Numbered from the stretch's first letter, positions 1 to 64,000 are shown. The stretch is 64,000 nucleotides of DNA from Cypionkella aquatica (GCF_030161095.1 NZ_BSPP01000005.1:124001-188000); one strand, 5' to 3'. Notes: generated by a model not told the origin, from the letters alone. Program-made: numbers and translations.

Positions 1-1128
1 ATCCGCCGTAACCCCCTCCAGATGGCCCACGCCCTTTGGATGCAACTCGGTGCGACCATAGCCTGCCCGCACCGGCACAATCACCCGCATCCCCATCCGC
101 CGCGCCGCACGTTCCGCACTCGCAGGCCAGCGGATCAAGCCGAAATCCAGATGCATGAACACACAAGGCGCGCCAGAGGGGTTGCCAAACTCGATCCACT
201 CCAACCGCCGCCCGTCCAAGTCCCGCATCTGTTGAAACGACAGCGCTTCCAACGTGCCGGGCTTGGCCACCACCACCGCGCCCTCCGAGGGCAGCACCGC
301 CACATCCATCAACCCGAGCACCACCCGCACCAGCTCGGATTGGCTGTGGGTCTCGGTCTTGGCCAGGATCGAGCGGACCTGTGTGCGCACCGTTTCCGCC
401 GACCGCCCCCGGGCCTCAGCGATATCCTTCACCGGCAGGCCCAAGGTGATGCCGCGCACGATCTCGACTTCCGCCGCCGTCAACCCGAAGGCCTCTTGCA
501 CCGTCACCTCAAACCCCTCGGGCCAGACCAGTTCTGTGGACATCACCAGCGCCAAAGGCTTTGGCCCCGGGCTTTCCACTGGCCCCACCCGCACGATCAC
601 CGGGCTGCCGGTCTTGGTAGAGCGCATCCGCAGCGTCACCACCTTTTCCGCCCGGCCACTGGCAACCGACGCAATCACCCCACGCAGCAGCGCAATATCT
701 TCCGCCTCAAACGGCAGATCGGACAGCCGCGCGCCGGTCCCCAGCCCAAAAGCTACCGCCGCAGGCCGGTTATGCCCCGCAAGCACCGCCCCGCCATCCG
801 ACAAAAACGCAGCCGAGCGCGGAATATCCTCCAGCACCGAGCGGTACGCCCCATCCTCACGCGTTGCTTCAAACCGATCCAGAAACACCGAGGCCCGCGC
901 CATATGCGCTTCCATCTCGGGGTCTTCCAATTGCACCGGATCATGGCTTGGCCCCGCGCGCAGCGGCGCGATCCGCCCCTCCCAGACATCGACCAGATCT
1001 TCCAGCCGGATCGGATCAAGCGCCACCTCATAGAGCCGATCCACGATCTCGGCTCTATGTTCGCGCGATGGGGCCTGCGCGGCGTCAGCTGGGGACTTCG
1101 GCTCGGACATGCGCATTTGGTGGCGCAT
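1..1128 (-). CDS. LuxR-type HTH regulator fused to alpha/beta hydrolase (3' end off window)
   Basis: The minus-strand frame is open from an ATG at 1128 to base 1, so 376 codons are visible and the C-terminus lies outside the window. The N-terminal ~190 residues look like a sensory PAS-like region. Around residue 200 there is a LuxR-type helix-turn-helix, recognised by FGLTAAEVEI, GLPVKDIAEARGRS and TVRTQVRSILAKT. After a linker, the sequence WIEFGNPSGAPCVFMHLDFG followed by a conserved GYGRT starts an alpha/beta hydrolase fold. A GGAA lies 8 nt before 1128; in-frame ATGs at 1116 and 1110 are alternatives. Such hybrids are annotated as transcriptional regulators in Rhodobacterales, but ligand and targets are unknown. 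A long plus-strand ORF over the same bases is its shadow. Confidence 0.8.
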   Translation of the reverse strand, partial: MRHQMRMSEPKSPADAAQAPSREHRAEIVDRLYEVALDPIRLEDLVDVWEGRIAPLRAGPSHDPVQLEDPEMEAHMARASVFLDRFEATREDGAYRSVLEDIPRSAAFLSDGGAVLAGHNRPAAVAFGLGTGARLSDLPFEAEDIALLRGVIASVASGRAEKVVTLRMRSTKTGSPVIVRVGPVESPGPKPLALVMSTELVWPEGFEVTVQEAFGLTAAEVEIVRGITLGLPVKDIAEARGRSAETVRTQVRSILAKTETHSQSELVRVVLGLMDVAVLPSEGAVVVAKPGTLEALSFQQMRDLDGRRLEWIEFGNPSGAPCVFMHLDFGLIRWPASAERAARRMGMRVIVPVRAGYGRTELHPKGVGHLEGVTAD

Positions 1129-1290
1129 GCTTGACGTTCCGGCAAGTAAAATCCTGTCGCCGCAACGCAGCAAACACGGCTTATCTTGCGTTTTGCCAAC
1201 CAGCCCGCCACCGCCCCTTTCCGTTGCCCTGCAGATTGCCTAAGAATACCGCCAAACCGCCCGCGAAATTCCCGCCAAAGGACCCTGCCC

Positions 1291-1953
1291 ATGATCACGC
1301 TTTACGGTGTTTACCGCTCTCGCGCCTCGCGCCCGCTGTGGCTTTTGGCTGAACTGGGCCTGCCCTTCACCCATGTGCCGGTGATCCAAAGCTATCGGCT
1401 GAAATCCGATCCCACCGCAGCCGACGCGCCGCTGAACACCGCCACCCAAAGCTTTCTGGCCGTCAACCCGCAAGGCCAAATTCCGGCCTATACCGAGGAT
1501 GATCTGGTGCTGACCGAAAGCCTTGCGATCACCCTGCATATCGCGCGCTGCCACGGCGGCGCTTTGGGGCCGCAAAGCAACGCCGAAGCCGCGTTGATGG
1601 AGCAGTGGTCGCTGTTTGCCGCCACTTCGGTGGAAACCCCGGCGCTGGAAATCCTCTATATCATCGGCGATGGCGGCGACAAAACCGCCGAGGGTCAGGC
1701 CAGCATCGCGATCAATGCCGAGAAACTGCGCCGCCCGCTCGCCCGTCTGCAATCCCATCTCGCGGCGCATGACTGGCTGATCGGCGACCGCTTTACCGCC
1801 GCTGATATCAATGTCGCCGAGGTCGTCCGCTATGCGCAAAGCCACCCCAGCCTGCTGGACGAGTTTCCGGCGGTGAAATCATGGCTTGAACGCTGCCAAG
1901 CCCGCCCCGCCTTTCAATCCATGTGGCAAGCCCGCGCCGCCGAACCCGCATAA
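1291..1953 (+). CDS. glutathione S-transferase family protein
   Basis: This 220-residue cytosolic protein starts MITLYGVYRSRASRP, the thioredoxin-fold N-terminal domain of glutathione transferases, with a Ser/Arg-containing active-site loop at residues 8-12. The motif NPQGQIPAY and the following TESLAI (cis-proline and glutathione-binding Glu-Ser) are typical. The all-helical C-terminal half holds WLIGDRFTAADINVAEVV, the N-capping box of GSTs. The start at 1291 is chosen because AAAGGA lies 8 nt upstream and the protein begins directly with the first beta strand; the longer frame from 1186 adds residues unlike the family. Substrate cannot be told. It stands alone and divergent from the LuxR/hydrolase regulator. 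Confidence 0.88.
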   Translation: MITLYGVYRSRASRPLWLLAELGLPFTHVPVIQSYRLKSDPTAADAPLNTATQSFLAVNPQGQIPAYTEDDLVLTESLAITLHIARCHGGALGPQSNAEAALMEQWSLFAATSVETPALEILYIIGDGGDKTAEGQASIAINAEKLRRPLARLQSHLAAHDWLIGDRFTAADINVAEVVRYAQSHPSLLDEFPAVKSWLERCQARPAFQSMWQARAAEPA

Positions 1954-1990
1954 CCCCTGCAGCCGCTAAAACCCTGAACCATCATATCCA

Positions 1991-2014
1991 GTAGGGTGCG
2001 TGATCCCACGCACC
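1991..2014. repeat. dispersed GTAGGGTGCGTGA palindrome
   Basis: The bases GTAGGGTGCGTGATCC are followed by the complement CACGCACC, giving a small hairpin 27 nt upstream of the methionine aminopeptidase start. The same GTAGGGTGCGTGAT core occurs twice, inverted, at 55063-55124. It looks like a dispersed intergenic repeat; no function can be read. Confidence 0.6.
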
Positions 2015-2041
2015 CCGCCAAGTCCCGGACATTCCACCGCC

Positions 2042-2791
2042 ATGACCATCACCCATGAAGACGAACTCGACGGCTTGAAGATCATCGGCCGCATCGTCGC
2101 CAACACCATGCATGCGATGGCCAAAGCGATGAAGCCGGGCATGACCACGCGCGAACTTGACGACATTGGCCGCGCATTTCTGGATCAGGCCGGCGCGATC
2201 TCGGCCCCCGAAGCCACCTACGATTTCCCCGGCGCCACCTGCATCAGCGTCAACGAAGAAATCGCCCATGGCATCCCCGGCAGCCGCGTGCTGGCCGAGG
2301 GCGATCTTGTCAACATCGATGTATCAGCCTCGAAAAATGGCTTCTACGCCGACACCGGTGCCAGCTTTCAACTGGGTCGTGTCTTTCCCGAGATTGATCA
2401 TTTGTGCCGCGATGGCAAACGCGCCATGCAAATCGGCATCGCCGAAGTCAGCCACGGCAAACCGCTGGCCAATATTGGCAACGCAATCGGTCGCTTTGCA
2501 TCGGCGCGCGGCTATACGCTGATCCGCAACCTTGCCAGCCACGGCGTCGGGCGGGCGCTGCATGAATATCCCGAAGAAATCGCCACTTGGCCCAGCCGCG
2601 ACACCCGCCGCATCCACGCGGGCCTTGTGCTGACGGTTGAACCCTTCCTGTCGCGCGGCGGCCGCTGGGCCGACACCCACGCGGGCGACGACTGGACGCT
2701 TTACGCCAAACCCAAAGCCGCCGTCGTGCAATACGAACATACCATCGTCGCCACCGAACGCGGCTCGATCATCGTGACGCTTCCGGGGTAA
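2042..2791 (+). CDS. map: type I methionine aminopeptidase
   Basis: The 249-residue product removes the initiator methionine from nascent proteins in the cytoplasm. It has the pita-bread fold signatures in order: the metal aspartates in NIDVSASKNGFYADTGASF, the histidine in SHGVGRALHEYPEEI, the glutamate in LTVEPFL and the last metal glutamate in QYEHTIVATERG. Length matches type Ia enzymes without an N-terminal zinc finger. The ATG at 2042 is preferred over the in-frame ATG at 2000 because the family begins close to the MTITHEDEL segment. It is a single gene, convergent with the exported protein at 2796. Alphaproteobacteria often carry more than one map paralogue, so it need not be the essential copy. 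Confidence 0.9.
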   Translation: MTITHEDELDGLKIIGRIVANTMHAMAKAMKPGMTTRELDDIGRAFLDQAGAISAPEATYDFPGATCISVNEEIAHGIPGSRVLAEGDLVNIDVSASKNGFYADTGASFQLGRVFPEIDHLCRDGKRAMQIGIAEVSHGKPLANIGNAIGRFASARGYTLIRNLASHGVGRALHEYPEEIATWPSRDTRRIHAGLVLTVEPFLSRGGRWADTHAGDDWTLYAKPKAAVVQYEHTIVATERGSIIVTLPG

Positions 2792-2795
2792 GCGA

Positions 2796-3281
2796 CTACG
2801 GGCCGATAAACGTCCAATCCACCAAGACCGACTCTGGTGCGCAATACAGCCGCAGCATCTCTTGCTCGCCCTTGTCACTTTCAAACGCTGCAAGACTGTC
2901 GAACACATGCAGCTGCGCCGCCCGGATCGGGCTGCCAAATATCCCGGTGATATAAAACGCATAGACATAGCCATCATGCGGCAAGCCAAAGCCCACAGTC
3001 TCGCGCGCCGTATCACCGCTGCGATAATACTTGGTCGAAAAGCGGTTGTCGTCGGATGAGAAATACAACTCCGACACCGCCGCCCCCGCCGCAAAGTTGT
3101 AGCTGTAGCGTTCGGGAATCCCATTTGCATTCGGTGGTGATTGGCAAAACTCCACCCGCTGAGTGCTGTCCAGAATATCGCAGGCGAACAAGGTCGCATC
3201 GGGCGGCACACAGTTGGCCCGCCCCGCAATGCTGCTGGCACCAAACACCACGGCGGCCAGAAGGAAACTGCTTTTCATCAT
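2796..3281 (-). CDS. exported protein of unknown function (tandem paralogue 1)
   Basis: This 161-residue protein starts with a signal peptide (MMKSSFLLAAVVFGASSIAGRA) and is probably periplasmic. It holds several cysteines, including the LFACDI and VEFCQ segments near residues 32-48 and LYCAPES near the C-terminus, suggesting disulphides. It aligns by eye with the neighbouring gene at 3288-3776: LFxC, VExC, YSYxxAA, the GYVYAFYI/GTFYAIYV strand, and a closing VxVxxSxxA helix. The two genes are 6 bp apart on the same strand, so they form an operon that arose by duplication. I do not recognise a characterised family. An ATG at 3278 is an equally good start. Confidence 0.75.
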   Translation of the reverse strand: MMKSSFLLAAVVFGASSIAGRANCVPPDATLFACDILDSTQRVEFCQSPPNANGIPERYSYNFAAGAAVSELYFSSDDNRFSTKYYRSGDTARETVGFGLPHDGYVYAFYITGIFGSPIRAAQLHVFDSLAAFESDKGEQEMLRLYCAPESVLVDWTFIGP

Positions 3282-3287
3282 GCCCCC

Positions 3288-3776
3288 TCAACCCGGCCCG
3301 AACGCGGTGCTGTCGATATCAATGCTGGGCGGATAACAGACCCGCCGAGCGATATATTTGTCCTGCGTCTGATCGTTCAGCGCCGCCTCACTGGCATAAA
3401 CCTGCACCACCGCAGGCGTGGACGATCGCGCGCCTTCCTGCGCCTGCTCGGAAAACATCAGGCTGCGATCAACATAAATCGCGTAAAACGTGCCGCCATT
3501 CGACGCCGCCATGCCATAACCCGGCCCAGTGATGCCCTGCACCTGCTCGCGCACCACGCCATAAGCGGTCGGGCTGATAAACTGCAATTCGGTCGCGGCG
3601 CTGGTCATATAGCTGTATTGCACCGCCCCGCTGCTGTCGTCACGGCACAACTCCACCACCGCGTCACGCTCGGGCACAGCACAGGAGAACAGCACGGAAA
3701 ACGTCTCGCCACACTCCGCCCAAGCAGGCGCAGCCGCCATCAACCCCATCACAACGCCCGCGACACCCGATCTCAT
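3288..3776 (-). CDS. exported protein of unknown function (tandem paralogue 2)
   Basis: This 162-residue product has a signal peptide MRSGVAGVVMGLMAAAPAWA with a clear AWA cleavage site, then CGETFSVLFSCAVPERDAVVELC, which parallels its downstream paralogue. The start at 3776 is fixed by GGAGGG 6 nt upstream; the open frame reaches 3857, but that extension is Arg/Gly-rich and precedes the signal peptide. It is the promoter-proximal gene of the pair ending at 2796. A role in the cell envelope is plausible from export alone; nothing in the sequence indicates enzymatic activity. Confidence 0.75.
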   Translation of the reverse strand: MRSGVAGVVMGLMAAAPAWAECGETFSVLFSCAVPERDAVVELCRDDSSGAVQYSYMTSAATELQFISPTAYGVVREQVQGITGPGYGMAASNGGTFYAIYVDRSLMFSEQAQEGARSSTPAVVQVYASEAALNDQTQDKYIARRVCYPPSIDIDSTAFGPG

Positions 3777-3893
3777 ATCTGCCCTCCGCTTGGCCCGCAC
3801 GCCCCCCCGGCGCGCTGAAACCAAGCCCCAACCCATTGCTCCACCATGATTACCCAACAGATCAACCGGAAGACACCCTTTTAAGCAAACCCT

Positions 3894-3926
3894 CGGATCA
3901 TCGACATATTTCCGCCAGTTATGGTG
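3894..3926 (-). pseudogene. remnant duplicate of the 3' end of the epimerase gene
   Basis: Thirty of 33 bases match 4318-4350, the end of the epimerase coding sequence. Read on the minus strand it encodes HHNWRKYVDDPR, against EQHNWREYVDDPT in the intact gene. Similarity stops on the far side and there is no open frame upstream, so this is a scar of a lost or truncated second copy. Confidence 0.5.
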
Positions 3927-4308
3927 GGCCTCGGGCCCCTCGCACTGTGCGCGGTTTCACACCCTCGCCGCCCTTCGGCACACACGCATCACAGGGCAGC
4001 GCCCGTCCGCCGGGCTGGCGCTGCAACCGATGTTCTAGGCGCTTTATGCTTCAACAAATCCCCCAGCAGTTCCGCTGGTGACACAACAAATCGCCCGCTC
4101 GAGGCGGCCGACGGGCGCTGCCCGGCGGCGCTAAAGCGCCCTGATTCCGGGCGGAGCGTGCCGACTATACGGCTTTGGTCGGTTTATTCGCCCTTAGCAT
4201 CTTCCGTAGGGTGGAATTGACCCCGCCACCTTACCCTCAACCCTTAACGACCTTTTACCGTCCCCGACCATATAACTCAAAACACCGGCACCCCTGCCAA
4301 CACCCCGC
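3927..4308. other. non-coding stretch with inverted repeat sequence
   Basis: No convincing gene is present. The bases GGGCAGCGCCCGTC at about 3998-4011 return inverted at about 4109-4122, followed by a GGCGCTAAAGCGCC hairpin. This has the look of a dispersed intergenic repeat. Short open frames across it have no initiation signal and no protein-like composition. Confidence 0.4.
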
Positions 4309-5205
4309 TTAAACCGTCGGATCATCGACATATTCTCGCCAGTTATGCTGCTCCTTGAACCCCAAAACCTCGCGCACCTTGCGGTTGGAAAGCAAACTCT
4401 CCTGCGCCCCCACCGGCCTCGAAAGCGGCACCTTCGGGAAGAACCGCGCCAACAATTCCTGATTGCTCTGACAGACCGAATTCGTATCATTACAGGCGTT
4501 GAAAACCTGAAACCCCAAGCCATCCTTGTTCAAAGCCAGATCAACGATCTGCCCCAAATCCCGCGCATCCATATAGCTGAACGTGTTCCGCCGCCGCTGC
4601 CCCGGATCAGCAAAGAACCCCGGAAACCGCGCCTTGTATTCCTGCGGCTCGATCACATTGCCGATCCGCAGCGCATAAATATCCGTGCCAAACCGCCGCT
4701 GAAAACTCCGCGCCGTCGCCTCATTGACCTTCTTTGACATGCCATAGCTGTCCATCGGATCAATGTCGTAATCCTCCTCCAGCGGCAAAACCTTGGGGTC
4801 AACAATGCCATTGGAAAAACAAACCCCATAGGTCGTCTCGGACGAGGCAATGATCACCTTGCGGATGCCCAGCTTGCAGGCCGCCTCCAGCACATTATAC
4901 GTCCCCATCACATTAACCCGATACGTCTCGTTCTCAGCCTGCAACAGCAGCGAAGGCACGGCGGCAAAATGCACCACCGCATCAAAACGCGGCGCCGCCC
5001 CCGCGTCCAACTCGTCTCCATCCATATGCGCAGCCATCGCGCTGAACATCTGCCCCGCATCACAAATATCCGCGCACAGGTCCGCCACGCCCGGATGCCG
5101 CAACGCCACCCGGTCCACATTCAAAACCTTGTGCCCCGCTGCCGCCAGATACGCCACCACATGCCGCCCCGCTTTGCCCGACCCGCCCGTAAAAAGCACC
5201 CGCAT
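4309..5205 (-). CDS. NAD-dependent epimerase/dehydratase (extended SDR)
   Basis: The 298-residue protein begins MRVLFTGGSGKAGRHV, a Rossmann glycine motif TGGxGxxGxxV of extended short-chain dehydrogenases. Other family marks are VHFAAVPS, NVMGTYNVLEAA and the catalytic SYGMSKK (YxxxK), preceded by the serine pair IIASSETTYG. The family acts mostly on nucleotide sugars, but the C-terminal sugar-binding half does not identify the substrate here. No sugar or polysaccharide genes adjoin it. A partial copy of its last codons sits 400 bp downstream at 3894-3926. Confidence 0.85.
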   Translation of the reverse strand: MRVLFTGGSGKAGRHVVAYLAAAGHKVLNVDRVALRHPGVADLCADICDAGQMFSAMAAHMDGDELDAGAAPRFDAVVHFAAVPSLLLQAENETYRVNVMGTYNVLEAACKLGIRKVIIASSETTYGVCFSNGIVDPKVLPLEEDYDIDPMDSYGMSKKVNEATARSFQRRFGTDIYALRIGNVIEPQEYKARFPGFFADPGQRRRNTFSYMDARDLGQIVDLALNKDGLGFQVFNACNDTNSVCQSNQELLARFFPKVPLSRPVGAQESLLSNRKVREVLGFKEQHNWREYVDDPTV

Positions 5206-5334
5206 CTCATTCCCTCCGATTTTCCCCGATCCTATCCGCCGTATCCGCTGCCATCAACACCCCAACATCTTGCGCCCCTCCCCCCCGATCTGTGATAATC
5301 CCTGCCAAAGCCGCATAACAAGAATCGAGCACCC

Positions 5335-7290
5335 ATGGCCTCCGACCTCCTCTCCGGCGCGTCCGACGATTACAACGCCTCGTCCATCGAGGTGCTGGAG
5401 CCGCTCGAAGCCGTCCGCCTGCGCCCCGGCATGTATATCGGCGGCATTGACGAGCGCGCCTACCACCACCTCGCCGCCGAAATCATCGACAACTCGATGG
5501 ACGAAGCCGTCGCAGGCCATGCCAACCGCATCGAGGTCGAACTGCACGCCGACGGCTCTCTGACCGTGCGCGACAATGGCCGCGGCATCCCGATTGATCC
5601 GCACCCGAAATTCCCCGACAAATCCGCGCTCGAAGTCATCCTCTGCACCCTGCATTCGGGCGGCAAATTCAACGGCAAAGCCTATGAGACCTCGGGCGGT
5701 TTGCACGGCGTCGGCTCCTCGGTCGTCAACGCGCTGTCGGACCGCATGTATGTCGAGGTCGCCAAGAACAAGGAACTCTACGCGCAAGAATTCTCGCGCG
5801 GCAAACCGCAAGGCCCGATCCAGAAGATCGGCGCTGCCCCCAACCGCCGTGGCACCTCCGTCACCTTCCACCCCGACGCGCAGATTTTCGGCTCCCACCA
5901 CTTCCGCCCCTCGCGCCTTTTGCGCATGGTCCGCTCCAAGGCCTATCTGTTTTCCGGCGTCGAAATCCGCTGGAAATCTGCCATCCCTGACGGCGACACT
6001 CCGATGGAGGCCACCTTCCACTTCCCCGGCGGCCTTGCCGATTACCTGTCAGATACGCTGCAGAAAACAACCACTTACGCCGATCGCCCCTTCGCGGGCA
6101 AAGTCTCGTTCCAAGAGAAATTCCAAGTCCCCGGCTCGGTTGAATGGGCGATCAACTGGTCGCCCGTGCGCGACGGCTTCATCCAATCCTACACCAACAC
6201 CGTCCCCACCCCCGAAGGCGGCACCCACGAATTCGGGTTTTGGAGCGCGATCCTGAAAGGCATCCGTGCTTACGGCGACCTCACCAAAAACCGCAAAGCC
6301 GAATTGATCACCCGTGACGATATGCTGACAGGTGGCTGCGCGCTGATCTCGGTATTCATCCGAGAGCCGCAATTCGTCGGACAAACCAAGGACCGCCTCG
6401 CCACCGAAGAAGCCGCCCGCTACGTCGAAAACGCCGTGCGCGACCATTTCGACAACTGGCTGGTGTCGGATTCCAAATCCGCAGGCGCAATTCTCGATTT
6501 CCTCGTGCTGCGTGCCGAAGAACGGCTGAAACGCAAGCAAGAGAAAGAAACCCAGCGCAAGACCGCCACCAAAAAACTGCGCTTGCCGGGTAAGCTGACC
6601 GATTGCTCATCCAAAACCCGCGACAATACCGAATTGTTTATCGTCGAGGGTGACTCGGCAGGCGGTTCCGCCAAAGGCGCGCGCGATCGTGAAACCCAAG
6701 CCATCATGCCGCTGAAGGGTAAAATCCTCAACGTCCTCGGCGCGGCTTCCGGCAAACTCAATGACAATTCCGAAATCCGCGATATCTGCGAGGCTTTGGG
6801 CGTGCAAATGGGCACGCGCTTCAAGGTCGATGACCTGCGCTACGATAAAATCGTCATCATGACCGACGCCGACGTCGACGGCGCGCATATCGCCAGCCTG
6901 CTGATGACCTTCTTCTTCACCCAAATGCGCCCCTTGATCGACAAGGGCCATCTGTATCTCGCCTGCCCGCCGCTGTACCGGCTGACCCAAGGCGCGCGCC
7001 GCATGTATGTGGCCGATGATGCCGAGAAAGAGCTTTGGCTCGCCAAGGGATTGGGTGGCAAGGGTAAAATCGACGTGCAACGCTTCAAAGGCTTGGGCGA
7101 GATGGATGCCAAAGACCTGAAAGACACCACTATGAACCCCGCCACCCGCAAACTGATCCGCGTCAGCATCGACGAGGACGCACCGGGCGAAACCGGCGAT
7201 CTGGTGGAGCGGCTGATGGGCAAGAAGCCGGAGTTGCGTTTCCAGTATATTCAAGAAAACGCGCGGTTTGTGGAGGAGTTGGATGTCTAA
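5335..7290 (+). CDS. parE: DNA topoisomerase IV subunit B
   Basis: The 651-residue ParE supplies the ATPase and TOPRIM parts of topoisomerase IV, which unlinks daughter chromosomes together with ParC. The GHKL ATPase is seen in EIIDNSMDEAVAGHA and DNGRGIPID (residues ~45-90), then SGGLHGVGSSVVNALS. The TOPRIM domain has IVEGDSAGGSAKGARDR and the metal motif IMTDADVDGAHI. The C-terminus ends FKGLGEMDAKDLKDTTM, as in ParE and GyrB; the short DPHPKFPDKSALEVI stretch and total length favour ParE over GyrB. parC is not in the window. The stop codon overlaps the start of the broken GrlR-like gene. Confidence 0.95.
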   Translation: MASDLLSGASDDYNASSIEVLEPLEAVRLRPGMYIGGIDERAYHHLAAEIIDNSMDEAVAGHANRIEVELHADGSLTVRDNGRGIPIDPHPKFPDKSALEVILCTLHSGGKFNGKAYETSGGLHGVGSSVVNALSDRMYVEVAKNKELYAQEFSRGKPQGPIQKIGAAPNRRGTSVTFHPDAQIFGSHHFRPSRLLRMVRSKAYLFSGVEIRWKSAIPDGDTPMEATFHFPGGLADYLSDTLQKTTTYADRPFAGKVSFQEKFQVPGSVEWAINWSPVRDGFIQSYTNTVPTPEGGTHEFGFWSAILKGIRAYGDLTKNRKAELITRDDMLTGGCALISVFIREPQFVGQTKDRLATEEAARYVENAVRDHFDNWLVSDSKSAGAILDFLVLRAEERLKRKQEKETQRKTATKKLRLPGKLTDCSSKTRDNTELFIVEGDSAGGSAKGARDRETQAIMPLKGKILNVLGAASGKLNDNSEIRDICEALGVQMGTRFKVDDLRYDKIVIMTDADVDGAHIASLLMTFFFTQMRPLIDKGHLYLACPPLYRLTQGARRMYVADDAEKELWLAKGLGGKGKIDVQRFKGLGEMDAKDLKDTTMNPATRKLIRVSIDEDAPGETGDLVERLMGKKPELRFQYIQENARFVEELDV

Positions 7291-7654
7291 AGCAAAAGTG
7301 TCCGGACACGTTACAGACAGTGACGGTATCTAAATCGCCTACTTTTCAGGAGAATATGGAACGTCTCTCGGAATGTTTACATTCAAGGATGGAGTAATTT
7401 GCGGTGCAGATTTAGGAGGCGGAATTTATGACGGTATTCTCGAATACTCACCAATCAATAGTGAATTATCTGGAAATATTACGTTTAGTTTGAAAGGTGG
7501 GGGAACGACCATAACTGGGGCATATACTGACCTGCCGGTTTCATATGATACGTTTGTTCGACTAAAGACTCCAGTTGATTTTCCTCCATTTCACTCTTTA
7601 GAAACTCTTTCTGGACCCGTAAATGTGCGCTTTGAAAAGGTGCGGTCATTATGA
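7283..7654 (+). pseudogene. GrlR-like regulatory protein gene with in-frame stop
   Basis: From an ATG at 7283, which has GGAGGAG 4 nt upstream inside parE, the frame reads 16 codons and then meets TAA at 7331. It continues open to the TGA at 7652. Across the stop the protein reads DGI*IAYFSGEYGTSLGMFT followed by FKDGVICGADLGGGIYDG. That fits the GrlR family pattern GIYxxxFxSxxGxxxGxxxxxxGxxxGGD, in which the position of the stop is normally tyrosine (TAT or TAC). A single base change therefore explains the interruption. A 93-residue product could still start at 7373 but would lack the first strand. The gene is AT-richer than its surroundings and its last codon overlaps the next gene (ATGA). 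Confidence 0.6.
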
Positions 7655-8244
7655 ACGATTACCAATTTTGGGTTAACTGCGCGATCTTAGTCGCCACCAT
7701 CTTTGCTATAGTCTATGGTCCACTTAAGGCCGTAAAGATAACACGATCAGAAGATGAGCAACGTGAAGATCGCGCACGCAAATATTTGATATTGAGTGAT
7801 CTAATGCGAACTCGTCAGGCTCGCATTGATCCTACTCACGTTGGTGCTCTGAACCTTGTTGAACTTGAGTTCTACGGAAAGGCGAAGGTCGTTGAGGCCT
7901 ATCGCGCGTATGCGCGGCATCTTAACTCGCCCTTTCCAAATAGCAGCGAAGATGAAGTAGATCGCCACTCCGAAAATGGGAATGATCTTTTCACAAATTT
8001 ATTGTATGAAATAGCACATGAACTCGGCTTCACATTCGACAAACGAGATCTTTCGCGCCTTGGTTATTTGCCTTTGGGGCTGAGCAGGTTTCACGACAAT
8101 GCGCACGTCAATGCACATCTTCTAAGGGAAATTCTTGAGGGAAAGCGCGCGCTCAACATTGCTAATTTCGTGTCCAACCAAGGAATGTTTCCTCCAACTC
8201 CTGAAAAGAAGTTGCTCGAGAATTCTAACAACGTGACCAAGTAG
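7651..8244 (+). CDS. DUF6680-like membrane-anchored protein
   Basis: The 197-residue product opens with one membrane helix (residues ~5-27), then an Arg/Glu/Asp-rich helix and the block RKYLILSDLMRTRQARIDPTHVGALNLVELEF, which matches my memory of the DUF6680 family. The remainder is soluble, probably cytoplasmic, with HELGFTFDK and a C-terminal Pro/Asn-rich tail. Its start codon overlaps the stop of the GrlR-like gene (ATGA at 7651-7654), so the two were translated together. Base composition is clearly lower in GC than parE and cobF on either side, a sign of acquisition from elsewhere. Function is unknown. Confidence 0.7.
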   Translation: MNDYQFWVNCAILVATIFAIVYGPLKAVKITRSEDEQREDRARKYLILSDLMRTRQARIDPTHVGALNLVELEFYGKAKVVEAYRAYARHLNSPFPNSSEDEVDRHSENGNDLFTNLLYEIAHELGFTFDKRDLSRLGYLPLGLSRFHDNAHVNAHLLREILEGKRALNIANFVSNQGMFPPTPEKKLLENSNNVTK

Positions 8245-8377
8245 CGGTTTCACCAGACCCGCGCCAACGCCGCTTTGCGCAAGGCTCTGGGGTTGTAGGC
8301 GGGGCGGAAAACGCTGCAAAGGTTAAGAAACCCTTAAATCCACACCTATAAGCCATTGATATAAAACAAACAAAAAA

Positions 8378-8394
8378 GGTCCCGAGTTGGGACC
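8378..8394 (-). terminator. intrinsic terminator of the cbtB-cbtA-cobF operon
   Basis: Read on the minus strand just after the cobF stop, GGTCCCAACTCGGGACC forms a hairpin followed by TTTTTTGTTTG. The identical 17 bases recur at 59013-59029. Confidence 0.8.
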
Positions 8395-8404
8395 ATCGCA
8401 AATC

Positions 8405-9139
8405 CTACCCCCGCCGCAGCAGATAAATATCCATGATCCAGCCATGCCGCGCCCGCTCTGCTGCCCGCAGGCTCACAATCCGCGCGCCCACCTCGGAAAG
8501 CGGCCCCGCGACGATCACCTGTTCCGCCATCCCCACATAAGCCCCCCACCAGATTGTCACCCCAGCCGGGTCGATACTCTGAAACGAACACTCCCCGTCA
8601 AGCATCACCACCGCCGTATCGACGCCAGCCGGAAACCCCTCATCCCGCAACCGCCGCCCTGTGGTGACCACAAACGGCGCGCCGATCTCATTGAGGGCAA
8701 TCCCATGCGCCGCTGTCAGCGCATGAATAGATGTCACCCCCGGCACCACCGTGACCCGCTCGTCCGGGACCAACCGGGCCGCAATCCGCAGGGTGGAATC
8801 GTAAAGACTGGGGTCGCCCCAGACCAGCAGCGCGACGCGGGCCGCATCGCCAATCGCCGCGCTCCACACCGCCGCGATCCGGTCGTGCCAATCCTCGACC
8901 CGCGCCTTGTAATCAAGGATGGTTTCATCCCGCACCGGCAGGTCAAATTCGACAATACGGGTGGCGGGGTTGGTCAGCACATCGCGGCAGATCGCAAGGC
9001 GGAGTTCGGCCAGATCGGCTTTGCCCTCACCCTTGCGGGGGATCAGGATGACCTGTGCCTGATTGATCGCCTTGATCGCTTGCAGGGTCAGATGGTCGGG
9101 GTTGCCGGTGCCGATGCCGATCAACGTCAGGTCAAACAT
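8405..9139 (-). CDS. cobF: precorrin-6A synthase (deacetylating)
   Basis: CobF methylates C-1 of precorrin-5 and releases the acetyl group during aerobic corrin ring contraction. The 244-residue protein carries the tetrapyrrole methylase fold: FDLTLIGIGTGNPDHLT at the N-terminus, LLVWGDPSLYDST at the SAM-binding loop and VVPGVTSIHAL. The start at 9139 has GGGGGA 8 nt upstream and begins directly with the first strand; 9154 is an alternative. It is the last gene of the riboswitch-led cbtB-cbtA-cobF transcript, which couples cobalt uptake to ring synthesis, and it is separated from the other methyltransferases of the pathway. Confidence 0.9.
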   Translation of the reverse strand: MFDLTLIGIGTGNPDHLTLQAIKAINQAQVILIPRKGEGKADLAELRLAICRDVLTNPATRIVEFDLPVRDETILDYKARVEDWHDRIAAVWSAAIGDAARVALLVWGDPSLYDSTLRIAARLVPDERVTVVPGVTSIHALTAAHGIALNEIGAPFVVTTGRRLRDEGFPAGVDTAVVMLDGECSFQSIDPAGVTIWWGAYVGMAEQVIVAGPLSEVGARIVSLRAAERARHGWIMDIYLLRRG

Positions 9140-9208
9140 GCCAGCATCCCCCATGGCAGCAAAACGCGCGCCGACCCCGTGGACCGGCGCGCGGTGATGT
9201 TTAAGGCT

Positions 9209-9994
9209 TTACTGCGGGCGCGACCAGAGCCAACCGGCCATGGCGCCCAAAGAGGACCACACCATCAGGCCAACCCCCAGCGAACGCGCGGCGAAGGTTG
9301 CGGCCAATTCGGGGGGGGCGACGCCGGAGTAGCTTTCCAGTTCGGGCGCGCCGATCACATGCGGGATTGCCAGCAGCACGGCTGCACCGATCATTGCGAC
9401 CACACCCCGGCCATAGCCGAGCAGGCCCAACCCGGCGGTGGTGCAGATCGCGGTGCCGATCCACCAGATTTGCCGCGCGGTCAGATCGGCGGCCATGGTG
9501 CCGGGCAGTTCGGGCTCTAGCCCCATTGCGGGGGCGAGTTGGAAGGCGGCGAAGCCTGCAATGCCCCAGAGCAAACCTTCGCGCAGAGTTACGCGTTTGC
9601 CGAAAGCCTCGGCGAGACCGTAGCCTGCCACCAGAACAAGGCCGTAACCGACATAGGCCAGACCAAAGAACAGGCTGGTCAAAGCATTGCGCGAGAAGGT
9701 GTCGTCGCCCTCGGCTGCATCGTGGCTGTGGGCGTGACCATCTTCTGCCACTGGTGCGGCTTCGGTGGGTGGGGGTGTTGCGGGGTCTGCCGTTGCGGGC
9801 GCTTGTGCGGTGGTGTGATCGTGGGCGTGATCTTCCGCAGGTGCTGCGACACCGTTGAAATGCACCAAAGCGCCAGTTTCATAGTCTTCGCCCAGAAGGA
9901 TATACTTCTGCACGAATGCGAAATGCAGCAGGGCCGCGAACAGGCCTGCTGCAAAACCAGCGATCAACGCGCTGGTCACCATACGTTGGATCAT
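9209..9994 (-). CDS. cbtA: cobalt transporter subunit CbtA
   Basis: The 261-residue inner-membrane protein has an N-terminal helix, a His/Asp-rich periplasmic or cytoplasmic loop (two clusters, DHAHDH and DGHAHSHD, at residues ~55-95) and then several hydrophobic helices with LTSLFFGLAYVGYGLVL and RQIWWIGTAICTTAGLGLLGYG. This architecture is that of CbtA, predicted to import cobalt together with the one-helix CbtB. The histidine loop is a likely Co(II) ligand set. It lies 4 bp downstream of cbtB and 69 bp upstream of cobF. The start at 9994 is taken because the open frame beyond it overlaps cbtB entirely. Confidence 0.88.
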   Translation of the reverse strand: MIQRMVTSALIAGFAAGLFAALLHFAFVQKYILLGEDYETGALVHFNGVAAPAEDHAHDHTTAQAPATADPATPPPTEAAPVAEDGHAHSHDAAEGDDTFSRNALTSLFFGLAYVGYGLVLVAGYGLAEAFGKRVTLREGLLWGIAGFAAFQLAPAMGLEPELPGTMAADLTARQIWWIGTAICTTAGLGLLGYGRGVVAMIGAAVLLAIPHVIGAPELESYSGVAPPELAATFAARSLGVGLMVWSSLGAMAGWLWSRPQ

Positions 9995-9998
9995 GGCT

Positions 9999-10166
9999 TC
10001 AGTGGCAGGGGAAGCCGGACGCGTGACGCACATCATGTGCGGCGTCATGCAGGGTTTGCGAATGGGCAAAACCGGTCAGGAACACGGTTGCGGTGCCGAG
10101 CAGTGCAACAAACAGCACTGACATCAGGGCGGTTGCTTTGCTGGAAACTTGGGTCTGCGTGGTCAT
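9999..10166 (-). CDS. cbtB: cobalt transporter subunit CbtB
   Basis: This 55-residue protein has one transmembrane helix (residues ~14-34, ALMSVLFVALLGTATVFLTGF) and a C-terminal metal-binding tail with HDAAHDVRHASGFPCH, the hallmark of CbtB. GGAGAG lies 5 nt before the ATG at 10166. It is the first gene behind a cobalamin riboswitch, so cobalt import should fall when coenzyme B12 is plentiful. A longer open frame to 10349 runs through the riboswitch and is not real. Confidence 0.88.
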   Translation of the reverse strand: MTTQTQVSSKATALMSVLFVALLGTATVFLTGFAHSQTLHDAAHDVRHASGFPCH

Positions 10167-10204
10167 CTTACTCTCCATCCCGTCACACCCGACGGTGTTT
10201 AGCG

Positions 10205-10400
10205 TTTCTTTGCACGGCCGGTCTCCTGGCTTGCGGGTCGTAGCAACCCCTCCCCTTCCCAGCCATGCGGCCAGTGGATATTGAGGGGCCGCTCTCCGCA
10301 TACAGTCGCGGGGGCGGCTGGGGCTTGGGGTGCCTATTGGTCCACCCATTCCCCATTCTCGTTTCAGTCCAGACGCTTTGCGTTTTTAGAACACCATGCC
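10205..10400 (-). promoter_or_regulatory. cobalamin riboswitch 1 (cbtB leader)
   Basis: On the minus strand the order of conserved elements is GAAACGAGAATGGGGAA, then GCCGCCCCCGCGACTGTA, CCACTGG, GGGAAGG and the B12 box GCAAGCCAGGAGACCGGCC, ending about 40 nt before the cbtB start. These are the class-I adenosylcobalamin riboswitch elements in correct order. The 5' boundary is approximate. Confidence 0.9.
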
Positions 10401-10557
10401 CGTTCATCACTCGTCTAATGCCCCACTTCGGTCAAGCAGAATTGCGGCGGATGCGGGCACGGCCCCGACATTCTTTGCGGGTTTGAGTTTTGGCAAGGTT
10501 GGAGTGTGGCGCAGGCTGGACGGCGGCGACGTGGGCGCAGGTTTTTACGCCGGGTTT

Positions 10558-10665
10558 GTCCCCGCGGGGACGGGGTTTTTGTCCCCGCGGGGACAGGGTT
10601 TTTTTCCCCTGCTGGCACAGACTTTTTGTCCCCGCGGGGACACGGCTTTTTGTCCCAGCGGGGAC
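10558..10665. repeat. array of five palindromes, 23-24 bp period
   Basis: The perfect palindrome GTCCCCGCGGGGAC occurs at 10558, 10581 and 10628, a one-base variant GTCCCAGCGGGGAC at 10652, and a degenerate copy (TTCCCCTGCTGGCAC) near 10605. Spacers are 9-10 bases and end in five or more T. The array lies between the riboswitch promoter of cbtB and the 3' end of a DUF1636 gene. Function is not known; see findings. Confidence 0.9.
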
Positions 10666-10784
10666 AAAGTTATATGGGTTGTGGATTTGGAGAATTGACC
10701 CACACTATATAGTGAATCGCTGACTTTTCTTGCCGCCGATCTGGCGTCGGAGCGAGCCGGAGGCCATTGATGCCTGAGCAGAGC

Positions 10785-11093
10785 CTAGGCCGGAATCCGT
10801 GCCATCGCCTTGGTGCGAAGATTGCCCAGCACGCGCGCGTCGGGGAAGGTGCCGTCAGGTGAAGCCGCGTAGAGGCGGGCGAAATTTTGCAGCTCGGGCA
10901 GATCGTCGGCGGTGATGTCGCCGAACAGATAGGCGGTCTTGCCGCTGTCGCGGAAGGCCACGGTCTGATCACGGGTGCAGCCAGACATGCAGTCGATGCC
11001 CAGCACCTCGACCCCCGCAGGCATGGCGGCGCGCAACGTCTCGGCAAAGCCAGCGCGGCCCAGATGGCACAGGGTGCAGACGTAAAGCCTCAT
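10785..11093 (-). CDS. DUF1636 family Cys-rich protein (copy A)
   Basis: The 102-residue protein has a thioredoxin-like ferredoxin pattern: C6-x2-C9 in VCTLCHLG and C35-x3-C39 in IDCMSGCTRD, followed by FRDSGKTAYLFGDI. This matches DUF1636, small proteins seen repeatedly in cobalamin loci and thought to bind a metal or iron-sulphur centre. The start ATG at 11093 overlaps the cobA stop (ATGA), making it the last gene of cobL-cobE-cobM-cobB-cobA. A second copy heads the cobW-cobN operon at 23711. Its biochemical role is unassigned. Confidence 0.82.
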   Translation of the reverse strand: MRLYVCTLCHLGRAGFAETLRAAMPAGVEVLGIDCMSGCTRDQTVAFRDSGKTAYLFGDITADDLPELQNFARLYAASPDGTFPDARVLGNLRTKAMARIPA

Positions 11094-11812
11094 GCCGAAA
11101 AATCGGCCAAGGGGCCGTAAAAGATCAACGCAGGATGCGGGCTTTGCGCGGTTTGCAGGTGGGCCGCGAGCGTTTCAATGCTGAAACGGGTGATCTTTTG
11201 ATCGGGGGTGGATACCGCTTCGGCCAACAGCGCTGGCGTATCGGCGGGCAGGCCGTGGGCGATCAGGCGGGCGGCCAGATCGGCGAAGGTGCGGCGGCCC
11301 ATATAGACGACAGTGGTGGCTTTTGGGTCGGCAAGCGCCGCCATATTGGTGTTTTCCGGCAAGCTGCCCGTCACATCCGCCCCGGTGATGAATTGCACGC
11401 GCCGCGCGGTCAGGCGGCGGGTCAGCGGGATGCCATAAGCTGCGGCGGCGGCAGAGGCAGAGGTGACGCCGGGGATGATTTCATACGCGATGCCAGCGGC
11501 TTGCAGGGCGATGATCTCTTCTTCCAGCCGCCCGAACATGCCGCAATCACCGGATTTCAGCCGCACCACCTTTTGCCCCGCGAGGGCGTGATCGACCAGC
11601 AGGCGGCTGACGTGATCTTGCTTTGGCGAGGGTCGCCCGGCGCGTTTGCCAACCGCGATCAGATCGGCCTGCGCGGCGTGGCCCAAGATCGGGCCGGAGG
11701 ACAGATCGTCAAACAGCACCACCTCGGCCGCAGCCAGACGGTTGACCGCCTTGACCGTCAGCAATTCAGGATCGCCGGGGCCGGAAGAGACGAAGGATAC
11801 AAAGCCGGTCAT
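11090..11812 (-). CDS. cobA: uroporphyrinogen-III C-methyltransferase
   Basis: CobA (SUMT) transfers two methyls from SAM to uroporphyrinogen III, giving precorrin-2, the entry to corrins and sirohaem. The 240-residue protein shows FVSSGPGDPELLTVKA, LFDDLSSGPIL, RLKSGDCGMFGRLEEE, PGVTSASAAAAAYGIPLTRR and VVYMGRRT, all SUMT signatures. The glycine loop reads SSGPGD rather than the more common GAGPGD. The start at 11812 overlaps the cobB stop by ATGA; the open frame to 12340 lies inside cobB and is rejected. No CysG-like second domain is fused. Confidence 0.93.
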   Translation of the reverse strand: MTGFVSFVSSGPGDPELLTVKAVNRLAAAEVVLFDDLSSGPILGHAAQADLIAVGKRAGRPSPKQDHVSRLLVDHALAGQKVVRLKSGDCGMFGRLEEEIIALQAAGIAYEIIPGVTSASAAAAAYGIPLTRRLTARRVQFITGADVTGSLPENTNMAALADPKATTVVYMGRRTFADLAARLIAHGLPADTPALLAEAVSTPDQKITRFSIETLAAHLQTAQSPHPALIFYGPLADFSA

Positions 11813-13131
11813 GTCGCCTCTGCAATCAGATGAAAGAAGGTGCCCGAGGATTGGCCACCGCCCGATTGCAACCGTAAAGAGCCAGTTTCGGGCACCGCTG
11901 TATCGGTGGCATCGCGGACTTGTGCAAGGGGGGCGTCGGGTTGATCTAGGATGGTGGCGTAGTGAAATTCGTGGCCGCGCAGGCGGGTGTGGGCCGGGTG
12001 GCCTGCAAGCGGGGCATGGGTTTCGGCCAAACGGTAGCCCAAATGCATGCGGCGCTTGGCAAAGCTGGTTTCCAGCCCCAGAAGCCCGGCCATTTCGTGG
12101 CGCACGCCTTGCGCATCGATCAGGCCTGCGCCCATCGCCATATAGCCGCCACACTCGCCATGCACCGGTTTTGTGGTGGCGAAGTGGCGCAGTTTCGCGC
12201 GGAAATTCTGCGCAGCGGCGAGTTTTCCGGCGTGCAGTTCGGGGTAACCTCCGGGCAGCCAGCAGGCATCGGCGGAGGGATCGGGGGCCTCGTCGGCCAA
12301 GGGTGAGAACGGCAGAATGGTCGCCCCTGCCGCGCGCCATCCGGCCAGAAGGTGCGGGTAGATGAAGGAAAATGCGGCATCACGGGCCAAGGCGATGCGG
12401 TTTGCAGGCGGCGTGATGGCCAGCGGTTGCGTTGGTGGCAAAGCGCCACGGGCGGCGGCGCGCAGCATTTCAAGGTCGAGGTGTTCTGCGATAAACGCGC
12501 CTGCCTCGGCCAGCAGGGCCTGCAGATGCGGCTGTTCTTCGGCCTGCACAAGGCCCAAGTGGCGCTCGGGCAAAGCGATCGAGGCGCGGCGGGGCAAAGC
12601 GCCCAGCACCGGGATGCCTGCATCGGCCATCCCTGCGCGCACAAGTGCCTCGTGCCGGGGCGAGGCGACACGGTTCAGCACCACGCCCGCGAAGGGCATC
12701 TGCGGGCGCATCTTGGCAAAGCCGATGGCGACGGCGGCGGCGGATTGGGCTTGGCCAGACACATCCAGCACCAGAACCACTGGCCAGCCCATCATCTGCG
12801 CGATATCGGCGCTGGCGCCGCTGCCGAATTCTCCGGGCTTGGCGACACCATCGAACAGCCCCATCGAGCCTTCGGCCAGAATCAGATCAGCGTCGGCGGC
12901 GACCGAGGCGAGGCCCGTGATGCGCGCAGGCGTCATCGCCCAACTGTCGAGATTGACCGAAGCGCGGCCTGAGGCTGCGGCGTGAAAGGCGGGGTCGATG
13001 TAATCGGGGCCGGATTTGAACGGCTGCACGGTGATGCCCTGCGCACGGAAGGCGGCAAGCAGCCCCAGCATCAGCGTGGTCTTGCCGGTGCCGGATGCCG
13101 GGGCGGATATGAGCAGGCCGGGGGGGGTCAT
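11809..13131 (-). CDS. cobB: hydrogenobyrinic acid a,c-diamide synthase
   Basis: The 440-residue ATP- and glutamine-dependent enzyme amidates the a and c side chains before cobalt insertion in the aerobic pathway. The N-terminal half is a P-loop domain ([17 protein letters not shown] at residues 8-24, then [10 protein letters not shown] and [10 protein letters not shown]). The C-terminal half is a type-I glutamine amidotransferase with the nucleophile cysteine in [12 protein letters not shown] and the histidine in LRGHEFHY. It overlaps cobM upstream and cobA downstream by ATGA. Its position next to CobN-type genes supports the hydrogenobyrinate rather than cobyrinate substrate. Confidence 0.93.
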
Positions 13132-13910
13132 TTGGCGTCCGGGAAGCGCGGTTCGGTGCCGACGGGGCGGAAGCGGCGGTCGTAGTCGCCTGCGTATAGT
13201 CGGCTTTCCTCGAAACCTTCGGCGGCAAGGGCGGGGCCGACAAGGATCAGGGCGGTGCGCTCCATCTCTGCGCCGATGGCGGTTTGCAGGGTGGCGAGGG
13301 TGGCGCGGACGATGCGTTCATCGGGCCAGGTCGCGCGCCAGACCACGGCGACGGGGCAATCAGGGCCATAGTGCGGGGTGAGGTCAGTGACAACCTTTTC
13401 AAGCACATGCACGGAGAGATGGATGGCAAGCGTCGCCCCGGTGGCGGCGAAGGCGGGCAGGTTTTCAGCCTCGGGCATCGCGGTGGCGCGGCCTGAGGTG
13501 CGCGTGAGCACCACCGATTGCGTCAGGCCCGGCAGGGTGAGTTCGGTGGCGAGCGCGGCGGCGGCGGCGGCAAAGGACGGCACGCCGGGGGTGACATCAT
13601 AGGGGATGTTCAGGGCGCGCAAGCGGCGGAGTTGCTCGCCCATCGCCGACCACACCGACAGATCGCCGGAATGGAGGCGGGCAACGTCTTGGCCTGCGGC
13701 ATGGGCTGCGGAAAGTTCGGCCACGATCTCATCCAGCGACAAGGGGGCGGTGTTGATGATGCGCGCGCCGGGGGGGCAATGGGCCAGCAAGGCTTGCGGC
13801 ACCAAAGACCCCGCATACAGGCAGACCGGGCTAGAGGCGATCAAATCGCGGCCGCGCAGGGTGATCAGATCGGCAGCGCCGGGGCCTGCGCCGATGAAAT
13901 GGACGGTCAT
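13128..13910 (-). CDS. cobM: precorrin-4 C11-methyltransferase
   Basis: CobM methylates C-11 of precorrin-4 to give precorrin-5. The 260-residue sequence begins [20 protein letters not shown], and contains [29 protein letters not shown] and [15 protein letters not shown], the standard CobM blocks, plus [13 protein letters not shown]. It lies between cobE and cobB with 4-base overlaps on both sides, so it is translated in step with them. No unusual features. Confidence 0.93.
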
Positions 13911-14272
13911 TCTGGGCTCCTTTCGGCGAGGGCTGCGGTGGCGCGGCCGTCGCGGGATGTCACGCGCGCACCCAACAGCCGCGCGCCGGGGCCAGCGGCG
14001 GCCAAAGCGGCGGCTTCGGCAAGGCTGCCTGTGCCATAGCGGGCGTGAACACGGGCGGATTGGGTCAGGGTCGGTTGATTTTGCAGCACTTGCAAGGGGA
14101 TGGCATGCAGGGGCAGCGCCAGTTCCGCGCCAAGCGCGCGTATTTGAGGGGCATCGGCCTTATCGTCGGCGGTGGCGAGGGCATGAATGATCCCCCCGCC
14201 CGCCCGCGCCAAAGCGTCGCGCAGGCTGTCGATGCCGGCATCTTTGCGAAAACCAAGGCCTGCGAAGATCAT
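13907..14272 (-). CDS. cobE: cobalamin biosynthesis protein CobE
   Basis: The 121-residue protein corresponds to the C-terminal domain of Cbi[21 protein letters not shown], then [12 protein letters not shown] and [14 protein letters not shown]. CobE is needed for aerobic corrin synthesis in Pseudomonas denitrificans; its exact step is debated, and it has been proposed to assist ring contraction or carry an intermediate. The ATG at 14272 overlaps the cobL stop (ATGA), matching the coupling pattern of the operon; 14287 would add five residues. Confidence 0.85.
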
Positions 14273-15447
14273 CGGATGACGCTCCATTGCACCACCGGGC
14301 GGGACGCTTCCCAACCGCGCATCCGGCCCAAGGCGGCGGACTGCGCCAGATCAATCCGCAGCAGGCTGCCGCCGTGCTGGGCGTGTTGTTGGGCGAGCAG
14401 GCTTTCGGTTTCGAGCGTCACTCCGTTTGCCACCAACCGCGTACCTGCGGGCAGGATCTGCCACAGCTGATCATAAAGCGCAGCCGAACCGCCACCGCCG
14501 ATGAACACGGCATCGGGCAGCGGATGGGCGGTGAGGGTCTCGGCGGCGGGGCCTTCGATACAGGTCAGGCGATGCTCCAAGCCGAAATTGGCGGCATTGG
14601 CGCGAATGTTCACTGCGCGGTCAGCGCGCAGCTCAAACGCCACGGCGCGACCCCCGGCAAGGCACCATTCCACCGATATTGACCCCGATCCCGCGCCAAT
14701 ATCCCACAGCAGTTCGCCTGCGCGGGGGGCCAGTGCCGACAGGGTCAGCGCGCGCACCGGGCGCTTGGTGATCTGGCCGTCACTGGCGAACAGGGCATCG
14801 TCAAGGCCAGAGGCGCGCGGCAGTCCTTGGCCAGCGGTGATCTGAAGGGCGACGGCGACGGGGGCTTGAATGTCGCGCAGCGCGAAGGCGGCGGCGGTGG
14901 TTTGGCGGATGCGTTGGTGCGGGCCGCCCAGCTTTTCCATCACCCACAGATCAGCGGCAAAGCCTTGATCCGTCAGCCATTTGGCAAGCGCTTGCGGGGC
15001 GTTGCCATCGCGCAGCAGGCAGATCGCGCGCGCGCCTTTGGCCAAAACGGGACGCAGGCGGGCGAAGGGGGCGGCGTGTAGGCCGTGACAGGTGATCTCT
15101 TCCATCCGCCAGCCAAGCTGTGCGGCGGCCAGTTGGAAGGTGGAGGGCGCGGGGAAGGCTTGCCATTCGGCGCGCGCCAGATGCGCGGTCAGGCTGGAGC
15201 CTGCCCCGAACCAGAACGGATCGCCCGAGGCCAAAATCGCGACGGGCGTTCCGCGCAGTGCCAGCACCGGATCAGTCGAAAACGGCACCGGCCAGACGCG
15301 GCCTTTGTCGCCCGCACCGACCAAAGCCAGATGGCGCGGCCCGCCAAAGATGATTTCAGCCTGCGCCAGCGCAGCACGACTTGCATCGGACAGCCCCGAC
15401 AGGCCATCCTCGTTCAGACCGATGATCGTGACCCAAGGGCTATCCAT
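14269..15447 (-). CDS. cobL: precorrin-6Y C5,15-methyltransferase (decarboxylating)
   Basis: CobL methylates C-5 and C-15 and decarboxylates the acetate on ring C. The 392-residue protein is the fusion of a CbiE-type domain (WVTIIGLNEDGLSGLSDASR at the start, LASGDPFWFGAG) with a CbiT-type SAM methyltransferase (LLWDIGAGSGSISVEWC, FIGGGG). Its start codon ATG at 15447-15445 shares CATG with the divergent cobK start at 15446, so its promoter must lie inside cobK or transcription enters from farther upstream. It heads the cobL-cobE-cobM-cobB-cobA-DUF1636 block. Confidence 0.93.
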   Translation of the reverse strand: MDSPWVTIIGLNEDGLSGLSDASRAALAQAEIIFGGPRHLALVGAGDKGRVWPVPFSTDPVLALRGTPVAILASGDPFWFGAGSSLTAHLARAEWQAFPAPSTFQLAAAQLGWRMEEITCHGLHAAPFARLRPVLAKGARAICLLRDGNAPQALAKWLTDQGFAADLWVMEKLGGPHQRIRQTTAAAFALRDIQAPVAVALQITAGQGLPRASGLDDALFASDGQITKRPVRALTLSALAPRAGELLWDIGAGSGSISVEWCLAGGRAVAFELRADRAVNIRANAANFGLEHRLTCIEGPAAETLTAHPLPDAVFIGGGGSAALYDQLWQILPAGTRLVANGVTLETESLLAQQHAQHGGSLLRIDLAQSAALGRMRGWEASRPVVQWSVIR

Positions 15448-16186
15448 GACGCGTATTCTTCTGCTGGGCGGCACCACCGAGGCCAGTCTTTTGGCCCGCG
15501 CCTTGGCCGAAGCGGGGGGCGATGCGGTGTTTTCCTATGCGGGCCGCACCGACCACCCGGTGGCGCAACCGCTGCCGATGCGGGTCGGCGGCTTTGGCGG
15601 AGTTGGCGGCTTGGTGGGCTATCTGCGCGCCGAAAACATCGGCGCTGTGGTTGATGCCACCCATCCGTTTGCCGCCCAGATGAGCCGCAATGCGGTGGAG
15701 GCTTGTGGTTTGGCAGGCGTGCCACTGATCGGGCTGGAGCGCGCTGCTTGGGCGGCGGAAGCGGGTGACAACTGGCTGCATGTTGCCAGCATCGAGGCGG
15801 CGATTGCCGCCCTGCCCGATGCGCCCGCGCGGGTGTTTCTGGCGATTGGCAAGCAGAACCTGAGTGGCTTTGCCGCCAAACCGCACCATTACCTGCTGCG
15901 CTTGGTCGATGCGCCCGAAAGCTCGCCGCTGCCCGATTGCACGGTGGTTCTGGCGCGTGGTCCGTTTGAAGTGGTGGGCGACAAGACCTTGATGCTGCAG
16001 CACAAAATCAGCCATATTGTCGCCAAGAACGCAGGCGGCGCTGGGGCTGCGGCCAAGCTGGTCGCCGCACGCGACTTGGGTATTCCAGTGATCCTGATTG
16101 AGCGCCCAGCGCTGCCTGCGCGCCGCGTCGTGGGCTCTGTCGCCGAGGTGATGGCGTGGCTTTCTCATGCCGACCTTGGTGTGTAG
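15446..16186 (+). CDS. cobK: precorrin-6A reductase
   Basis: CobK uses NADPH to reduce precorrin-6A to precorrin-6B. The 246-residue protein starts MTRILLLGGTTEASLLARAL and has DATHPFAAQMS and RGPFEVVGDKTLM, typical of CobK/CbiJ. It is the only plus-strand gene between 10166 and 24088: its ATG shares CATG with the cobL start on the other strand, and its 3' end overlaps the convergent cobJ by 22 bp. The long frame upstream to 15092 is antisense to cobL and is rejected. Confidence 0.93.
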   Translation: MTRILLLGGTTEASLLARALAEAGGDAVFSYAGRTDHPVAQPLPMRVGGFGGVGGLVGYLRAENIGAVVDATHPFAAQMSRNAVEACGLAGVPLIGLERAAWAAEAGDNWLHVASIEAAIAALPDAPARVFLAIGKQNLSGFAAKPHHYLLRLVDAPESSPLPDCTVVLARGPFEVVGDKTLMLQHKISHIVAKNAGGAGAAAKLVAARDLGIPVILIERPALPARRVVGSVAEVMAWLSHADLGV

Positions 16187-16896
16187 ACAAAGCGGCCAAC
16201 GCGGCGGGTGGCGGAGTTGCCAACCAGAACCACGGTGCGCATATCGGCCATTTCCGGCGTGGCATCGCGCAAAGTCACGGTCTGGATGCGTTCTTCCGGC
16301 GTGCTGACGGCACGGGCAAAGGTGATCAGACGATCCGGGCCACATTCTTCGCGCAGGATTTCCAGTGCGCGGGCGAACTGATGCGGGCGGCTGGCCGAGC
16401 GGGGGTTGTAAAAACCCATGGCGAAATCGGCTTGGGCGGCAAGGCGCAGGCGGTGTTCGACCAGCTCCCAAGGTTTCAGATTGTCGGATAGGTTGATGGC
16501 GCAGAAATCATGCCCCAAGGGTGCCCCGGCATGGGCGGCGGCGGCGAGCATCGCGGTGATGCCGGGCAGGATCCTGATATCTAGATCATAGAGCGCGGGC
16601 TGTTTCTCCAACGCCTCGAACAAAGCCGAGGCCATGGCGAACACACCGGGATCGCCCGAGGACACGATCACCACCTTTGCGCCTTCGGAGGCCAGTCGCA
16701 GGGCATGGTCGGCGCGGTCAATCTCAACCCGGTTGTCCGATCCGTGCAGGGTCAGGCCAGCGCGGGGGGCGACGCGGGCGACGTAAGGAAAATAGCCGAT
16801 CACATCGGTTGCCTCGGCCAAGGCGGCGCGGACTTCGGGCGTCACCATCGCTTCATCGCCGGGGCCAAGGCCTGCGACGGCCAGCCAGCCGGTCAT
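16165..16896 (-). CDS. cobJ: precorrin-3B C17-methyltransferase
   Basis: CobJ methylates C-17 of precorrin-3B and drives ring contraction to precorrin-4. The 243-residue sequence opens with WLAVAGLGPGDEAMVTPEV and contains VIVSSGDPGVFAMA, LPGITAMLAAAAHAGAPLGHDFC and AMGFYNPRSASRP, which are CobJ-specific. It overlaps cobI by ATGA at 16893-16896 and is the last gene of the riboswitch-2 operon. Its final 22 bp are shared with the opposing cobK. Confidence 0.93.
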   Translation of the reverse strand: MTGWLAVAGLGPGDEAMVTPEVRAALAEATDVIGYFPYVARVAPRAGLTLHGSDNRVEIDRADHALRLASEGAKVVIVSSGDPGVFAMASALFEALEKQPALYDLDIRILPGITAMLAAAAHAGAPLGHDFCAINLSDNLKPWELVEHRLRLAAQADFAMGFYNPRSASRPHQFARALEILREECGPDRLITFARAVSTPEERIQTVTLRDATPEMADMRTVVLVGNSATRRVGRFVYTPRSA

Positions 16897-17630
16897 TCGA
16901 GGCCCCCGATTTCAGGGCGGCGGCCTTGGCCGTGGACCAGAACGATGGCGAAATACGGGCAATCGGCGGCATCCACGTCTGACAGGCGGGCGATGCGCTG
17001 GGTGGGCATGGTGCCACGCTCGACCAGCCAAGCATCGTTCAGGCGGCCGGTGGCTTGCAGGGCGCTGCGCACTTTCGGCAGGTTGCGGCCGGTTTTCATG
17101 ATCACCATGGCATCGGAGCGCTGCATGTGATGCACCAGATCGGCCTCGGGCAAGGTCGCCATCAGCACGGACAGCACATCGTCGCCCCAAGTGAACGGGG
17201 TGCCAACGGCGTTCCAGCAGCCGGTCATGCCGGTGATGCCGGGGATCACCTCGACCTCGGCGCGGCCTTGCAGGCGGGTATGCAGGTGCATGAACGAGCC
17301 GTAGAAGAACGGGTCGCCTTCGCACAGCACGATGACATCGGCGCCTTGCGCAACCGCCGCGAGACGTTCGGCCCAATCGTCGTAGAACCGCGCCAGCGCA
17401 TCGTTGTACTCGGGGCTGTCGAAGTGCATCTCGGTCGTGACCGGATATTCCATCGGATATTCAACGGCATCTGCGCGCAGCATGCCCTGCACGATGGCGC
17501 GCGCTTGACCTGCTCGACCTGCTTTGCGGAAATAGGCGACATGATGCGCGCCCCGGATCAGGCGATCCGATTTCACCGAGATCAGGTCAGGGTCGCCGGG
17601 GCCAAGGCCCGTGCAGATGATCTTGCCCAT
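16893..17630 (-). CDS. cobI: precorrin-2 C20-methyltransferase
   Basis: CobI methylates C-20 of precorrin-2, giving precorrin-3A. The 245-residue protein has KIICTGLGPGDPDLISVKS, the CEGDPFFYGSFMHL loop, PGITGMTGCWNAVGTPFTWGDD and VIMKTGRNLPKV, all usual for CobI/CbiL. Its start codon directly abuts the cobH stop (cobH ends at 17631, cobI begins at 17630). Length and motifs are complete. Confidence 0.93.
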   Translation of the reverse strand: MGKIICTGLGPGDPDLISVKSDRLIRGAHHVAYFRKAGRAGQARAIVQGMLRADAVEYPMEYPVTTEMHFDSPEYNDALARFYDDWAERLAAVAQGADVIVLCEGDPFFYGSFMHLHTRLQGRAEVEVIPGITGMTGCWNAVGTPFTWGDDVLSVLMATLPEADLVHHMQRSDAMVIMKTGRNLPKVRSALQATGRLNDAWLVERGTMPTQRIARLSDVDAADCPYFAIVLVHGQGRRPEIGGLE

Positions 17631-18260
17631 TCACTCCACCCGGCTTGCAAGCGCGTTGATTGCGGCGACGGTGATCGCCGAGCCGCCCAGCCGCCCGCGC
17701 ACGATCAGGCTGGGCACCGGCAGCACCTCTATCAACGCCGCTTTCGATTCTGCCGCACCGATGAAACCGACCGGGCAGCCGATGATCGCGGCAGGGCGTG
17801 GGCAGGCGGGGTCTTCGAGCATGTTCAGCAGGTGAAACAGCGCGGTCGGCGCATTGCCGATGGCCACCACAGCGCCCGCCAGATGCGGACGCCACAGCTC
17901 CAACGCCGCTGCTGACCGGGTGTTGGCCATCTCTTTGGCAAGCCCGATCACGGCAGGGTCGTGCAGGGTGCAGATCACTTGATTGCCCGCAGGCATCCGG
18001 CCCCGCGTGACGCCTTCGGACACCATGCGCGCATCGCACAGGATCGGAGCGCCTGCTTCCAAAGCCGCCCTTGCGGCAATCGCCATGCCGGGAGAGAATT
18101 CGACATGCGCCTCCAGCCCGACCATACCGGCGGCATGGATCATCCGCACTGCGACGATTTCTTCCTCGGGCGTGAAGCGAGCCAAATCCGCCTCGGCGCG
18201 GATCATCGCGAAGGATTGGCGGTAAATCTCGGCGCCATCGGTGATGTAGGTATGCGGCAT
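17631..18260 (-). CDS. cobH: precorrin-8X methylmutase
   Basis: CobH moves the methyl group from C-11 to C-12, converting precorrin-8X to hydrogenobyrinic acid. The 209-residue protein has HAAGMVGLEAHVEFS, CDARMVSEGVTR, the TRSAAALE region and IIGCPVGFIGAAESKAAL, the conserved family blocks; the histidine in MIHAAGM is the catalytic candidate. The ATG at 18260 overlaps the cobG stop as TGATG. The open frame to 18503 lies within cobG and is discarded. Confidence 0.93.
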   Translation of the reverse strand: MPHTYITDGAEIYRQSFAMIRAEADLARFTPEEEIVAVRMIHAAGMVGLEAHVEFSPGMAIAARAALEAGAPILCDARMVSEGVTRGRMPAGNQVICTLHDPAVIGLAKEMANTRSAAALELWRPHLAGAVVAIGNAPTALFHLLNMLEDPACPRPAAIIGCPVGFIGAAESKAALIEVLPVPSLIVRGRLGGSAITVAAINALASRVE

Positions 18261-19435
18261 CAGGGCAACTCGCGGAACAAGGTTTCGGTCAGATCGCTGG
18301 CGGATAGCCCTTCGCGGGCCGGAGTGCCAGAGGCGGTGCCATCCCGGATCAAGGCAAAGCCTGTGGGCGTGGCGGTCAGGGTCAAGGGCGCTGGGCCGGG
18401 ATGCGCGCAACCTTTGGCGCAACCCGAGACATGCAGGGTTTCGCGCAGGCTTGGGGCCAAAGCGCGGGCCAGATCGCGGGTGGCGGCATGGGCTTGCAGG
18501 CACCCGGGCGCCCCGGTGCAGGCGATCACGCGCAGCATCGGATCATCGGCACGGGTGATCAGGCCGGGGAGATGGGGGGCATCGCTCACCCCCTCGATCA
18601 GCAGCATCCGCCACGGGGTGATGCGCAGCGGGCCAAGATCGGCCAGTTGGAGCAGCGTTTCCGCCTGCATCTGGCCAAATTCAAGGGCAACGAGCTGACC
18701 TTGCGGGGTCGGGCCGGGGCCGGGTTTGGCTGCGGCGGGCAGGCGTCTTGACGCAAAACGGCTGGGCAATGGGATGCGCTTTAGCAAGGCCGCCATCCGG
18801 CCCCGGCCATCGCTGACGCCGCCGTTTGTGATGAACCAATGGGCGAGGGCAACAGCCTCTGCCACGGCGGTTTCACGGGTGACGGGCAATGCGAGGTCGG
18901 CGTGGCTGGACAGCAGCAGGCCCTGCGCGCCAGTTTCCAGCCAGATATCGGCGGGCGCATCGCGCAGGCAGGGGGTTGCCGCGGTATCCAGCGCAAAGCC
19001 GAATTTGCTGGGAAGCTGCGGCGCATCGGGTGCGGTCAAGGCCAAAGCCAACGCTTCGGCCAAAGGTTGCGTGCTGTCGGCATCCTGCCAGAACGGGGTG
19101 GTGATGATGTTGCGCCGCGCCTCGTCTGCGGCATCGGCGTCGATCAGATCCAAAGCGCGCAGGCCGTCGATCAGGGCCGGGTGGCTGGCGTCGGTGACGC
19201 CGCGCAGTTGCACATTGGCGCGGTTGGACAGATCAATCAGGCCGTTGCCATGCAGGGCTGCAAGGCGGGCGATGCCGCGTGCCTGATCGGGGGTCAGGCG
19301 GCTGGCGCGGGGGCGGATGCGCACCACCAAGCCGTCGCCCGATTGCATCGGGCGCAGGGCTCCGGGGCACCAGCCTTGGATGATGGGGGCTTGGCTGACA
19401 GGGCCATTGATGGCGGGGGTTTGCGCTTGGGTCAT
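18260..19435 (-). CDS. cobG: precorrin-3B synthase (oxygen-dependent)
   Basis: CobG is the oxygen-using monooxygenase that makes precorrin-3B, so this gene marks the aerobic pathway. The 391-residue sequence resembles sulphite/nitrite reductases: two ferredoxin-like halves and an iron-sulphur motif CTGAPGC (C-x5-C) followed by VSGCAKGCAHP (C-x3-C). The N-terminal GWCPGALRPMQSGDGLVVRI and the DLSNRANVQLRGV block are family marks. The start at 19435 overlaps the cobN stop (ATGA). Expression is expected to follow riboswitch 2. Confidence 0.92.
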   Translation of the reverse strand: MTQAQTPAINGPVSQAPIIQGWCPGALRPMQSGDGLVVRIRPRASRLTPDQARGIARLAALHGNGLIDLSNRANVQLRGVTDASHPALIDGLRALDLIDADAADEARRNIITTPFWQDADSTQPLAEALALALTAPDAPQLPSKFGFALDTAATPCLRDAPADIWLETGAQGLLLSSHADLALPVTRETAVAEAVALAHWFITNGGVSDGRGRMAALLKRIPLPSRFASRRLPAAAKPGPGPTPQGQLVALEFGQMQAETLLQLADLGPLRITPWRMLLIEGVSDAPHLPGLITRADDPMLRVIACTGAPGCLQAHAATRDLARALAPSLRETLHVSGCAKGCAHPGPAPLTLTATPTGFALIRDGTASGTPAREGLSASDLTETLFRELP

Positions 19436-22400
19436 TCCCCTGCCCCCATCATCGCGGCGATGGAATTGCGGCGCGTGATCCACAGGCCCGCATCATGCAG
19501 GGCCTGAAACCGGGCGCGCAGGGCGGCAAGGGCGGCGGGGTTTTCGGCCTGCATAAAGGCCACCAGATCAGCGCGGCCCAAAGTGGCTTCGTGATACAAA
19601 TCAAACAGATGCGCGGGCACATCGCGGGTCAGATGCGCATAGGCGGCAAGGTTATCTAAGGTTGCGGTCAGCTCTGCCGCGCCCCGGAAACCGTGCCGCA
19701 TCATCCCCGTCGCCCAATCCGGGTTGGCGGCGCGGGCGCGCACGACGCGACCGATTTCCTCGGCCACCAAACGCGCTTTTGGCGCATCCGGGCGGGTGGC
19801 GTCGATGTGGTAAAGCGCCGGAGCCTCGGCCCCAATGGCGGCCATGGCGGCGGCAAACCCGCCTTCATGCGCGGCATAATCCGGGGCCAGCAGGATATCG
19901 GTTTCGACCAGATCCTGCACATGCGCATAGCCATCGGACGCCCGCAGGCGGGCTTCCAACGCGGCGCGGTTGTGCTGGGTTTCGCCCTTGGCATCAACCG
20001 TCCAATCCGAGCCCGACAGCCAAGCCTCGCCCGCAGCGGCGCGGCCCTCGGCAGAGTAATCTTCCAGGCTGGGTTCCATGCCCATGCCGTAGAGGCCGGG
20101 TTTAGGGCCAAACACGCGCGGGCCTGCGGCAAGATAGGGGTTCATATCGGCGGCTTCGTCGCGCTGCGCCAAGGCGGCGGCCCCGGCGTCGAACAACTGG
20201 CTGAGCCCTCCGAACACATCGCGGAACAGGCCCGAGACGCGCAGGGTGACGTCGATGCGCGGACGGTCCAGCAGCGCCAGCGGCAGGATTTCAAAGCCGG
20301 AGACGCGTTCCGACCCTGCATCCCATTTCGGCGCAAGCCCTGCCAGATGCATGGCCATTGCCAATTCCTCGCCCGCCGTGCGCATCGTGGCCGATCCCCA
20401 CAGATCAATCACCAGACCCTTTGGCCAGTCGCCCTTGTCCTGCAGATGGCGGCGCAGAAGCTCCTCGGCCAGCTTGACGCCTTGGGCATGGGCGGCGCGG
20501 CTGGGCACCGCGCGCGGGTCAACGGAATAGAGGTTGCGCCCGGTCGGCAGCACATCGGTGCGCCCCCGCCAAGGGCTGCCAGAGGGGCCAGCCGGAACAC
20601 GTTTGCCAGACAGCGCGGCCAGCAGGCCAGCTGTTTCGCCGGGGGATTGACCATAGATATGCAGGCCGTCGCCGAACTGGCTTTCCTTGATATCGCAGAC
20701 AAATCGGTCAATCCGGGTGATCGCCTCGGCAGGGCTGGCGCTGGCATCAAGGCCAAGGTCAGATTCAACCCCAGAGGCCTGCGCCTCGTCCCGAATGGTG
20801 GCGATCAGGCGGTTGCGGCGGGACGGATCAAGGCCGTCGGCGGTGGAATATTCATCCAGCAACCGCTCCAGCCGCAGCAGGTTTTCGGGGGTGGCGGATT
20901 GCGCCAAGGGCGGTGGGACGTGGCCAAGTGTGACGGCTGCGATGCGGCGCTTGGCTTGAGCGGCCTCGCCCGGATCATTGACGATGAACGGATAGATCAC
21001 CGGAAGCGGTCCGGTCAGGGCCTCGGGCCAGCAATCGGTGGAAAGCGCCACCGATTTGCCGGGCAGCCATTCCAGCGTGCCATGCGCGCCGATGTGGATC
21101 AGGGCGTGCAGACCTTGGGCGCGCAGCCAGAGATAGAAGGCGACATAGGCGTGGCGCGGGGTGCGGGCGAGGTCGTGGTAATCGGTTTCGCGCAGTTGAA
21201 CGGTGCCACGCTCGGGCTGCAAAGCGATCAGCGCATGGCCAGCGCTGGTGGCGGCAAAATGGAACTGACCGTCGCGCAGGGCGGGATCGGTTTCGGGCGC
21301 GCCCCAAGCGGCATGCAGCGCGGTTTGCAACGGCTGCGGCAGGTTTTTCAGGGCGGTTTCATAGGAGGTGAGCGGCCAGCTTTGGGTTTCGCGCGTCAAA
21401 GCGGCGGCAAGGTTTTGGGCGGATGCAACGCTGTAGCCTTCGGCGGCCAAAGCGGCGGTCAGCGCTTCGGTGCTGGCCAAAGCATCAAGGCCCACGGCAT
21501 GGGCGATCTGGTCGGGCCTGCCGGGATAGGTGGACAGGATCACCGCCAGTTTGCGCTGATCGGCGCTGGTATCGGCAAGGCGGACCCAAGCCAGCACGCG
21601 GTCGACCACCGCCTGCACCCGGCTCGGATCGGCGCGATGGGCAAAGCGCGAGAATTGCAGATCGGGGTCGCGCTTGCCCGGTGATTTGAAGCTGACCACA
21701 CCTGCGAAGATGCGGCCATCGACCTCGGGCAGCACGACATGCATGGCAAGATCGGCGGGGGACAGGCCACGCTCGGACGCGGTCCAGTCGCGGCGCCGGG
21801 CGGTGGAAAGGGCAACTTGAAACACCGGGCAGCCGGTGGCGTCCAAAGGCGTGCCGCCATCCGCGGCCTTGGCCGAAAACGCAGTGGCGTTCAGGATCGC
21901 GGCAGGGGCCAGATGCGCAAGGGCCTGGTGCAGAAACGCAGGCGCACAGGGGGCCTTCAGGGATGGCGCGAACAGGCCGTAAGCGGCAAAGCCCTTGGCG
22001 CGAAAGGCGCGGATCAGCGCATCGACGGGGTCGGTATCGGCGGCGGTGACATAGCTGCGGTAGAACGTCACGGCGATCGCAGGGCCAGCCACGTCAGGCT
22101 GTGCGATCACGCCAAGATCGGGGTCATACCAGCCGCAATCGGGCACGGTTTTATCGCCCAGCACCGGCCCGGCATATAGCCCCGCCGCCAGCGCCAACTG
22201 CGCCAAAGCCGCCTGCGCCGCCACCGCTCCGCCCGCATCACACAACGCCTGCAAGCGGCGCAGAGTGCTGATCGGCAAGGTCGAATGGGCATCGAGCGCA
22301 GGATCGTCGCGGCCATCGGCGGGCAGCACCGCTAGGGCAATGCCCTGCCGCCGCGCCAGATCCTGCAATTGCATCAACCCGTAGGGCCAGTAATTCTCGC

Positions 22401-22680
22401 CGCCGATCAGGCGCACCAGAATACCCTTCACCCCGCTCAGCGTCTGCTGCACATAGGTATCGACCGACATCGGATGCTGCAGCGCCACCAGATTGGCCAG
22501 CCGCAAAGTCGGCAGCTTGGCCGCGCCGTCTTTCAGATTTGCGCGATGCCAGCCCGCCGCGAAAGCCCCCAGGTCACTGTCAGAAAACGACAAAACCACC
22601 AAATCCGCTGGGGTCTGACCCAGATCGAACGGGGTTTGCGTATCCTCCAGCCCATGGCTTTCGCGGAAGACGACATGCAT
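19432..22680 (-). CDS. cobN: cobaltochelatase subunit CobN
   Basis: CobN is the large subunit that binds hydrogenobyrinic acid a,c-diamide for ATP-dependent cobalt insertion, working with the AAA+ partners CobS and CobT. The 1082 residues show HIGAHGTLEWLPGKSVALS, PFIVNDPGEAAQAKRR, DIKESQFGDGLHIYGQSP, the YSVDPRAVPSRAA block and GMMRHGFRGAAELTATLDNL, as in CobN/BchH/ChlH proteins. It is shorter than the roughly 1270-residue Pseudomonas protein, mainly by less inserted sequence. cobS and cobT are not in the window. A 663-codon plus-strand ORF over it is a GC-rich shadow. Confidence 0.94.
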   Translation of the reverse strand: MHVVFRESHGLEDTQTPFDLGQTPADLVVLSFSDSDLGAFAAGWHRANLKDGAAKLPTLRLANLVALQHPMSVDTYVQQTLSGVKGILVRLIGGENYWPYGLMQLQDLARRQGIALAVLPADGRDDPALDAHSTLPISTLRRLQALCDAGGAVAAQAALAQLALAAGLYAGPVLGDKTVPDCGWYDPDLGVIAQPDVAGPAIAVTFYRSYVTAADTDPVDALIRAFRAKGFAAYGLFAPSLKAPCAPAFLHQALAHLAPAAILNATAFSAKAADGGTPLDATGCPVFQVALSTARRRDWTASERGLSPADLAMHVVLPEVDGRIFAGVVSFKSPGKRDPDLQFSRFAHRADPSRVQAVVDRVLAWVRLADTSADQRKLAVILSTYPGRPDQIAHAVGLDALASTEALTAALAAEGYSVASAQNLAAALTRETQSWPLTSYETALKNLPQPLQTALHAAWGAPETDPALRDGQFHFAATSAGHALIALQPERGTVQLRETDYHDLARTPRHAYVAFYLWLRAQGLHALIHIGAHGTLEWLPGKSVALSTDCWPEALTGPLPVIYPFIVNDPGEAAQAKRRIAAVTLGHVPPPLAQSATPENLLRLERLLDEYSTADGLDPSRRNRLIATIRDEAQASGVESDLGLDASASPAEAITRIDRFVCDIKESQFGDGLHIYGQSPGETAGLLAALSGKRVPAGPSGSPWRGRTDVLPTGRNLYSVDPRAVPSRAAHAQGVKLAEELLRRHLQDKGDWPKGLVIDLWGSATMRTAGEELAMAMHLAGLAPKWDAGSERVSGFEILPLALLDRPRIDVTLRVSGLFRDVFGGLSQLFDAGAAALAQRDEAADMNPYLAAGPRVFGPKPGLYGMGMEPSLEDYSAEGRAAAGEAWLSGSDWTVDAKGETQHNRAALEARLRASDGYAHVQDLVETDILLAPDYAAHEGGFAAAMAAIGAEAPALYHIDATRPDAPKARLVAEEIGRVVRARAANPDWATGMMRHGFRGAAELTATLDNLAAYAHLTRDVPAHLFDLYHEATLGRADLVAFMQAENPAALAALRARFQALHDAGLWITRRNSIAAMMGAGE

Positions 22681-22683
22681 GGA

Positions 22684-23718
22684 TCAGGCCCCCAGAACCG
22701 AGCGGATTGCGGCCAGATCAATGTCGTGATGCTCGGCAATCACCACCAGTTGCCCCTGACGCGGGGACGCGCCCCACGGACGGTCAAACTGATGCCGCAC
22801 CCGCGCGCCCACCGCCTGCACTAGCAGGCGCATCGGCTTGCCAGTGACGGCGACATAACCTTTGACACGCAGGATGTGCTGTTCTTCGGCAAGGCGCTGG
22901 ATGGCGGCAACCAGCGCGTCAATGTCGCTGATCTCCGGCAGATCAATCACCACGGTGTCGAAGTCGTCATGCTCGTGGTCATCATGGCCATCGTGATGCG
23001 ACGGGCGCGCGGCCAGATCATCCTCGGCGCGGGCGTTCAGGCCAAGGATCAGCGCCGGATCAATGATGCCTTCCGACATCGACAGGATCGGGATGGGACG
23101 CGGAGATTCAGCGGTGATCACCGCGCGCGCCGCAGCCAGACCAGCCTCGCCCGCGAGATCGGCTTTTGACATCAGGATAATGTCGGCACAGGCAATCTGA
23201 TCCTCGAACACTTCCGAAAGCGGAGTTTCATGATCGAGCGACGGATCAGCCATGCGCTGCGCATCCACGGCCTCGACATTTGGGGCGAAACGGCCAGCAG
23301 CAACCGCCTCGGCATCTGCCAAGGCAATCACGCCATCGACAGTGATTTTAGAGCGGATCGCGGGCCAGTCGAACGCCTTGAGCAACGGCTTCGGCAAGGC
23401 AAGACCCGAAGTTTCAATGATGATGTGATCGGGGCGCACGGGCAAAGCCATCAGCGCCTCAATCGTTGGGATGAAATCATCGGCGACCGTGCAGCAGATG
23501 CAGCCATTGGCGAGTTCAACGATGTTTTCCACCGGGCAATTGTCATCGGCGCAAGATTTCAGAATGTCGCCATCGACGCCAACAGTGCCAAATTCATTGA
23601 CCAGAATCGCCAAGCGCTTGCCTTGCGGATTTTGCATCAGATGCCGGATCAGCGTGGTTTTTCCAGCACCCAGAAAGCCGGTGATCACAGTGACGGGGAT
23701 TTTTGACAGATCAGACAT
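22684..23718 (-). CDS. cobW: CobW GTPase (metallochaperone)
   Basis: The 344-residue G3E-family GTPase has Walker A GFLGAGKTTLIRHL (residues ~14-27), the metal motif NGCICCTV (CxCC), the ETSGLALP switch region and SKAD for guanine. A His/Asp-rich linker SHHDGHDDHEHDDFD precedes the C-terminal domain, a metal-binding insert of CobW proteins thought to deliver cobalt to the chelatase. It sits 3 bp upstream of cobN, which fits that role. The ATG at 23718 has GGAGG 7 nt upstream and overlaps the end of the DUF1636 gene by 8 bp. Confidence 0.93.
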   Translation of the reverse strand: MSDLSKIPVTVITGFLGAGKTTLIRHLMQNPQGKRLAILVNEFGTVGVDGDILKSCADDNCPVENIVELANGCICCTVADDFIPTIEALMALPVRPDHIIIETSGLALPKPLLKAFDWPAIRSKITVDGVIALADAEAVAAGRFAPNVEAVDAQRMADPSLDHETPLSEVFEDQIACADIILMSKADLAGEAGLAAARAVITAESPRPIPILSMSEGIIDPALILGLNARAEDDLAARPSHHDGHDDHEHDDFDTVVIDLPEISDIDALVAAIQRLAEEQHILRVKGYVAVTGKPMRLLVQAVGARVRHQFDRPWGASPRQGQLVVIAEHHDIDLAAIRSVLGA

Positions 23719-24088
23719 TGGGAGCCTCCAAAGGGGGAATAATTGGCGGGATTCTGGCAAGACTTTGCTTGCGGAAAATCACCGGGCGCGACCGCCACGG
23801 CACGATGCCATCCGGGGCATCGTGATAGGCAGCGGCCCCGAGTAGAATATCGGCGGCGTCAGCCTCGGTCAGACGACCGTAGACATAAGACCAACGGCCC
23901 GGCGCGGAAAGTGCCACTGCGGCACCGGAATTGCAGGCCGACAGACATTCGACACCGACGATGCGCAGACCTGTGGGCACCTCGCCTGCAAGCAAAGCCG
24001 CATGCAGGCGCGCGCCCAGAACGGGCTGGCCGTCGCCCAGAATCTCGCCGGCCTTACAGGTGGTGCAGACATGCAGCGTTACAGTCAT
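23711..24088 (-). CDS. DUF1636 family Cys-rich protein (copy B)
   Basis: The 125-residue protein shows C8-x2-C11 in HVCTTCKAG and C48-x3-C52 in VECLSACNSG, with the following GRWSYVYGRLTEADA helix, the same layout as copy A at 10785-11093. It also carries an Arg/Pro-rich C-terminal extension of ~25 residues (RSRPVIFRKQSLARIPPI). It is the first gene after riboswitch 2 and overlaps cobW by 8 bp, so it is made together with the cobalt chaperone and CobN. A role in cobalt or iron-sulphur handling is an inference from context. Confidence 0.82.
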   Translation of the reverse strand: MTVTLHVCTTCKAGEILGDGQPVLGARLHAALLAGEVPTGLRIVGVECLSACNSGAAVALSAPGRWSYVYGRLTEADAADILLGAAAYHDAPDGIVPWRSRPVIFRKQSLARIPPIIPPLEAPNV

Positions 24089-24187
24089 CAGCCTATCCAT
24101 GCTTGGCACTGGGATGGCCAGAAAAGCACGGCCAAGGGCCTTGCCTGCTGGTCGCGAAACACCCCGTTCGCCCGTTCAGTCACATGC

Positions 24188-24355
24188 GCTGGCAGGTCTC
24201 CCGGCTTGCGGATCCGGGGCTTCCCCCACGGCGGCCCGCCTTCCCGGATTGCTCCAGTGGCCTCGGGCAACCTCTCCGGTCACGGTCGCGGGGGCGGCAG
24301 CTTTCGGGGTCGCCCCCTTTCACATTCCCTCTTCGCCTGTCATAAACAGGAACCA
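24188..24355 (-). promoter_or_regulatory. cobalamin riboswitch 2 (DUF1636-cobW-cobN leader)
   Basis: On the minus strand all conserved parts appear in order: GGTTCC, GAAGAGGGAATGTGAA, CTGCCGCCCCCGCGACCG, GCCACTGG, GGGAAGGC and the B12 box GCAAGCCGGGAGACCTGCC. About 100 nt separate it from the DUF1636 start, enough for an expression platform containing a GGCAAGGCCCTTGGCC-type stem. Confidence 0.93.
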
Positions 24356-24411
24356 GCGCAGCCCACCTCATGGCACAACCGCGCCCCTTGTCAAGCAACG
24401 GAAAACACCCG

Positions 24412-25071
24412 ATGGCCGACGCAGAGCTTCCCGTGATCACCCCCCCATCTGATACCGACCTATTGGGTGACGAAAACGCCCGCCACGCGCGGAAAATGGC
24501 CAAGAAGAAGGCCGCACGCGACAAGATCATGGCGGGTAAGGCGGGCGATAAGGGCCTGCTGATCGTGCATACCGGCGCGGGCAAGGGCAAATCCTCTAGC
24601 GGATTCGGCATGATTCTGCGCTGTATCGCGCATGAGATGCCCTGCGCCGTGGTGCAATTCATCAAAGGCGCATGGGATACCGGCGAGCGGCGCATCATCG
24701 AGACGCATTTCCCCGACCTGTGCGAATTTCATGCGATGGGCGAAGGTTTCACCTGGGAAACCCAAGACCGCGCCCGCGATATAGCGATGGCGCAAAAGGG
24801 CTGGGAGAAGGCGAAAGAGCTGATCCGCGACCCCGATAACCGGCTGGTGTTGCTGGATGAAATCAACATCGCCCTGCGCTACGATTATCTCGACATCGCC
24901 GAGGTGCTGGCGTTTCTGGCCGCCGAAAAGCCCCCGCTGACCCATGTGGTGATGACCGGGCGCAACGCCAAGCCCGAGTTGATCGAGGCCGCCGATTTGG
25001 TCACCGAAATGACGCTGATCAAGCATCCGTTCCGCTCCGGCATCAAGGCGCAGCCGGGGGTGGAGTTTTGA
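24412..25071 (+). CDS. cobO: corrinoid adenosyltransferase CobO
   Basis: CobO transfers the adenosyl group of ATP to cob(I)yrinic acid a,c-diamide. The 219-residue protein has a Lys/Arg-rich N-terminal helix (residues ~20-45), the P-loop HTGAGKGKSSSGFGM, QFIKGAWDTGE, LLDEINIALRYDYL and VVMTGRNAKPELI, as in CobA/CobO/BtuR. The start at 24412 (MADAELPV) is preferred because GGAAA lies upstream and the family starts here; 24370 would add 14 residues. It is divergent from riboswitch 2, and I see no riboswitch on its own strand. Confidence 0.9.
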   Translation: MADAELPVITPPSDTDLLGDENARHARKMAKKKAARDKIMAGKAGDKGLLIVHTGAGKGKSSSGFGMILRCIAHEMPCAVVQFIKGAWDTGERRIIETHFPDLCEFHAMGEGFTWETQDRARDIAMAQKGWEKAKELIRDPDNRLVLLDEINIALRYDYLDIAEVLAFLAAEKPPLTHVVMTGRNAKPELIEAADLVTEMTLIKHPFRSGIKAQPGVEF

Positions 25072-25089
25072 CGCGGTGCGCTGGTTGAG

Positions 25090-25340
25090 GCGTTGCTTGG
25101 GGGCCAGCCCCCCGGCTTGTGCTTTCCGTTGGAAAACACAAGCTAACCCCCGGAGTATTTTTCCCAGTATGAAAGCAACGAAGTGTTAACCTTTCTCTGC
25201 CAGAAAGATCAGGCGGTACAGGGGGGAGCCCCGATGACCGCCCAGTGTGAAAGCGCAGCGCCTCTTGCGCGAAATCGATCTGAGGCGCTGCGCCCATTTG
25301 GGGCTTTCATACTGGAAGAAAATACTCCCGCCGGAGGCTT
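25090..25340. repeat. intergenic hairpins and inverted repeat pair
   Basis: Between cobO and cobQ there is a GGGGGCC/AGCCCCC hairpin at about 25099, then a stem GCTTGTG...CACAAGC at 25116-25144, the probable cobO terminator. The segment CGGAGTATTTTTCCCAGTAT at 25151-25170 returns inverted and nearly identical at 25303-25337. This unit belongs to a family also seen at 35881-35939 and 40629-40645. No gene is present. Confidence 0.6.
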
Positions 25341-25376
25341 CCGAACTGCCAACCCACACGCCGTTGGAGACCTGCA

Positions 25377-26822
25377 ATGAAGGCCCTGATGATCCAGGGC
25401 GCGGGCTCGAATGTCGGTAAATCGCTGTTGGTGGCGGGTTTGTGCCGCGCCGCGCGCCTGCGGGGACTGTCGGTCGCCCCCTTCAAGCCGCAGAACATGT
25501 CCAACAACGCAGCGGTGACGGCGGATGGCGGCGAGATTGGCCGTGCGCAGGCGCTGCAGGCTTTGGCCTGCGGGCTGGAGCCGCACACCGATATGAACCC
25601 GGTGTTGTTGAAGCCGGAATCCGAGACAGGCAGTCAGGTCGTGGTGCAGGGCAAGCGCGTGGCCACGGTGCGCGCGCGCGATTATGCCGCGTTGAAGCCC
25701 AGCCTGATGGCCCCGGTGCTCGACAGTTTTAACCGTTTGAAAGTGCAGCATGATCTGGTGATCGTCGAAGGTGCGGGCTCGCCTGCCGAGGTCAATCTGC
25801 GCGCCGGGGACATTGCCAATATGGGCTTTGCCCGCGCCGCCGATTGCCCGGTGATCCTGACGGGTGACATTGATCGCGGCGGGGTGATTGCGCAGATTGT
25901 GGGCACGCAGGCGGTGCTGGATCCAGCCGACAATGCGATGATCGCGGGGTTTCTGATCAACAAGTTTCGCGGTGATCCGCGGTTGTTTGACGATGGCTAT
26001 CAGTTGATCGCGGCCCGCACCGGCTGGCGCGGCTTTGGCGTGGTGCCGTTTTTTGCGGACGCCAGCAAACTGCCCGCCGAGGATGCGCTGGATTTGCCGA
26101 AAGGCACCATGCGCGCGGGCTATAAGATCGCGGCGCTGACCCTGTCGCGCATCGCCAATTTCGACGATCTTGATCCTTTGGCGCAGGAAGCTGGCGTCAG
26201 TTTGCAGATGATCCGCGCGGGCGAGGTGATTGCTGGCGACACCGATCTGGTGATCATCCCGGGCAGCAAATCCACCCGGGGCGATCTGGCTTTTCTGCGC
26301 GCCCAAGGCTGGGACGTTGATCTTGCCGCACATCTGCGTCGGGGCGGGCGGGTGTTGGGGATTTGCGGCGGCTATCAGATGCTTGGTCAGATCGTGCGCG
26401 ACCCCGATGGCATCGAAGGCCCGGCGGGGGAGACCATGGGGCTCGGCGCGCTGGCCGTCGAAACCGAGATGACCGCCGACAAGCGCCTGACCCGCACCGA
26501 GGCCGTGCATGCCGCGACCGGGCTTGCGATGCAGGGCTATGAGATTCACATTGGCCGCACCGACGGCCCCGACCGCGCCCGGCCCTTTGCCTATGTCGAT
26601 GGCCACCCCGAGGGCGCCGTTTCGGCCGATGGGCGCGTGATGGGCAGCTATCTGCACGGCATGTTCTCCAATGACGCCTTTCGCGCGGGCTTTCTGCGCC
26701 AGATCGGCGCTGCCGCGTCGGGGCTGAACTACGCGGCGGGGGTGGATGCGACGCTTGACGCCTTGGCCGCGCATCTGGAAGCGCATGTTGATGTTACGGG
26801 TCTGCTCGGCTTGGCGCGGTGA
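25377..26822 (+). CDS. cobQ: cobyric acid synthase
   Basis: CobQ amidates side chains b, d, e and g of adenosylcobyrinic acid a,c-diamide with glutamine and ATP. The 481-residue protein starts [20 protein letters not shown] (P-loop variant), then [32 protein letters not shown] and [10 protein letters not shown]. The amidotransferase domain carries the cysteine in [11 protein letters not shown] and the histidine in YLHGMF. Complete length. It is followed by a strong inverted repeat and the convergent bluB. The repeat-rich 300 bp upstream is the only place for its promoter. Confidence 0.94.
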
Positions 26823-26838
26823 TCGCCGCAGTCCCACG

Positions 26839-26902
26839 CCGCCCCGGACTTGATCCGGGGCCTCACCTTACCCCACGAGGCCCCGGATCATGTCCGGGGC
26901 GG
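26839..26902. terminator. bidirectional terminator between cobQ and bluB
   Basis: A 26-base arm beginning CCGCCCCGGACTTGATCCGG is repeated inverted after a 12-base loop. It sits in the 93 bp between two convergent genes. It lacks a long T tract, so it may be partly a dispersed repeat. Confidence 0.6.
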
Positions 26903-26915
26903 CTTGGCGCAGATA

Positions 26916-27539
26916 TCAGCGCCGCAGCCATTCGGTTTCAGTGTTTTCCTGCCAGCCCGCGCGGTGCAAGAGCGGCGTGTCATCCATGAACTCGGGGTGG
27001 CCGATGCAGAGGTAGGCGGCAAATTCCCAGCCCTGCGGCACATCCAGCAAAGCCTCGATATCATGCGGCTCTAGGATCGAGACCATGCCCAGACCCAGAT
27101 TTTCGGCCCGCGCCGCCAGCCACAACGTATAGATTGCCATCGCCGTAGATTGGCGCAGCGTTTCGGGCAGGGTTTGGCGGCCAAGGCCGTGGCCTGCGTC
27201 TGGGTTAACCACGTTGAACACCGCCAACTGTATTGGTGCCATCTCTAGCCCCGCCAGTTTCAGCGCCAGATATTCGGCATGCTTGTCGCCAGAGTAAAGT
27301 TTGGCGGCCTCGGCGTTGCAGCGGTTGAAGTTGGCGCGGACGCCCGCGCGCAAGTCCGTATCGTCGACACGGATCACCCGCCAAGGCCGCGCATTGCCAA
27401 CCGAGGGCGCACAATCCATCGTTGCCCGCAGGCGTTCCAGCGCTGCCTCATCGACCGGGTCCGGGCGGAAGTGGCGCACGTCGCGCCGCCAGCGCAGAAT
27501 ACTGAGCAAGGTGGCGGATTCGTCTGGGGTGAACTGCAT
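26916..27539 (-). CDS. bluB: 5,6-dimethylbenzimidazole synthase
   Basis: BluB fragments reduced FMN with oxygen to make 5,6-dimethylbenzimidazole, the lower ligand of B12. The 207-residue nitroreductase-like protein has RRDVRHFRPDPVDE at residues ~18-31, CAPSVGNARPWRVIRV, and the C-terminal YLCIGHPEFMDD block. The ATG at 27539 has GGAGG 5 nt upstream and overlaps the cobC stop (TAATG). The longer frame to 27638 lies within cobC. Its presence shows the cell makes its own DMB aerobically. Last gene of a five-gene minus-strand operon in the order known as bluFEDCB in Rhodobacter capsulatus. Confidence 0.92.
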   Translation of the reverse strand: MQFTPDESATLLSILRWRRDVRHFRPDPVDEAALERLRATMDCAPSVGNARPWRVIRVDDTDLRAGVRANFNRCNAEAAKLYSGDKHAEYLALKLAGLEMAPIQLAVFNVVNPDAGHGLGRQTLPETLRQSTAMAIYTLWLAARAENLGLGMVSILEPHDIEALLDVPQGWEFAAYLCIGHPEFMDDTPLLHRAGWQENTETEWLRR

Positions 27540-28498
27540 TACGCCTCCATCGCGCGGCCAAGCCGCGCCCATTCGTCGGGGCTTCCCGGCAGGCCCAATC
27601 GCAGCCAACGGTTCGAATAGGGAAAGATCCTGCTCCATATCTGCTGCTTTGCTAGCCGGATTTGTGCGGATTCTGCATCTGGCGTTTCATAGCTGCGGAA
27701 CAATTCGCAGCCACCGACCAGTTGCCACCCCAAACGCGCGGCCATCGCGTCAAGCTCTGCAGCCTCGGTTTGCAGCCGCCGCACGGTGGCTTCGGCCCAA
27801 GCGGTATCTGCCAGAGCGACTGCGCCAATCCGCAAGGCAGCGCCGTTGACGGGCCAAGGACCGGACATCTCGGCCAGCGCGCGGATGTCTTCGGTGCAGC
27901 CAATCACAAAGCCTAATCTGACCCCGGCGAGGCCGTAGAATTTGCCGAAGGAGCGTAGGATCAGCAGGCCGGGTTGCCCCGCTTGCGGCGCAAGTGACAG
28001 CGCGGGCTGGGCGTCGGCGAAGCTTTCATCGACCACCAACCGCCCGACCTGCCCTGCCAAAGCCAGCAGATCGGCGGGGGCATAGCTGCGGCCATCGGGG
28101 TTGTTTGGGTTAACCACAATCGCCAGATCGGCGCCTGCGAGTTGGCCGAACTGGCTGACCTGTTCCACTTTCCAGCCTGCCGCGCGCAGGCTGGCGGCAT
28201 GCTCGTTATAGGTCGGCCCCAACACGCGGGCGCGGCCCGGTTTGGCCAGATGCGGGATCATCTGGATCGCCGCCTGCGCGCCTGCTACGGCCAGCATCGG
28301 GGCGGTGCAATGATAGGTTTTCGCGGCGACATCCAGCAGCGCTTGCTTGGCGGTTTGGGTCGGCAGCATGGTCCAATCTTCGGGCTGCAAGGGCGGCACC
28401 GGATAGGCCACCCGGTTGATCCCCGTGGAAAGGTCAATCCAATCCTTGCCGCCAAAGCGGGCGATTGCGCCGTCTATATTTCCGCCATGATCGCGCAT
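27539..28498 (-). CDS. cobC: L-threonine-O-3-phosphate decarboxylase
   Basis: The 319-residue PLP enzyme decarboxylates threonine phosphate to aminopropanol phosphate for the nucleotide loop. It is a class-I aminotransferase relative: DLSTGINRVAYPVPP near the N-terminus, VNPNNPDGRSY, VVDESFAD, and the PLP lysine in LRSFGKFYGLAGVRLGF. The ATG at 28498 has GGGGG just upstream; the frame beyond lies in cobD. The name follows Pseudomonas usage (CobC, equivalent to Salmonella CobD). Upstream genes supply threonine phosphate (bluE) and the next gene uses the product (cobD). Confidence 0.9.
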   Translation of the reverse strand: MRDHGGNIDGAIARFGGKDWIDLSTGINRVAYPVPPLQPEDWTMLPTQTAKQALLDVAAKTYHCTAPMLAVAGAQAAIQMIPHLAKPGRARVLGPTYNEHAASLRAAGWKVEQVSQFGQLAGADLAIVVNPNNPDGRSYAPADLLALAGQVGRLVVDESFADAQPALSLAPQAGQPGLLILRSFGKFYGLAGVRLGFVIGCTEDIRALAEMSGPWPVNGAALRIGAVALADTAWAEATVRRLQTEAAELDAMAARLGWQLVGGCELFRSYETPDAESAQIRLAKQQIWSRIFPYSNRWLRLGLPGSPDEWARLGRAMEA

Positions 28499-28506
28499 CT
28501 GCCCCC

Positions 28507-29448
28507 TCAGACCAGCGCCAAAGCCAGCAGCGCTGCGCCCAGCACAAACATCGCGCGCAGATAAAGCGCAAGACCCCGTTGCAGATCGGCGGCGTTTGGA
28601 TCGGGGGCACCTGCGTTGACCCAAGGCTCGTCCGCGATATGGCCTTCATAGACGCGCGGGCCGGAAAGCCGCACGCCAAGGCCTGCGGCCATCGCGGCCT
28701 CGGGCCAGCCTGCGTTGGGCGAGCGGTGTAGTCCCGCGTCGCGCCACATCACCTGCAACGCGCGGCTGGGGGCGGTTGAGACAGCCGCGAACACCAGCCC
28801 GGTCAGCCGCGCGGGAATCAGATTGACCAGATCATCAATGCGGGCCGAGGCCCAGCCAAAGGCGTTAAAGCGCGGCGTGCGGTGGCCGATCATCGAGTCC
28901 AGCGTGTTGATCGCCTTGTAAGCGGCGATGCCGGGCAGCCCAAAGATCGCGCCCCAGAACAGAGGTGCAACGATGCCATCCGACGTGTTCTCGGCAAGCG
29001 ATTCCATCGCGGCACGGGCGACGCCTGCCTGATCCAGCACCGCCGTATTGCGGCCAACGATCATCGAGACCTCAAAGCGGGCTTTGAGCAGGTCGTTGAC
29101 TTGCAACGGAGAAACCACGGCGGCCACATGGGTGTACATGGACCGCAGCGCAAGGAAGGGCCAAGCGAGGATGCCGCCGATCAGGATGCCCAACCAGCCC
29201 GCGGGCAGCAGGTTTTGCAGGGCGCAGGTTGCGGCGGTGGTAAGGCCGACCACAATCAGGGCGGTGGCAACTCCGGCAATGCGGCGGGCTGGGTCGGGGG
29301 CTGCGTCGTGGTTCAGGCGGATGTCGAGCCAGCGGATCAGCGCGCCGATCCATGTCACCGGATGGCCGATCACCGCGTAAAGCTGGGAGGGCCAACCAAT
29401 TGCGGCATCGAGGGCCATGGCGACCAGCATCATTGCGGCAAAACTCAT
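28507..29448 (-). CDS. cobD: adenosylcobinamide-phosphate synthase
   Basis: CobD (Salmonella CbiB) attaches aminopropanol phosphate to adenosylcobyric acid. The 313-residue integral membrane protein has four or more hydrophobic segments and the conserved GWPSQLYAVIGHPVTWIG, ESLAENTSDGIVAPLFWGAIFG, YKAINTLDSMIGHRTPRF and the DDLVNLIPARLTGL block. It begins at 29448, overlapping the bluE stop by ATGA, and ends 8 bp before cobC. Confidence 0.93.
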   Translation of the reverse strand: MSFAAMMLVAMALDAAIGWPSQLYAVIGHPVTWIGALIRWLDIRLNHDAAPDPARRIAGVATALIVVGLTTAATCALQNLLPAGWLGILIGGILAWPFLALRSMYTHVAAVVSPLQVNDLLKARFEVSMIVGRNTAVLDQAGVARAAMESLAENTSDGIVAPLFWGAIFGLPGIAAYKAINTLDSMIGHRTPRFNAFGWASARIDDLVNLIPARLTGLVFAAVSTAPSRALQVMWRDAGLHRSPNAGWPEAAMAAGLGVRLSGPRVYEGHIADEPWVNAGAPDPNAADLQRGLALYLRAMFVLGAALLALALV

Positions 29449-30266
29449 CTGCCCCCTCCGGCATGAAACTGCACCACGCCGCGAAAGCCTGCGGCGTGCA
29501 GGGCGGCGGCGGCGTCTGGTGGCACCTTGCCCGGCGCGAAGATCAGCCCGCGCGCGGCCCCTGTATGGGCAATGACATAGCCCAAAGCGCCAAGATCGAC
29601 CGCCAGCGACGCGGTGGGATCGGTTTGCGCCGCACGATGCGTCAGGGTGCGTTGGGCGGAAAGGCTCGACAGGGCTGCGGCTTTGGTGAGATCGCCCGCA
29701 CTGGCGGCAGCGTGCCACTGCGGGACCAGATCGGCGATGTCTGGGAAATCTGTGTCACTCGGGTCGGTGCGGCGGGGCGGGCCATAAAAGCCACCAATCA
29801 CCTCCATCACTGGGGGCGGTGGCAGGGTGGCGACGATCTCGCCCTGCCGCGAGGCCCACAAAGTTTGCGCCGGGTTGGGCAGCATCAACGGGTCAGACGC
29901 GCCTTCCACTGCGATGCAGGCGCGGGCCAGATCCATCGGATCGCCCTGCCAGCCTGCCAGATGTGCCAAGGCCACCAATGCGGCGGTTGAGACGCCAGCA
30001 CCACCGCCGGGGGGCATTTCGGCTTGGAAATCTAGCGTCCCTTGCAGCGAAAGCTTCAACAGGTTCAGCAGGGTATCGGCACGCGCGCGCGGCATGATCG
30101 GCGCGCTGGCATCGGTCAGCGTCAGGCCCTGCCCCGCAGTCAAAGTCGCGCTGACGCCCAAGATCGCGCAGGGCAATGTCAGCAGGGCCAGCGGGCCATT
30201 GCGGCCAATGCGGCCCTGCAACAGCTCGCCAAAATGGCCTGCGATGCGGACACTGCGCGGGATCAT
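29445..30266 (-). CDS. bluE: L-threonine kinase, PduX/BluE-like GHMP kinase
   Basis: This 273-residue protein begins VRIAGHFGELLQGRIGRNGP, resembling the CGELLQG start of PduX, and has the GHMP glycine/serine loop PPGGGAGVSTAALVAL at residues ~85-100. GHMP kinases phosphorylate small alcohols; PduX and BluE make threonine phosphate for the B12 loop. Its place, overlapping cobD by ATGA and two genes upstream of the decarboxylase CobC, fits this step. Gene order phosphatase-kinase-cobD-cobC-bluB equals bluFEDCB of R. capsulatus, the reason for the symbol. Whether R. sphaeroides BluE is the same sequence family I could not check. Confidence 0.7.
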   Translation of the reverse strand: MIPRSVRIAGHFGELLQGRIGRNGPLALLTLPCAILGVSATLTAGQGLTLTDASAPIMPRARADTLLNLLKLSLQGTLDFQAEMPPGGGAGVSTAALVALAHLAGWQGDPMDLARACIAVEGASDPLMLPNPAQTLWASRQGEIVATLPPPPVMEVIGGFYGPPRRTDPSDTDFPDIADLVPQWHAAASAGDLTKAAALSSLSAQRTLTHRAAQTDPTASLAVDLGALGYVIAHTGAARGLIFAPGKVPPDAAAALHAAGFRGVVQFHAGGGR

Positions 30267-30862
30267 CGCCGCATCCGGTTGACGCCTGCGATGGAAAACG
30301 CCCCACCCGGCAGAGCGATGAGACTGGTCAGCGACACAGGCGCGATTTGGAAGCGCAGCCCCTGTTCGGGTGCCGCCAAAGCCAGCCCCAAAGCCGCGCG
30401 GATCACCCCGGCATGGGCGACGATCACCACGCGGCCGCCCAACTTTATGGCGTCTTGCAACGCAGGCGTGCAACGCGCCGAAAGGTCGAGGAAACTTTCA
30501 CCCTGCGGCGGGCGATGCGCTGCCAGATCAGCAGGGGACAGCGGCCCAAGGTCGGGCAGATCGCTGTAGGGAACGCCCTCCCATGCGCCGAAATCCTGCT
30601 CCCACAACCGGGGGTCTTGCACCGGACTGGCATCGGGCCACAGGGTTGCGGCGGTCTGCACACAGCGCAGTGCCGGGCTGATCAGGATATGATCCGCCTG
30701 CCCGATCGCACCACGCAACGCGGCAAAGGCCAAAGCATTGCTGCAATCGGCGGCGACATCGCGGCGTCCTGCCATGCGACCCTCGGTGACAGCCGGAGCA
30801 TGACGGATCAGCAGCAGTTCGGTCGCAGGATCAGGGCTGTCTGTCGGGGCATTGGCGGGCAC
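30263..30862 (-). CDS. histidine phosphatase, probable alpha-ribazole phosphatase
   Basis: The 199-residue product is a phosphoglycerate-mutase-like phosphatase: LLLIRHAPAVTEGRMAGRRD (RHA variant of RHG), SPALRCVQTAATL, DFGAWEGVPYSD and VVIVAHAGVIRAALG. In a cobalamin operon this suggests removal of the 5' phosphate from alpha-ribazole or cobalamin phosphate (Salmonella CobC; position of bluF). A GTG start at 30862 is chosen because AGGAG lies about 10 nt upstream; an ATG at 30907 would add 15 polar residues without a ribosome site. It overlaps bluE by ATGA. Confidence 0.8.
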   Translation of the reverse strand: MPANAPTDSPDPATELLLIRHAPAVTEGRMAGRRDVAADCSNALAFAALRGAIGQADHILISPALRCVQTAATLWPDASPVQDPRLWEQDFGAWEGVPYSDLPDLGPLSPADLAAHRPPQGESFLDLSARCTPALQDAIKLGGRVVIVAHAGVIRAALGLALAAPEQGLRFQIAPVSLTSLIALPGGAFSIAGVNRMRR

Positions 30863-30929
30863 GGTCGCATTTCTCCTTTCGCGCTGGCCCTGTTTCTGCT
30901 TTGACATCGGCCAAGGGGCAAGGGGCGTT

Positions 30930-31436
30930 ATGCACAAAACCATTCTGATCACGGGCGGCGCGCGCTCTGGCAAAAGCCGGATCGCCGAAGGCATGACCCT
31001 GCAGATGGGCCAGCCCGCGCATTACATCGCCACAGCCGAGGCTTGGGATGATGAAATGCGCGCCCGCATTGCCGAGCATCAGGCCCGGCGCGGCCCCGAA
31101 TGGATCACCCATGCCGCCCCTTTGGATGTGATGGGCGCGCTGGCCGCCACCGATGGCAAAGGCCCGCGTCTGGTCGATTGTCTGACACTGTGGCTGACCA
31201 ATCTGATGTTGGGCAATCACGATTGGCGCGCAGCCGGGCAGGAATTGCGGGCCGCTTTGCCGCGTCAATCCAGCCCGGTGGTGTTTGTCAGCAATGAAGT
31301 CGGCATGGGGATCGTGCCGGAAAATGCCTTGGCTCGCGCGTTTCGCGATGCGGCAGGCACCCTGAACCAATGGATCGCAGCCGAAGCCGATGAGGTGATC
31401 TTCGCCGTCTCGGGCCTGCCAATGAAGGTGAAATGA
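30930..31436 (+). CDS. cobP: adenosylcobinamide kinase / guanylyltransferase
   Basis: CobP (CobU in Salmonella) phosphorylates adenosylcobinamide and attaches GMP. The 168-residue protein has the P-loop ITGGARSGKSRIAE, YIATAEAWDDEM, RIAEHQARRGPEW with the guanylylated-histidine position, LVDCLTLWLTNLM and VSNEVGMGIVPEN. AAGGGG precedes the ATG at 30930. It is divergent from the phosphatase operon and overlaps cobU by ATGA, beginning the cobP-cobU-cobV operon. Confidence 0.94.
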   Translation: MHKTILITGGARSGKSRIAEGMTLQMGQPAHYIATAEAWDDEMRARIAEHQARRGPEWITHAAPLDVMGALAATDGKGPRLVDCLTLWLTNLMLGNHDWRAAGQELRAALPRQSSPVVFVSNEVGMGIVPENALARAFRDAAGTLNQWIAAEADEVIFAVSGLPMKVK

Positions 31437-32455
31437 TGAAATTTACTGCGCTTTCCGCCATTGCTGATCTGGCGAAAACCTTGCCGCAAGCGGATCAAGC
31501 TGCCTCTGACGCCGCCTTTGCGCGACAAAACCGCCTGACAAAGCCGCTGGGCTCACTGGGGCGGCTGGAAGAGTTGGCGCTGTTTATGGCAAGCTGGCGC
31601 GGGTTGGCGCAACCGACAATCACCAAAGCACAAGCCATTGTCTTTGCAGGAAATCACGGGATTTGCGCACAAGGCGTCAACCCGTATCCGCAGGAAGTGA
31701 CGGCGCAGATGGTCGGCAATTTTCAGGCCGGGGGGGCTGCGATCAACCAACTGTGCCGCGCCAATGGTGCTGATCTGTCGGTGGTAGCCTTGGAATTGGA
31801 CCGCCCCACCGCTGATTTCACCGCAGGCCCCGCAATGACCGAGGCTGAGACTTTGGCCGCGATGCAGACCGGCGCGGATGCGGTGGATGTGGCGGCGGAT
31901 GTGCTGATTTTGGGTGAGATGGGGATTGGCAACTCCACCGTGGCGGCGGCGATGACCTCGGCGTTGTTTGGCGGTGCGGTGGCGGATTGGGTCGGGCCGG
32001 GCACAGGCGCGGACAGTGACGGCATCAAGCGCAAGATCGCCGCGATTGAAAAGGGCCTTGCGCGGCACGATGGGCTTTCGGCAATGGGCGTTCTGGCGGC
32101 TTTGGGCGGACGCGAACAGGCGGCGATTTGCGGCGCGGTACTGGCGGCACGGGCGGCGCGGATCCCGGTTATTCTGGATGGCTTTATCTGCACGGCGGCG
32201 GCCTCTGCGCTTTATGCGGCGGATCCTGCCCTGCTGGATCACTGCCTTGTCGGCCATTGCAGCGCCGAGCCGGGGCATCGCAAGCTGCTGGCCAGCCTGA
32301 ACAAACGCGCGGTGCTGAATTTTGACATGCGGCTTGGCGAAGGCTCGGGTGCCGCTTTGGCCTTGGGCATCCTGCGCGCGGCGTTGGAGTGTCACAACGG
32401 AATGGCGACCTTTGGCGAAGCGGGCGTGTCTGAATCGGAAGCCTCGGGGGCATGA
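31433..32455 (+). CDS. cobU: nicotinate-nucleotide--dimethylbenzimidazole phosphoribosyltransferase
   Basis: This 340-residue enzyme (Salmonella CobT) activates DMB to alpha-ribazole phosphate. Marks are TKPLGSLGRLEELA, GNHGICAQGVNPYPQEVTAQ, LGEMGIGNSTVAAA, GPGTGADSDG and the catalytic glutamate in DMRLGEGSGAALAL near the C-terminus. The first ATG at 31433 overlaps the cobP stop; a second ATG follows at once at 31436. Together with BluB and CobV it completes lower-ligand assembly. The symbol follows Pseudomonas usage. Confidence 0.94.
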   Translation: MMKFTALSAIADLAKTLPQADQAASDAAFARQNRLTKPLGSLGRLEELALFMASWRGLAQPTITKAQAIVFAGNHGICAQGVNPYPQEVTAQMVGNFQAGGAAINQLCRANGADLSVVALELDRPTADFTAGPAMTEAETLAAMQTGADAVDVAADVLILGEMGIGNSTVAAAMTSALFGGAVADWVGPGTGADSDGIKRKIAAIEKGLARHDGLSAMGVLAALGGREQAAICGAVLAARAARIPVILDGFICTAAASALYAADPALLDHCLVGHCSAEPGHRKLLASLNKRAVLNFDMRLGEGSGAALALGILRAALECHNGMATFGEAGVSESEASGA

Positions 32456-33207
32456 CCCCCGCCCGCGCTCGTCTGGCCGAGGTGCAGCTGGCGGTGATGC
32501 TGCTGACCCGCTTGCCCGCCGGACGCATGGCCAAAGCCCCGCCGATTGGCGCGGCCGCTTGGGCGTTTCCGGTGGCGGGCGCGCTGGTGGGTGGCATTTC
32601 GGCGGTGGTTTTGTGGGCGGCGCTGGCGGTTGGGGTTGCCCCGGCGCTGGCAGCTGGGCTGGCTTTGGCGGCAGGCCTTCTGGCCACGGGCGGGCTGCAT
32701 GAAGACGGCCTCGCCGATTGTGCCGATGGCTTTGGCGGCGGGCGCGACCGTGCGCGCAAGCTGGAGATCATGCGCGACAGCCGGATCGGCAGCTATGGCG
32801 GGCTGGCGCTGATCCTGTCGCTGGGGTTGCGCTGGCAAGGGGCGGCGCTGCTGGCGGCGCACAGCCCGAAACTGGCCGTTATCGTCTTGATCGCGCTGGC
32901 AATTTCCAGTCGTGCCGGGATGGCCTTTGCGCTGCTATGGATGCCAGCGGCGCGGGCGGATGGGATGGGCAAATCGGCGGCGGGGACGAGTTTAATCCGC
33001 GCTTTGGTCGGTCTGGTTTTGGCCGCTGTGGCGCTGGGGGCCTTGCTTGGGCCGCAGACGGCTGGTTTGATACTGGGTGCTCAGATCGTGGTGCAATTTG
33101 CCTTCGCCCGCATCGCGTTGCGCCAGATTGGCGGGCAAAGCGGGGATGTTCTGGGCGCGATGCAGCAACTGGCCGAAATTGCGGGATGGCTGGCGCTGGC
33201 GCGCTGA
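32452..33207 (+). CDS. cobV: adenosylcobinamide-GDP ribazoletransferase (cobalamin-5'-phosphate synthase)
   Basis: CobV (Salmonella CobS) joins the nucleotide loop in the membrane to give adenosylcobalamin (phosphate). The 251-residue protein is strongly hydrophobic with about six helices and the conserved GGLHEDGLADCADGFGGG, then KLEIMRDSRIGSYGGLAL. It starts on the ATGA overlap with cobU at 32452 and is the last gene of its operon, ending before a hairpin and the convergent gltX. Confidence 0.93.
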   Translation: MTPARARLAEVQLAVMLLTRLPAGRMAKAPPIGAAAWAFPVAGALVGGISAVVLWAALAVGVAPALAAGLALAAGLLATGGLHEDGLADCADGFGGGRDRARKLEIMRDSRIGSYGGLALILSLGLRWQGAALLAAHSPKLAVIVLIALAISSRAGMAFALLWMPAARADGMGKSAAGTSLIRALVGLVLAAVALGALLGPQTAGLILGAQIVVQFAFARIALRQIGGQSGDVLGAMQQLAEIAGWLALAR

Positions 33208-33218
33208 GCAGGCCAAGG

Positions 33219-33236
33219 CCGGGGGCTAGCCCCCGG
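33219..33236. terminator. hairpin between cobV and gltX
   Basis: CCGGGGGCTAGCCCCCGG is a perfect hairpin 12 bp after cobV, followed by ACCCCCAGATTATTT. It stands between convergent genes; the trailing AATGTGAAAGC relates it to the dispersed repeat family. Confidence 0.6.
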
Positions 33237-33268
33237 ACCCCCAGATTATTTAAGCCAATGTGAAAGCA

Positions 33269-34603
33269 TTAGAGGCTTGGGCGTTTTTGCAGCAAAGGCA
33301 TCACATCGGCCATCTCTGGCCCTGCATCCAGCCCCGTGATGGCACGGCGCAGCGGGCGGAACAGAGTTTTGCCCTTGCGCCCGGTTGCGTCTTTGACAGC
33401 CGAGGTCCATTCGCCCCACGTCGCGGTTGTCCACGGACCTTCGGGCAGCAAATCAAAGGCTTGGGCGACAAATTCGCGATCTTCGTCATCGACCAGCGGC
33501 GTCGCCCCATCGCGGAACAGCACCCACCAGCCTTCGAGATCGGCCAGAACGGTGATATTGGCTTTGGCGACGTTCCAGAATGCCTCGGCCTTGTCGGCGG
33601 GCACCCCGAGGCTTGCGATTTTTTCGGCCACATTGACCAAAGGCAGCGATTGAACATGCGCGCGGGTCAGCGGGAACAAATCTTCCGCGTCGAATTTCGT
33701 CGGCGACGCACCAAAGCTGCCGATGTCAAACCCGTCGATCAGGTCTTGCATCGACGAGGCCAGCTCGACCGGTTTCGACGAGCCCAGCCGCGCCATCAGC
33801 GACAGCAGGGCCATTGGCTCTACCCCGCGCGCGCGCAGGTCACGCAGCGACAGGGTGCCTAGGCGTTTCGACAGCTCTTCGCCAGCAGCCCCGGTCAGCA
33901 ACGAATGGTGCGCGAAGTTCGGCGGCGTGCCACCCATCGCCTGCATGATCTGGATTTGCGTTGCGGTGTTGGTGACGTGATCCGCGCCGCGCACGATGAA
34001 ACTGACGCCCATATCAATGTCATCCACCGACGAGGCGAAGGTATACAGGATCTGGCCATCGGCCCGGATCAGCACCGGATCAGACACCGAAGCGGCATCA
34101 ATCGAGATCGGTCCCAAAATGCCATCAGGCCATTCAATGCGCTGTTGATCCAGCAGAAAACGCCAATATCCCGCACGGCCCTCGGCCCGCGCCTTGGCCT
34201 TGTCTTCATCCGAAAGATGCAGCGAGGCGCGGTCATAGACCGGCGGCTTGTGCATGTTCAGCTGCTTTTTCCGCTTCAGATCCAGCTCGACCGGCGATTC
34301 AAAACACTCATAAAACCGCCCCGCCGCGCGCAGCTGATCGGCTGCTTCGTGGTAGCGATCAAAGCGCAGCGATTGTTTTTCGACCCGGTCCCAATGCAGG
34401 CCCAGCCAGTCCAGATCGGTCTTGATGCCGTCCGCATATTCCTGTTTGGAGCGTTCCTGATCGGTGTCATCCAACCGCAGAATGAACGTGCCGCCCGATT
34501 TGGCCGCAATCAGATAGTTCATCAGCGCCGTGCGCAAATTGCCGACATGGATATATCCGGTGGGCGACGGGGCAAAACGGGTGATAGTGGGGCGATCGGT
34601 CAT
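33269..34603 (-). CDS. gltX: glutamyl-tRNA synthetase (second-type GltX)
   Basis: The 444-residue class-I synthetase charges tRNA with glutamate. It has TRFAPSPTGYIHVGNLRTAL, where the usual HIGH appears as HVGN, LRLDDTDQERSK, and a KMSKS-like LSKRLG within GEELSKRLGTLS. The C-terminal anticodon-binding part ends in DAGPEMADVMPLL. Alphaproteobacteria commonly have two GltX proteins; the HVGN and NYLIAAKSGGTF features fit the second paralogue, which in some species serves tRNA-Gln for the amidotransferase route. ATG 34603 has GGAGAG 6 nt upstream; the frame to 34732 is not used. Confidence 0.92.
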   Translation of the reverse strand: MTDRPTITRFAPSPTGYIHVGNLRTALMNYLIAAKSGGTFILRLDDTDQERSKQEYADGIKTDLDWLGLHWDRVEKQSLRFDRYHEAADQLRAAGRFYECFESPVELDLKRKKQLNMHKPPVYDRASLHLSDEDKAKARAEGRAGYWRFLLDQQRIEWPDGILGPISIDAASVSDPVLIRADGQILYTFASSVDDIDMGVSFIVRGADHVTNTATQIQIMQAMGGTPPNFAHHSLLTGAAGEELSKRLGTLSLRDLRARGVEPMALLSLMARLGSSKPVELASSMQDLIDGFDIGSFGASPTKFDAEDLFPLTRAHVQSLPLVNVAEKIASLGVPADKAEAFWNVAKANITVLADLEGWWVLFRDGATPLVDDEDREFVAQAFDLLPEGPWTTATWGEWTSAVKDATGRKGKTLFRPLRRAITGLDAGPEMADVMPLLQKRPSL

Positions 34604-34698
34604 GGCGGCTCTCCTGCAACCGCCCTTCCCTGTCATATGGGCTGCGGTTTGTCCAGTTATCGCCTTGCAGCTTTGGCGCGCAAAGCTAGTCTGTCGCC

Positions 34699-35124
34699 AT
34701 GACCACGCTGCATGACACCCAGACCGCCGCAAGTTTCACCGCTCCTGATGCCGCGCAGATCGAGGCGCTTGCTTATACGGCGATTGCGGCACTGCCGCTG
34801 CCCTACCGCGATGCCGCATTGCAGATCGCGCTGCGGATTGAGGACTTTGCCAGTGATGCCATGCTGGCCGAACTGGGATGCGAAAGCCCGTTCGAGCTGA
34901 CCGGGCTTTACGATGGCATTCCGCTGACCGAAAAATCGGTGGCCGATCAGGTGCTGCAGCCCGACATGATCTGGCTGTTCCGCCGCCCGATCCTGGATGA
35001 ATGGATCGAGCGCGGCACCGTAACTTTGGCCGAACTGGTGACGCATGTGCTGGTGCATGAGCTCGCGCATCATTTCGGCTGGAGCGATGCCGAAATTGCT
35101 GCGATTGATCGCTGGTGGGAATAG
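34699..35124 (+). CDS. minimal zincin-like metallopeptidase family protein
   Basis: The 141-residue cytoplasmic protein ends with the zinc motif VHELAHHFGWSDAEI (HExxH plus downstream Asp), within the family of possible minimal metallopeptidases (PF06262). Upstream FELTGLYDGIPL and MIWLFRRPILDEW are other conserved blocks of that family. It is divergent from gltX and followed by an exported protein. Substrate and in vivo role are unknown. Confidence 0.85.
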   Translation: MTTLHDTQTAASFTAPDAAQIEALAYTAIAALPLPYRDAALQIALRIEDFASDAMLAELGCESPFELTGLYDGIPLTEKSVADQVLQPDMIWLFRRPILDEWIERGTVTLAELVTHVLVHELAHHFGWSDAEIAAIDRWWE

Positions 35125-35226
35125 CGCTTGCGGTTTCCCCCTGCTTGTCACTTGGACAGCGCGCGAAAACCTTTCTATCATGCCGCCAGCAAGCGATGAT
35201 TTTATCAAGCCTTACGGAGTTTCCTG

Positions 35227-35799
35227 ATGTTGAAAACCTTTGCTCTTGCCGTTGTTGCCAGCAGTTTTGCACTGGCGGCGCTTGCGGGTCCGATCGTCGA
35301 TAAGGCCACCGAGATTGAAAGCCTGATGGCGGCGCAGGACAATACCGGCGCGATGGATGCCGCCGATGCGCTGATGACGACCGTGTGGGAAGCCAACACC
35401 GCCATCGGCATCCGCGAGGCGGTTCTGGTCACGGAACCCGCCGCGGGCATTGGCATCTACAACCCGCGCGCGGATGAGAAATACAAGGTCGGCACGCCGA
35501 TTCTGATCTATGCCGAGCCTTTCGGCTATGGCTACGGATCGGGCGGGGATGGGCTCTATACCATTGGTTTTGCCGTTGATCTGAAGGTGATGACCGAGGC
35601 TGGCGAGGTTCTGGGCGAGATCCCATCGGTCGCGGATATGGCACTGACCTCGCGGCACAAGCTGCGCGAGTTTCAGGCCAATCTGACCTATACTTTGGAT
35701 GGCATCGCGCCGGGCCGCTATGTGCTGGAAACCACGCTGCGGGACAAGAATTCTGAAAAATCGGGCAGCTTTCAGAACACTATCGAGATTATCGAATAA
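35227..35799 (+). CDS. exported protein of unknown function
   Basis: The 190-residue product has a signal peptide (MLKTFALAVVASSFALAALA) and a soluble periplasmic domain with KVGTPILIYAEPFGYGYG and, near the end, GIAPGRYVLETTLRD followed by KSGSFQNTIEI, which reads like a beta-sandwich domain. GGAG is 8 nt upstream of the ATG. It is alone on the plus strand before a bidirectional terminator. I do not recognise a named family. Confidence 0.8.
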   Translation: MLKTFALAVVASSFALAALAGPIVDKATEIESLMAAQDNTGAMDAADALMTTVWEANTAIGIREAVLVTEPAAGIGIYNPRADEKYKVGTPILIYAEPFGYGYGSGGDGLYTIGFAVDLKVMTEAGEVLGEIPSVADMALTSRHKLREFQANLTYTLDGIAPGRYVLETTLRDKNSEKSGSFQNTIEIIE

Positions 35800-35880
35800 T
35801 CTGCACGGTTAATCTGCAACGGTCATTCGCGCAGAGCGGCAAAGCGCGCCAAGCCCGCTTTGGGTATTTCACATTGGCAC

Positions 35881-35939
35881 AAATACTCCCGCCGGAGGCA
35901 TCCTGCATGGGCCATGGGATGCCTCCGGTGGGAGTATTT
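35881..35939. terminator. bidirectional terminator / dispersed palindrome
   Basis: A 23-base arm starting AAATACTCCCGCCGGAGGC is repeated inverted with one mismatch after a 13-base loop; both ends carry T or A tracts. It lies between convergent genes (35799 and 36013) and belongs to the same repeat family as 25151-25337. Confidence 0.75.
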
Positions 35940-36012
35940 CAAAAAGAGCAGTTCCAAGCGGCCCCGGCTGTTACGCACTGGAGCTTAGACGGGGGGCCTT
36001 AGACGAGTGGCA

Positions 36013-36324
36013 TCAGCCGCGCGGCGCAAACAGGATCAGCGCCGCACCAGCCAAGGCAAGCGCTGCGCCGGAAAGGTCGGCCCAATCCGGGCGGCTGCCC
36101 TCAACCAGCCACAGCCACAACAACGAGGCCGCAATATAAACCCCGCCATAGGCCGCATAAGAGCGCCCAGCGTAGGTGCTGGGGGCCAGCGCCAGCAAAT
36201 AGGCAAACCCCGCCAAAGCCAGCGCAGCGGGGAGCAGCCAAAGCACGGACGCGCCGCGCCACCAACTGAACACCGCAAAGCAGCCGGCAATTTCCAGTGC
36301 GGCGGCAAGGGCGTACAGCGGCAT
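36013..36324 (-). CDS. YnfA/UPF0060 family membrane protein
   Basis: The 103-residue protein has four hydrophobic helices and the family signature [18 protein letters not shown], then [25 protein letters not shown] and a final GAALILF. YnfA proteins are small inner-membrane proteins related to the SMR exporters. The start at 36324 overlaps the nadE stop (TGATG), so it is co-translated with nadE; no functional link between the two is evident. Confidence 0.88.
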
Positions 36325-37985
36325 CAGCTGGGATCGCGCCAGCGGTTGGCGATTGGATAGCGGCGGTCTCCGGCGAAGGCGCGTTTGGTCAGGCGGGTGC
36401 CGGGGGCGGATTGGAAGCGTTTGTATTCGCTGATGTAAACCAGATGTTCGACCTTTTTCACCGTGGATCGATCAAAGCCTTTGGCGACCAGTTCGGCCAC
36501 AGAGAGGTCTTGGTCAATCAGGCCTTCAAGGATCGCGTCCAGCACCGGATAGGGCGGCAGGCTGTCTTCGTCTTTTTGATCGGGGCGCAATTCGGCGCTT
36601 GGTGGCTTGTCGATGACACGCGGCGGGATCACCTCGCCTGCGGGGGCCAGCATCCAGGCGCAGTGATTGCTGTTGCGCCAGCGGCAGGTTTCAAACACGC
36701 GGGTTTTATACAGGTCTTTCAGCGGGTTATAGCCGCCGTTCATATCGCCATAGATCGTGCAATAGCCGACAGCAACTTCGGATTTGTTGCCGGTGGTCAG
36801 CAGCATCTCGCCAAATTTGTTCGACATCGCCATCAACAGCACGCCGCGCAGGCGGGATTGGATGTTCTCCTCGGTGAGCCCCGGTGCGGTGCCTGCGAAC
36901 AGATCGCCCAGCGCTGCGCCCACCGCATCCTGCGGCCCGGTGATCGCCACCGTATCCAGCCGACAACCCAAAGCTGCGGCAACCTGCGTTGCATCATCCA
37001 GCGAGTGTTGCGACGTATAGCGCGACGGCAGCATCACGCAGCGCACGTTTTCTGGCCCAATCGCATCGGCAGCAATCGCGGCGACAATCGCGGAATCAAT
37101 GCCGCCCGACAGCCCCAGCAGCACTTTTTTGAAGCCGGTCTTGCCCAGATAATCCTTCAGCGACATCACCATGGCGCGGTAATCGGCCTCATACGACATC
37201 GGCATCTTTTCCATGATACCGGGAAGCGCGCGCCATCCCTCTGGTGTCTCATGAAAATCAATATGCGTCACACAGGCGTCAAATTGCGGCAGTTGCGCCA
37301 TCAGCGCGCCGCCGGGGTTCAGCACGAAGGACGCCCCGTCAAACACCTGATCATCCTGCCCGCCGATCATGTTCAGATACACCAGCGGCAACCCGGTCTC
37401 GACCACCCGCGCCACCATCAGATTGGTGCGCACCGATGGCTTGCCGCGATGATAGGGCGAGCCATTCGGCACCAGCAAAATCTGTGCACCAGTCTCGGCC
37501 AAAGTCTCGCACACCTCGGCGTGCCAAGCGTCTTCACAAATCGGCGAGCCAATGCGCAGCGGCCCGACCCGATACGGCCCCTGCGGTGCAGCTGATGCAA
37601 ACACCCGCTTTTCATCGAACACATCACTGTTGGGCAATTCGTGCTTCAGCACGGTTGCGGCAATGCGCCCGTGTTCAAGGATGTAATAGGCGTTATACAG
37701 CAAGCCATCGCGCAGGCAGGGCGCCCCCACCCCCAGCGCCGGGCCATCCACGATCCGCGCGGCCAAAGCCTCGACCGCCTGCACCGCATCCGCGACAAAG
37801 CCCGGTTTCAGCACCAGATCCTGCGTCTGATAGCCGGTTACGAACATTTCGGTCAGCGCCACCATCTGCGCGCCTGCAGCACGGCCCTGCACCCAAGCGT
37901 CATAAGCCAGCGCGCAATTCGCCTCTATCGCGCCCAGTGTCGGGTTCAGCTGGGCCAAGGTCAGGCGGAAAGTCGCGGCCATCAT
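36324..37985 (-). CDS. nadE: glutamine-dependent NAD+ synthetase
   Basis: The 553-residue enzyme converts deamido-NAD to NAD using glutamine. The N-terminal nitrilase-type glutaminase has its Glu-Lys-Cys triad in [19 protein letters not shown] and [10 protein letters not shown]. The C-terminal synthetase has the P-loop [17 protein letters not shown] and [22 protein letters not shown]. Total length is normal for the fused type. Two adjacent ATGs (37985 and 37982) are possible starts. It is divergent from the MORN protein gene. Confidence 0.94.
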
Positions 37986-38136
37986 ATGCTCCGGGTTAGG
38001 ATATTTGCGGTTCTAGCAGGTTCGCGGCCAAGCGAAAGGCCAACTGGGCCAAGCTTTGCCGATCCACGCGGGCGCATGGCTTGTCAGCAGGCCACCCACA
38101 GGTCTAGGGTGCGGCGCGACAGCAAGGGTGAGTGCG

Positions 38137-39648
38137 ATGCGGAAAACAGGCTTGGCAGCGGTGATCTTGATGGCAATGGCAACGGCGGCCACAGCTCAAG
38201 CTCAGGGCGAGGTGATCAGCAAGCAATATGACGATGGCTCTGTCTATGAGGGCACCTTTGTCAACGGCCTGCAAGATGGCACCGGCACCTACAAACTGCC
38301 AAACGGCTATGAATACAGCGGCGAATGGGTCAGCGGTGAAATCCGTGGCACTGGCATCGCCCGCTATCCCAATGGCTCGGTCTATGAAGGGCGCTTTGCG
38401 GCGGGCAAACCCGAGGGCAAGGGCAAGATCACCTTTGCCGACGGTGGCACCTATGAGGGCGACTGGCGCGGCGGCAAGATGACCGGGCAAGGCCGGGCCA
38501 CCTATGCCAATGGCTCGGTCTATGTCGGCGCTTTCAGCGATGGCAAACATGACGGCACCGGCAAGCTGACCGATGCCAATGGCTACAGCTATGCCGGGCA
38601 TTGGCAGATGGGCGAAAAGCAGGGCGAGGGCGTGATCCGCTATCCCGATGGCACCACCTACACCGGCACTTTGGTGAAAGGCGCGCGTCAGGGCACAGGC
38701 ACGCTGACCATGCCCAACAAGCTGGTCTATGTCGGGGCATGGAAATCGGGGCAGATCAACGGTTTGGGCAAACTGACCCAGCCGAATGGCGATGTCTATG
38801 AGGGCGATTTCGTCGATGGCCTGCGGGTTGGCAAGGGCACCGAGACCTATGCCAACGGCGATGTCTATAAAGGCGGCTTCAAGGCCGACAAACGCGACGG
38901 CAAAGGCAATTTCACCGCCAAGGATGGCAGCAGCTATGTCGGCGACTGGGTGGCCGGCCAGATGCAGGGTCAGGGCGTGATGATCTATGCGGACAAATCC
39001 AGCTATCAGGGCGGCTTTACCGCCGATCAGCCGGATGGCAAGGGCAAGATCACCTATGCCGACGGCTCCAGCTATGACGGCGATTGGCTGAAAGGCGCGA
39101 TCACCGGCCAAGGCACCGCCACCTATGCCAATGGCTCGACCTATACCGGGGCCTTGGTTGGCGAAAAGCCCGATGGCATCGGCACCATGACCTTTGCCGA
39201 TGGCTTTCGCTATGAAGGCGGGTGGAAGGCCGGGGTGCGCGAAGGCGTCGGCACCGCGACATGGGCCGATGGCACCGTCTACAAGGGCAATTTCAAAGCC
39301 GGTTTGCGCGATGGCAAGGGCAGTTTGACGCAACCCGATGGCTTCAGCTACACGGGCGATTGGCTGGCCGGGGCGATGCAGGGTCAGGGCAGCGCCACCT
39401 ATCCGTCGGGCGACAGCTATTCCGGCGGCTTTATTGCGGGCAAACGCGAAGGCGCGGGCAAGCTGACCTATAAGGGCGGCGAGATTTCAGAAGGCATCTG
39501 GAAGGCGGGCGTGTTGACCGGACCCTTGCCTGCGGGCACGCCTGCCCCAGCGGCACAACCCGTGGCCCCCGCAAGCCCTGCCGCTCCGGCAGCGCCAACC
39601 GCTCCGGCAGAGGGTGCAGGCGAGACTGTGGCACCGAGCAATCCATAA
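38137..39648 (+). CDS. exported MORN-repeat protein
   Basis: The 503-residue protein has a signal peptide (MRKTGLAAVILMAMATAATA), 19 consecutive MORN repeats of 23 residues (consensus YADGSxYEGDWxxGxxxGxG, residues ~30-465) and a Pro/Ala-rich tail of ~35 residues. MORN arrays form long beta-hairpin ribbons that bind lipids or proteins; in bacteria most are uncharacterised. The start at 38137 has AAGGGTG upstream and begins with the signal peptide; the frame from 38056 is longer but not protein-like. It is a single gene with no obvious partner. Confidence 0.85.
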   Translation: MRKTGLAAVILMAMATAATAQAQGEVISKQYDDGSVYEGTFVNGLQDGTGTYKLPNGYEYSGEWVSGEIRGTGIARYPNGSVYEGRFAAGKPEGKGKITFADGGTYEGDWRGGKMTGQGRATYANGSVYVGAFSDGKHDGTGKLTDANGYSYAGHWQMGEKQGEGVIRYPDGTTYTGTLVKGARQGTGTLTMPNKLVYVGAWKSGQINGLGKLTQPNGDVYEGDFVDGLRVGKGTETYANGDVYKGGFKADKRDGKGNFTAKDGSSYVGDWVAGQMQGQGVMIYADKSSYQGGFTADQPDGKGKITYADGSSYDGDWLKGAITGQGTATYANGSTYTGALVGEKPDGIGTMTFADGFRYEGGWKAGVREGVGTATWADGTVYKGNFKAGLRDGKGSLTQPDGFSYTGDWLAGAMQGQGSATYPSGDSYSGGFIAGKREGAGKLTYKGGEISEGIWKAGVLTGPLPAGTPAPAAQPVAPASPAAPAAPTAPAEGAGETVAPSNP

Positions 39649-39687
39649 CGCCGAGCGTGATTGCGGCCTGCTTGGCTCAAGCCGCGA

Positions 39688-40329
39688 TCACCACACCACA
39701 GCCTTGCCCGCATAATCATAAAACCCACCCGATTGTGCAGGCGAAAGCGCTTCCAGCACCGTGATCAACCGGTCTGCCGCCACAGCGGGCGCGTCCTTTG
39801 TTCCCGGATAGCCTGCGGTAAAATCAGTGGCTACAGTGCCGGGATGCAGCGCCGCCAACACTGCCAAAGGATGGCTGCGCGCAAGCTCGATGGCCGCCGT
39901 ATGCACGATCTGGTTCAGCGCCGCCTTTGCCGCACGGTAGCTGTACCACCCACCCAAGGCATTATCGCCGATCGAGCCCACCCGTGCCGACAGCACCCCG
40001 ACCCGCACCGCACGATCACGGGGCAGCAGCGGCAGCAGATGTTTCAGCACCAAGGCAGGGCCCACCGCATTGACCGCAAACTGCGCCAACATCGCCTGTG
40101 CCGTCAGCACTTTCAGCGATTTTTCCGGCACGCCCAAAGCCCCGGTGGCAATCAACACCCGATCAAACTGCCCTGACAGACGCCCCAGCGCTGCGGCCAC
40201 CGCCGCCTCATCCGTCACATCCAGCCCATCGCCCGCACGCGACAGCCCCACCACCTCACAGCGCGCAGCCCAAGCCGCCGCCACCGCCGCGCCAATTCCG
40301 CCCGAAGCCCCAATCACCAACGCCCGCAT
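39688..40329 (-). CDS. short-chain dehydrogenase/reductase
   Basis: The 213-residue classical SDR has ALVIGASGGIGAAVAAAW at the N-terminus, the asparagine in FAVNAVGPALVL, the catalytic serine region SARVGSIGDN, and YSYRAAKAALNQ (YxxxK), with LHPGTVATDF after it. This pattern resembles the CsgA-like subgroup. The cofactor loop lacks a clear acidic residue, so NADP or NAD preference cannot be called. GGGGG lies 7 nt before the ATG at 40329 (GTG at 40332 is adjacent). Substrate unknown. Confidence 0.87.
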   Translation of the reverse strand: MRALVIGASGGIGAAVAAAWAARCEVVGLSRAGDGLDVTDEAAVAAALGRLSGQFDRVLIATGALGVPEKSLKVLTAQAMLAQFAVNAVGPALVLKHLLPLLPRDRAVRVGVLSARVGSIGDNALGGWYSYRAAKAALNQIVHTAAIELARSHPLAVLAALHPGTVATDFTAGYPGTKDAPAVAADRLITVLEALSPAQSGGFYDYAGKAVVW

Positions 40330-40694
40330 CACATGCCCCCATCACACCCCGCCGCAAGCCGCACAGCTAGCACGCAATCCACGCCCGGCCACGGCGCACC
40401 CCAAAATACCCATCAGACCCAAGCCCAGACCGACACAACGCATTGCACCCACAAAACTCAAAGCGCGCGCCATCCTTGCCCGCATCAGGTTAACGAAATA
40501 GGAATCAGAAAAATCAACCCATTGAAATAAATGGATTTCCAAGTTTTTCCACGCGTGGACAAACCCAAACCCCCCGCCCAAACCCACGGCCGCCACAGCC
40601 CCAACAGCGATGATTTGCTCTTTTCAAAATACTCCGCGCGGAGCGTCCCCCCTCCCCAAGCCGCGCCATGGCCCGCAATCCATATCCCGGCAGC
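40330..40694. other. intergenic stretch without recognised gene
   Basis: Nothing convincing is encoded here. A small hydrophobic minus-strand frame is present but has no conserved features. A short AAAATACTCCGCGCGGAGCG palindrome at about 40626-40645 belongs to the dispersed repeat family. Confidence 0.4.
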
Positions 40695-40740
40695 GCCGCC
40701 GCTGGGCCCTCGATGGGCCCAAGCGGCGGCACCACTTTTT
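40695..40740 (+). terminator. orphan intrinsic terminator
   Basis: GCCGCCGCTGGGCCC pairs with GGGCCCAAGCGGCGGC around a five-base loop, followed by ACCACTTTTT. There is no plus-strand gene upstream within 1 kb, so the transcript it would end is unidentified. Confidence 0.6.
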
Positions 40741-40775
40741 CATCACACCCCCCTTCCCTTCCAACAAATCCGCCG

Positions 40776-40781
40776 TATAGT
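40776..40781 (+). promoter_or_regulatory. probable -10 box of the leu leader
   Basis: TATAGT ends 7 nt before the leader-peptide ATG at 40789, which would place transcription start at or next to the A of the ATG. No ribosome binding site precedes the ATG. Confidence 0.5.
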
Positions 40782-40788
40782 CGCCGCC

Positions 40789-40881
40789 ATGACACGGGAA
40801 ACCATCATTGCCTCGACCCACGCCGCGCCCATTTCCGGCGCGCCGCTTTCCCGTGGCCTGCTGCTTCTTACCCGCTTCTGA
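40789..40881 (+). CDS. leuL: leucine leader peptide upstream of leuA
   Basis: The 30-codon frame ends SRGLLLLTRF and stops at 40881, 75 nt before leuA. The four consecutive leucine codons (CTG CTG CTT CTT at 40858-40869) close to the stop are the mark of an attenuation leader sensing charged tRNA-Leu. The following RNA can pair TTGGGTGC (40890-40897) with GCGCCCAA (40917-40924), in competition with the leucine-codon region, though no T tract follows. Lack of a ribosome site and the promoter position suggest a leaderless transcript. Confidence 0.75.
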   Translation: MTRETIIASTHAAPISGAPLSRGLLLLTRF

Positions 40882-40956
40882 GCGTGCCCTTGGGTGCGAC
40901 CGCTCGGAAGTGATCAGCGCCCAAAGCAAGTAGCAACAAAATCCAAGGAACTCGCC

Positions 40957-42558
40957 ATGACCGACACTCAAGCGCAAACCCGCGCCGCAACCGCGCAAGC
41001 CCAACCCAAAGTCGTGATCTTCGACACCACCCTGCGCGACGGCGAGCAATCGCCGGGCGCCACCATGACCCACGATGAAAAGCTGGAAATTGCCAGCTTG
41101 CTGGATGAAATGGGCGTCGATGTGATTGAGGCGGGCTTTCCCATCGCCTCCGAAGGCGATTTCGCGGCGGTGACTGAGATCTCGAAGCGCTCGAAAAACT
41201 CCACCATCTGCGGCCTCGCCCGCGCCAACTACAAAGACATCGACCGCTGCTGGGAGGCGGTGAAATTCGCGCCCTCGCCGCGCATCCACACTTTCATCGG
41301 CACCTCGCCGCTGCACCGCGCCATTCCGAAACTGAATATGGACGAGATGGCCACCCGCATCCACGACACCGTCACCCATGCCCGCAACCTGTGCGACAAC
41401 GTGCAATGGTCGGCGATGGATGCGACGCGGACGGAACATGATTACCTCTGCCGCGTGGTCGAAATCGCGATCAAAGCCGGAGCCAGCACCATCAACATCC
41501 CCGATACCGTCGGCTACACCGCGCCCCGCGAATCCGCTGATTTGATCCGCATGTTGCTGGAACGCGTGCCGGGGGCGGACCAAGTGATTTTCGCCACCCA
41601 TTGCCACAACGATCTGGGCATGGCGACGGCGAACTCCCTTGCCGCTGTTGAGGCGGGCGCGCGTCAGATCGAATGTACCATCAACGGTCTGGGCGAACGT
41701 GCGGGCAATACTGCCTTGGAAGAGGTCGTGATGGCTTTGAGGGTCAGGAATGACATCATGCCCTATCGCACAGGGATCGACACCACCAAGATCATGAACC
41801 TGTCGCGCCGGGTCTCGAGCGTGTCGGGCTTTGCGGTGCAGTTCAACAAAGCCATCGTCGGCAAGAACGCCTTCCTGCACGAAAGCGGTATCCATCAGGA
41901 TGGCGTGCTGAAAAACATTGAAACTTTTGAGATCATGCGCCCCGCTGACATCGGCCTGACCGCGCATAACATCTCGATGGGCAAACATTCGGGCCGCGCG
42001 GCGTTGCGGGCCAAGTTGAAGGAACTCGGCTATGAATTGGCCGACAACCAGTTGAACGACGTGTTCGTGCGCTTCAAGGCTTTGGCCGACAGCAAGAAAG
42101 AGGTCTATGACGAAGACCTGCTCGCCCTCGTCGCGGATGAGGCCACCAATGACGCGCATGACACCATTCAGGTGAAACGTCTGCGCGTCGTCTGCGGCAC
42201 CGAAGGCCCGCGCGAGGCGGAATTGACCCTGACCATTGAAGGCGTGGACCACTCGGTTGACGCCACGGGAGATGGCCCGGTGGATGCCGCGTTCAATGCG
42301 GTGAAAATGCTGTTCCCGCACAGCGCGCGGCTGCAACTGTATCAAGTGCAAGCAGTGACCGAAGGCACCGACGCGCAGGCAACGGTTTCGGTGCGGATGG
42401 AAGAAGAAGGCCGCATCGTCACCGGGGCCTCGGCGGATACTGATACGGTCGTGGCCAGCGTGAAAGCCTATGTGAACGCCCTGAACAAACTGATCGTGCG
42501 CCGGACCAAGTCGGCACCGGATAGCGATAAGAAGTCGGTAAACTACAAAGATCAATAA
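40957..42558 (+). CDS. leuA: 2-isopropylmalate synthase
   Basis: LeuA condenses acetyl-CoA with 2-ketoisovalerate, the first committed step of leucine synthesis. The 533-residue protein has FDTTLRDGEQSPGATMTHDE with catalytic residues, THCHNDLGMATANSLAAVEAGA with the metal histidines, NGLGERAGNTALEEV, and a C-terminal regulatory domain (residues ~395-510) for leucine feedback. AAGGAA lies 7 nt before the ATG. It sits behind a leader peptide and is followed by a strong terminator, so it is transcribed alone. Confidence 0.95.
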   Translation: MTDTQAQTRAATAQAQPKVVIFDTTLRDGEQSPGATMTHDEKLEIASLLDEMGVDVIEAGFPIASEGDFAAVTEISKRSKNSTICGLARANYKDIDRCWEAVKFAPSPRIHTFIGTSPLHRAIPKLNMDEMATRIHDTVTHARNLCDNVQWSAMDATRTEHDYLCRVVEIAIKAGASTINIPDTVGYTAPRESADLIRMLLERVPGADQVIFATHCHNDLGMATANSLAAVEAGARQIECTINGLGERAGNTALEEVVMALRVRNDIMPYRTGIDTTKIMNLSRRVSSVSGFAVQFNKAIVGKNAFLHESGIHQDGVLKNIETFEIMRPADIGLTAHNISMGKHSGRAALRAKLKELGYELADNQLNDVFVRFKALADSKKEVYDEDLLALVADEATNDAHDTIQVKRLRVVCGTEGPREAELTLTIEGVDHSVDATGDGPVDAAFNAVKMLFPHSARLQLYQVQAVTEGTDAQATVSVRMEEEGRIVTGASADTDTVVASVKAYVNALNKLIVRRTKSAPDSDKKSVNYKDQ

Positions 42559-42564
42559 ACCCGC

Positions 42565-42596
42565 AAGCGCGGCCCTGTTGCGGGGCCGCGCTTTTA
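42565..42596 (+). terminator. intrinsic terminator of leuA
   Basis: AAGCGCGGCCC and GGGGCCGCGCTT form an 11-bp stem around a short loop and end in TTTT, 6 bp after the leuA stop. Confidence 0.88.
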
Positions 42597-42597
42597 C

Positions 42598-42965
42598 CTA
42601 GAACCCGCCCGTCATCTCGGTCAGCGCAGTGTCACCATCGACCACCAGCATCGTGCCGCTGACCTAGGCTGCGGACTCTGACCGGAGAGAAAGCGCGCCT
42701 GCAGTTCTGCTTCGCCCTATCACGCGGTGGCGATCCGGCCCGGTTGCACAGCATTACAAGTGATACCATCGCGCCCAGATTCCAGTGCGACCGCGCGTGC
42801 CATGGCGCTGATCGCGGGTTTCGCCGTCGCACAGGCTGACGTGCCGTCGATGCCCACCAAGGGCCCGGTGATAGATTCAATGTTGACGGTGCGGCCAATT
42901 CCGTCGGGGCTGCCCGCGCCGGAAACGAGCGCCACACGGTTGTGGAAACTGAACAAGTTTCTCAC
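42598..42965 (-). pseudogene. decayed short-chain dehydrogenase (FabG-like)
   Basis: On the minus strand from about 42965 the sequence reads NRVALVSGAGSPDGIGR, the SDR cofactor motif, then jumps straight to SITGPLVGIDGTSACATAKP and ALESGRDGITCNAVQPGRIAT. The ~100 residues normally between them are missing, and the catalytic tyrosine of YxxxK is cysteine. After a stop at about 42720, the typical SDR C-terminus SGTMLVVDGDTALTEMTGGF appears in another frame and ends at 42598. Internal deletion, stop and frame change together show a dead gene. Confidence 0.75.
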
Positions 42966-43189
42966 CCCAACCCGACGCCCTACACGCGAAAATGATAGCT
43001 GTCCTATTCCGGGCAACCCAGATCCAACGGCCAGGATGACGGCAAAGGTTCGATTAGTGGAAGCAATCCCGTAATATTGACCGAGGATCTGCTGTGATTG
43101 CAGCAAAATGGGTATTCGTTTGTCCAAGGCGGAAAGGCGCGGCCTGCAAGGTCGGGGCCTTTCCCCGGCCCCTGCATGGTCTTATATGA
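42966..43189. other. intergenic stretch upstream of mreB
   Basis: No coding potential was recognised. It ends in a GGGGCC/GGCCCC hairpin at about 43154-43172. The mreB promoter probably lies in this stretch. Confidence 0.35.
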
Positions 43190-44297
<1,108 letters not shown>

Positions 44298-44348
44298 ATC
44301 CGGCGCGCGTTCGCGGTCCTTGTGTCTTTGAAGTGAAACGGGCCAGCC

Positions 44349-45281
44349 ATGGCAAGAAACCGCATTGATCCAGAAGAGTTTCACCGCCCGCTGCGTCGGG
44401 TGTTGGTGGGGCTGTTGATTCTGCTGATGCTGGGCTTGTTTGCGTTGTGGCGGATCGACAGCCCACGGGTGGAGCGCTTTCGCACGGCTTTGGTGGATCG
44501 GTTTGTGCCCAGTTTTCAGTGGGCGGCTGCTCCAGTGACCTGGAGCGCAGGGGTGCTGGATAACTTTCAATCCTATTCGCGGCTGTATGAGCAGAACCAG
44601 CAACTGCGCGAGGAATTGCGCCAGATGAAGGCTTGGAAAGAGGCCGCCTTGCAGCTGGAGCAGAAAAACGCCCGGTTGCTGGACCTGAACCATGTGCGGT
44701 TGGACCCGATGCTGACGCATGTGACGGGGGTGGTGCTGGCGGATAGCGGCAGCCCGTTCCGGCAATCGGTTTTGCTGAATGTCGGCGCGCGCGATGGCAT
44801 CAAGGATGGCTGGGCCACAATGGACGGCATCGGGCTGGTGGGGCGCATATCGGGCGTGGGGCAGCAAATCAGCCGGGTGATTCTGCTGACCGACAGCAAC
44901 AGCCGGGTGCCGATTTCGGTGCAGCCCTCGGGGCAAAAGGCGCTGCTGTCTGGCGACAACTCGGACCTGCCGCCGCTGGATTTTCTGGAAGACCCTGATG
45001 AGGTGCGCCCCGGTGATCGGGTGGTGACGTCGGGCGATGGCGGCATGTTTCCGGCGGGGTTGCTGGTGGGCTCGGTGGTTTTGGGCACCGACAAGCGGCT
45101 GCGGGTGGCATTGTCTGCGGATTATCAGCGGCTTGAGTTTCTGCGGGTGCTGCGCAGCCATAGCCTGACACCGATCACTGACGCAGGCGCTTTGGTGACA
45201 GCGCCGCCCGTGCAAGGGCCGCCAAAGCCACCCGTCACGCCCGAGCCCGATGCCGAAGCCACGGGGGCCAGCAATGGTTGA
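44349..45281 (+). CDS. mreC: rod shape-determining protein MreC
   Basis: The 310-residue bitopic protein has one membrane helix (LLILLMLGLFALWRI, residues ~20-35), a coiled coil at ~75-110 (YEQNQQLREELRQMKAWKEA) and the periplasmic beta domain with RQSVLLNVGARDGIKDGW, GLVGRISGVG and DRVVTSGDGGMFPAGLLVG. A Pro-rich tail ends the protein. MreC links MreB to PBP2 and RodA. It follows mreB by 51 bp and overlaps mreD by 8 bp. Confidence 0.94.
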   Translation: MARNRIDPEEFHRPLRRVLVGLLILLMLGLFALWRIDSPRVERFRTALVDRFVPSFQWAAAPVTWSAGVLDNFQSYSRLYEQNQQLREELRQMKAWKEAALQLEQKNARLLDLNHVRLDPMLTHVTGVVLADSGSPFRQSVLLNVGARDGIKDGWATMDGIGLVGRISGVGQQISRVILLTDSNSRVPISVQPSGQKALLSGDNSDLPPLDFLEDPDEVRPGDRVVTSGDGGMFPAGLLVGSVVLGTDKRLRVALSADYQRLEFLRVLRSHSLTPITDAGALVTAPPVQGPPKPPVTPEPDAEATGASNG

Positions 45282-45864
45282 TGGCGCCACGCGCGAGGTC
45301 TGGCTGCATCGCGCCTTGTTCGTGGCGATTGCGCTGCTGCTGTTGTTCTGGCGGCTGTTGCCGTTGCCCATGGCGATGATGTCAGATTGCGCCGAAACGG
45401 CGGGGTGGTGCCGCTTTACCGTCTGGCTGAACCGCACACCGGGGCCTGATTTGCTGCTGTGCATCATCTTTGCCTGGACCATGCGACGCCCGGACTATCT
45501 GCCGGTGCTGCTGATTGCTGCCGTGGTGTTGCTGGAGGATATGCTGCTGGACCGCCCGCCGGGGCTGTGGACGGCGCTGGTGCTGCTGGCCTCTGAATTT
45601 GTGCGGGGTCGGGTTGCACTTACTCGTGAATTGAACTTTGGGGTCGAATGGCTTTTGGTCGCGGGGTTGATGGTGGCGATGCTGGTGGTGTACCGGCTGG
45701 TCTTTGCTATGGTGCTGGTCACACAAACCGGGTTCGGCTTTGCGATGATACAAGTGGCGTGGTCCGTTCTGTGTTATCCTGCCGTGGTGTTCCTGTCGCG
45801 CTATGTGCTGGATCTGCACAAACCGGCGATGGGTGAGATTGACGCTTATGGCAGACGGATGTGA
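45274..45864 (+). CDS. mreD: rod shape-determining protein MreD
   Basis: The 196-residue integral membrane protein has about five helices, and PDYLPVLLIAAVVLLEDMLLD plus GLWTALVLLASEFVRGR, which match the poorly conserved MreD family. Identification rests mainly on its place between mreC and mrdA and on its hydrophobicity. The ATG at 45274 lies inside the end of mreC, so it is probably translated by coupling. Confidence 0.88.
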   Translation: MVDGATREVWLHRALFVAIALLLLFWRLLPLPMAMMSDCAETAGWCRFTVWLNRTPGPDLLLCIIFAWTMRRPDYLPVLLIAAVVLLEDMLLDRPPGLWTALVLLASEFVRGRVALTRELNFGVEWLLVAGLMVAMLVVYRLVFAMVLVTQTGFGFAMIQVAWSVLCYPAVVFLSRYVLDLHKPAMGEIDAYGRRM

Positions 45865-45888
45865 GGGTTAATCCATGAAAGCGCTGCG

Positions 45889-47874
45889 ATGAGACGGGCC
45901 CCACGCGATACCGAAGCCACCTCGCGCTCTGTCACCCGGCGGGCGTTGCTGATGGGTGGCGGCATGGCTGCGATGGTCGCCGCATTGGGCGCGCGGATGC
46001 GGTTTCTGGGGGTCGAGCAAGCCGATCAGTTTCGTCTGCTGGCCGAAGAAAACCGCGTCAGCATCCGGCTGATCCCGCCTGCGCGCGGCTTGATCCAGGA
46101 TCGCAACGGCAAGCTGATTGCGGGAAATGAGCAGAATTACCGCGTGGTGATCACCCGCGAAAATGCCGGCAAAACCGATGCCGAGGTGGAAGACGTTCTG
46201 AACCGTCTCAGCAACATCATCCCGATGACCGCCGAAGATCTGGCCGATGCGATGAAAGAGCTGAACCCAAGGGTCAACTCTGCCTTCGTGCCAATCACGG
46301 TGGCCGAGCGGTTGAATTGGGGCGATTTCAGCAAAGTGGCGATCAATGCCCCCGCCCTGCCCGGCGTCACGCCTGAATCGGGCCTAAGCCGGGTTTACCC
46401 GCGCGATTTCGATTTCGCGCATGTGGTGGGCTATGTCGGGCCGGTGTCGGAAAAAGACCTTGAGGGCCTGCGCGAGGCTCAGGTCGAAACCGGTGCGCCG
46501 ATTGATCCGTTGCTGATGATCCCCAAGTTCCAGATCGGCAAGATCGGGGTTGAAAAATGGATGGAAGATACCCTGCGCGGCACTGCGGGCACCAAGCGGA
46601 TTGAGGTCAACCATGTGGGCCGCGTCATGCGCGAGCTGGCCCGCGAAGAAGGCGTCAAAGGCAAAGACCTGCGGCTGACCATCGACGCCGATGTGCAAAA
46701 CTTTGTGCAGGCCCGGCTGGGCGAGGAAAGTGCCGCCTGCGTGGTGATGGATGTCAACAATGGCGATATCATTGCAGCGGTATCGTCGCCCTCGTTCGAT
46801 CCAAACCTGTTTGTGCGCGGTATTTCCAGCACCGATTACCGGGCGCTCACCGAGCATGATCACCGCCCGCTGGCCAACAAGGTGGTACAGGGTGCCTATC
46901 CACCGGGATCAACCTTCAAGATGGTGACGGCGCTGGCGGCGCTTGAGGCCGGGGTGATTGACGAAAATACCGTGGTGCGCTGCCCCGGCTATATCGAGAT
47001 GGGCGGCATCCGGTTCAACTGCTGGAAGCGCGGGGGCCATGGTCCGGTCAATCTGAAACGCGGGCTTTCCGAAAGCTGCGATGTGTTCTTTTATGATATC
47101 AGCCAACGGGTTGGCATCGATAAGATGGCTGAGATGGGCAACAAGCTGGGGCTTGGCTTGCGCCATGATCTGCCGATGTCGGCGATCTCGGCAGGGATCA
47201 TGCCGAACAAGGCTTGGAAGCAGGAAACCAAGGGACAGGATTGGGTGATCGGCGACACGATCAACGCCTCGATCGGGCAGGGTTTTGTGCTGGCAACGCC
47301 GTTGCAACTGGCCGTGATGGCAGCGCGGATTGCCTCGGGCAGGCAGGTCGCACCGCGGATCGTTCACTCGGTCAATGATATTGCCGTGCCGATTGCCGAG
47401 GTCGATGGCATCAATCTGGATGGATCGAAATTGCGGGCCGTGCAGATGGGCATGTACGAGGTGATGAACGGGCCGCATGGCACTGGGCGCGGCTCGCGGA
47501 TTGCGGACCCGACGATGCAGATGTGCGGTAAATCGGGCACCGCTCAGGTGCGCAACTTTTCAGAAAGCGAAAAGCTGAGCGGGGCGCGCAAGAACGAATC
47601 CCTGCCTTGGAGGCTGCGCGATCACGCTTTGTTTGTCGGCTTTGCGCCTGCGGATGCGCCGCGGTACGCGGTGTCGGTGGTGGTCGAGCATGGCGGCGGC
47701 GGATCGGCGGTGGCGGGTCCGATTGCACGCGATGCATTGCTGCGGGCACTGACGGGCGGCATGCCGCCGCTGAGCGCCTATCCCGAAAGCCAGCGCGGCA
47801 CGATTGAAACCCAGCAGAACGCGATGCAGTTGCGCAAACCCGATGGCAGCCTGCCAGCCGAGTCGAAAGTATAG
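45889..47874 (+). CDS. mrdA: penicillin-binding protein 2
   Basis: The 661-residue transpeptidase cross-links peptidoglycan during elongation. It has one N-terminal membrane anchor (residues ~18-40), the pedestal domain (IPPARGLIQDRNGKLIAGN), and a C-terminal penicillin-binding domain. Active-site motifs are S341-TFK in PPGSTFKM, S396-CD in SESCDVF and K548-SGT in CGKSGTAQV. It lies between mreD and rodA with short gaps, the classic elongasome operon. Confidence 0.95.
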   Translation: MRRAPRDTEATSRSVTRRALLMGGGMAAMVAALGARMRFLGVEQADQFRLLAEENRVSIRLIPPARGLIQDRNGKLIAGNEQNYRVVITRENAGKTDAEVEDVLNRLSNIIPMTAEDLADAMKELNPRVNSAFVPITVAERLNWGDFSKVAINAPALPGVTPESGLSRVYPRDFDFAHVVGYVGPVSEKDLEGLREAQVETGAPIDPLLMIPKFQIGKIGVEKWMEDTLRGTAGTKRIEVNHVGRVMRELAREEGVKGKDLRLTIDADVQNFVQARLGEESAACVVMDVNNGDIIAAVSSPSFDPNLFVRGISSTDYRALTEHDHRPLANKVVQGAYPPGSTFKMVTALAALEAGVIDENTVVRCPGYIEMGGIRFNCWKRGGHGPVNLKRGLSESCDVFFYDISQRVGIDKMAEMGNKLGLGLRHDLPMSAISAGIMPNKAWKQETKGQDWVIGDTINASIGQGFVLATPLQLAVMAARIASGRQVAPRIVHSVNDIAVPIAEVDGINLDGSKLRAVQMGMYEVMNGPHGTGRGSRIADPTMQMCGKSGTAQVRNFSESEKLSGARKNESLPWRLRDHALFVGFAPADAPRYAVSVVVEHGGGGSAVAGPIARDALLRALTGGMPPLSAYPESQRGTIETQQNAMQLRKPDGSLPAESKV

Positions 47875-47884
47875 GGCCCGCGCC

Positions 47885-49024
47885 ATGAGTTTTATGGAAT
47901 ATCGGCTAAAGCTTGCGCCAAGCGGCATTGCAAAAGTGTTCTACATCCACTGGGCGCTGATCCTTGTGCTGATCGCCATTGCGGCGATTGGCTGGCTGAT
48001 GCTGTATTCCATCGCAGGCGGCGATATCGACACTTGGGCGCTGCCGCAGATCAAGCGCTTTGGCATGGGTCTCGGGCTGATGTTCTTTGTCGCCTTCATC
48101 CCGATCTGGTTCTGGCGCAGCATGTCGGGGGTGTCTTATCTTGTGGCGATGCTGTTGCTGCTGGTGGTGCATTTCTTTGGTACCGTCGGCATGGGCGCGC
48201 AGCGTTGGATTGATCTGGGCTTCATGCGCTTGCAGCCGTCCGAGTTGATGAAAGTGACGCTGGTGATGGTGCTGGCCGCCTATTACGACTGGCTTGATGA
48301 CAAAAAGGTGTCGCGGCCCTTGTGGGTGATCATCCCGGTGGTGCTGATCTTGGTGCCAACCTATCTGGTGCTGAAGCAACCGAACCTTGGCACCGCGATG
48401 ATGCTGGTTCTGGGTGGAGCGGGCGTGATGTTCGCGGCGGGGGTCAGCCTGTGGTATTTCGGCGTGGTCGGGTTGCTGGGCGGCGGCGGCATTGCGGCTG
48501 TGATCACCTCGGAAGGCACGCCGTGGCAGTTGCTGCATGACTACCAGTATAAACGCATCCACACCTTTCTTGACCCATCTGCGGATCCGTTGGGCACGGG
48601 CTATAACATCATCCAAGCCAAGATCGCTTTGGGTTCTGGTGGCTGGGCGGGTAAGGGCTTTATGCAGGGCACGCAAAGCCGTTTGAACTTTCTGCCTGAA
48701 AAGCACACCGATTTTATCTTTACCACCTTGGGCGAAGAATTCGGCTTTATCGGCGCGATTTCGCTGCTGGCGCTGTACACGCTGGTGCTGGTGTTCTGCA
48801 TCATCGCAGCCATCCAAAACCGCGATCGCTTCAGCCAGCTTTTGATCATTGGCGTGGCGATGAATTTCTTCCTTTACCTTGCCGTTAATCTTGCGATGGT
48901 GATGGGGATGGCCCCCGTGGTGGGCGTGCCGCTGCCACTGCTGTCTTATGGTGGCTCGGCGACTTTGGTGATTTTGCTGGCCTTTGGCTTGGTGCAAAGC
49001 GCTATCGTGCACAGGCCACGATGA
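47885..49024 (+). CDS. rodA: peptidoglycan glycosyltransferase RodA
   Basis: The 379-residue SEDS polymerase has about ten membrane helices, WIDLGFMRLQPSELMKV, the large periplasmic loop with LDPSADPLGTGYNIIQAKIALGSGG cut into its usual blocks, HTDFIFTTLGEEFGF and a C-terminal LLSYGGSATL. RodA polymerises glycan strands with PBP2. The start at 47885 begins MSFMEYRL; the frame from 47804 lies in mrdA. Immediately after the stop are three imperfect 15-bp repeats. Confidence 0.95.
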   Translation: MSFMEYRLKLAPSGIAKVFYIHWALILVLIAIAAIGWLMLYSIAGGDIDTWALPQIKRFGMGLGLMFFVAFIPIWFWRSMSGVSYLVAMLLLLVVHFFGTVGMGAQRWIDLGFMRLQPSELMKVTLVMVLAAYYDWLDDKKVSRPLWVIIPVVLILVPTYLVLKQPNLGTAMMLVLGGAGVMFAAGVSLWYFGVVGLLGGGGIAAVITSEGTPWQLLHDYQYKRIHTFLDPSADPLGTGYNIIQAKIALGSGGWAGKGFMQGTQSRLNFLPEKHTDFIFTTLGEEFGFIGAISLLALYTLVLVFCIIAAIQNRDRFSQLLIIGVAMNFFLYLAVNLAMVMGMAPVVGVPLPLLSYGGSATLVILLAFGLVQSAIVHRPR

Positions 49025-49105
49025 GGCGGGCCATGTTAATGCGGGCCAAGTTAAGGCTGGCGACCATAGGGCGGGCCCCTTCAAAGCAGGCAAGATAGGA
49101 TCCCT

Positions 49106-49729
49106 ATGCAGCGCCACTTCCGGTTTTTCATAGCCTTGGCCGTGGGGGCTGTCTGCGCCGCAGCGCTGCAGCTGACACAAATTCCGCCCGAGCTGCGACT
49201 GCTGCTGGCCGCCAATGCGGTGTTTGTGACCTATCTGGCGCTGATGCTTAACTTTGCCAGCCGCGCCACTCCGGCAGTGCTGCGCAGCCATGCCGCACAG
49301 AATGATGAAGGTGTGTGGACGATCCTGCTGTTGGCGGTGCTTGCTGTCGGCATCAGCCTGACCTCGATCTTGTTGGTGCTGCGCGCTTCGGACGCCAGCG
49401 CCCCGGCGCGGCTCGTGGCGTTGGGATCGGTGCCCTTGGGTTGGGCGACATTGCAGGTTCTGGCCGGGTTTCACTATGCGCATATGTTCTACCAACCCAA
49501 GCGGCTGAAAGCCCAAGGCTGTCTGGTGTTTCCCGGCAGCGAGCACCCCGCCGCGTGGGATTTTCTGTATTTTGCCTTTGGCATCGGCATGACCGCACAG
49601 GTGGCGGATGTCACCACAAACTCCAACGATATCCGCAAAGTGGTGCTGGTACATTCGGTGGGATCATTCTTTTACAACACGATCATTCTGGCGCTGGCGG
49701 TCAATGCGGCTGTAAACAGTGCCGGATGA
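49106..49729 (+). CDS. DUF1345 family membrane protein
   Basis: The 207-residue protein has about five membrane helices and the DUF1345 marks GVWTILLLAVLAVGISL, AGFHYAHMFY, DFLYFAFGIGMTAQVADV and the final FFYNTIILALAVN. Members are widespread and uncharacterised. It lies 81 bp downstream of rodA on the same strand, so it may be read with the elongasome operon, but a functional link is not shown. Confidence 0.85.
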   Translation: MQRHFRFFIALAVGAVCAAALQLTQIPPELRLLLAANAVFVTYLALMLNFASRATPAVLRSHAAQNDEGVWTILLLAVLAVGISLTSILLVLRASDASAPARLVALGSVPLGWATLQVLAGFHYAHMFYQPKRLKAQGCLVFPGSEHPAAWDFLYFAFGIGMTAQVADVTTNSNDIRKVVLVHSVGSFFYNTIILALAVNAAVNSAG

Positions 49730-49761
49730 TCCGCTTTGATTGCTGCTAACAGGAGCCTGCG

Positions 49762-50694
49762 ATGTCCCTTACCGTGTTTTTCTCTGCCCCCTTCGTCTGG
49801 GATGAATACCGCGATCTGTTGCCGCAAAAACTGGCTGAGGCTGGCATTGACGCCGATGTTGTCACCGAAGCCCCCGACCCAAGTGTGGTCGATTACATTA
49901 TCTATGCGCCCTCGGCGCCGTTGCAGGATTTCACCCCATTCACCCACTGCAAGGCGGTTCTGGGTCTTTGGGCCGGGGTCGAACGCATTGTCGGCAACAC
50001 CACGCTGACGCAGCCTTTGTGCCGGATGGTCGATAACAGCTTGACCGAGGGCATGGTGGAATGGGTGACGGGGCATAGCTTGCGGCATCATCTGGGGATG
50101 GATCGGCATATCATCAACTCGGACCGGGTCTGGGATCCCACCTGCCCGCCGCTTGCGCGCGAACGCAAAGTGACGATGCTGGGCATGGGCGCGCTTGGCA
50201 CTGCCTGCGCCAAGGCGCTGGCTGCCCTGAATTTCAATGTTGTGGGGTGGAGCAGGACTGAAAAGAACGTCGAAGGCATCCCGACCTTTCACGGCCAGGA
50301 TGGATTGCAGACCGCCTTGCACGGGGCTGACATCGTGGTGACGCTGCTGCCCAAAACCCCCGAGACCGAGAATATTCTGAACGCCGAGCATCTGGCGCTG
50401 CTGAAACCCGGCGCGTTTGTGCTTAATCCCGGTCGCGGGCCGCTGATCGACGATGCGGCTTTGCTTGCAGCACTGGACAGCGGCCAGATCGGCCATGCCA
50501 CGCTGGACGTGTTCCGCATTGAACCTTTGCCGCAAGATCATCCGTTCTGGGCGCATCCGCGTGTGACAGTGACGCCGCATATCGCAGCAGATACCCGCGC
50601 AACTGGGGCCGTCAAAGTGCTGATCGAAAACATACGCCGCGCGGAAGCAGGTGAGCCGCTGTTGCATCTGGTGGATCGCGCGCGCGGCTATTAA
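49762..50694 (+). CDS. ghrA: glyoxylate/hydroxypyruvate reductase A
   Basis: The 310-residue D-2-hydroxyacid dehydrogenase has the NAD(P) motif VTMLGMGALGTACAKALA (GxGxxG variant), LLPKTPETENILN, PGAFVLNPGRGPLIDD, the catalytic glutamate in FRIEPLPQDHPFWAHP and the histidine in VTVTPHIAADTR. Length and the HPFWAHP block fit the GhrA subgroup, which reduces glyoxylate and hydroxypyruvate. It might reduce glyoxylate formed by the FAD oxidase at 57768, but that is only a possibility. Confidence 0.87.
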   Translation: MSLTVFFSAPFVWDEYRDLLPQKLAEAGIDADVVTEAPDPSVVDYIIYAPSAPLQDFTPFTHCKAVLGLWAGVERIVGNTTLTQPLCRMVDNSLTEGMVEWVTGHSLRHHLGMDRHIINSDRVWDPTCPPLARERKVTMLGMGALGTACAKALAALNFNVVGWSRTEKNVEGIPTFHGQDGLQTALHGADIVVTLLPKTPETENILNAEHLALLKPGAFVLNPGRGPLIDDAALLAALDSGQIGHATLDVFRIEPLPQDHPFWAHPRVTVTPHIAADTRATGAVKVLIENIRRAEAGEPLLHLVDRARGY

Positions 50695-50841
50695 GGGACA
50701 GAAGTCGCGCGATTTGCGCCCGCGATTTCAACACGGAAATCGTCTGCACGCGCGGTTTCGGTACGATCCGCACGGCAAAGGTCGGGATTGAGCCAGACCT
50801 TTGCCGGCGGGTGACACAGCCTGCCCAAAACGAGGGCAGCC

Positions 50842-51708
50842 ATGACATATTTAAGCGGCGCATTTCTTATCATCCTTGCCGGAGTGCTGTGGTCGGTGCA
50901 GGGGCTGATCATTCGGCTGATCCCGGACGCCGGATCTTGGGCGATCCTGTTCTGGCGCTCGGCCGGGATGCTGCCGGTGCTGGCCCTGTGGATCGGCATG
51001 GCGTCGCGCCGCAATGCGGTTTCAGAGATCCGCGCTGTCGGCTGGGCCGGGGTGTTGGGCGGGCTTGGCTTGGTGATGGCATTTTCTGGCGCGATCTATG
51101 CGTTTCAAGCCACGAGCGTTGCCAATGCGGTGCTGCTGTTTGCGGCCTCGCCATTCTTTGCCGCTATCTTGGGACGGATCCTGTTGGGGGAATGGGTCAG
51201 TCCTCTGACATGGTTTGCCATCGTGCTTGCTGCGATCGGGATTCTGGTGATGGTGGGCGGCGGGCTTGCAGGTGGGGCGATGGATGGCAATATCGCGGCG
51301 CTGGCTTCGGCTTTGGGCTTTGCGATTTTCACCGTGACGCTGCGCTGGGGCAAATTGGCCAATATGTTGCCTGCCGTGGCCTTGGGCGGGTTGTTTTCCA
51401 TGCTGGCAGGCGCTGTAGCGCTGGGGCTGTTGGGCAAAGCGGTGTTGATCCCGCTGCCTGAAATCGCCATCTCGGCTTTGATGGGGGCGATCACCTTGAC
51501 CGGGGGCATGTTGCTTTACACCGTCGGCAGCAAGGTCGTGTCTGCCGCACAAGCCACTTTGCTTTCGTTGATCGAGGTGTTGCTGGCACCGCTTTGGGTG
51601 TGGTTGCTGCTGGGTGAGACAGTATCGCGCGGCACTTTGATTGGGGGCGCTGTGCTTCTGGTCGCGGTGTTGCTGAACGCCTATGGCGGGCGGGCTCAGC
51701 GGGCGTGA
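50842..51708 (+). CDS. EamA/DMT-family transporter
   Basis: The 288-residue protein has ten hydrophobic helices in two repeated EamA halves; YAFQATSVANAVLLFAASPFF and VSAAQATLLSLIEVLLAPLWVW are the matching end-of-half blocks. GAGGG lies upstream of the ATG. Members export or import small metabolites; the substrate cannot be told. It precedes, on the opposite strand, the RpiR regulator of the amine cluster. Confidence 0.88.
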   Translation: MTYLSGAFLIILAGVLWSVQGLIIRLIPDAGSWAILFWRSAGMLPVLALWIGMASRRNAVSEIRAVGWAGVLGGLGLVMAFSGAIYAFQATSVANAVLLFAASPFFAAILGRILLGEWVSPLTWFAIVLAAIGILVMVGGGLAGGAMDGNIAALASALGFAIFTVTLRWGKLANMLPAVALGGLFSMLAGAVALGLLGKAVLIPLPEIAISALMGAITLTGGMLLYTVGSKVVSAAQATLLSLIEVLLAPLWVWLLLGETVSRGTLIGGAVLLVAVLLNAYGGRAQRA

Positions 51709-51761
51709 CGCGCGCGCGCCACCCCGAGGACAATTGAGCACAAAGGATGACCGAAGAAAGC

Positions 51762-52631
51762 TTAGCGGTGGCGGCGAAAGAACCTTGTGCGCGCGTAAAG
51801 CTCTTCCAGCCGTTTCATCCGGCCTTCGGTGACATCCCACGTCAGGTCTTGCACGGCGGCAAGCAGGGTTTCCACCAGCACCATCAAAGAGACGTTGCTG
51901 TCCCATGCCGAGGGGGCCTCGATATGGCAGGCCAAAGTATGGCGGGCATGGGCCGAGGCCGGTGATATCCAGCGGTCGGTGATCAGCACGATTTCCGCCC
52001 CGCGTTCCTTTGCCATTTCAGCCACTTGCAGCACGGCGTTTTCATAGCGGCGGATGTCGAACACCAACAGCACATCGCCGGGCTGCATATCCAGCAGTGC
52101 GGGTTGCCAAGTGGAGGAACTGTCCGACAGCAGCGTGACTTGCGGGCGCACGATGGTCATCAACGAGGTGAAATAATCCGCCATCGAATGGGTGATCCGC
52201 CCACCCATCGCAAACACATGCCGCGCGGGGTCCGCCAGCAGCAAGGCGGCAGCATCAAATTCGGCATGGTCGATCTGGCCCAAAGTGGCCTGCAGGTTGG
52301 CGACCACCGCATCGGCAAAACGGTTGAGGATATGGGTTTCCGGCACTCCCCCCGCCCAGCGGTCATGTTTGGCGATGGGCGAGACCAGCATCGCCTCGAC
52401 CTCGCCGCGCAGGGCAGCTTGGAAATCAGGATAGCCTTTGTAGCCCAGCTTTTGTGCCAACCGCACCACGGTCGGGGTGGACACCTGCGCCGCCTTGGCC
52501 AGAATGGTGATCGAACCCAAGGCCGCCACCGGGTAATGTGACAGCACATGCGTCGCCAATTGCCGCTCGGCCCGCGTGAGGTCGGGCAAGGCCGTGCGCA
52601 GTTGCTCATCCAGCGGCAGTCTGGCGTTCAT
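51762..52631 (-). CDS. MurR/RpiR family transcriptional regulator
   Basis: The 289-residue regulator has an N-terminal HTH (LTRAERQLATHVLSHYPVAA, then SITILAKAAQVSTPTVVRLAQKLGYKGYPDF, residues ~18-70) and a C-terminal SIS domain (VFAMGGRITHSMADYFTSL, PGDVLLVFDIRRYEN). SIS domains bind phosphosugars or related ligands. GGGAGG precedes the ATG at 52631. It is divergent from the amidohydrolase at 52790 with 158 bp between, the usual layout of a local regulator. Confidence 0.9.
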   Translation of the reverse strand: MNARLPLDEQLRTALPDLTRAERQLATHVLSHYPVAALGSITILAKAAQVSTPTVVRLAQKLGYKGYPDFQAALRGEVEAMLVSPIAKHDRWAGGVPETHILNRFADAVVANLQATLGQIDHAEFDAAALLLADPARHVFAMGGRITHSMADYFTSLMTIVRPQVTLLSDSSSTWQPALLDMQPGDVLLVFDIRRYENAVLQVAEMAKERGAEIVLITDRWISPASAHARHTLACHIEAPSAWDSNVSLMVLVETLLAAVQDLTWDVTEGRMKRLEELYARTRFFRRHR

Positions 52632-52720
52632 TGTGGCCTCCCTCTTGCGGGCCAGCCTAGCGCAGATTGCAGCGTCAAGAAAAGCCCGTTTGGAAAAGAT
52701 CGTATCAGCCCCGCCCCACA

Positions 52721-52733
52721 AGAAACATTCTTG
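52721..52733. promoter_or_regulatory. candidate regulator operator
   Basis: AAGAA-ACA-TTCTT is a 5+3+5 palindrome in the divergent intergenic region and overlaps a TTGACA at 52732-52737 that could be a -35 box for the plus-strand cluster. It is a candidate RpiR site only. Confidence 0.35.
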
Positions 52734-52789
52734 ACAGAGCCGCAGCAAAGGGTGAGCCTTGATGCAGTTTCAGGAGATGACTCGTCACC

Positions 52790-53608
52790 ATGCGCGCCGC
52801 CACCGATGCCAAAACGCCAACCAACGCCAAGGATTTCGCGGCTGCGCAACAGGCGTTTTTGCCAGTGATCGAGAATGTCGCAGCGCAAGGCCGGATCATT
52901 CTGGTCTGCGAGCATGCCTCGAACCATGTTCCGCCCGCTTGGGGCGATCTGGGGCTGACAGAAGCGCAGCGCCAAGCCCACATCGCTTGGGATCCGGGCG
53001 CTTTGGCGGTATCGCGCGGGCTGTCGCAACGCTTGGATGCGGTGCTTATTCATGCCCCGGTCAGTCGTCTGGTCTATGACTGCAACCGCGCGCCGGATAT
53101 GGCTGGCGCGATGCCTGCGCGCTCGGAAGTCTATGATATCCCCGGAAATGCCATGATCTCAACAGCTGAGCGTCTGGCGCGGACTGAGGCGGTCTATCTG
53201 CCCTGGGCCAATGGCCTGCATGGGTTGATTGCCACCCGGATCGCCTTGGGGCTACGGCCTGTTGTGGTAACGATCCACTCTTTCACGCCCGTCTATCACG
53301 GCAAACCTCGCCGCGTCGAATTTGGCGTGATCCACGACGCCGACCCGCATTTTTCGGTGGCGATCCTCAATGCCGCCCGCAAACTGACAGGATTGCAGGC
53401 CGAGTTGAACGCGCCCTATTCGGCGGCGGATGATGTGACACATACTTTGCGGGTGCAGGCGACGCCGTATGGCTTGCCCAATGCGATGCTGGAAATCCGC
53501 AATGATCTGATCGCCACGGCTGCGGCAGCAGAGGCGATGGCTGATCAACTCGCTGCCGTTCTGAACATGGGGCTGGTTGAAATTCAGCGGCAGGCCAAGG
53601 CCAGTTGA
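52790..53608 (+). CDS. N-formylglutamate amidohydrolase family protein
   Basis: The 272-residue protein has LVCEHASNHVPPAWGDLGL, the SRLVYDCNRAPD block, TAERLARTEAVYLPW and IHSFTPVYHGKPR, all of the N-formylglutamate amidohydrolase (HutG-like) zinc-dependent family. No histidine-degradation genes are near. It is the first gene of a plus-strand set with a glutamine synthetase-like ligase and two dehydrogenases, so it may instead cleave an N-acyl or gamma-glutamyl amide made there. AGGAG lies 13 nt upstream, rather far. Confidence 0.85.
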   Translation: MRAATDAKTPTNAKDFAAAQQAFLPVIENVAAQGRIILVCEHASNHVPPAWGDLGLTEAQRQAHIAWDPGALAVSRGLSQRLDAVLIHAPVSRLVYDCNRAPDMAGAMPARSEVYDIPGNAMISTAERLARTEAVYLPWANGLHGLIATRIALGLRPVVVTIHSFTPVYHGKPRRVEFGVIHDADPHFSVAILNAARKLTGLQAELNAPYSAADDVTHTLRVQATPYGLPNAMLEIRNDLIATAAAAEAMADQLAAVLNMGLVEIQRQAKAS

Positions 53609-53697
53609 GCCGGGTTTGAGGCTTCTCGACGGGGCGTCAGCCCCGAATGCAAATGACCCCGCATCGGTCGGGGAAAACATAAGTGGAGATCCCGGAT

Positions 53698-55062
53698 ATG
53701 CCCGGTAATTTAACCCTAGCTGAACTGAAAGCCGCTGTAAAAGCTGGCGAAATTGACACCGTTCTGGTGGCTGGCATCGACATGCAGGGCCGCCTGATGG
53801 GCAAGCGTTTTCACGCGCAATTCTTCGTCGATGGCGGATATGAAGAGACCCATTGCTGCAACTACCTTCTCGCCGTCGATATGGAGATGAATACGGTTCA
53901 GGGCTATAAATCCTCAAACTGGCAGACTGGCTACGGCGACTATATTCTGAAAACCGACATGAGCACCCTGCGCCGCGTGCCGTGGCTGGAAGGCACCGCG
54001 ATGGTGCTGGGCGACACGCTGGATCACCACCACAACCCGGTGCCACACGCGCCGCGCAACATCCTGAAGCGTCAGGTCGAGCGCGCCCGCGCCATGGGTT
54101 TCGATGCAATGATGGCGACCGAGCTGGAATTCTATCTGTTTGAAAACAGCTACGAATCTCTGCGCGACAGCAATTTCACAGGGCTTAAACCGGTCAGCGC
54201 CTATAATGAGGATTACCACATCTTCCAGACCACCAAGGAAGAAGACGTGATGCGCGCCGTGCGCAACGGGCTGTATGGCGCAGGCATCACAATTGAGAAC
54301 TCCAAGGGTGAGGCGGATGCCGGGCAAGAGGAGGTCAACTACAAATACTCCGACGCCTTGGATACCGCCGACAACCACACCATCGTCAAACACGGCATCA
54401 AGGAAATCGCCTGGTCCAAGGGCAAATCGGTGACCTTTATGGCGAAGTATGATCACCGCAAGGCCGGATCGTCGTCGCATTGCCACCAGTCTTTGTGGAC
54501 GCTGGACGGCAAGCCTGCGTTCTTTGATGACAAAGACAAGCACGGCATGAGCCAGCTTATGAAACACTACATCGCGGGCCAGTTGGCCTATGCGCGGGAA
54601 ATGACGGTGTTTCTCGCACCCTACGTCAACAGCTACAAACGCTTCACCGTGGGCATGTTCGCGCCGACCAAAGCCGTCTGGTCTGCCGACAACCGCACCG
54701 CTGGCTTCCGCGTTTGCGGCGAGCATACCAAGGCGATCCGCGTCGAATGTCGTATCCCCGGCAGCGATGTGAATCCCTACCTCACCTGCGCGGCACTGCT
54801 CGCTGCTGGTCTTGACGGCATCGAGCAAAAGCTGGAGTTGGAACCCGAAATGCAGGGCGATATGTATGCCGCAGGCGATGTCCGTGAAATCCCGCACAAC
54901 CTGCGCGAAGCGGCTGATCTGCTGAACGCCTCCGCCATGTATCGCAAAGCCTTTGGCGATGATGTGGTGGATCACTACCACCACGCCGCGCAATGGGAGA
55001 TTTCGGAAACCGACCGCGTGGTGACCGATTTTGAAATCCAGCGCCTGCTAGAGCGCGCGTAA
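53698..55062 (+). CDS. glutamine synthetase-like amine--glutamate ligase
   Basis: The 454-residue protein has GS folds: DMQGRLMGKRF at the start, the metal glutamates in ATELEFYLFE, GEADAGQEEVNYKY, the SSSHCHQSLW block in place of the canonical GxHxHxS, and RVECRIPGSDVNPYL. Divergence from GlnA and the neighbours (aldehyde and alcohol dehydrogenases) point to the group that attaches glutamate to amines, as PuuA, IpuC or GlnA4 do, rather than to ammonia assimilation. The ATG 53698 has GGAG upstream; a GTG at 53683 is possible. Substrate unproven. Confidence 0.82.
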   Translation: MPGNLTLAELKAAVKAGEIDTVLVAGIDMQGRLMGKRFHAQFFVDGGYEETHCCNYLLAVDMEMNTVQGYKSSNWQTGYGDYILKTDMSTLRRVPWLEGTAMVLGDTLDHHHNPVPHAPRNILKRQVERARAMGFDAMMATELEFYLFENSYESLRDSNFTGLKPVSAYNEDYHIFQTTKEEDVMRAVRNGLYGAGITIENSKGEADAGQEEVNYKYSDALDTADNHTIVKHGIKEIAWSKGKSVTFMAKYDHRKAGSSSHCHQSLWTLDGKPAFFDDKDKHGMSQLMKHYIAGQLAYAREMTVFLAPYVNSYKRFTVGMFAPTKAVWSADNRTAGFRVCGEHTKAIRVECRIPGSDVNPYLTCAALLAAGLDGIEQKLELEPEMQGDMYAAGDVREIPHNLREAADLLNASAMYRKAFGDDVVDHYHHAAQWEISETDRVVTDFEIQRLLERA

Positions 55063-55124
55063 GTAGGGTGCGTGATTTCACGCACCTGCCTTCAGATAAA
55101 GACGCGTGAAATCACGCACCCTAC
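55063..55124. repeat. 21-bp perfect inverted repeat
   Basis: The 21-base arm beginning GTAGGGTGCGTGATTTCAC at 55063-55083 is repeated exactly inverted at 55104-55124 with a 20-base loop. Each arm is itself nearly palindromic. It fills the gap between the GS-like gene and the aldehyde dehydrogenase gene and matches the element at 1991-2014. It could slow transcription or protect the upstream mRNA. Confidence 0.85.
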
Positions 55125-55138
55125 CAAGGACCAACACG

Positions 55139-56518
55139 ATGAAACCGATTCAACTAATCTCGCCAGTGGACGGCTCGGTCTATGCCGAACGCACGCCGCT
55201 GACACTTGACGCGGCCAAAGCCGCCGCCGCCCGCGCCAAAGCCGCACAAAAAGGCTGGGCCGCGCGCCCCTTGGCCGAACGCATTGCGCTTGTGAAGGCG
55301 GGCGTTGCCAACCTGAACGCCAATGCTGAAACCATCGTGCAGGAACTGGCTTGGCAAATGGGCCGCCCCACCCGTTTTGGTGGCGAATTTGGCGGTGTGA
55401 ACGCCCGGACCGACTATATGTCGGAAATCGCAGCCACCACGCTCGCCCCGCAAACCGTTGAAGACAGTGACAAGTTCCGCCGCTACCTTGCGCGGGAAGC
55501 CTTGGGCGTGGTGTTCATTGTTGCCCCTTGGAACTATCCTTACCTCACCACGATCAACACCCTCGTCCCCGCCCTGATCGCCGGAAACACGGTTGTGCTG
55601 AAACACGCCAGCCAGACCATGCTGGTGGGCGAACGTCTGGCCGAAGCGTTCCACGCAGCTGGCATCCCAACGGACGTGTTCCAGAATGTTGTGCTCGACC
55701 ATGCCACCACCGAACATCTGATCGCCAACCGCGCGTTCAATTTCGTGAACTTCACAGGCTCGGTCGGCGGTGGTCAGGCGATTGAGCGCGCAGCGGCTGG
55801 CACTTTCACCCCGTTGGGGCTGGAACTCGGCGGCAAAGACCCCGGCTATGTCCGCGCCGACGCCAACTTGGATGCCGCCGTCGATACGCTGATGGATGGT
55901 GCGATGTTCAACGCGGGCCAGTGCTGCTGCGGGATTGAGCGGATTTATGTGCATGAAAGCCTGTATGACGCCTTTGTCGAAAAGGCCGTAGCTTGGGTGA
56001 AAACCCTCAAACTCGGCAATCCGTTTGAGGCCGACAGCACCCTTGGCCCGATGGCGAACAAGCGTTTCGCCGCCGTCGTGCGCGGCCAGATTGCCGAGGC
56101 TGTGGCGGCAGGGGCAAAGGCCCTGATCGACCCCGCCCTGTTCCCCGCCGATGACGGTGGCGCCTACCTCGCCCCGCAAGTGCTGGTGAACGTGGATCAT
56201 TCGATGCGGGTGATGATGGAAGAATCCTTCGGCCCGGTCGTCGGCATCATGAAGGTGAAAGACGACGCCGAAGCCCTGCGCCTGATGAACGACAGCCCCT
56301 ACGGCCTGACCGCCAGCATCTGGACCGAGGATTACGACACCGCCGCCGAATTAGGCGCGCAGATCGAAACCGGCACAATCTTCATGAACCGCGCCGATTA
56401 CCTTGACCCGGCTTTGTGCTGGACCGGCTGCAAAGACACCGGACGCGGCGGCAGCCTGTCTTACCTCGGGTTCCTCTCGGTCACCCGCCCGAAATCCTAC
56501 CATCTGAAGAAAGTCTGA
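55139..56518 (+). CDS. aldehyde dehydrogenase family protein
   Basis: The 459-residue NAD(P)-dependent enzyme has VAPWNYPYLTTINTL, the NFTGSVGGGQ loop, the general-base glutamate in LELGGKDPGYV and the nucleophile in FNAGQCCCGIERI (Cys262-264, three in a row, the catalytic one being among them). The C-terminal EESFGPVVGI and NDSPYGLTASIWT are standard. AAGGA lies 7 nt before the ATG. Together with the iron alcohol dehydrogenase it forms an alcohol-to-acid pair. Confidence 0.92.
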   Translation: MKPIQLISPVDGSVYAERTPLTLDAAKAAAARAKAAQKGWAARPLAERIALVKAGVANLNANAETIVQELAWQMGRPTRFGGEFGGVNARTDYMSEIAATTLAPQTVEDSDKFRRYLAREALGVVFIVAPWNYPYLTTINTLVPALIAGNTVVLKHASQTMLVGERLAEAFHAAGIPTDVFQNVVLDHATTEHLIANRAFNFVNFTGSVGGGQAIERAAAGTFTPLGLELGGKDPGYVRADANLDAAVDTLMDGAMFNAGQCCCGIERIYVHESLYDAFVEKAVAWVKTLKLGNPFEADSTLGPMANKRFAAVVRGQIAEAVAAGAKALIDPALFPADDGGAYLAPQVLVNVDHSMRVMMEESFGPVVGIMKVKDDAEALRLMNDSPYGLTASIWTEDYDTAAELGAQIETGTIFMNRADYLDPALCWTGCKDTGRGGSLSYLGFLSVTRPKSYHLKKV

Positions 56519-56521
56519 ACC

Positions 56522-57682
56522 ATGACGCACTCAGTCCCCAACCGGAACTGGTCCTACCCCACCGCGATCAAATTCGGCGTGGGCCGCATCAGCGAACTGG
56601 CCGAGCATTGCGCGGCCGCCGGGGTGAAAAAGCCGCTGTTCGTCACCGACAAAGCGCTCGCCTCCCTGCCGATCACCGCCGAAGCCGTGGCGATCCTGAA
56701 AGCCCACGGCCTTGGCACGGCGGTATTCTCGGAAGTCGATCCGAACCCGAATGAGAAGAACATGGCCGACGGCATCGCGGTCTATCTGGCGGGCGGCCAT
56801 GACGGCGTGATCTGCTTTGGCGGCGGCTCGGCCCTCGACCTTGGCAAGATGATCGCCCTGATGGCGCATCAGCGCAAAGACCTGAGCGTCTGGGATCTGG
56901 AGGATATCGACGACTGGTTCACCCGCGCTGATGCGTCGAAAATCGCGCCGATCATCGCAGTGCCGACCACCGCTGGCACCGGGTCTGAAGTCGGTCGCGC
57001 GGGCGTGTTGACCAACTCGGTCACCCATAAGAAAAAGATCATCTTCCACCCGAAACTGCTGCCCGTGGTGACGATCTGCGACCCGGCGCTGACCGTGGGG
57101 ATGCCGAAATTCATCACCGCAGGCACTGGCATGGACGCGCTGGCGCATTGCCTTGAGGCGTATTCAAGCCCCTTCTATCACCCGATGAGCCAAGGCATCG
57201 CGCTGGAGGGCATGCGGCTGGTGTTCGAGAACCTGCCCAAAGTCTACGCCAACCCCAACGATCTGGATGCCCGCGCGCATATGATGTCGGCGGCGGCGAT
57301 GGGGGCTACTGCGTTCCAGAAGGGTCTGGGGGCGATCCACAGCCTTTCCCACCCAATCGGCGCGGTTTACGGCACCCATCACGGCACCACCAACGCCGTG
57401 GTCATGCCGATGGTGCTGGATATGAACCGCGCGGCGATTGAGGATCGCATCAACGCCGCCGCAGCCTATCTGGGCATCACGGGCGGCTTTGATGGCTTCC
57501 GTGCCGCTGTGATGGATCTGCGCAAGACCCTCAACATCCCGGAAAACCTGACCGCTTTGGGCGTCACCAACCCCGATCTCGACACGCTGACCGAGATGGC
57601 ATTGGAAGACCCGTCATGTGGCGGCAACCCGGTCGCGATGACACGCGAGAATACCCGTGCGTTGTTCGAGGCTTGCCTGTAA
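56522..57682 (+). CDS. iron-containing alcohol dehydrogenase
   Basis: The 386-residue group-III dehydrogenase has ICFGGGSALDLGKMIAL for NAD binding, VPTTAGTGSEVGRAGV, and the metal-binding DALAHCLEAYSS plus HSLSHPIGAVYGTHHGTTN histidines. It starts 3 bp after the aldehyde dehydrogenase stop, so the two are co-translated. A terminator at 57706 ends this transcript. The natural alcohol is unknown; see the cluster finding. Confidence 0.93.
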   Translation: MTHSVPNRNWSYPTAIKFGVGRISELAEHCAAAGVKKPLFVTDKALASLPITAEAVAILKAHGLGTAVFSEVDPNPNEKNMADGIAVYLAGGHDGVICFGGGSALDLGKMIALMAHQRKDLSVWDLEDIDDWFTRADASKIAPIIAVPTTAGTGSEVGRAGVLTNSVTHKKKIIFHPKLLPVVTICDPALTVGMPKFITAGTGMDALAHCLEAYSSPFYHPMSQGIALEGMRLVFENLPKVYANPNDLDARAHMMSAAAMGATAFQKGLGAIHSLSHPIGAVYGTHHGTTNAVVMPMVLDMNRAAIEDRINAAAAYLGITGGFDGFRAAVMDLRKTLNIPENLTALGVTNPDLDTLTEMALEDPSCGGNPVAMTRENTRALFEACL

Positions 57683-57705
57683 TCCAAGGCAGACCTAGCC
57701 TTCCC

Positions 57706-57736
57706 AAACGGGCATCGGTGACGGTGCCCGTTTCTA
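57706..57736 (+). terminator. terminator after the GS-ALDH-ADH genes
   Basis: AAACGGGCA pairs with TGCCCGTTT around a ten-base loop 23 bp after the alcohol dehydrogenase stop, with a short T tract. Confidence 0.75.
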
Positions 57737-57767
57737 TACGCCCAGTTTGATTTGGACCCGGCCCAGC

Positions 57768-59009
57768 ATGACCGAACACGTCACTACAGATATTGCAATC
57801 CTTGGCGCGGGCGTGGTGGGCCTTGCGATTGCCGAGGCGCTGACCGCTGAAGGGCGCGAAGTGGTGCTGGTCGATCCCGGTCGGCCCGGCATGGGCGCAA
57901 GCTATGGCAATGCCGGCACCATCGCTGATTACGCGGTGATGCCGGTGGGCAGCCCGGATGTGCTGCGCAATCTTCCGTCGCTGCTGCTGAACAAGAACTC
58001 TCCGCTGGCGATCAGGCGGGCAGCTTTGCCTTCGCTTGCGCCGTGGCTTATGCGGTTTGCGCGGCAATCTTTGCCGGGGCCGACCGCGCGCAATGCGGCG
58101 GCGATTGCGGCGCTGGTTGGCGATGCTTGCCCCAGCTGGTTGGCGTTGGCCGACCGGATTGGCGGGGCTGCGATCTTGCAGCACAAAGGGTGCCTGTATC
58201 TTTACGAGACCGCCGCTGGCTTCAAAGCCGCCGAGGACGATATGGCGTTCCGGCGCACGCAGGGGATTACGGTGGAGTTGATCTCTCCCGATACCTTGGC
58301 GGCGATGGAACCCGGTTTGCCTGCGGTAGAAGGCGGCGCTGCGTTCTTTCCCAAGGCGGTGTTTCTGTCCGACCCCGGCCTGATGGTGCAGACCTTGGCC
58401 ACGCATGTGTTCAAGCAGGCAGGGTTTGTGCAGGCCGAGGCGCGCAGGATCACCCGGCAATTCGATGGCATCGTGGTCGAGGGTCCGAACCTCCGGCTGC
58501 GCGCCCGCAGGGTGATCATCGCGGCGGGGGCACATTCAAAGGCGCTGGCACTGCAGGCGGGGGACCGCGTGCCGTTGGATACCGAGCGGGGCTATCATGT
58601 CGAATGGGATATGGCCGCACCCCGGCTGAACCGGCCTGCTTGCCCGACCTCGCGCGGGTTTTATCTGTGCCCGATGACTGGCCGTCTGCGGGTCGCGGGC
58701 ACGGTGGAGTTGGGGGGGCTGACGGCACCGCCCTCGCCGCACCGGATCAAGAAACTGGTCGAGGGGGCGCGGGCGATCTTTCCTGATCTGGGGGAACCTG
58801 ATCGGGAGTGGATGGGCTTCCGGCCTTCGATGCCGGATTCGGTGCCTGTGATCGGGCCAAGCCGGGCTGGGCCTGAGATTATCCATGCTTATGGGCACGG
58901 GCATATTGGGCTGACTTTGGCCCCGATCACGGCAAGATTGGTGGCGGCGCTGGTCGCGGGCAGGCCGCCGGAATTGGATCTGACACCCTATCTGCCGGGG
59001 CGGTTTTAG
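57768..59009 (+). CDS. FAD-dependent oxidoreductase (DadA-like)
   Basis: The 413-residue protein has the FAD motif DIAILGAGVVGLAIAEAL at the N-terminus, SYGNAGTIADYAVMPVG, the RGYHVEWDM region and a C-terminal GFRPSMPDSVPVIGPS plus HAYGHGHIGLTLAP, as in D-amino acid dehydrogenase DadA and related amino acid oxidases. It sits after the GS-like cluster but behind a terminator, so it has its own promoter. It may oxidise the amino acid released by the pathway. Confidence 0.87.
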   Translation: MTEHVTTDIAILGAGVVGLAIAEALTAEGREVVLVDPGRPGMGASYGNAGTIADYAVMPVGSPDVLRNLPSLLLNKNSPLAIRRAALPSLAPWLMRFARQSLPGPTARNAAAIAALVGDACPSWLALADRIGGAAILQHKGCLYLYETAAGFKAAEDDMAFRRTQGITVELISPDTLAAMEPGLPAVEGGAAFFPKAVFLSDPGLMVQTLATHVFKQAGFVQAEARRITRQFDGIVVEGPNLRLRARRVIIAAGAHSKALALQAGDRVPLDTERGYHVEWDMAAPRLNRPACPTSRGFYLCPMTGRLRVAGTVELGGLTAPPSPHRIKKLVEGARAIFPDLGEPDREWMGFRPSMPDSVPVIGPSRAGPEIIHAYGHGHIGLTLAPITARLVAALVAGRPPELDLTPYLPGRF

Positions 59010-59012
59010 GAT

Positions 59013-59029
59013 GGTCCCAACTCGGGACC
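59013..59029 (+). terminator. hairpin identical to the cobF terminator
   Basis: GGTCCCAACTCGGGACC lies 4 bp after the oxidoreductase stop, followed by AAATTTAATCTTT. The same 17 bases end the cobF operon at 8378-8394, also directly behind a stop codon. Confidence 0.7.
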
Positions 59030-59117
59030 AAATTTAATCTTTATATATCAAATATTTGACTTTGCCACATTAAGGGAATCTTAACACTTAACGCCGACCC
59101 AAGCATTTTGGCGCAGC

Positions 59118-59148
59118 AAAAAGCCGCCCCGGATCGGGGGCGGCTTTT
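59118..59148. terminator. bidirectional terminator before terC
   Basis: AAAAGCCGCCCC and GGGGGCGGCTTTT form a stem flanked by A and T tracts, between the convergent oxidoreductase and TerC genes. Confidence 0.85.
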
Positions 59149-59165
59149 GCAGTCAAGACGGGTGA

Positions 59166-59825
59166 TTAGCCCAGATAGGTCATCACGAAAGGCTGCACTT
59201 CGTGCCAGCCTTCCCACATCATTTTCAGCGCGACATACACAATGATCGCAAGGCCAAGGTAGGCGATCCAGCGGTGCTTGTTCAGCAGGCGCGCGATGAA
59301 GGTAGCGGCAAGGCCCATCATGGCGATCGACAGAACCAGACCAATCACCAACACCGTCGGGTGATCTTTCGCAGCACCGGCCACGGCCAGCACGTTATCA
59401 AGGCTCATCGAGATGTCAGCAATGACGATCTGCCAAGCGGCCTGCGCGAAGGTTTTGCGCGGCGCCCCGGCTGCAACGCTGCCATCGGCGTTCAGATCGC
59501 TGTCAGTCAGCGCTTCTTCGGCCATGTTGTCATGCGATTGGTCATGGCGCAGCTCTTTCCACATCTTCCAGCAGACCCACAGCAGCAGGATCCCGCCCGC
59601 CAGCAACAGGCCCACGATGGCCAAAAGATGCGTGGTGATCAGCGCAAAACCAATCCGCATCACGGTGGCGGCAATGATACCGACCAGAATGGCCTTGTTG
59701 CGCTGCTCTTTCGGCAGGCCAGCTGCGGCAAGACCAATGACGATGGCATTGTCGCCCGCCAAAACAAGGTCAATACCCATGACCTGAAGCAGGGCGATAA
59801 AGCCCGGATAAGTGAAAATTTCCAT
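59166..59825 (-). CDS. TerC family integral membrane protein
   Basis: The 219-residue protein has about seven helices and the two acidic family motifs, DLVLAGDNAIVIGL (residues ~19-32) and DISMSLDNVLAVAGAA, in the halves, joined by a charged loop (RHDQSHDNMAEEAL). TerC/YjbE proteins are implicated in metal ion, notably manganese or calcium, export and in tellurite resistance. No yybP-ykoY-type riboswitch was recognised upstream; instead three 16-bp tandem repeats lie at 59903-59950. Confidence 0.9.
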   Translation of the reverse strand: MEIFTYPGFIALLQVMGIDLVLAGDNAIVIGLAAAGLPKEQRNKAILVGIIAATVMRIGFALITTHLLAIVGLLLAGGILLLWVCWKMWKELRHDQSHDNMAEEALTDSDLNADGSVAAGAPRKTFAQAAWQIVIADISMSLDNVLAVAGAAKDHPTVLVIGLVLSIAMMGLAATFIARLLNKHRWIAYLGLAIIVYVALKMMWEGWHEVQPFVMTYLG

Positions 59826-59902
59826 GACCGTCCCGGTTCAAGTGTTGTTGTTGCGCGCTAAGTAATGGCTCGCAGCGACGCTTTCAATGCGTGACAGGCT
59901 TT

Positions 59903-59950
59903 TTTTGATCTGGTCAGCTTTTGATCTGGCCAGCTTTTGATCTGGTCAGC
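59903..59950. repeat. three tandem 16-bp repeats
   Basis: TTTTGATCTGGTCAGC is present three times head to tail (59903, 59919 and 59935), the middle copy with one change. The array lies 7 bp beyond the arsC stop and 78 bp upstream of terC. Confidence 0.88.
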
Positions 59951-59957
59951 CTTTAAC

Positions 59958-60380
59958 TCAGCCTACGCGTTCGCCTTGCGCGTTCAGGATCATTTCGCCA
60001 TCTTCTTTGAAAAGCGGCCCGGGCGGCAGCCGATAAAGCAAATCCAGCACCAGTTCAGAGGGGCGACACATCCGGGTGCCTTTGGGCGAGCAGACCAAGG
60101 GGCGGTTGACCAGAATTGGGTGTTGCAGCATCGCGTCAAGGATCATCTCGTCCGTGGTGTCCTCGGCCAACAGGCCAAGGTCAGCCGCCGGGGATTTGCT
60201 GACGCGCAATGCCTGCTTTGGCGAAATATCCGCCGCCGCAAACAGGGCCAAAAGCTGCGGGCGGGTCCATCCGGTTTGCAGATATTCGATCACGACGGGT
60301 TCGGTGCCGGATTGGCGGATGATGTCGAGCACATTGCGCGAGGTGCCGCAGTCGGGGTTGTGGTGGATGACAATGCTCAT
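59958..60380 (-). CDS. arsC: arsenate reductase, glutaredoxin-dependent type
   Basis: The 140-residue cytosolic enzyme reduces arsenate to arsenite. It has HNPDCGTSRNVLDII with the catalytic cysteine at residue 11, the YLQTGWTRPQL helix, and HPILVNRPLVCSPKGTRMCRPSE with the arginine-rich substrate site, as in E. coli ArsC. The ATG at 60380 overlaps the aquaglyceroporin stop (ATGA), so arsenite formation and exit are coupled. No ArsR repressor is visible next to it. Confidence 0.92.
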   Translation of the reverse strand: MSIVIHHNPDCGTSRNVLDIIRQSGTEPVVIEYLQTGWTRPQLLALFAAADISPKQALRVSKSPAADLGLLAEDTTDEMILDAMLQHPILVNRPLVCSPKGTRMCRPSELVLDLLYRLPPGPLFKEDGEMILNAQGERVG

Positions 60381-61063
60381 GCGGCGTCCTTGGGTGCAAA
60401 CAGCCAACCGGCCAGCAGCATGGCAAGCCCCGCCCCCACCAGTTCGGCCAAGATGAAAGCGGGCACATCTGACGGGCGGATGCCCGCGAATGTATCGGTG
60501 AAAGCGCGGGCAATGGCGACCGCCGGGTTGGCAAAAGAGGTCGAGGCCGTGAACCAATATGCAGCGGTGATGTAAAGCGCAACAAAGGCCGGAACCGCCT
60601 GCGGGCGCATCCGCAACCCGCCCAGAATTGTTACAATCAGCCCGAAGCTGGCCACCAGTTCCGAAAAGCTTTGGCTGCTGCCCTGCCGGGCTTTGCTGGA
60701 GATTTCAAACAGCGGCAGATCAAACATCGCATGCGCTGCCAAAGTGCCGACAAGCCCACCCGACACTTGCGCCGCAGTATAGACCAAAGCCAAGCCGGGG
60801 CTAAGTTGGCGCAGCAGGGTGAACACCAAGCTGACCGCCGGATTGAAATGCGCGCCAGAAATTGGCCCCAGCAGCGAAATCAGCACGAACAGCATCGCCG
60901 CCGTCGCCATGGTATTTCCCAACAGCGACACTGCATCATCGGAAGAAAGCGCGTCGGCCATGATGCCAGAGCCTATGACGGTGCAGACGAGTGCTGCGGT
61001 GCCAAGAAACTCTGCCGCAAGCTTGCGGCTCAGGTCAGGTGTTGCAAGCAAGGTCGCTCTCAA
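60377..61063 (-). CDS. MIP-family aquaglyceroporin (AqpS-like)
   Basis: The 228-residue channel has six helices and both NPA boxes, HFNPAVSL and FANPAVAIARAF, with LAAEFLGTAALV at its start. Coupled by ATGA to arsC, it corresponds to the AqpS channels of alphaproteobacterial ars operons that let arsenite flow out. The start is taken at TTG 61063, where GGAG sits 5 nt upstream; a TTG at 61114 opens the same frame but lacks a ribosome site. Confidence 0.85.
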   Translation of the reverse strand: MRATLLATPDLSRKLAAEFLGTAALVCTVIGSGIMADALSSDDAVSLLGNTMATAAMLFVLISLLGPISGAHFNPAVSLVFTLLRQLSPGLALVYTAAQVSGGLVGTLAAHAMFDLPLFEISSKARQGSSQSFSELVASFGLIVTILGGLRMRPQAVPAFVALYITAAYWFTASTSFANPAVAIARAFTDTFAGIRPSDVPAFILAELVGAGLAMLLAGWLFAPKDAA

Positions 61064-61163
61064 GGTTGCTCCGTGGCTTGTCGGCGCAGATGCCGGACAA
61101 TCTGCCTGTCGCAATCTCTGAAATTTGTAACAGGATTATGACGCCCCGGCCCCGCGATTCGCC

Positions 61164-62150
61164 TTACAGCATCCCCGGCACGACCTGATCCGGCGGACGG
61201 TGGCCGTCGGCAAAGGTCTTGATGTTGATGATCACCTTCTCGCCCATCTCGACCCGGCCTTCGACCGTGGCCGAACCCATATGCGGCAGCAGCACCACAT
61301 TGGGCAGGTCGCGCAGGGTCGGGTTGATCTCGGTGCCGTGTTCGTAGACATCAAGGCCCGCGCCGCCGATCTCGCCCGCCTTAAGCCCGCGTGCCAGCGC
61401 GTTTTCGTCGATCACTTCCCCGCGTGAGGTGTTGATGATCACCGCTGTCGGTTTCAGCAGCTTCAGCCGCCGCGCGTTCAACAGGTGAAAGGTTGATGGC
61501 GTGTGTGGACAGTTGACGCTGATGATGTCCATGCGGGCGATCATCTGATCAAGGCTTTCCCAATAGGTGGCCTCTAGCTCTGCCTCGATTTCGGGGCGCA
61601 GGCGTTTGCGGTTGTGGTAATGCACCTGCATGCCAAAAGCGCGGGCACGGCGGGCCACAGCCTGCCCAATCCGCCCCATGCCAAGGATGCCCAGACGCCG
61701 CCCCCCGATGCGACCGCCCAGATTGGCCATAGGCGACCAACCTTGCCAGCCGCCCGCCTGCATCACCGAAAGGCCCTCGGGGATGCGGCGTGTGACCGAA
61801 AGCATCAGCGCCAGCGTCATATCTGCGGTATCGTCCGTCACCGTGCCGGGGGTGTTTGACACCAGTATTCCACGGCTGCGGGCGGTTGCGACATCAATGT
61901 GGTCCACACCCGAGCCATAATTGGCGATCAGTTTCAGCCTGTCGCCCGCTTGCGCGATCAGGCTTGCATCAATCTGATCGGTGATCGTCGGCACAAGGAC
62001 ATCGCAGCGCCGCATCGCGCTTGCCAGATCATCCCGGCTCATGGCGGTGTCGGGGTCGCGCAGCTCGACATCGAACAATTCCTTCATCCGCGTTTCAACG
62101 GCTTCGGGCAAACGTCGTGTCACGACAACGTTTAAGCGTGTTGCGGGCAT
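61164..62150 (-). CDS. D-2-hydroxyacid dehydrogenase (glyoxylate reductase-like)
   Basis: The 328-residue enzyme has ANYGSGVDHIDVATA, the NAD motif RLGILGMGRIGQAVARRARAF (GxGxxG), VNCPHTPSTFHLLNA, NTSRGEVIDENAL with the catalytic arginine region, and the glutamate/histidine pair in GLDVYEHGTEINPTL and LLPHMGSATVEGR. It fits glyoxylate/hydroxypyruvate-type dehydrogenases. GGAGG is 5 nt from the ATG at 62150. It is divergent from the SH3 protein gene. Confidence 0.88.
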   Translation of the reverse strand: MPATRLNVVVTRRLPEAVETRMKELFDVELRDPDTAMSRDDLASAMRRCDVLVPTITDQIDASLIAQAGDRLKLIANYGSGVDHIDVATARSRGILVSNTPGTVTDDTADMTLALMLSVTRRIPEGLSVMQAGGWQGWSPMANLGGRIGGRRLGILGMGRIGQAVARRARAFGMQVHYHNRKRLRPEIEAELEATYWESLDQMIARMDIISVNCPHTPSTFHLLNARRLKLLKPTAVIINTSRGEVIDENALARGLKAGEIGGAGLDVYEHGTEINPTLRDLPNVVLLPHMGSATVEGRVEMGEKVIINIKTFADGHRPPDQVVPGML

Positions 62151-62247
62151 GGAGGCCTCCCTGCACTTCCAAATCAGCGTATACAGTGGCAAAGTGGCGG
62201 GAAGCGGGGCGAGGCACAAGCCCCCGTCTGTAATGGGGCGCGGCGGG

Positions 62248-62826
62248 ATGAACAGGAAACAGTTTTTAGCGGGCATGGCGGCGGTGCTTTCGGGCGGGCT
62301 GGCGGGAGGTTTGGCGGCCACGCGGGCAAATGCTCAGGAAGAGATGCCAGCTGACGACGCTCTGCCAAAGGCGGATGACAAGGCGCCGCGCGATCCAAAC
62401 AAAGGGCCGGTGACCAACCTGCCCTTGCCGCGCTATGTCAGCCTGAAGGGGCGCGAGGGCAATGTGCGGCGTGGGCCGGGGATGACGCATCGCATCGACT
62501 GGGTGTTCACCACAGCAGGCATGCCGCTGCGGATCACGGCGGAATATGACCGCTGGCGGCGGGTTGAAGATTATCAGGGCATGGGCGGGTGGATGCAGTT
62601 CAACCTGTTGTCGGGGTCTCGGTCGGTTCTGGTGACGCAGGATATGGCAGAATTCCGCGACAGCCCCGACGGACAGGCGCGGGTGGCGTTTCAGGCCGAG
62701 TTGGGCGTGATCGGCAAGTTGATGGAGTGCAATGCCGATTGGTGTCGGGTGAACACCGGCGGCGAAAAGGGATGGATCCTGAAAACCGCGCTTTGGGGGG
62801 TCGATCCGGGCGAAGTGATCGACTGA
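62248..62826 (+). CDS. exported SH3-domain protein
   Basis: The 192-residue protein has a signal peptide (MNRKQFLAGMAAVLSGGLAG, cleavage after ANA), a charged linker, and a bacterial SH3 region with VSLKGREGNVRRGPGMTHRI, WRRVEDYQGMGGWMQFNLL and a second unit ending WCRVNTGGEKGWI. Bacterial SH3 domains bind cell-wall peptides. The ATG at 62248 is chosen; 62233 adds five residues. Substrate or partner unknown. Confidence 0.85.
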   Translation: MNRKQFLAGMAAVLSGGLAGGLAATRANAQEEMPADDALPKADDKAPRDPNKGPVTNLPLPRYVSLKGREGNVRRGPGMTHRIDWVFTTAGMPLRITAEYDRWRRVEDYQGMGGWMQFNLLSGSRSVLVTQDMAEFRDSPDGQARVAFQAELGVIGKLMECNADWCRVNTGGEKGWILKTALWGVDPGEVID

Positions 62827-62901
62827 TCCGCTTGCGGTTGTTTGGCCAGGGATATAGGGCGCGGGTCCGAGTTTCGGATGCTTGGGAATCAGGAGCGGAA
62901 C

Positions 62902-63822
62902 ATGAGCACTGCGGCCAGCATGAAGTTGAACATTTCGGCGGGGTTGGCCTCGGTCTCGATTGCTGCGGTGATGGTGGGGCTGAAACTGTGGGCCTATGGC
63001 ACGACCGGCTCTTTGTCGGTGGCGGCGTCGCTGGCGGACAGTGCGATGGATCTGATGGTGTCCTTGGGCGCGATGGCAGCGCTGATTTACGCCGCAAAAC
63101 CCGCTGACGAGGATCACGCCTTTGGCCACAGCTCGGCCGAAGATCTCGCGGCGTTAGGGCAAGCGTTTTTCGTGCTGATCTCGGCGGGTGTGATCACTTG
63201 GGCTTCGGTCGCACGTCTGTTGGGGCCCACAGAGGCGCATCTGGCGGGCGAAGGCGAGGGGATGCTGGTGATGGGCGTCTCGGTTGCCTTGACCGTGGCG
63301 CTGGTGTGGTGGCAGGGCCGCGTGGCACGGCGCACTGGCAGCCGCGTGGTGGCGGCGGACCGCTTGCATTACATGGGCGATCTTTTGCCCAATATGGGCG
63401 CGATCATCTCGCTTTGGGCATCGAAAAGCTTTGGCTTGGGCAGCATCGACTCGGTGGTGGCACTGACGGCGGCAGCGATTATGGTGGTCGGCGCGGTGCG
63501 GATCGGCAAAGGCGCGTTTGATGCGCTGATGGACCGCACAGCAGATGCGGACATCGTCGCAGGCATCGCCGCCCTTGCAGACAAGTGGCCGGGCGTGCAT
63601 GGCCATCACGATCTGAAAACCCGCATGGCGGGCAGCAAGGTGTTCGTCAATTTGCATATCGAGCTGGATGGCGCGCAAAGTCTGCACGACGCCCATGCGA
63701 TTGGCGCCGCTTTGCGCCGCGCTATTCTGGAAGCCTATCCGCAGACAGATGTGATCATTCACAAAGACGTAGCGCGGGCCGAACAGGTTGCCAAACGTGC
63801 CTCCCAGCGGCCAGACGGCTAG
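62902..63822 (+). CDS. cation diffusion facilitator (FieF-like)
   Basis: The 306-residue transporter exports divalent metals by proton antiport. It has six helices, the metal site SLADSAMDLMVS (DxxxD) in helix 2 and ADRLHYMGDLLPN (HxxxD) in helix 5, the cytoplasmic loop motif DHAFGHSSAEDLAALGQA and a C-terminal cytoplasmic domain with HGHHDLKTRMAGS. AGGAGCGG lies 4 nt before the ATG. Zinc, iron or cobalt could be the substrate; given the large cobalamin locus, cobalt is worth noting. Confidence 0.92.
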   Translation: MSTAASMKLNISAGLASVSIAAVMVGLKLWAYGTTGSLSVAASLADSAMDLMVSLGAMAALIYAAKPADEDHAFGHSSAEDLAALGQAFFVLISAGVITWASVARLLGPTEAHLAGEGEGMLVMGVSVALTVALVWWQGRVARRTGSRVVAADRLHYMGDLLPNMGAIISLWASKSFGLGSIDSVVALTAAAIMVVGAVRIGKGAFDALMDRTADADIVAGIAALADKWPGVHGHHDLKTRMAGSKVFVNLHIELDGAQSLHDAHAIGAALRRAILEAYPQTDVIIHKDVARAEQVAKRASQRPDG

Positions 63823-64000
63823 GCCCGCCCGCCTTTTGCCACTAACATTGGCTATCTGAGCGGCCATTTCTGCGGTAGTGTGATCGCAGATCAAAGCCTG
63901 CGCGCTTTGGTGAATCTCCGCGCAAACTGCCGCAAAATTGTTCGAATGGCTTGCAACGAAGCAGACTCCGCCGCATATTAGATTTGAATTACACAGACGT

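Follow-up and report, generated by a model that had tools for sequence, protein, structure and literature searches.

A cluster of six genes in Cypionkella aquatica, located within the 64,000-nucleotide stretch of DNA that we analyzed (the window), is very probably an operon for ethanolamine catabolism by the known gamma-glutamyl route. Ethanolamine is a breakdown product of membrane lipids and a widespread source of nitrogen and carbon. The core pathway is already known; the layout found here, which has no importer and carries a flavoenzyme gene, is a variant of it. Judged by homology, ethanolamine can likely be named as the substrate because the same operon in relatives includes a TRAP receptor of the ethanolamine type.

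The initial annotation described a cluster of six genes, and all six were found in the order that it gave (RpiR, FGase, GS-like ligase, ALDH, Fe-ADH, and DAO-family), the product of each having a Pfam match far above the family cut-off (Table 1). The likely starts of the RpiR, ligase, ALDH, and DAO-family genes were chosen by homologue comparison within open frames spanning 51762-52748 on the minus strand (start 52631), 53683-55062 (ATG 53698), 55106-56518 (ATG 55139), and 57747-59009 (ATG 57771), respectively. The Fe-ADH gene starts 3 nt past the ALDH stop. The FGase-GS spacer is rich in stems but ordinary (z = -1.17). The GhrA-like product scored 182 bits against the GhrA NCBIfam model (cut-off 403); its gene is a frequent neighbor of the cluster in relatives, and the enzyme could act on glyoxylate. 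A second 2-hydroxyacid dehydrogenase gene, of the glyoxylate-reductase type, lies at 61164-62321, and the two flank the cluster.

Table 1. Predicted features of the C. aquatica cluster and its immediate neighbors, in window coordinates.
Feature	Position	Strand	Basis
GhrA-like 2-hydroxyacid dehydrogenase; neighbor, doubtful member	49762..50694	+	Best NCBIfam match GhrA
EamA transporter gene; neighbor, doubtful member	50842..51708	+	PF00892
RpiR-family regulator	51762..52631	-	PF01418 and PF01380 above cut-off; start from homologues (e.g. L022)
Predicted RpiR operator, two direct repeats	52693..52737	+	Conserved across RpiR-FGase spacers
Putative gamma-glutamylglycine amidohydrolase (GGAH), N-formylglutamate amidohydrolase family (FGase)	52790..53608	+	PF05013
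Putative ethanolamine gamma-glutamylase, GS-like ligase	53698..55062	+	PF00120; 5dm3 likeness; tree clade
Aldehyde dehydrogenase (ALDH)	55139..56518	+	PF00171; adjoins ligase in 59/60 loci
Iron alcohol dehydrogenase (Fe-ADH)	56522..57682	+	PF00465/PF25137
DAO-family flavoenzyme, probable glycine oxidase/dehydrogenase	57771..59009	+	PF01266; solved glycine oxidases nearest; co-occurrence with ligase

The published operon of Phaeobacter MED193, which is induced on phosphoethanolamine, encodes RpiR, gamma-glutamylglycine amidohydrolase, EtoV, EtoW, EtoX, ethanolamine gamma-glutamylase, and the aldehyde and alcohol dehydrogenases, and its EtoX binds ethanolamine (7.9 uM; PMC10132767). The window shares this gene order (RpiR, divergent GGAH, ligase, aldehyde dehydrogenase, Fe-alcohol dehydrogenase) but lacks the EtoVWX TRAP importer between GGAH and ligase, and it adds a DAO-family gene after the alcohol dehydrogenase. 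A PF00120 ligase of the 5dm3 clade, PF00465 and PF00171 genes beside it, a PF05013 hydrolase, and a divergent RpiR gene are all present, and what is absent is the EtoVWX importer, a part of the published operon that is inessential to the enzymology.

From these likenesses we infer the following steps in C. aquatica. The ligase would join glutamate to ethanolamine at the expense of ATP, the Fe-alcohol dehydrogenase would oxidize gamma-glutamylethanolamide to the aldehyde, and the aldehyde dehydrogenase would convert gamma-glutamyl-aminoacetaldehyde to gamma-glutamylglycine, from which the formylglutamate-family hydrolase would release glutamate and glycine. The DAO-family flavoenzyme would then probably convert glycine to glyoxylate and ammonia, and RpiR would govern the operon via the twin repeats between the divergent genes.

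An amino-alcohol route of this kind (glutamylation, two oxidations, deglutamylation, and amino-acid oxidation) had been proposed in the initial annotation, and it fits the evidence; the route itself is published. The formylglutamate-type deglutamylase, which the initial annotation said would be new, is likewise known: a review assigns PF00120, PF00465, PF00171, and PF05013 to this pathway, with PF05013 as gamma-glutamylglycine amidohydrolase (PMC9397018 Table 2), and the Streptomyces GlnA4 paper likewise names a formylglutamate-family hydrolase (PMC6529630). The S. coelicolor GlnA4 route shares ethanolamine gamma-glutamylation, two dehydrogenases, and this hydrolase family with the cluster, but it belongs to another phylum, and its steps after GlnA4 are predictions (PMC6529630). 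The Chromohalobacter salexigens pathway is an in silico prediction according to PMC6529630 and demonstrated according to PMC10132767, which, for C. salexigens and A. tumefaciens alike, points to Vetting 2015. A search of the whole C. aquatica genome gave no match to EutB of the B12-dependent Eut pathway. Despite the lack of EutB, the minus strand of the window carries a pair of cobalamin riboswitches, at 10199-10413 and 24174-24372 (106 and 87 bits).

The assignment of the ligase is based on structure matches and phylogeny. Its best solved match was PDB 5dm3 (62.5% identity), which we take to be Csal_0679, encoded by the gene adjoining Csal_0678. In the ligase tree the window protein grouped with 5dm3 and 11zs (support 100/99), and both E. 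coli PuuA and the remaining GS-family proteins of the genome lay outside this clade. The catalytic metal and glutamate residues are retained. The HxHxS block, read as altered in the initial annotation, is intact (HCHQS); compared with the genome's own GlnA, it is the preceding GSSS that differs and a DGSS loop that is missing.

For the hydrolase, the sole solved match was PDB 2odf (Atu2144, 245 bits), with which it also grouped in the tree (100/99). The pyk-linked hydrolase paralogue formed a separate clade (100/100), and the window hydrolase stayed outside it when more sequences were added. Several Paracoccus-type loci contain the importer, ligase, and dehydrogenases with no clear GGAH gene, an absence that is provisional as some of them are draft MAGs. 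Among 25 genomes searched for GGAH, four carried a relative of 38-41% identity that the tree does not place, and most of the others seem to carry the pyk-linked type alone. The importer-bearing clusters with no GGAH gene in the cluster include L046, L053, L054, L055, L066, L076, and L077.

To assess conservation, the 80 nearest ligase loci were taken from GTDB genomes; they are mostly from the Rhodobacter group, and the closest is from Cypionkella (97%). The GS-ALDH-FeADH order was kept in 59 of the 60 related loci having at least 6 kb of downstream sequence, RpiR was retained together with the hydrolase in many, and the ligase was present in 72 of 121 sampled family genomes. A lack of co-occurrence in other genomes, which the initial annotation had regarded as fatal to its reading, was thus not observed. 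Given this frequency of the ligase, the gamma-glutamyl route is probably a major way for the family to use ethanolamine independently of B12 and Eut.

Within the spacer between the divergent RpiR and hydrolase genes, the repeats GAAAAGATCGTATCAG and GAAACATTCTTGACAG start 29 bp apart. Direct repeats of the form GAAAAnATTGTAACAG and GAAAnATTCTTGACAG, with starts 29-30 bp apart, occurred in 40 of 42 RpiR-FGase spacers, and Paracoccus alcaliphilus also carries the pair. The element was found in all five RpiR-TRAP loci that had been left out of its construction and in none of eight loci without RpiR. This distribution points to the repeats as the probable binding site of RpiR, and TTGACA, which lies in the second repeat, could double as a -35 box. 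When the C. aquatica genome was searched with the operator for other RpiR targets, the cluster itself was the single match; the predicted regulon is therefore probably the ethanolamine operon alone, and no hidden transporter was revealed.

The role of the flavoenzyme is less firmly assigned. Its nearest solved chains are glycine oxidases, and it is plausible that it oxidizes the released glycine, which makes it a candidate for the step that follows glycine. One alternative, which we consider possible if somewhat improbable, is that it lies outside the pathway as an unrelated neighboring dehydrogenase of the D-amino-acid or sarcosine type. This would agree with its scores, which are under the cut-offs of both the ThiO model (TIGR02352; 117.5 bits, cut-off 250.8) and the DadA model (NF001933; 160 bits, cut-off 383), and with the lack of the gene beside about a quarter of the clusters (it is there in 47 of 65). 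Among 19 genomes lacking it there, two encode a 68%-identical copy at another site, and in the others none exceeds ~50%. A location away from the ethanolamine cluster, between FAA-hydrolase-family and EamA genes, was seen for the orthologue in two Gemmobacter genomes (L120 and L121), as would also be expected of an unrelated enzyme. Against this, orthologues (58% identity or more) were confined to genomes that carry the ligase: they occur in 13 of the 121 family genomes, all 13 being among the 72 ligase carriers (Fisher p = 0.0008, kinship ignored), and in 11 of the 13, C. aquatica included, the gene lies within ~5 kb of the ligase. Moreover, the gene stays beside the cluster on the opposite side and strand in locus L043, and on an Aminobacter plasmid a 45%-identical fragment lies close to the cluster.

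The surroundings of other clusters bear on the fate of glycine. On plasmids of Paracoccus pantotrophus (L159), Aminobacter sp. NyZ550 (L156), and Aminobacter aminovorans (L160), a TRAP-less RpiR-FGase-GS-ALDH-FeADH core directly adjoins beta-hydroxyaspartate cycle genes (bhcBCD or bhcABCD), and in Salipiger abyssi (L163) glyA and an L-serine ammonia-lyase gene come after the core. A narrow literature search found nothing linking either module to the gamma-glutamyl ethanolamine pathway. Such gene contexts support glycine as the pathway product, and they suggest that the modules for its disposal are exchangeable. The C. aquatica genome also encodes the glycine cleavage P-protein, and glycine may therefore have an outlet besides the flavoenzyme. 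We tentatively propose, at somewhat less than even confidence, that the core works as a module whose ends can be exchanged: a slot for the importer filled by TRAP genes, by an amino acid permease, or by nothing, possibly with EamA serving instead, and a glycine-disposal end filled by a DAO-family glycine dehydrogenase, the beta-hydroxyaspartate cycle, or GlyA with serine ammonia-lyase. The flavoenzyme would then be a new, pathway-specific glycine oxidase/dehydrogenase.

At the importer end, 28 of the 63 relatives with enough upstream sequence carry three TRAP transporter genes immediately ahead of the ligase gene; the hydrolase gene precedes them in 18 of the 28 and is missing there in 10. The TRAP binding protein shares 82% identity with PDB 4uab (617 bits), which is Csal_0678, the C. 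salexigens receptor whose structure was solved with ethanolamine (PMC12410723, PMC4646407). The slot is occupied by an amino acid permease on Sinorhizobium and Rhizobium plasmids and is empty in Aminobacter, P. pantotrophus, Ruegeria conchae, and Salipiger, while in Thermomicrobium the ligase adjoins an annotated ethanolamine permease. In C. aquatica the cluster has no TRAP genes, and the whole genome holds no EtoX orthologue (best match 24% identity). The C. aquatica layout recurs in two culturable relatives, Gemmobacter straminiformis (L011) and Fuscibacter oryzae (L036). Surveys that use EtoX as a marker would miss carriers of this sort.

Several candidates for the importer of C. aquatica were considered. 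An ethanolamine-permease-like gene elsewhere in the genome scored under the curated cut-off (183 vs 382 bits) and adjoins N-methylglutamate-type genes, and it was set aside. EamA genes adjoin 27 of 35 TRAP-less clusters compared to 2 of 28 TRAP-bearing ones, and in R. conchae the EamA gene directly follows that of the alcohol dehydrogenase. However, a tree-aware test of this association gave a median p of 0.25, there being too few independent changes, and the EamA proteins encoded beside other clusters showed no close relationship; we regard EamA as a lead and did not adopt it as the substitute importer. Some TRAP-less relatives encode EtoX-like proteins of ~62% identity, and these were not counted as EtoX, having kinase, dehydrogenase, and DeoR-like neighbors (two loci, by eye). 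A second TRAP receptor, ~62% identical to EtoX, occurs with DeoR-like regulator and kinase-like genes in L116 and L119. The cluster of Tabrizicola soli is without RpiR, and a separate contig of that genome carries an RpiR-EtoVWX block (L117). It could be speculated that ethanolamine enters in its uncharged form by simple diffusion.

Another possibility is that loss of the receptor marks a switch of substrate, the same chemistry acting on a different amino alcohol such as 1-amino-2-propanol, alaninol, or 3-aminopropanol. A genome without an EtoX orthologue would be expected in that case, and the TRAP-less ligases do mostly cluster on the tree. Nevertheless, this is unlikely: the ligase tree requires seven or more changes in TRAP presence among otherwise similar clusters, the TRAP-bearing locus L022 is placed among TRAP-less ligases, the operator is unchanged, and TRAP-less clusters on plasmids adjoin glycine/glyoxylate genes.

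A Puu-type route for polyamine catabolism, in which the DAO enzyme would act on the glutamylated amine as PuuB does, is very unlikely. The GS-like ligase, ALDH, and DAO-family oxidase do resemble the products of puuA, puuC, and puuB, and in the E. coli Puu pathway an amine is likewise glutamylated, oxidized, and deglutamylated. The E. coli pathway differs, however, in having a ligase of another clade, a hydrolase (PuuD) of another family, and no alcohol dehydrogenase. The window ligase scored 185 against the glutamylputrescine synthetase model (cut-off 650), no PuuD-type amidotransferase accompanies it, many related clusters have no DAO gene, and C10 carries a Puu-like cluster of its own, which includes two GS genes (by eye). 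The reading was rejected on the ligase tree, the model scores, and this separate cluster. An IpuC-type role in isopropylamine use was also rejected. IpuC-annotated ligases, such as that of Paenarthrobacter aurescens TC1, are likewise GS-like amine ligases, but the identity is ~38% and the neighbors are different (P450, ferredoxin, and short-chain dehydrogenase genes). A role of the ligase as glutamine synthetase, whether ordinary or backup, would be allowed by its conserved metal and glutamate residues but is extremely improbable and was rejected in view of its GlnA model score (260, cut-off 429) and the missing DGSS loop, to which can be added the separate GlnA gene on C7 and the operon shared with dehydrogenases and a hydrolase.

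The C. aquatica genome holds seven GS-family genes in all (including L110 on C10, L109 on C11, L111 on C7, and L112 on C5 past the window end). By eye, one paralogue adjoins glutamate-synthase-like genes, two belong to the Puu-like cluster, and the neighbors of the C11 paralogue suggest a cluster of the N-methylglutamate type.
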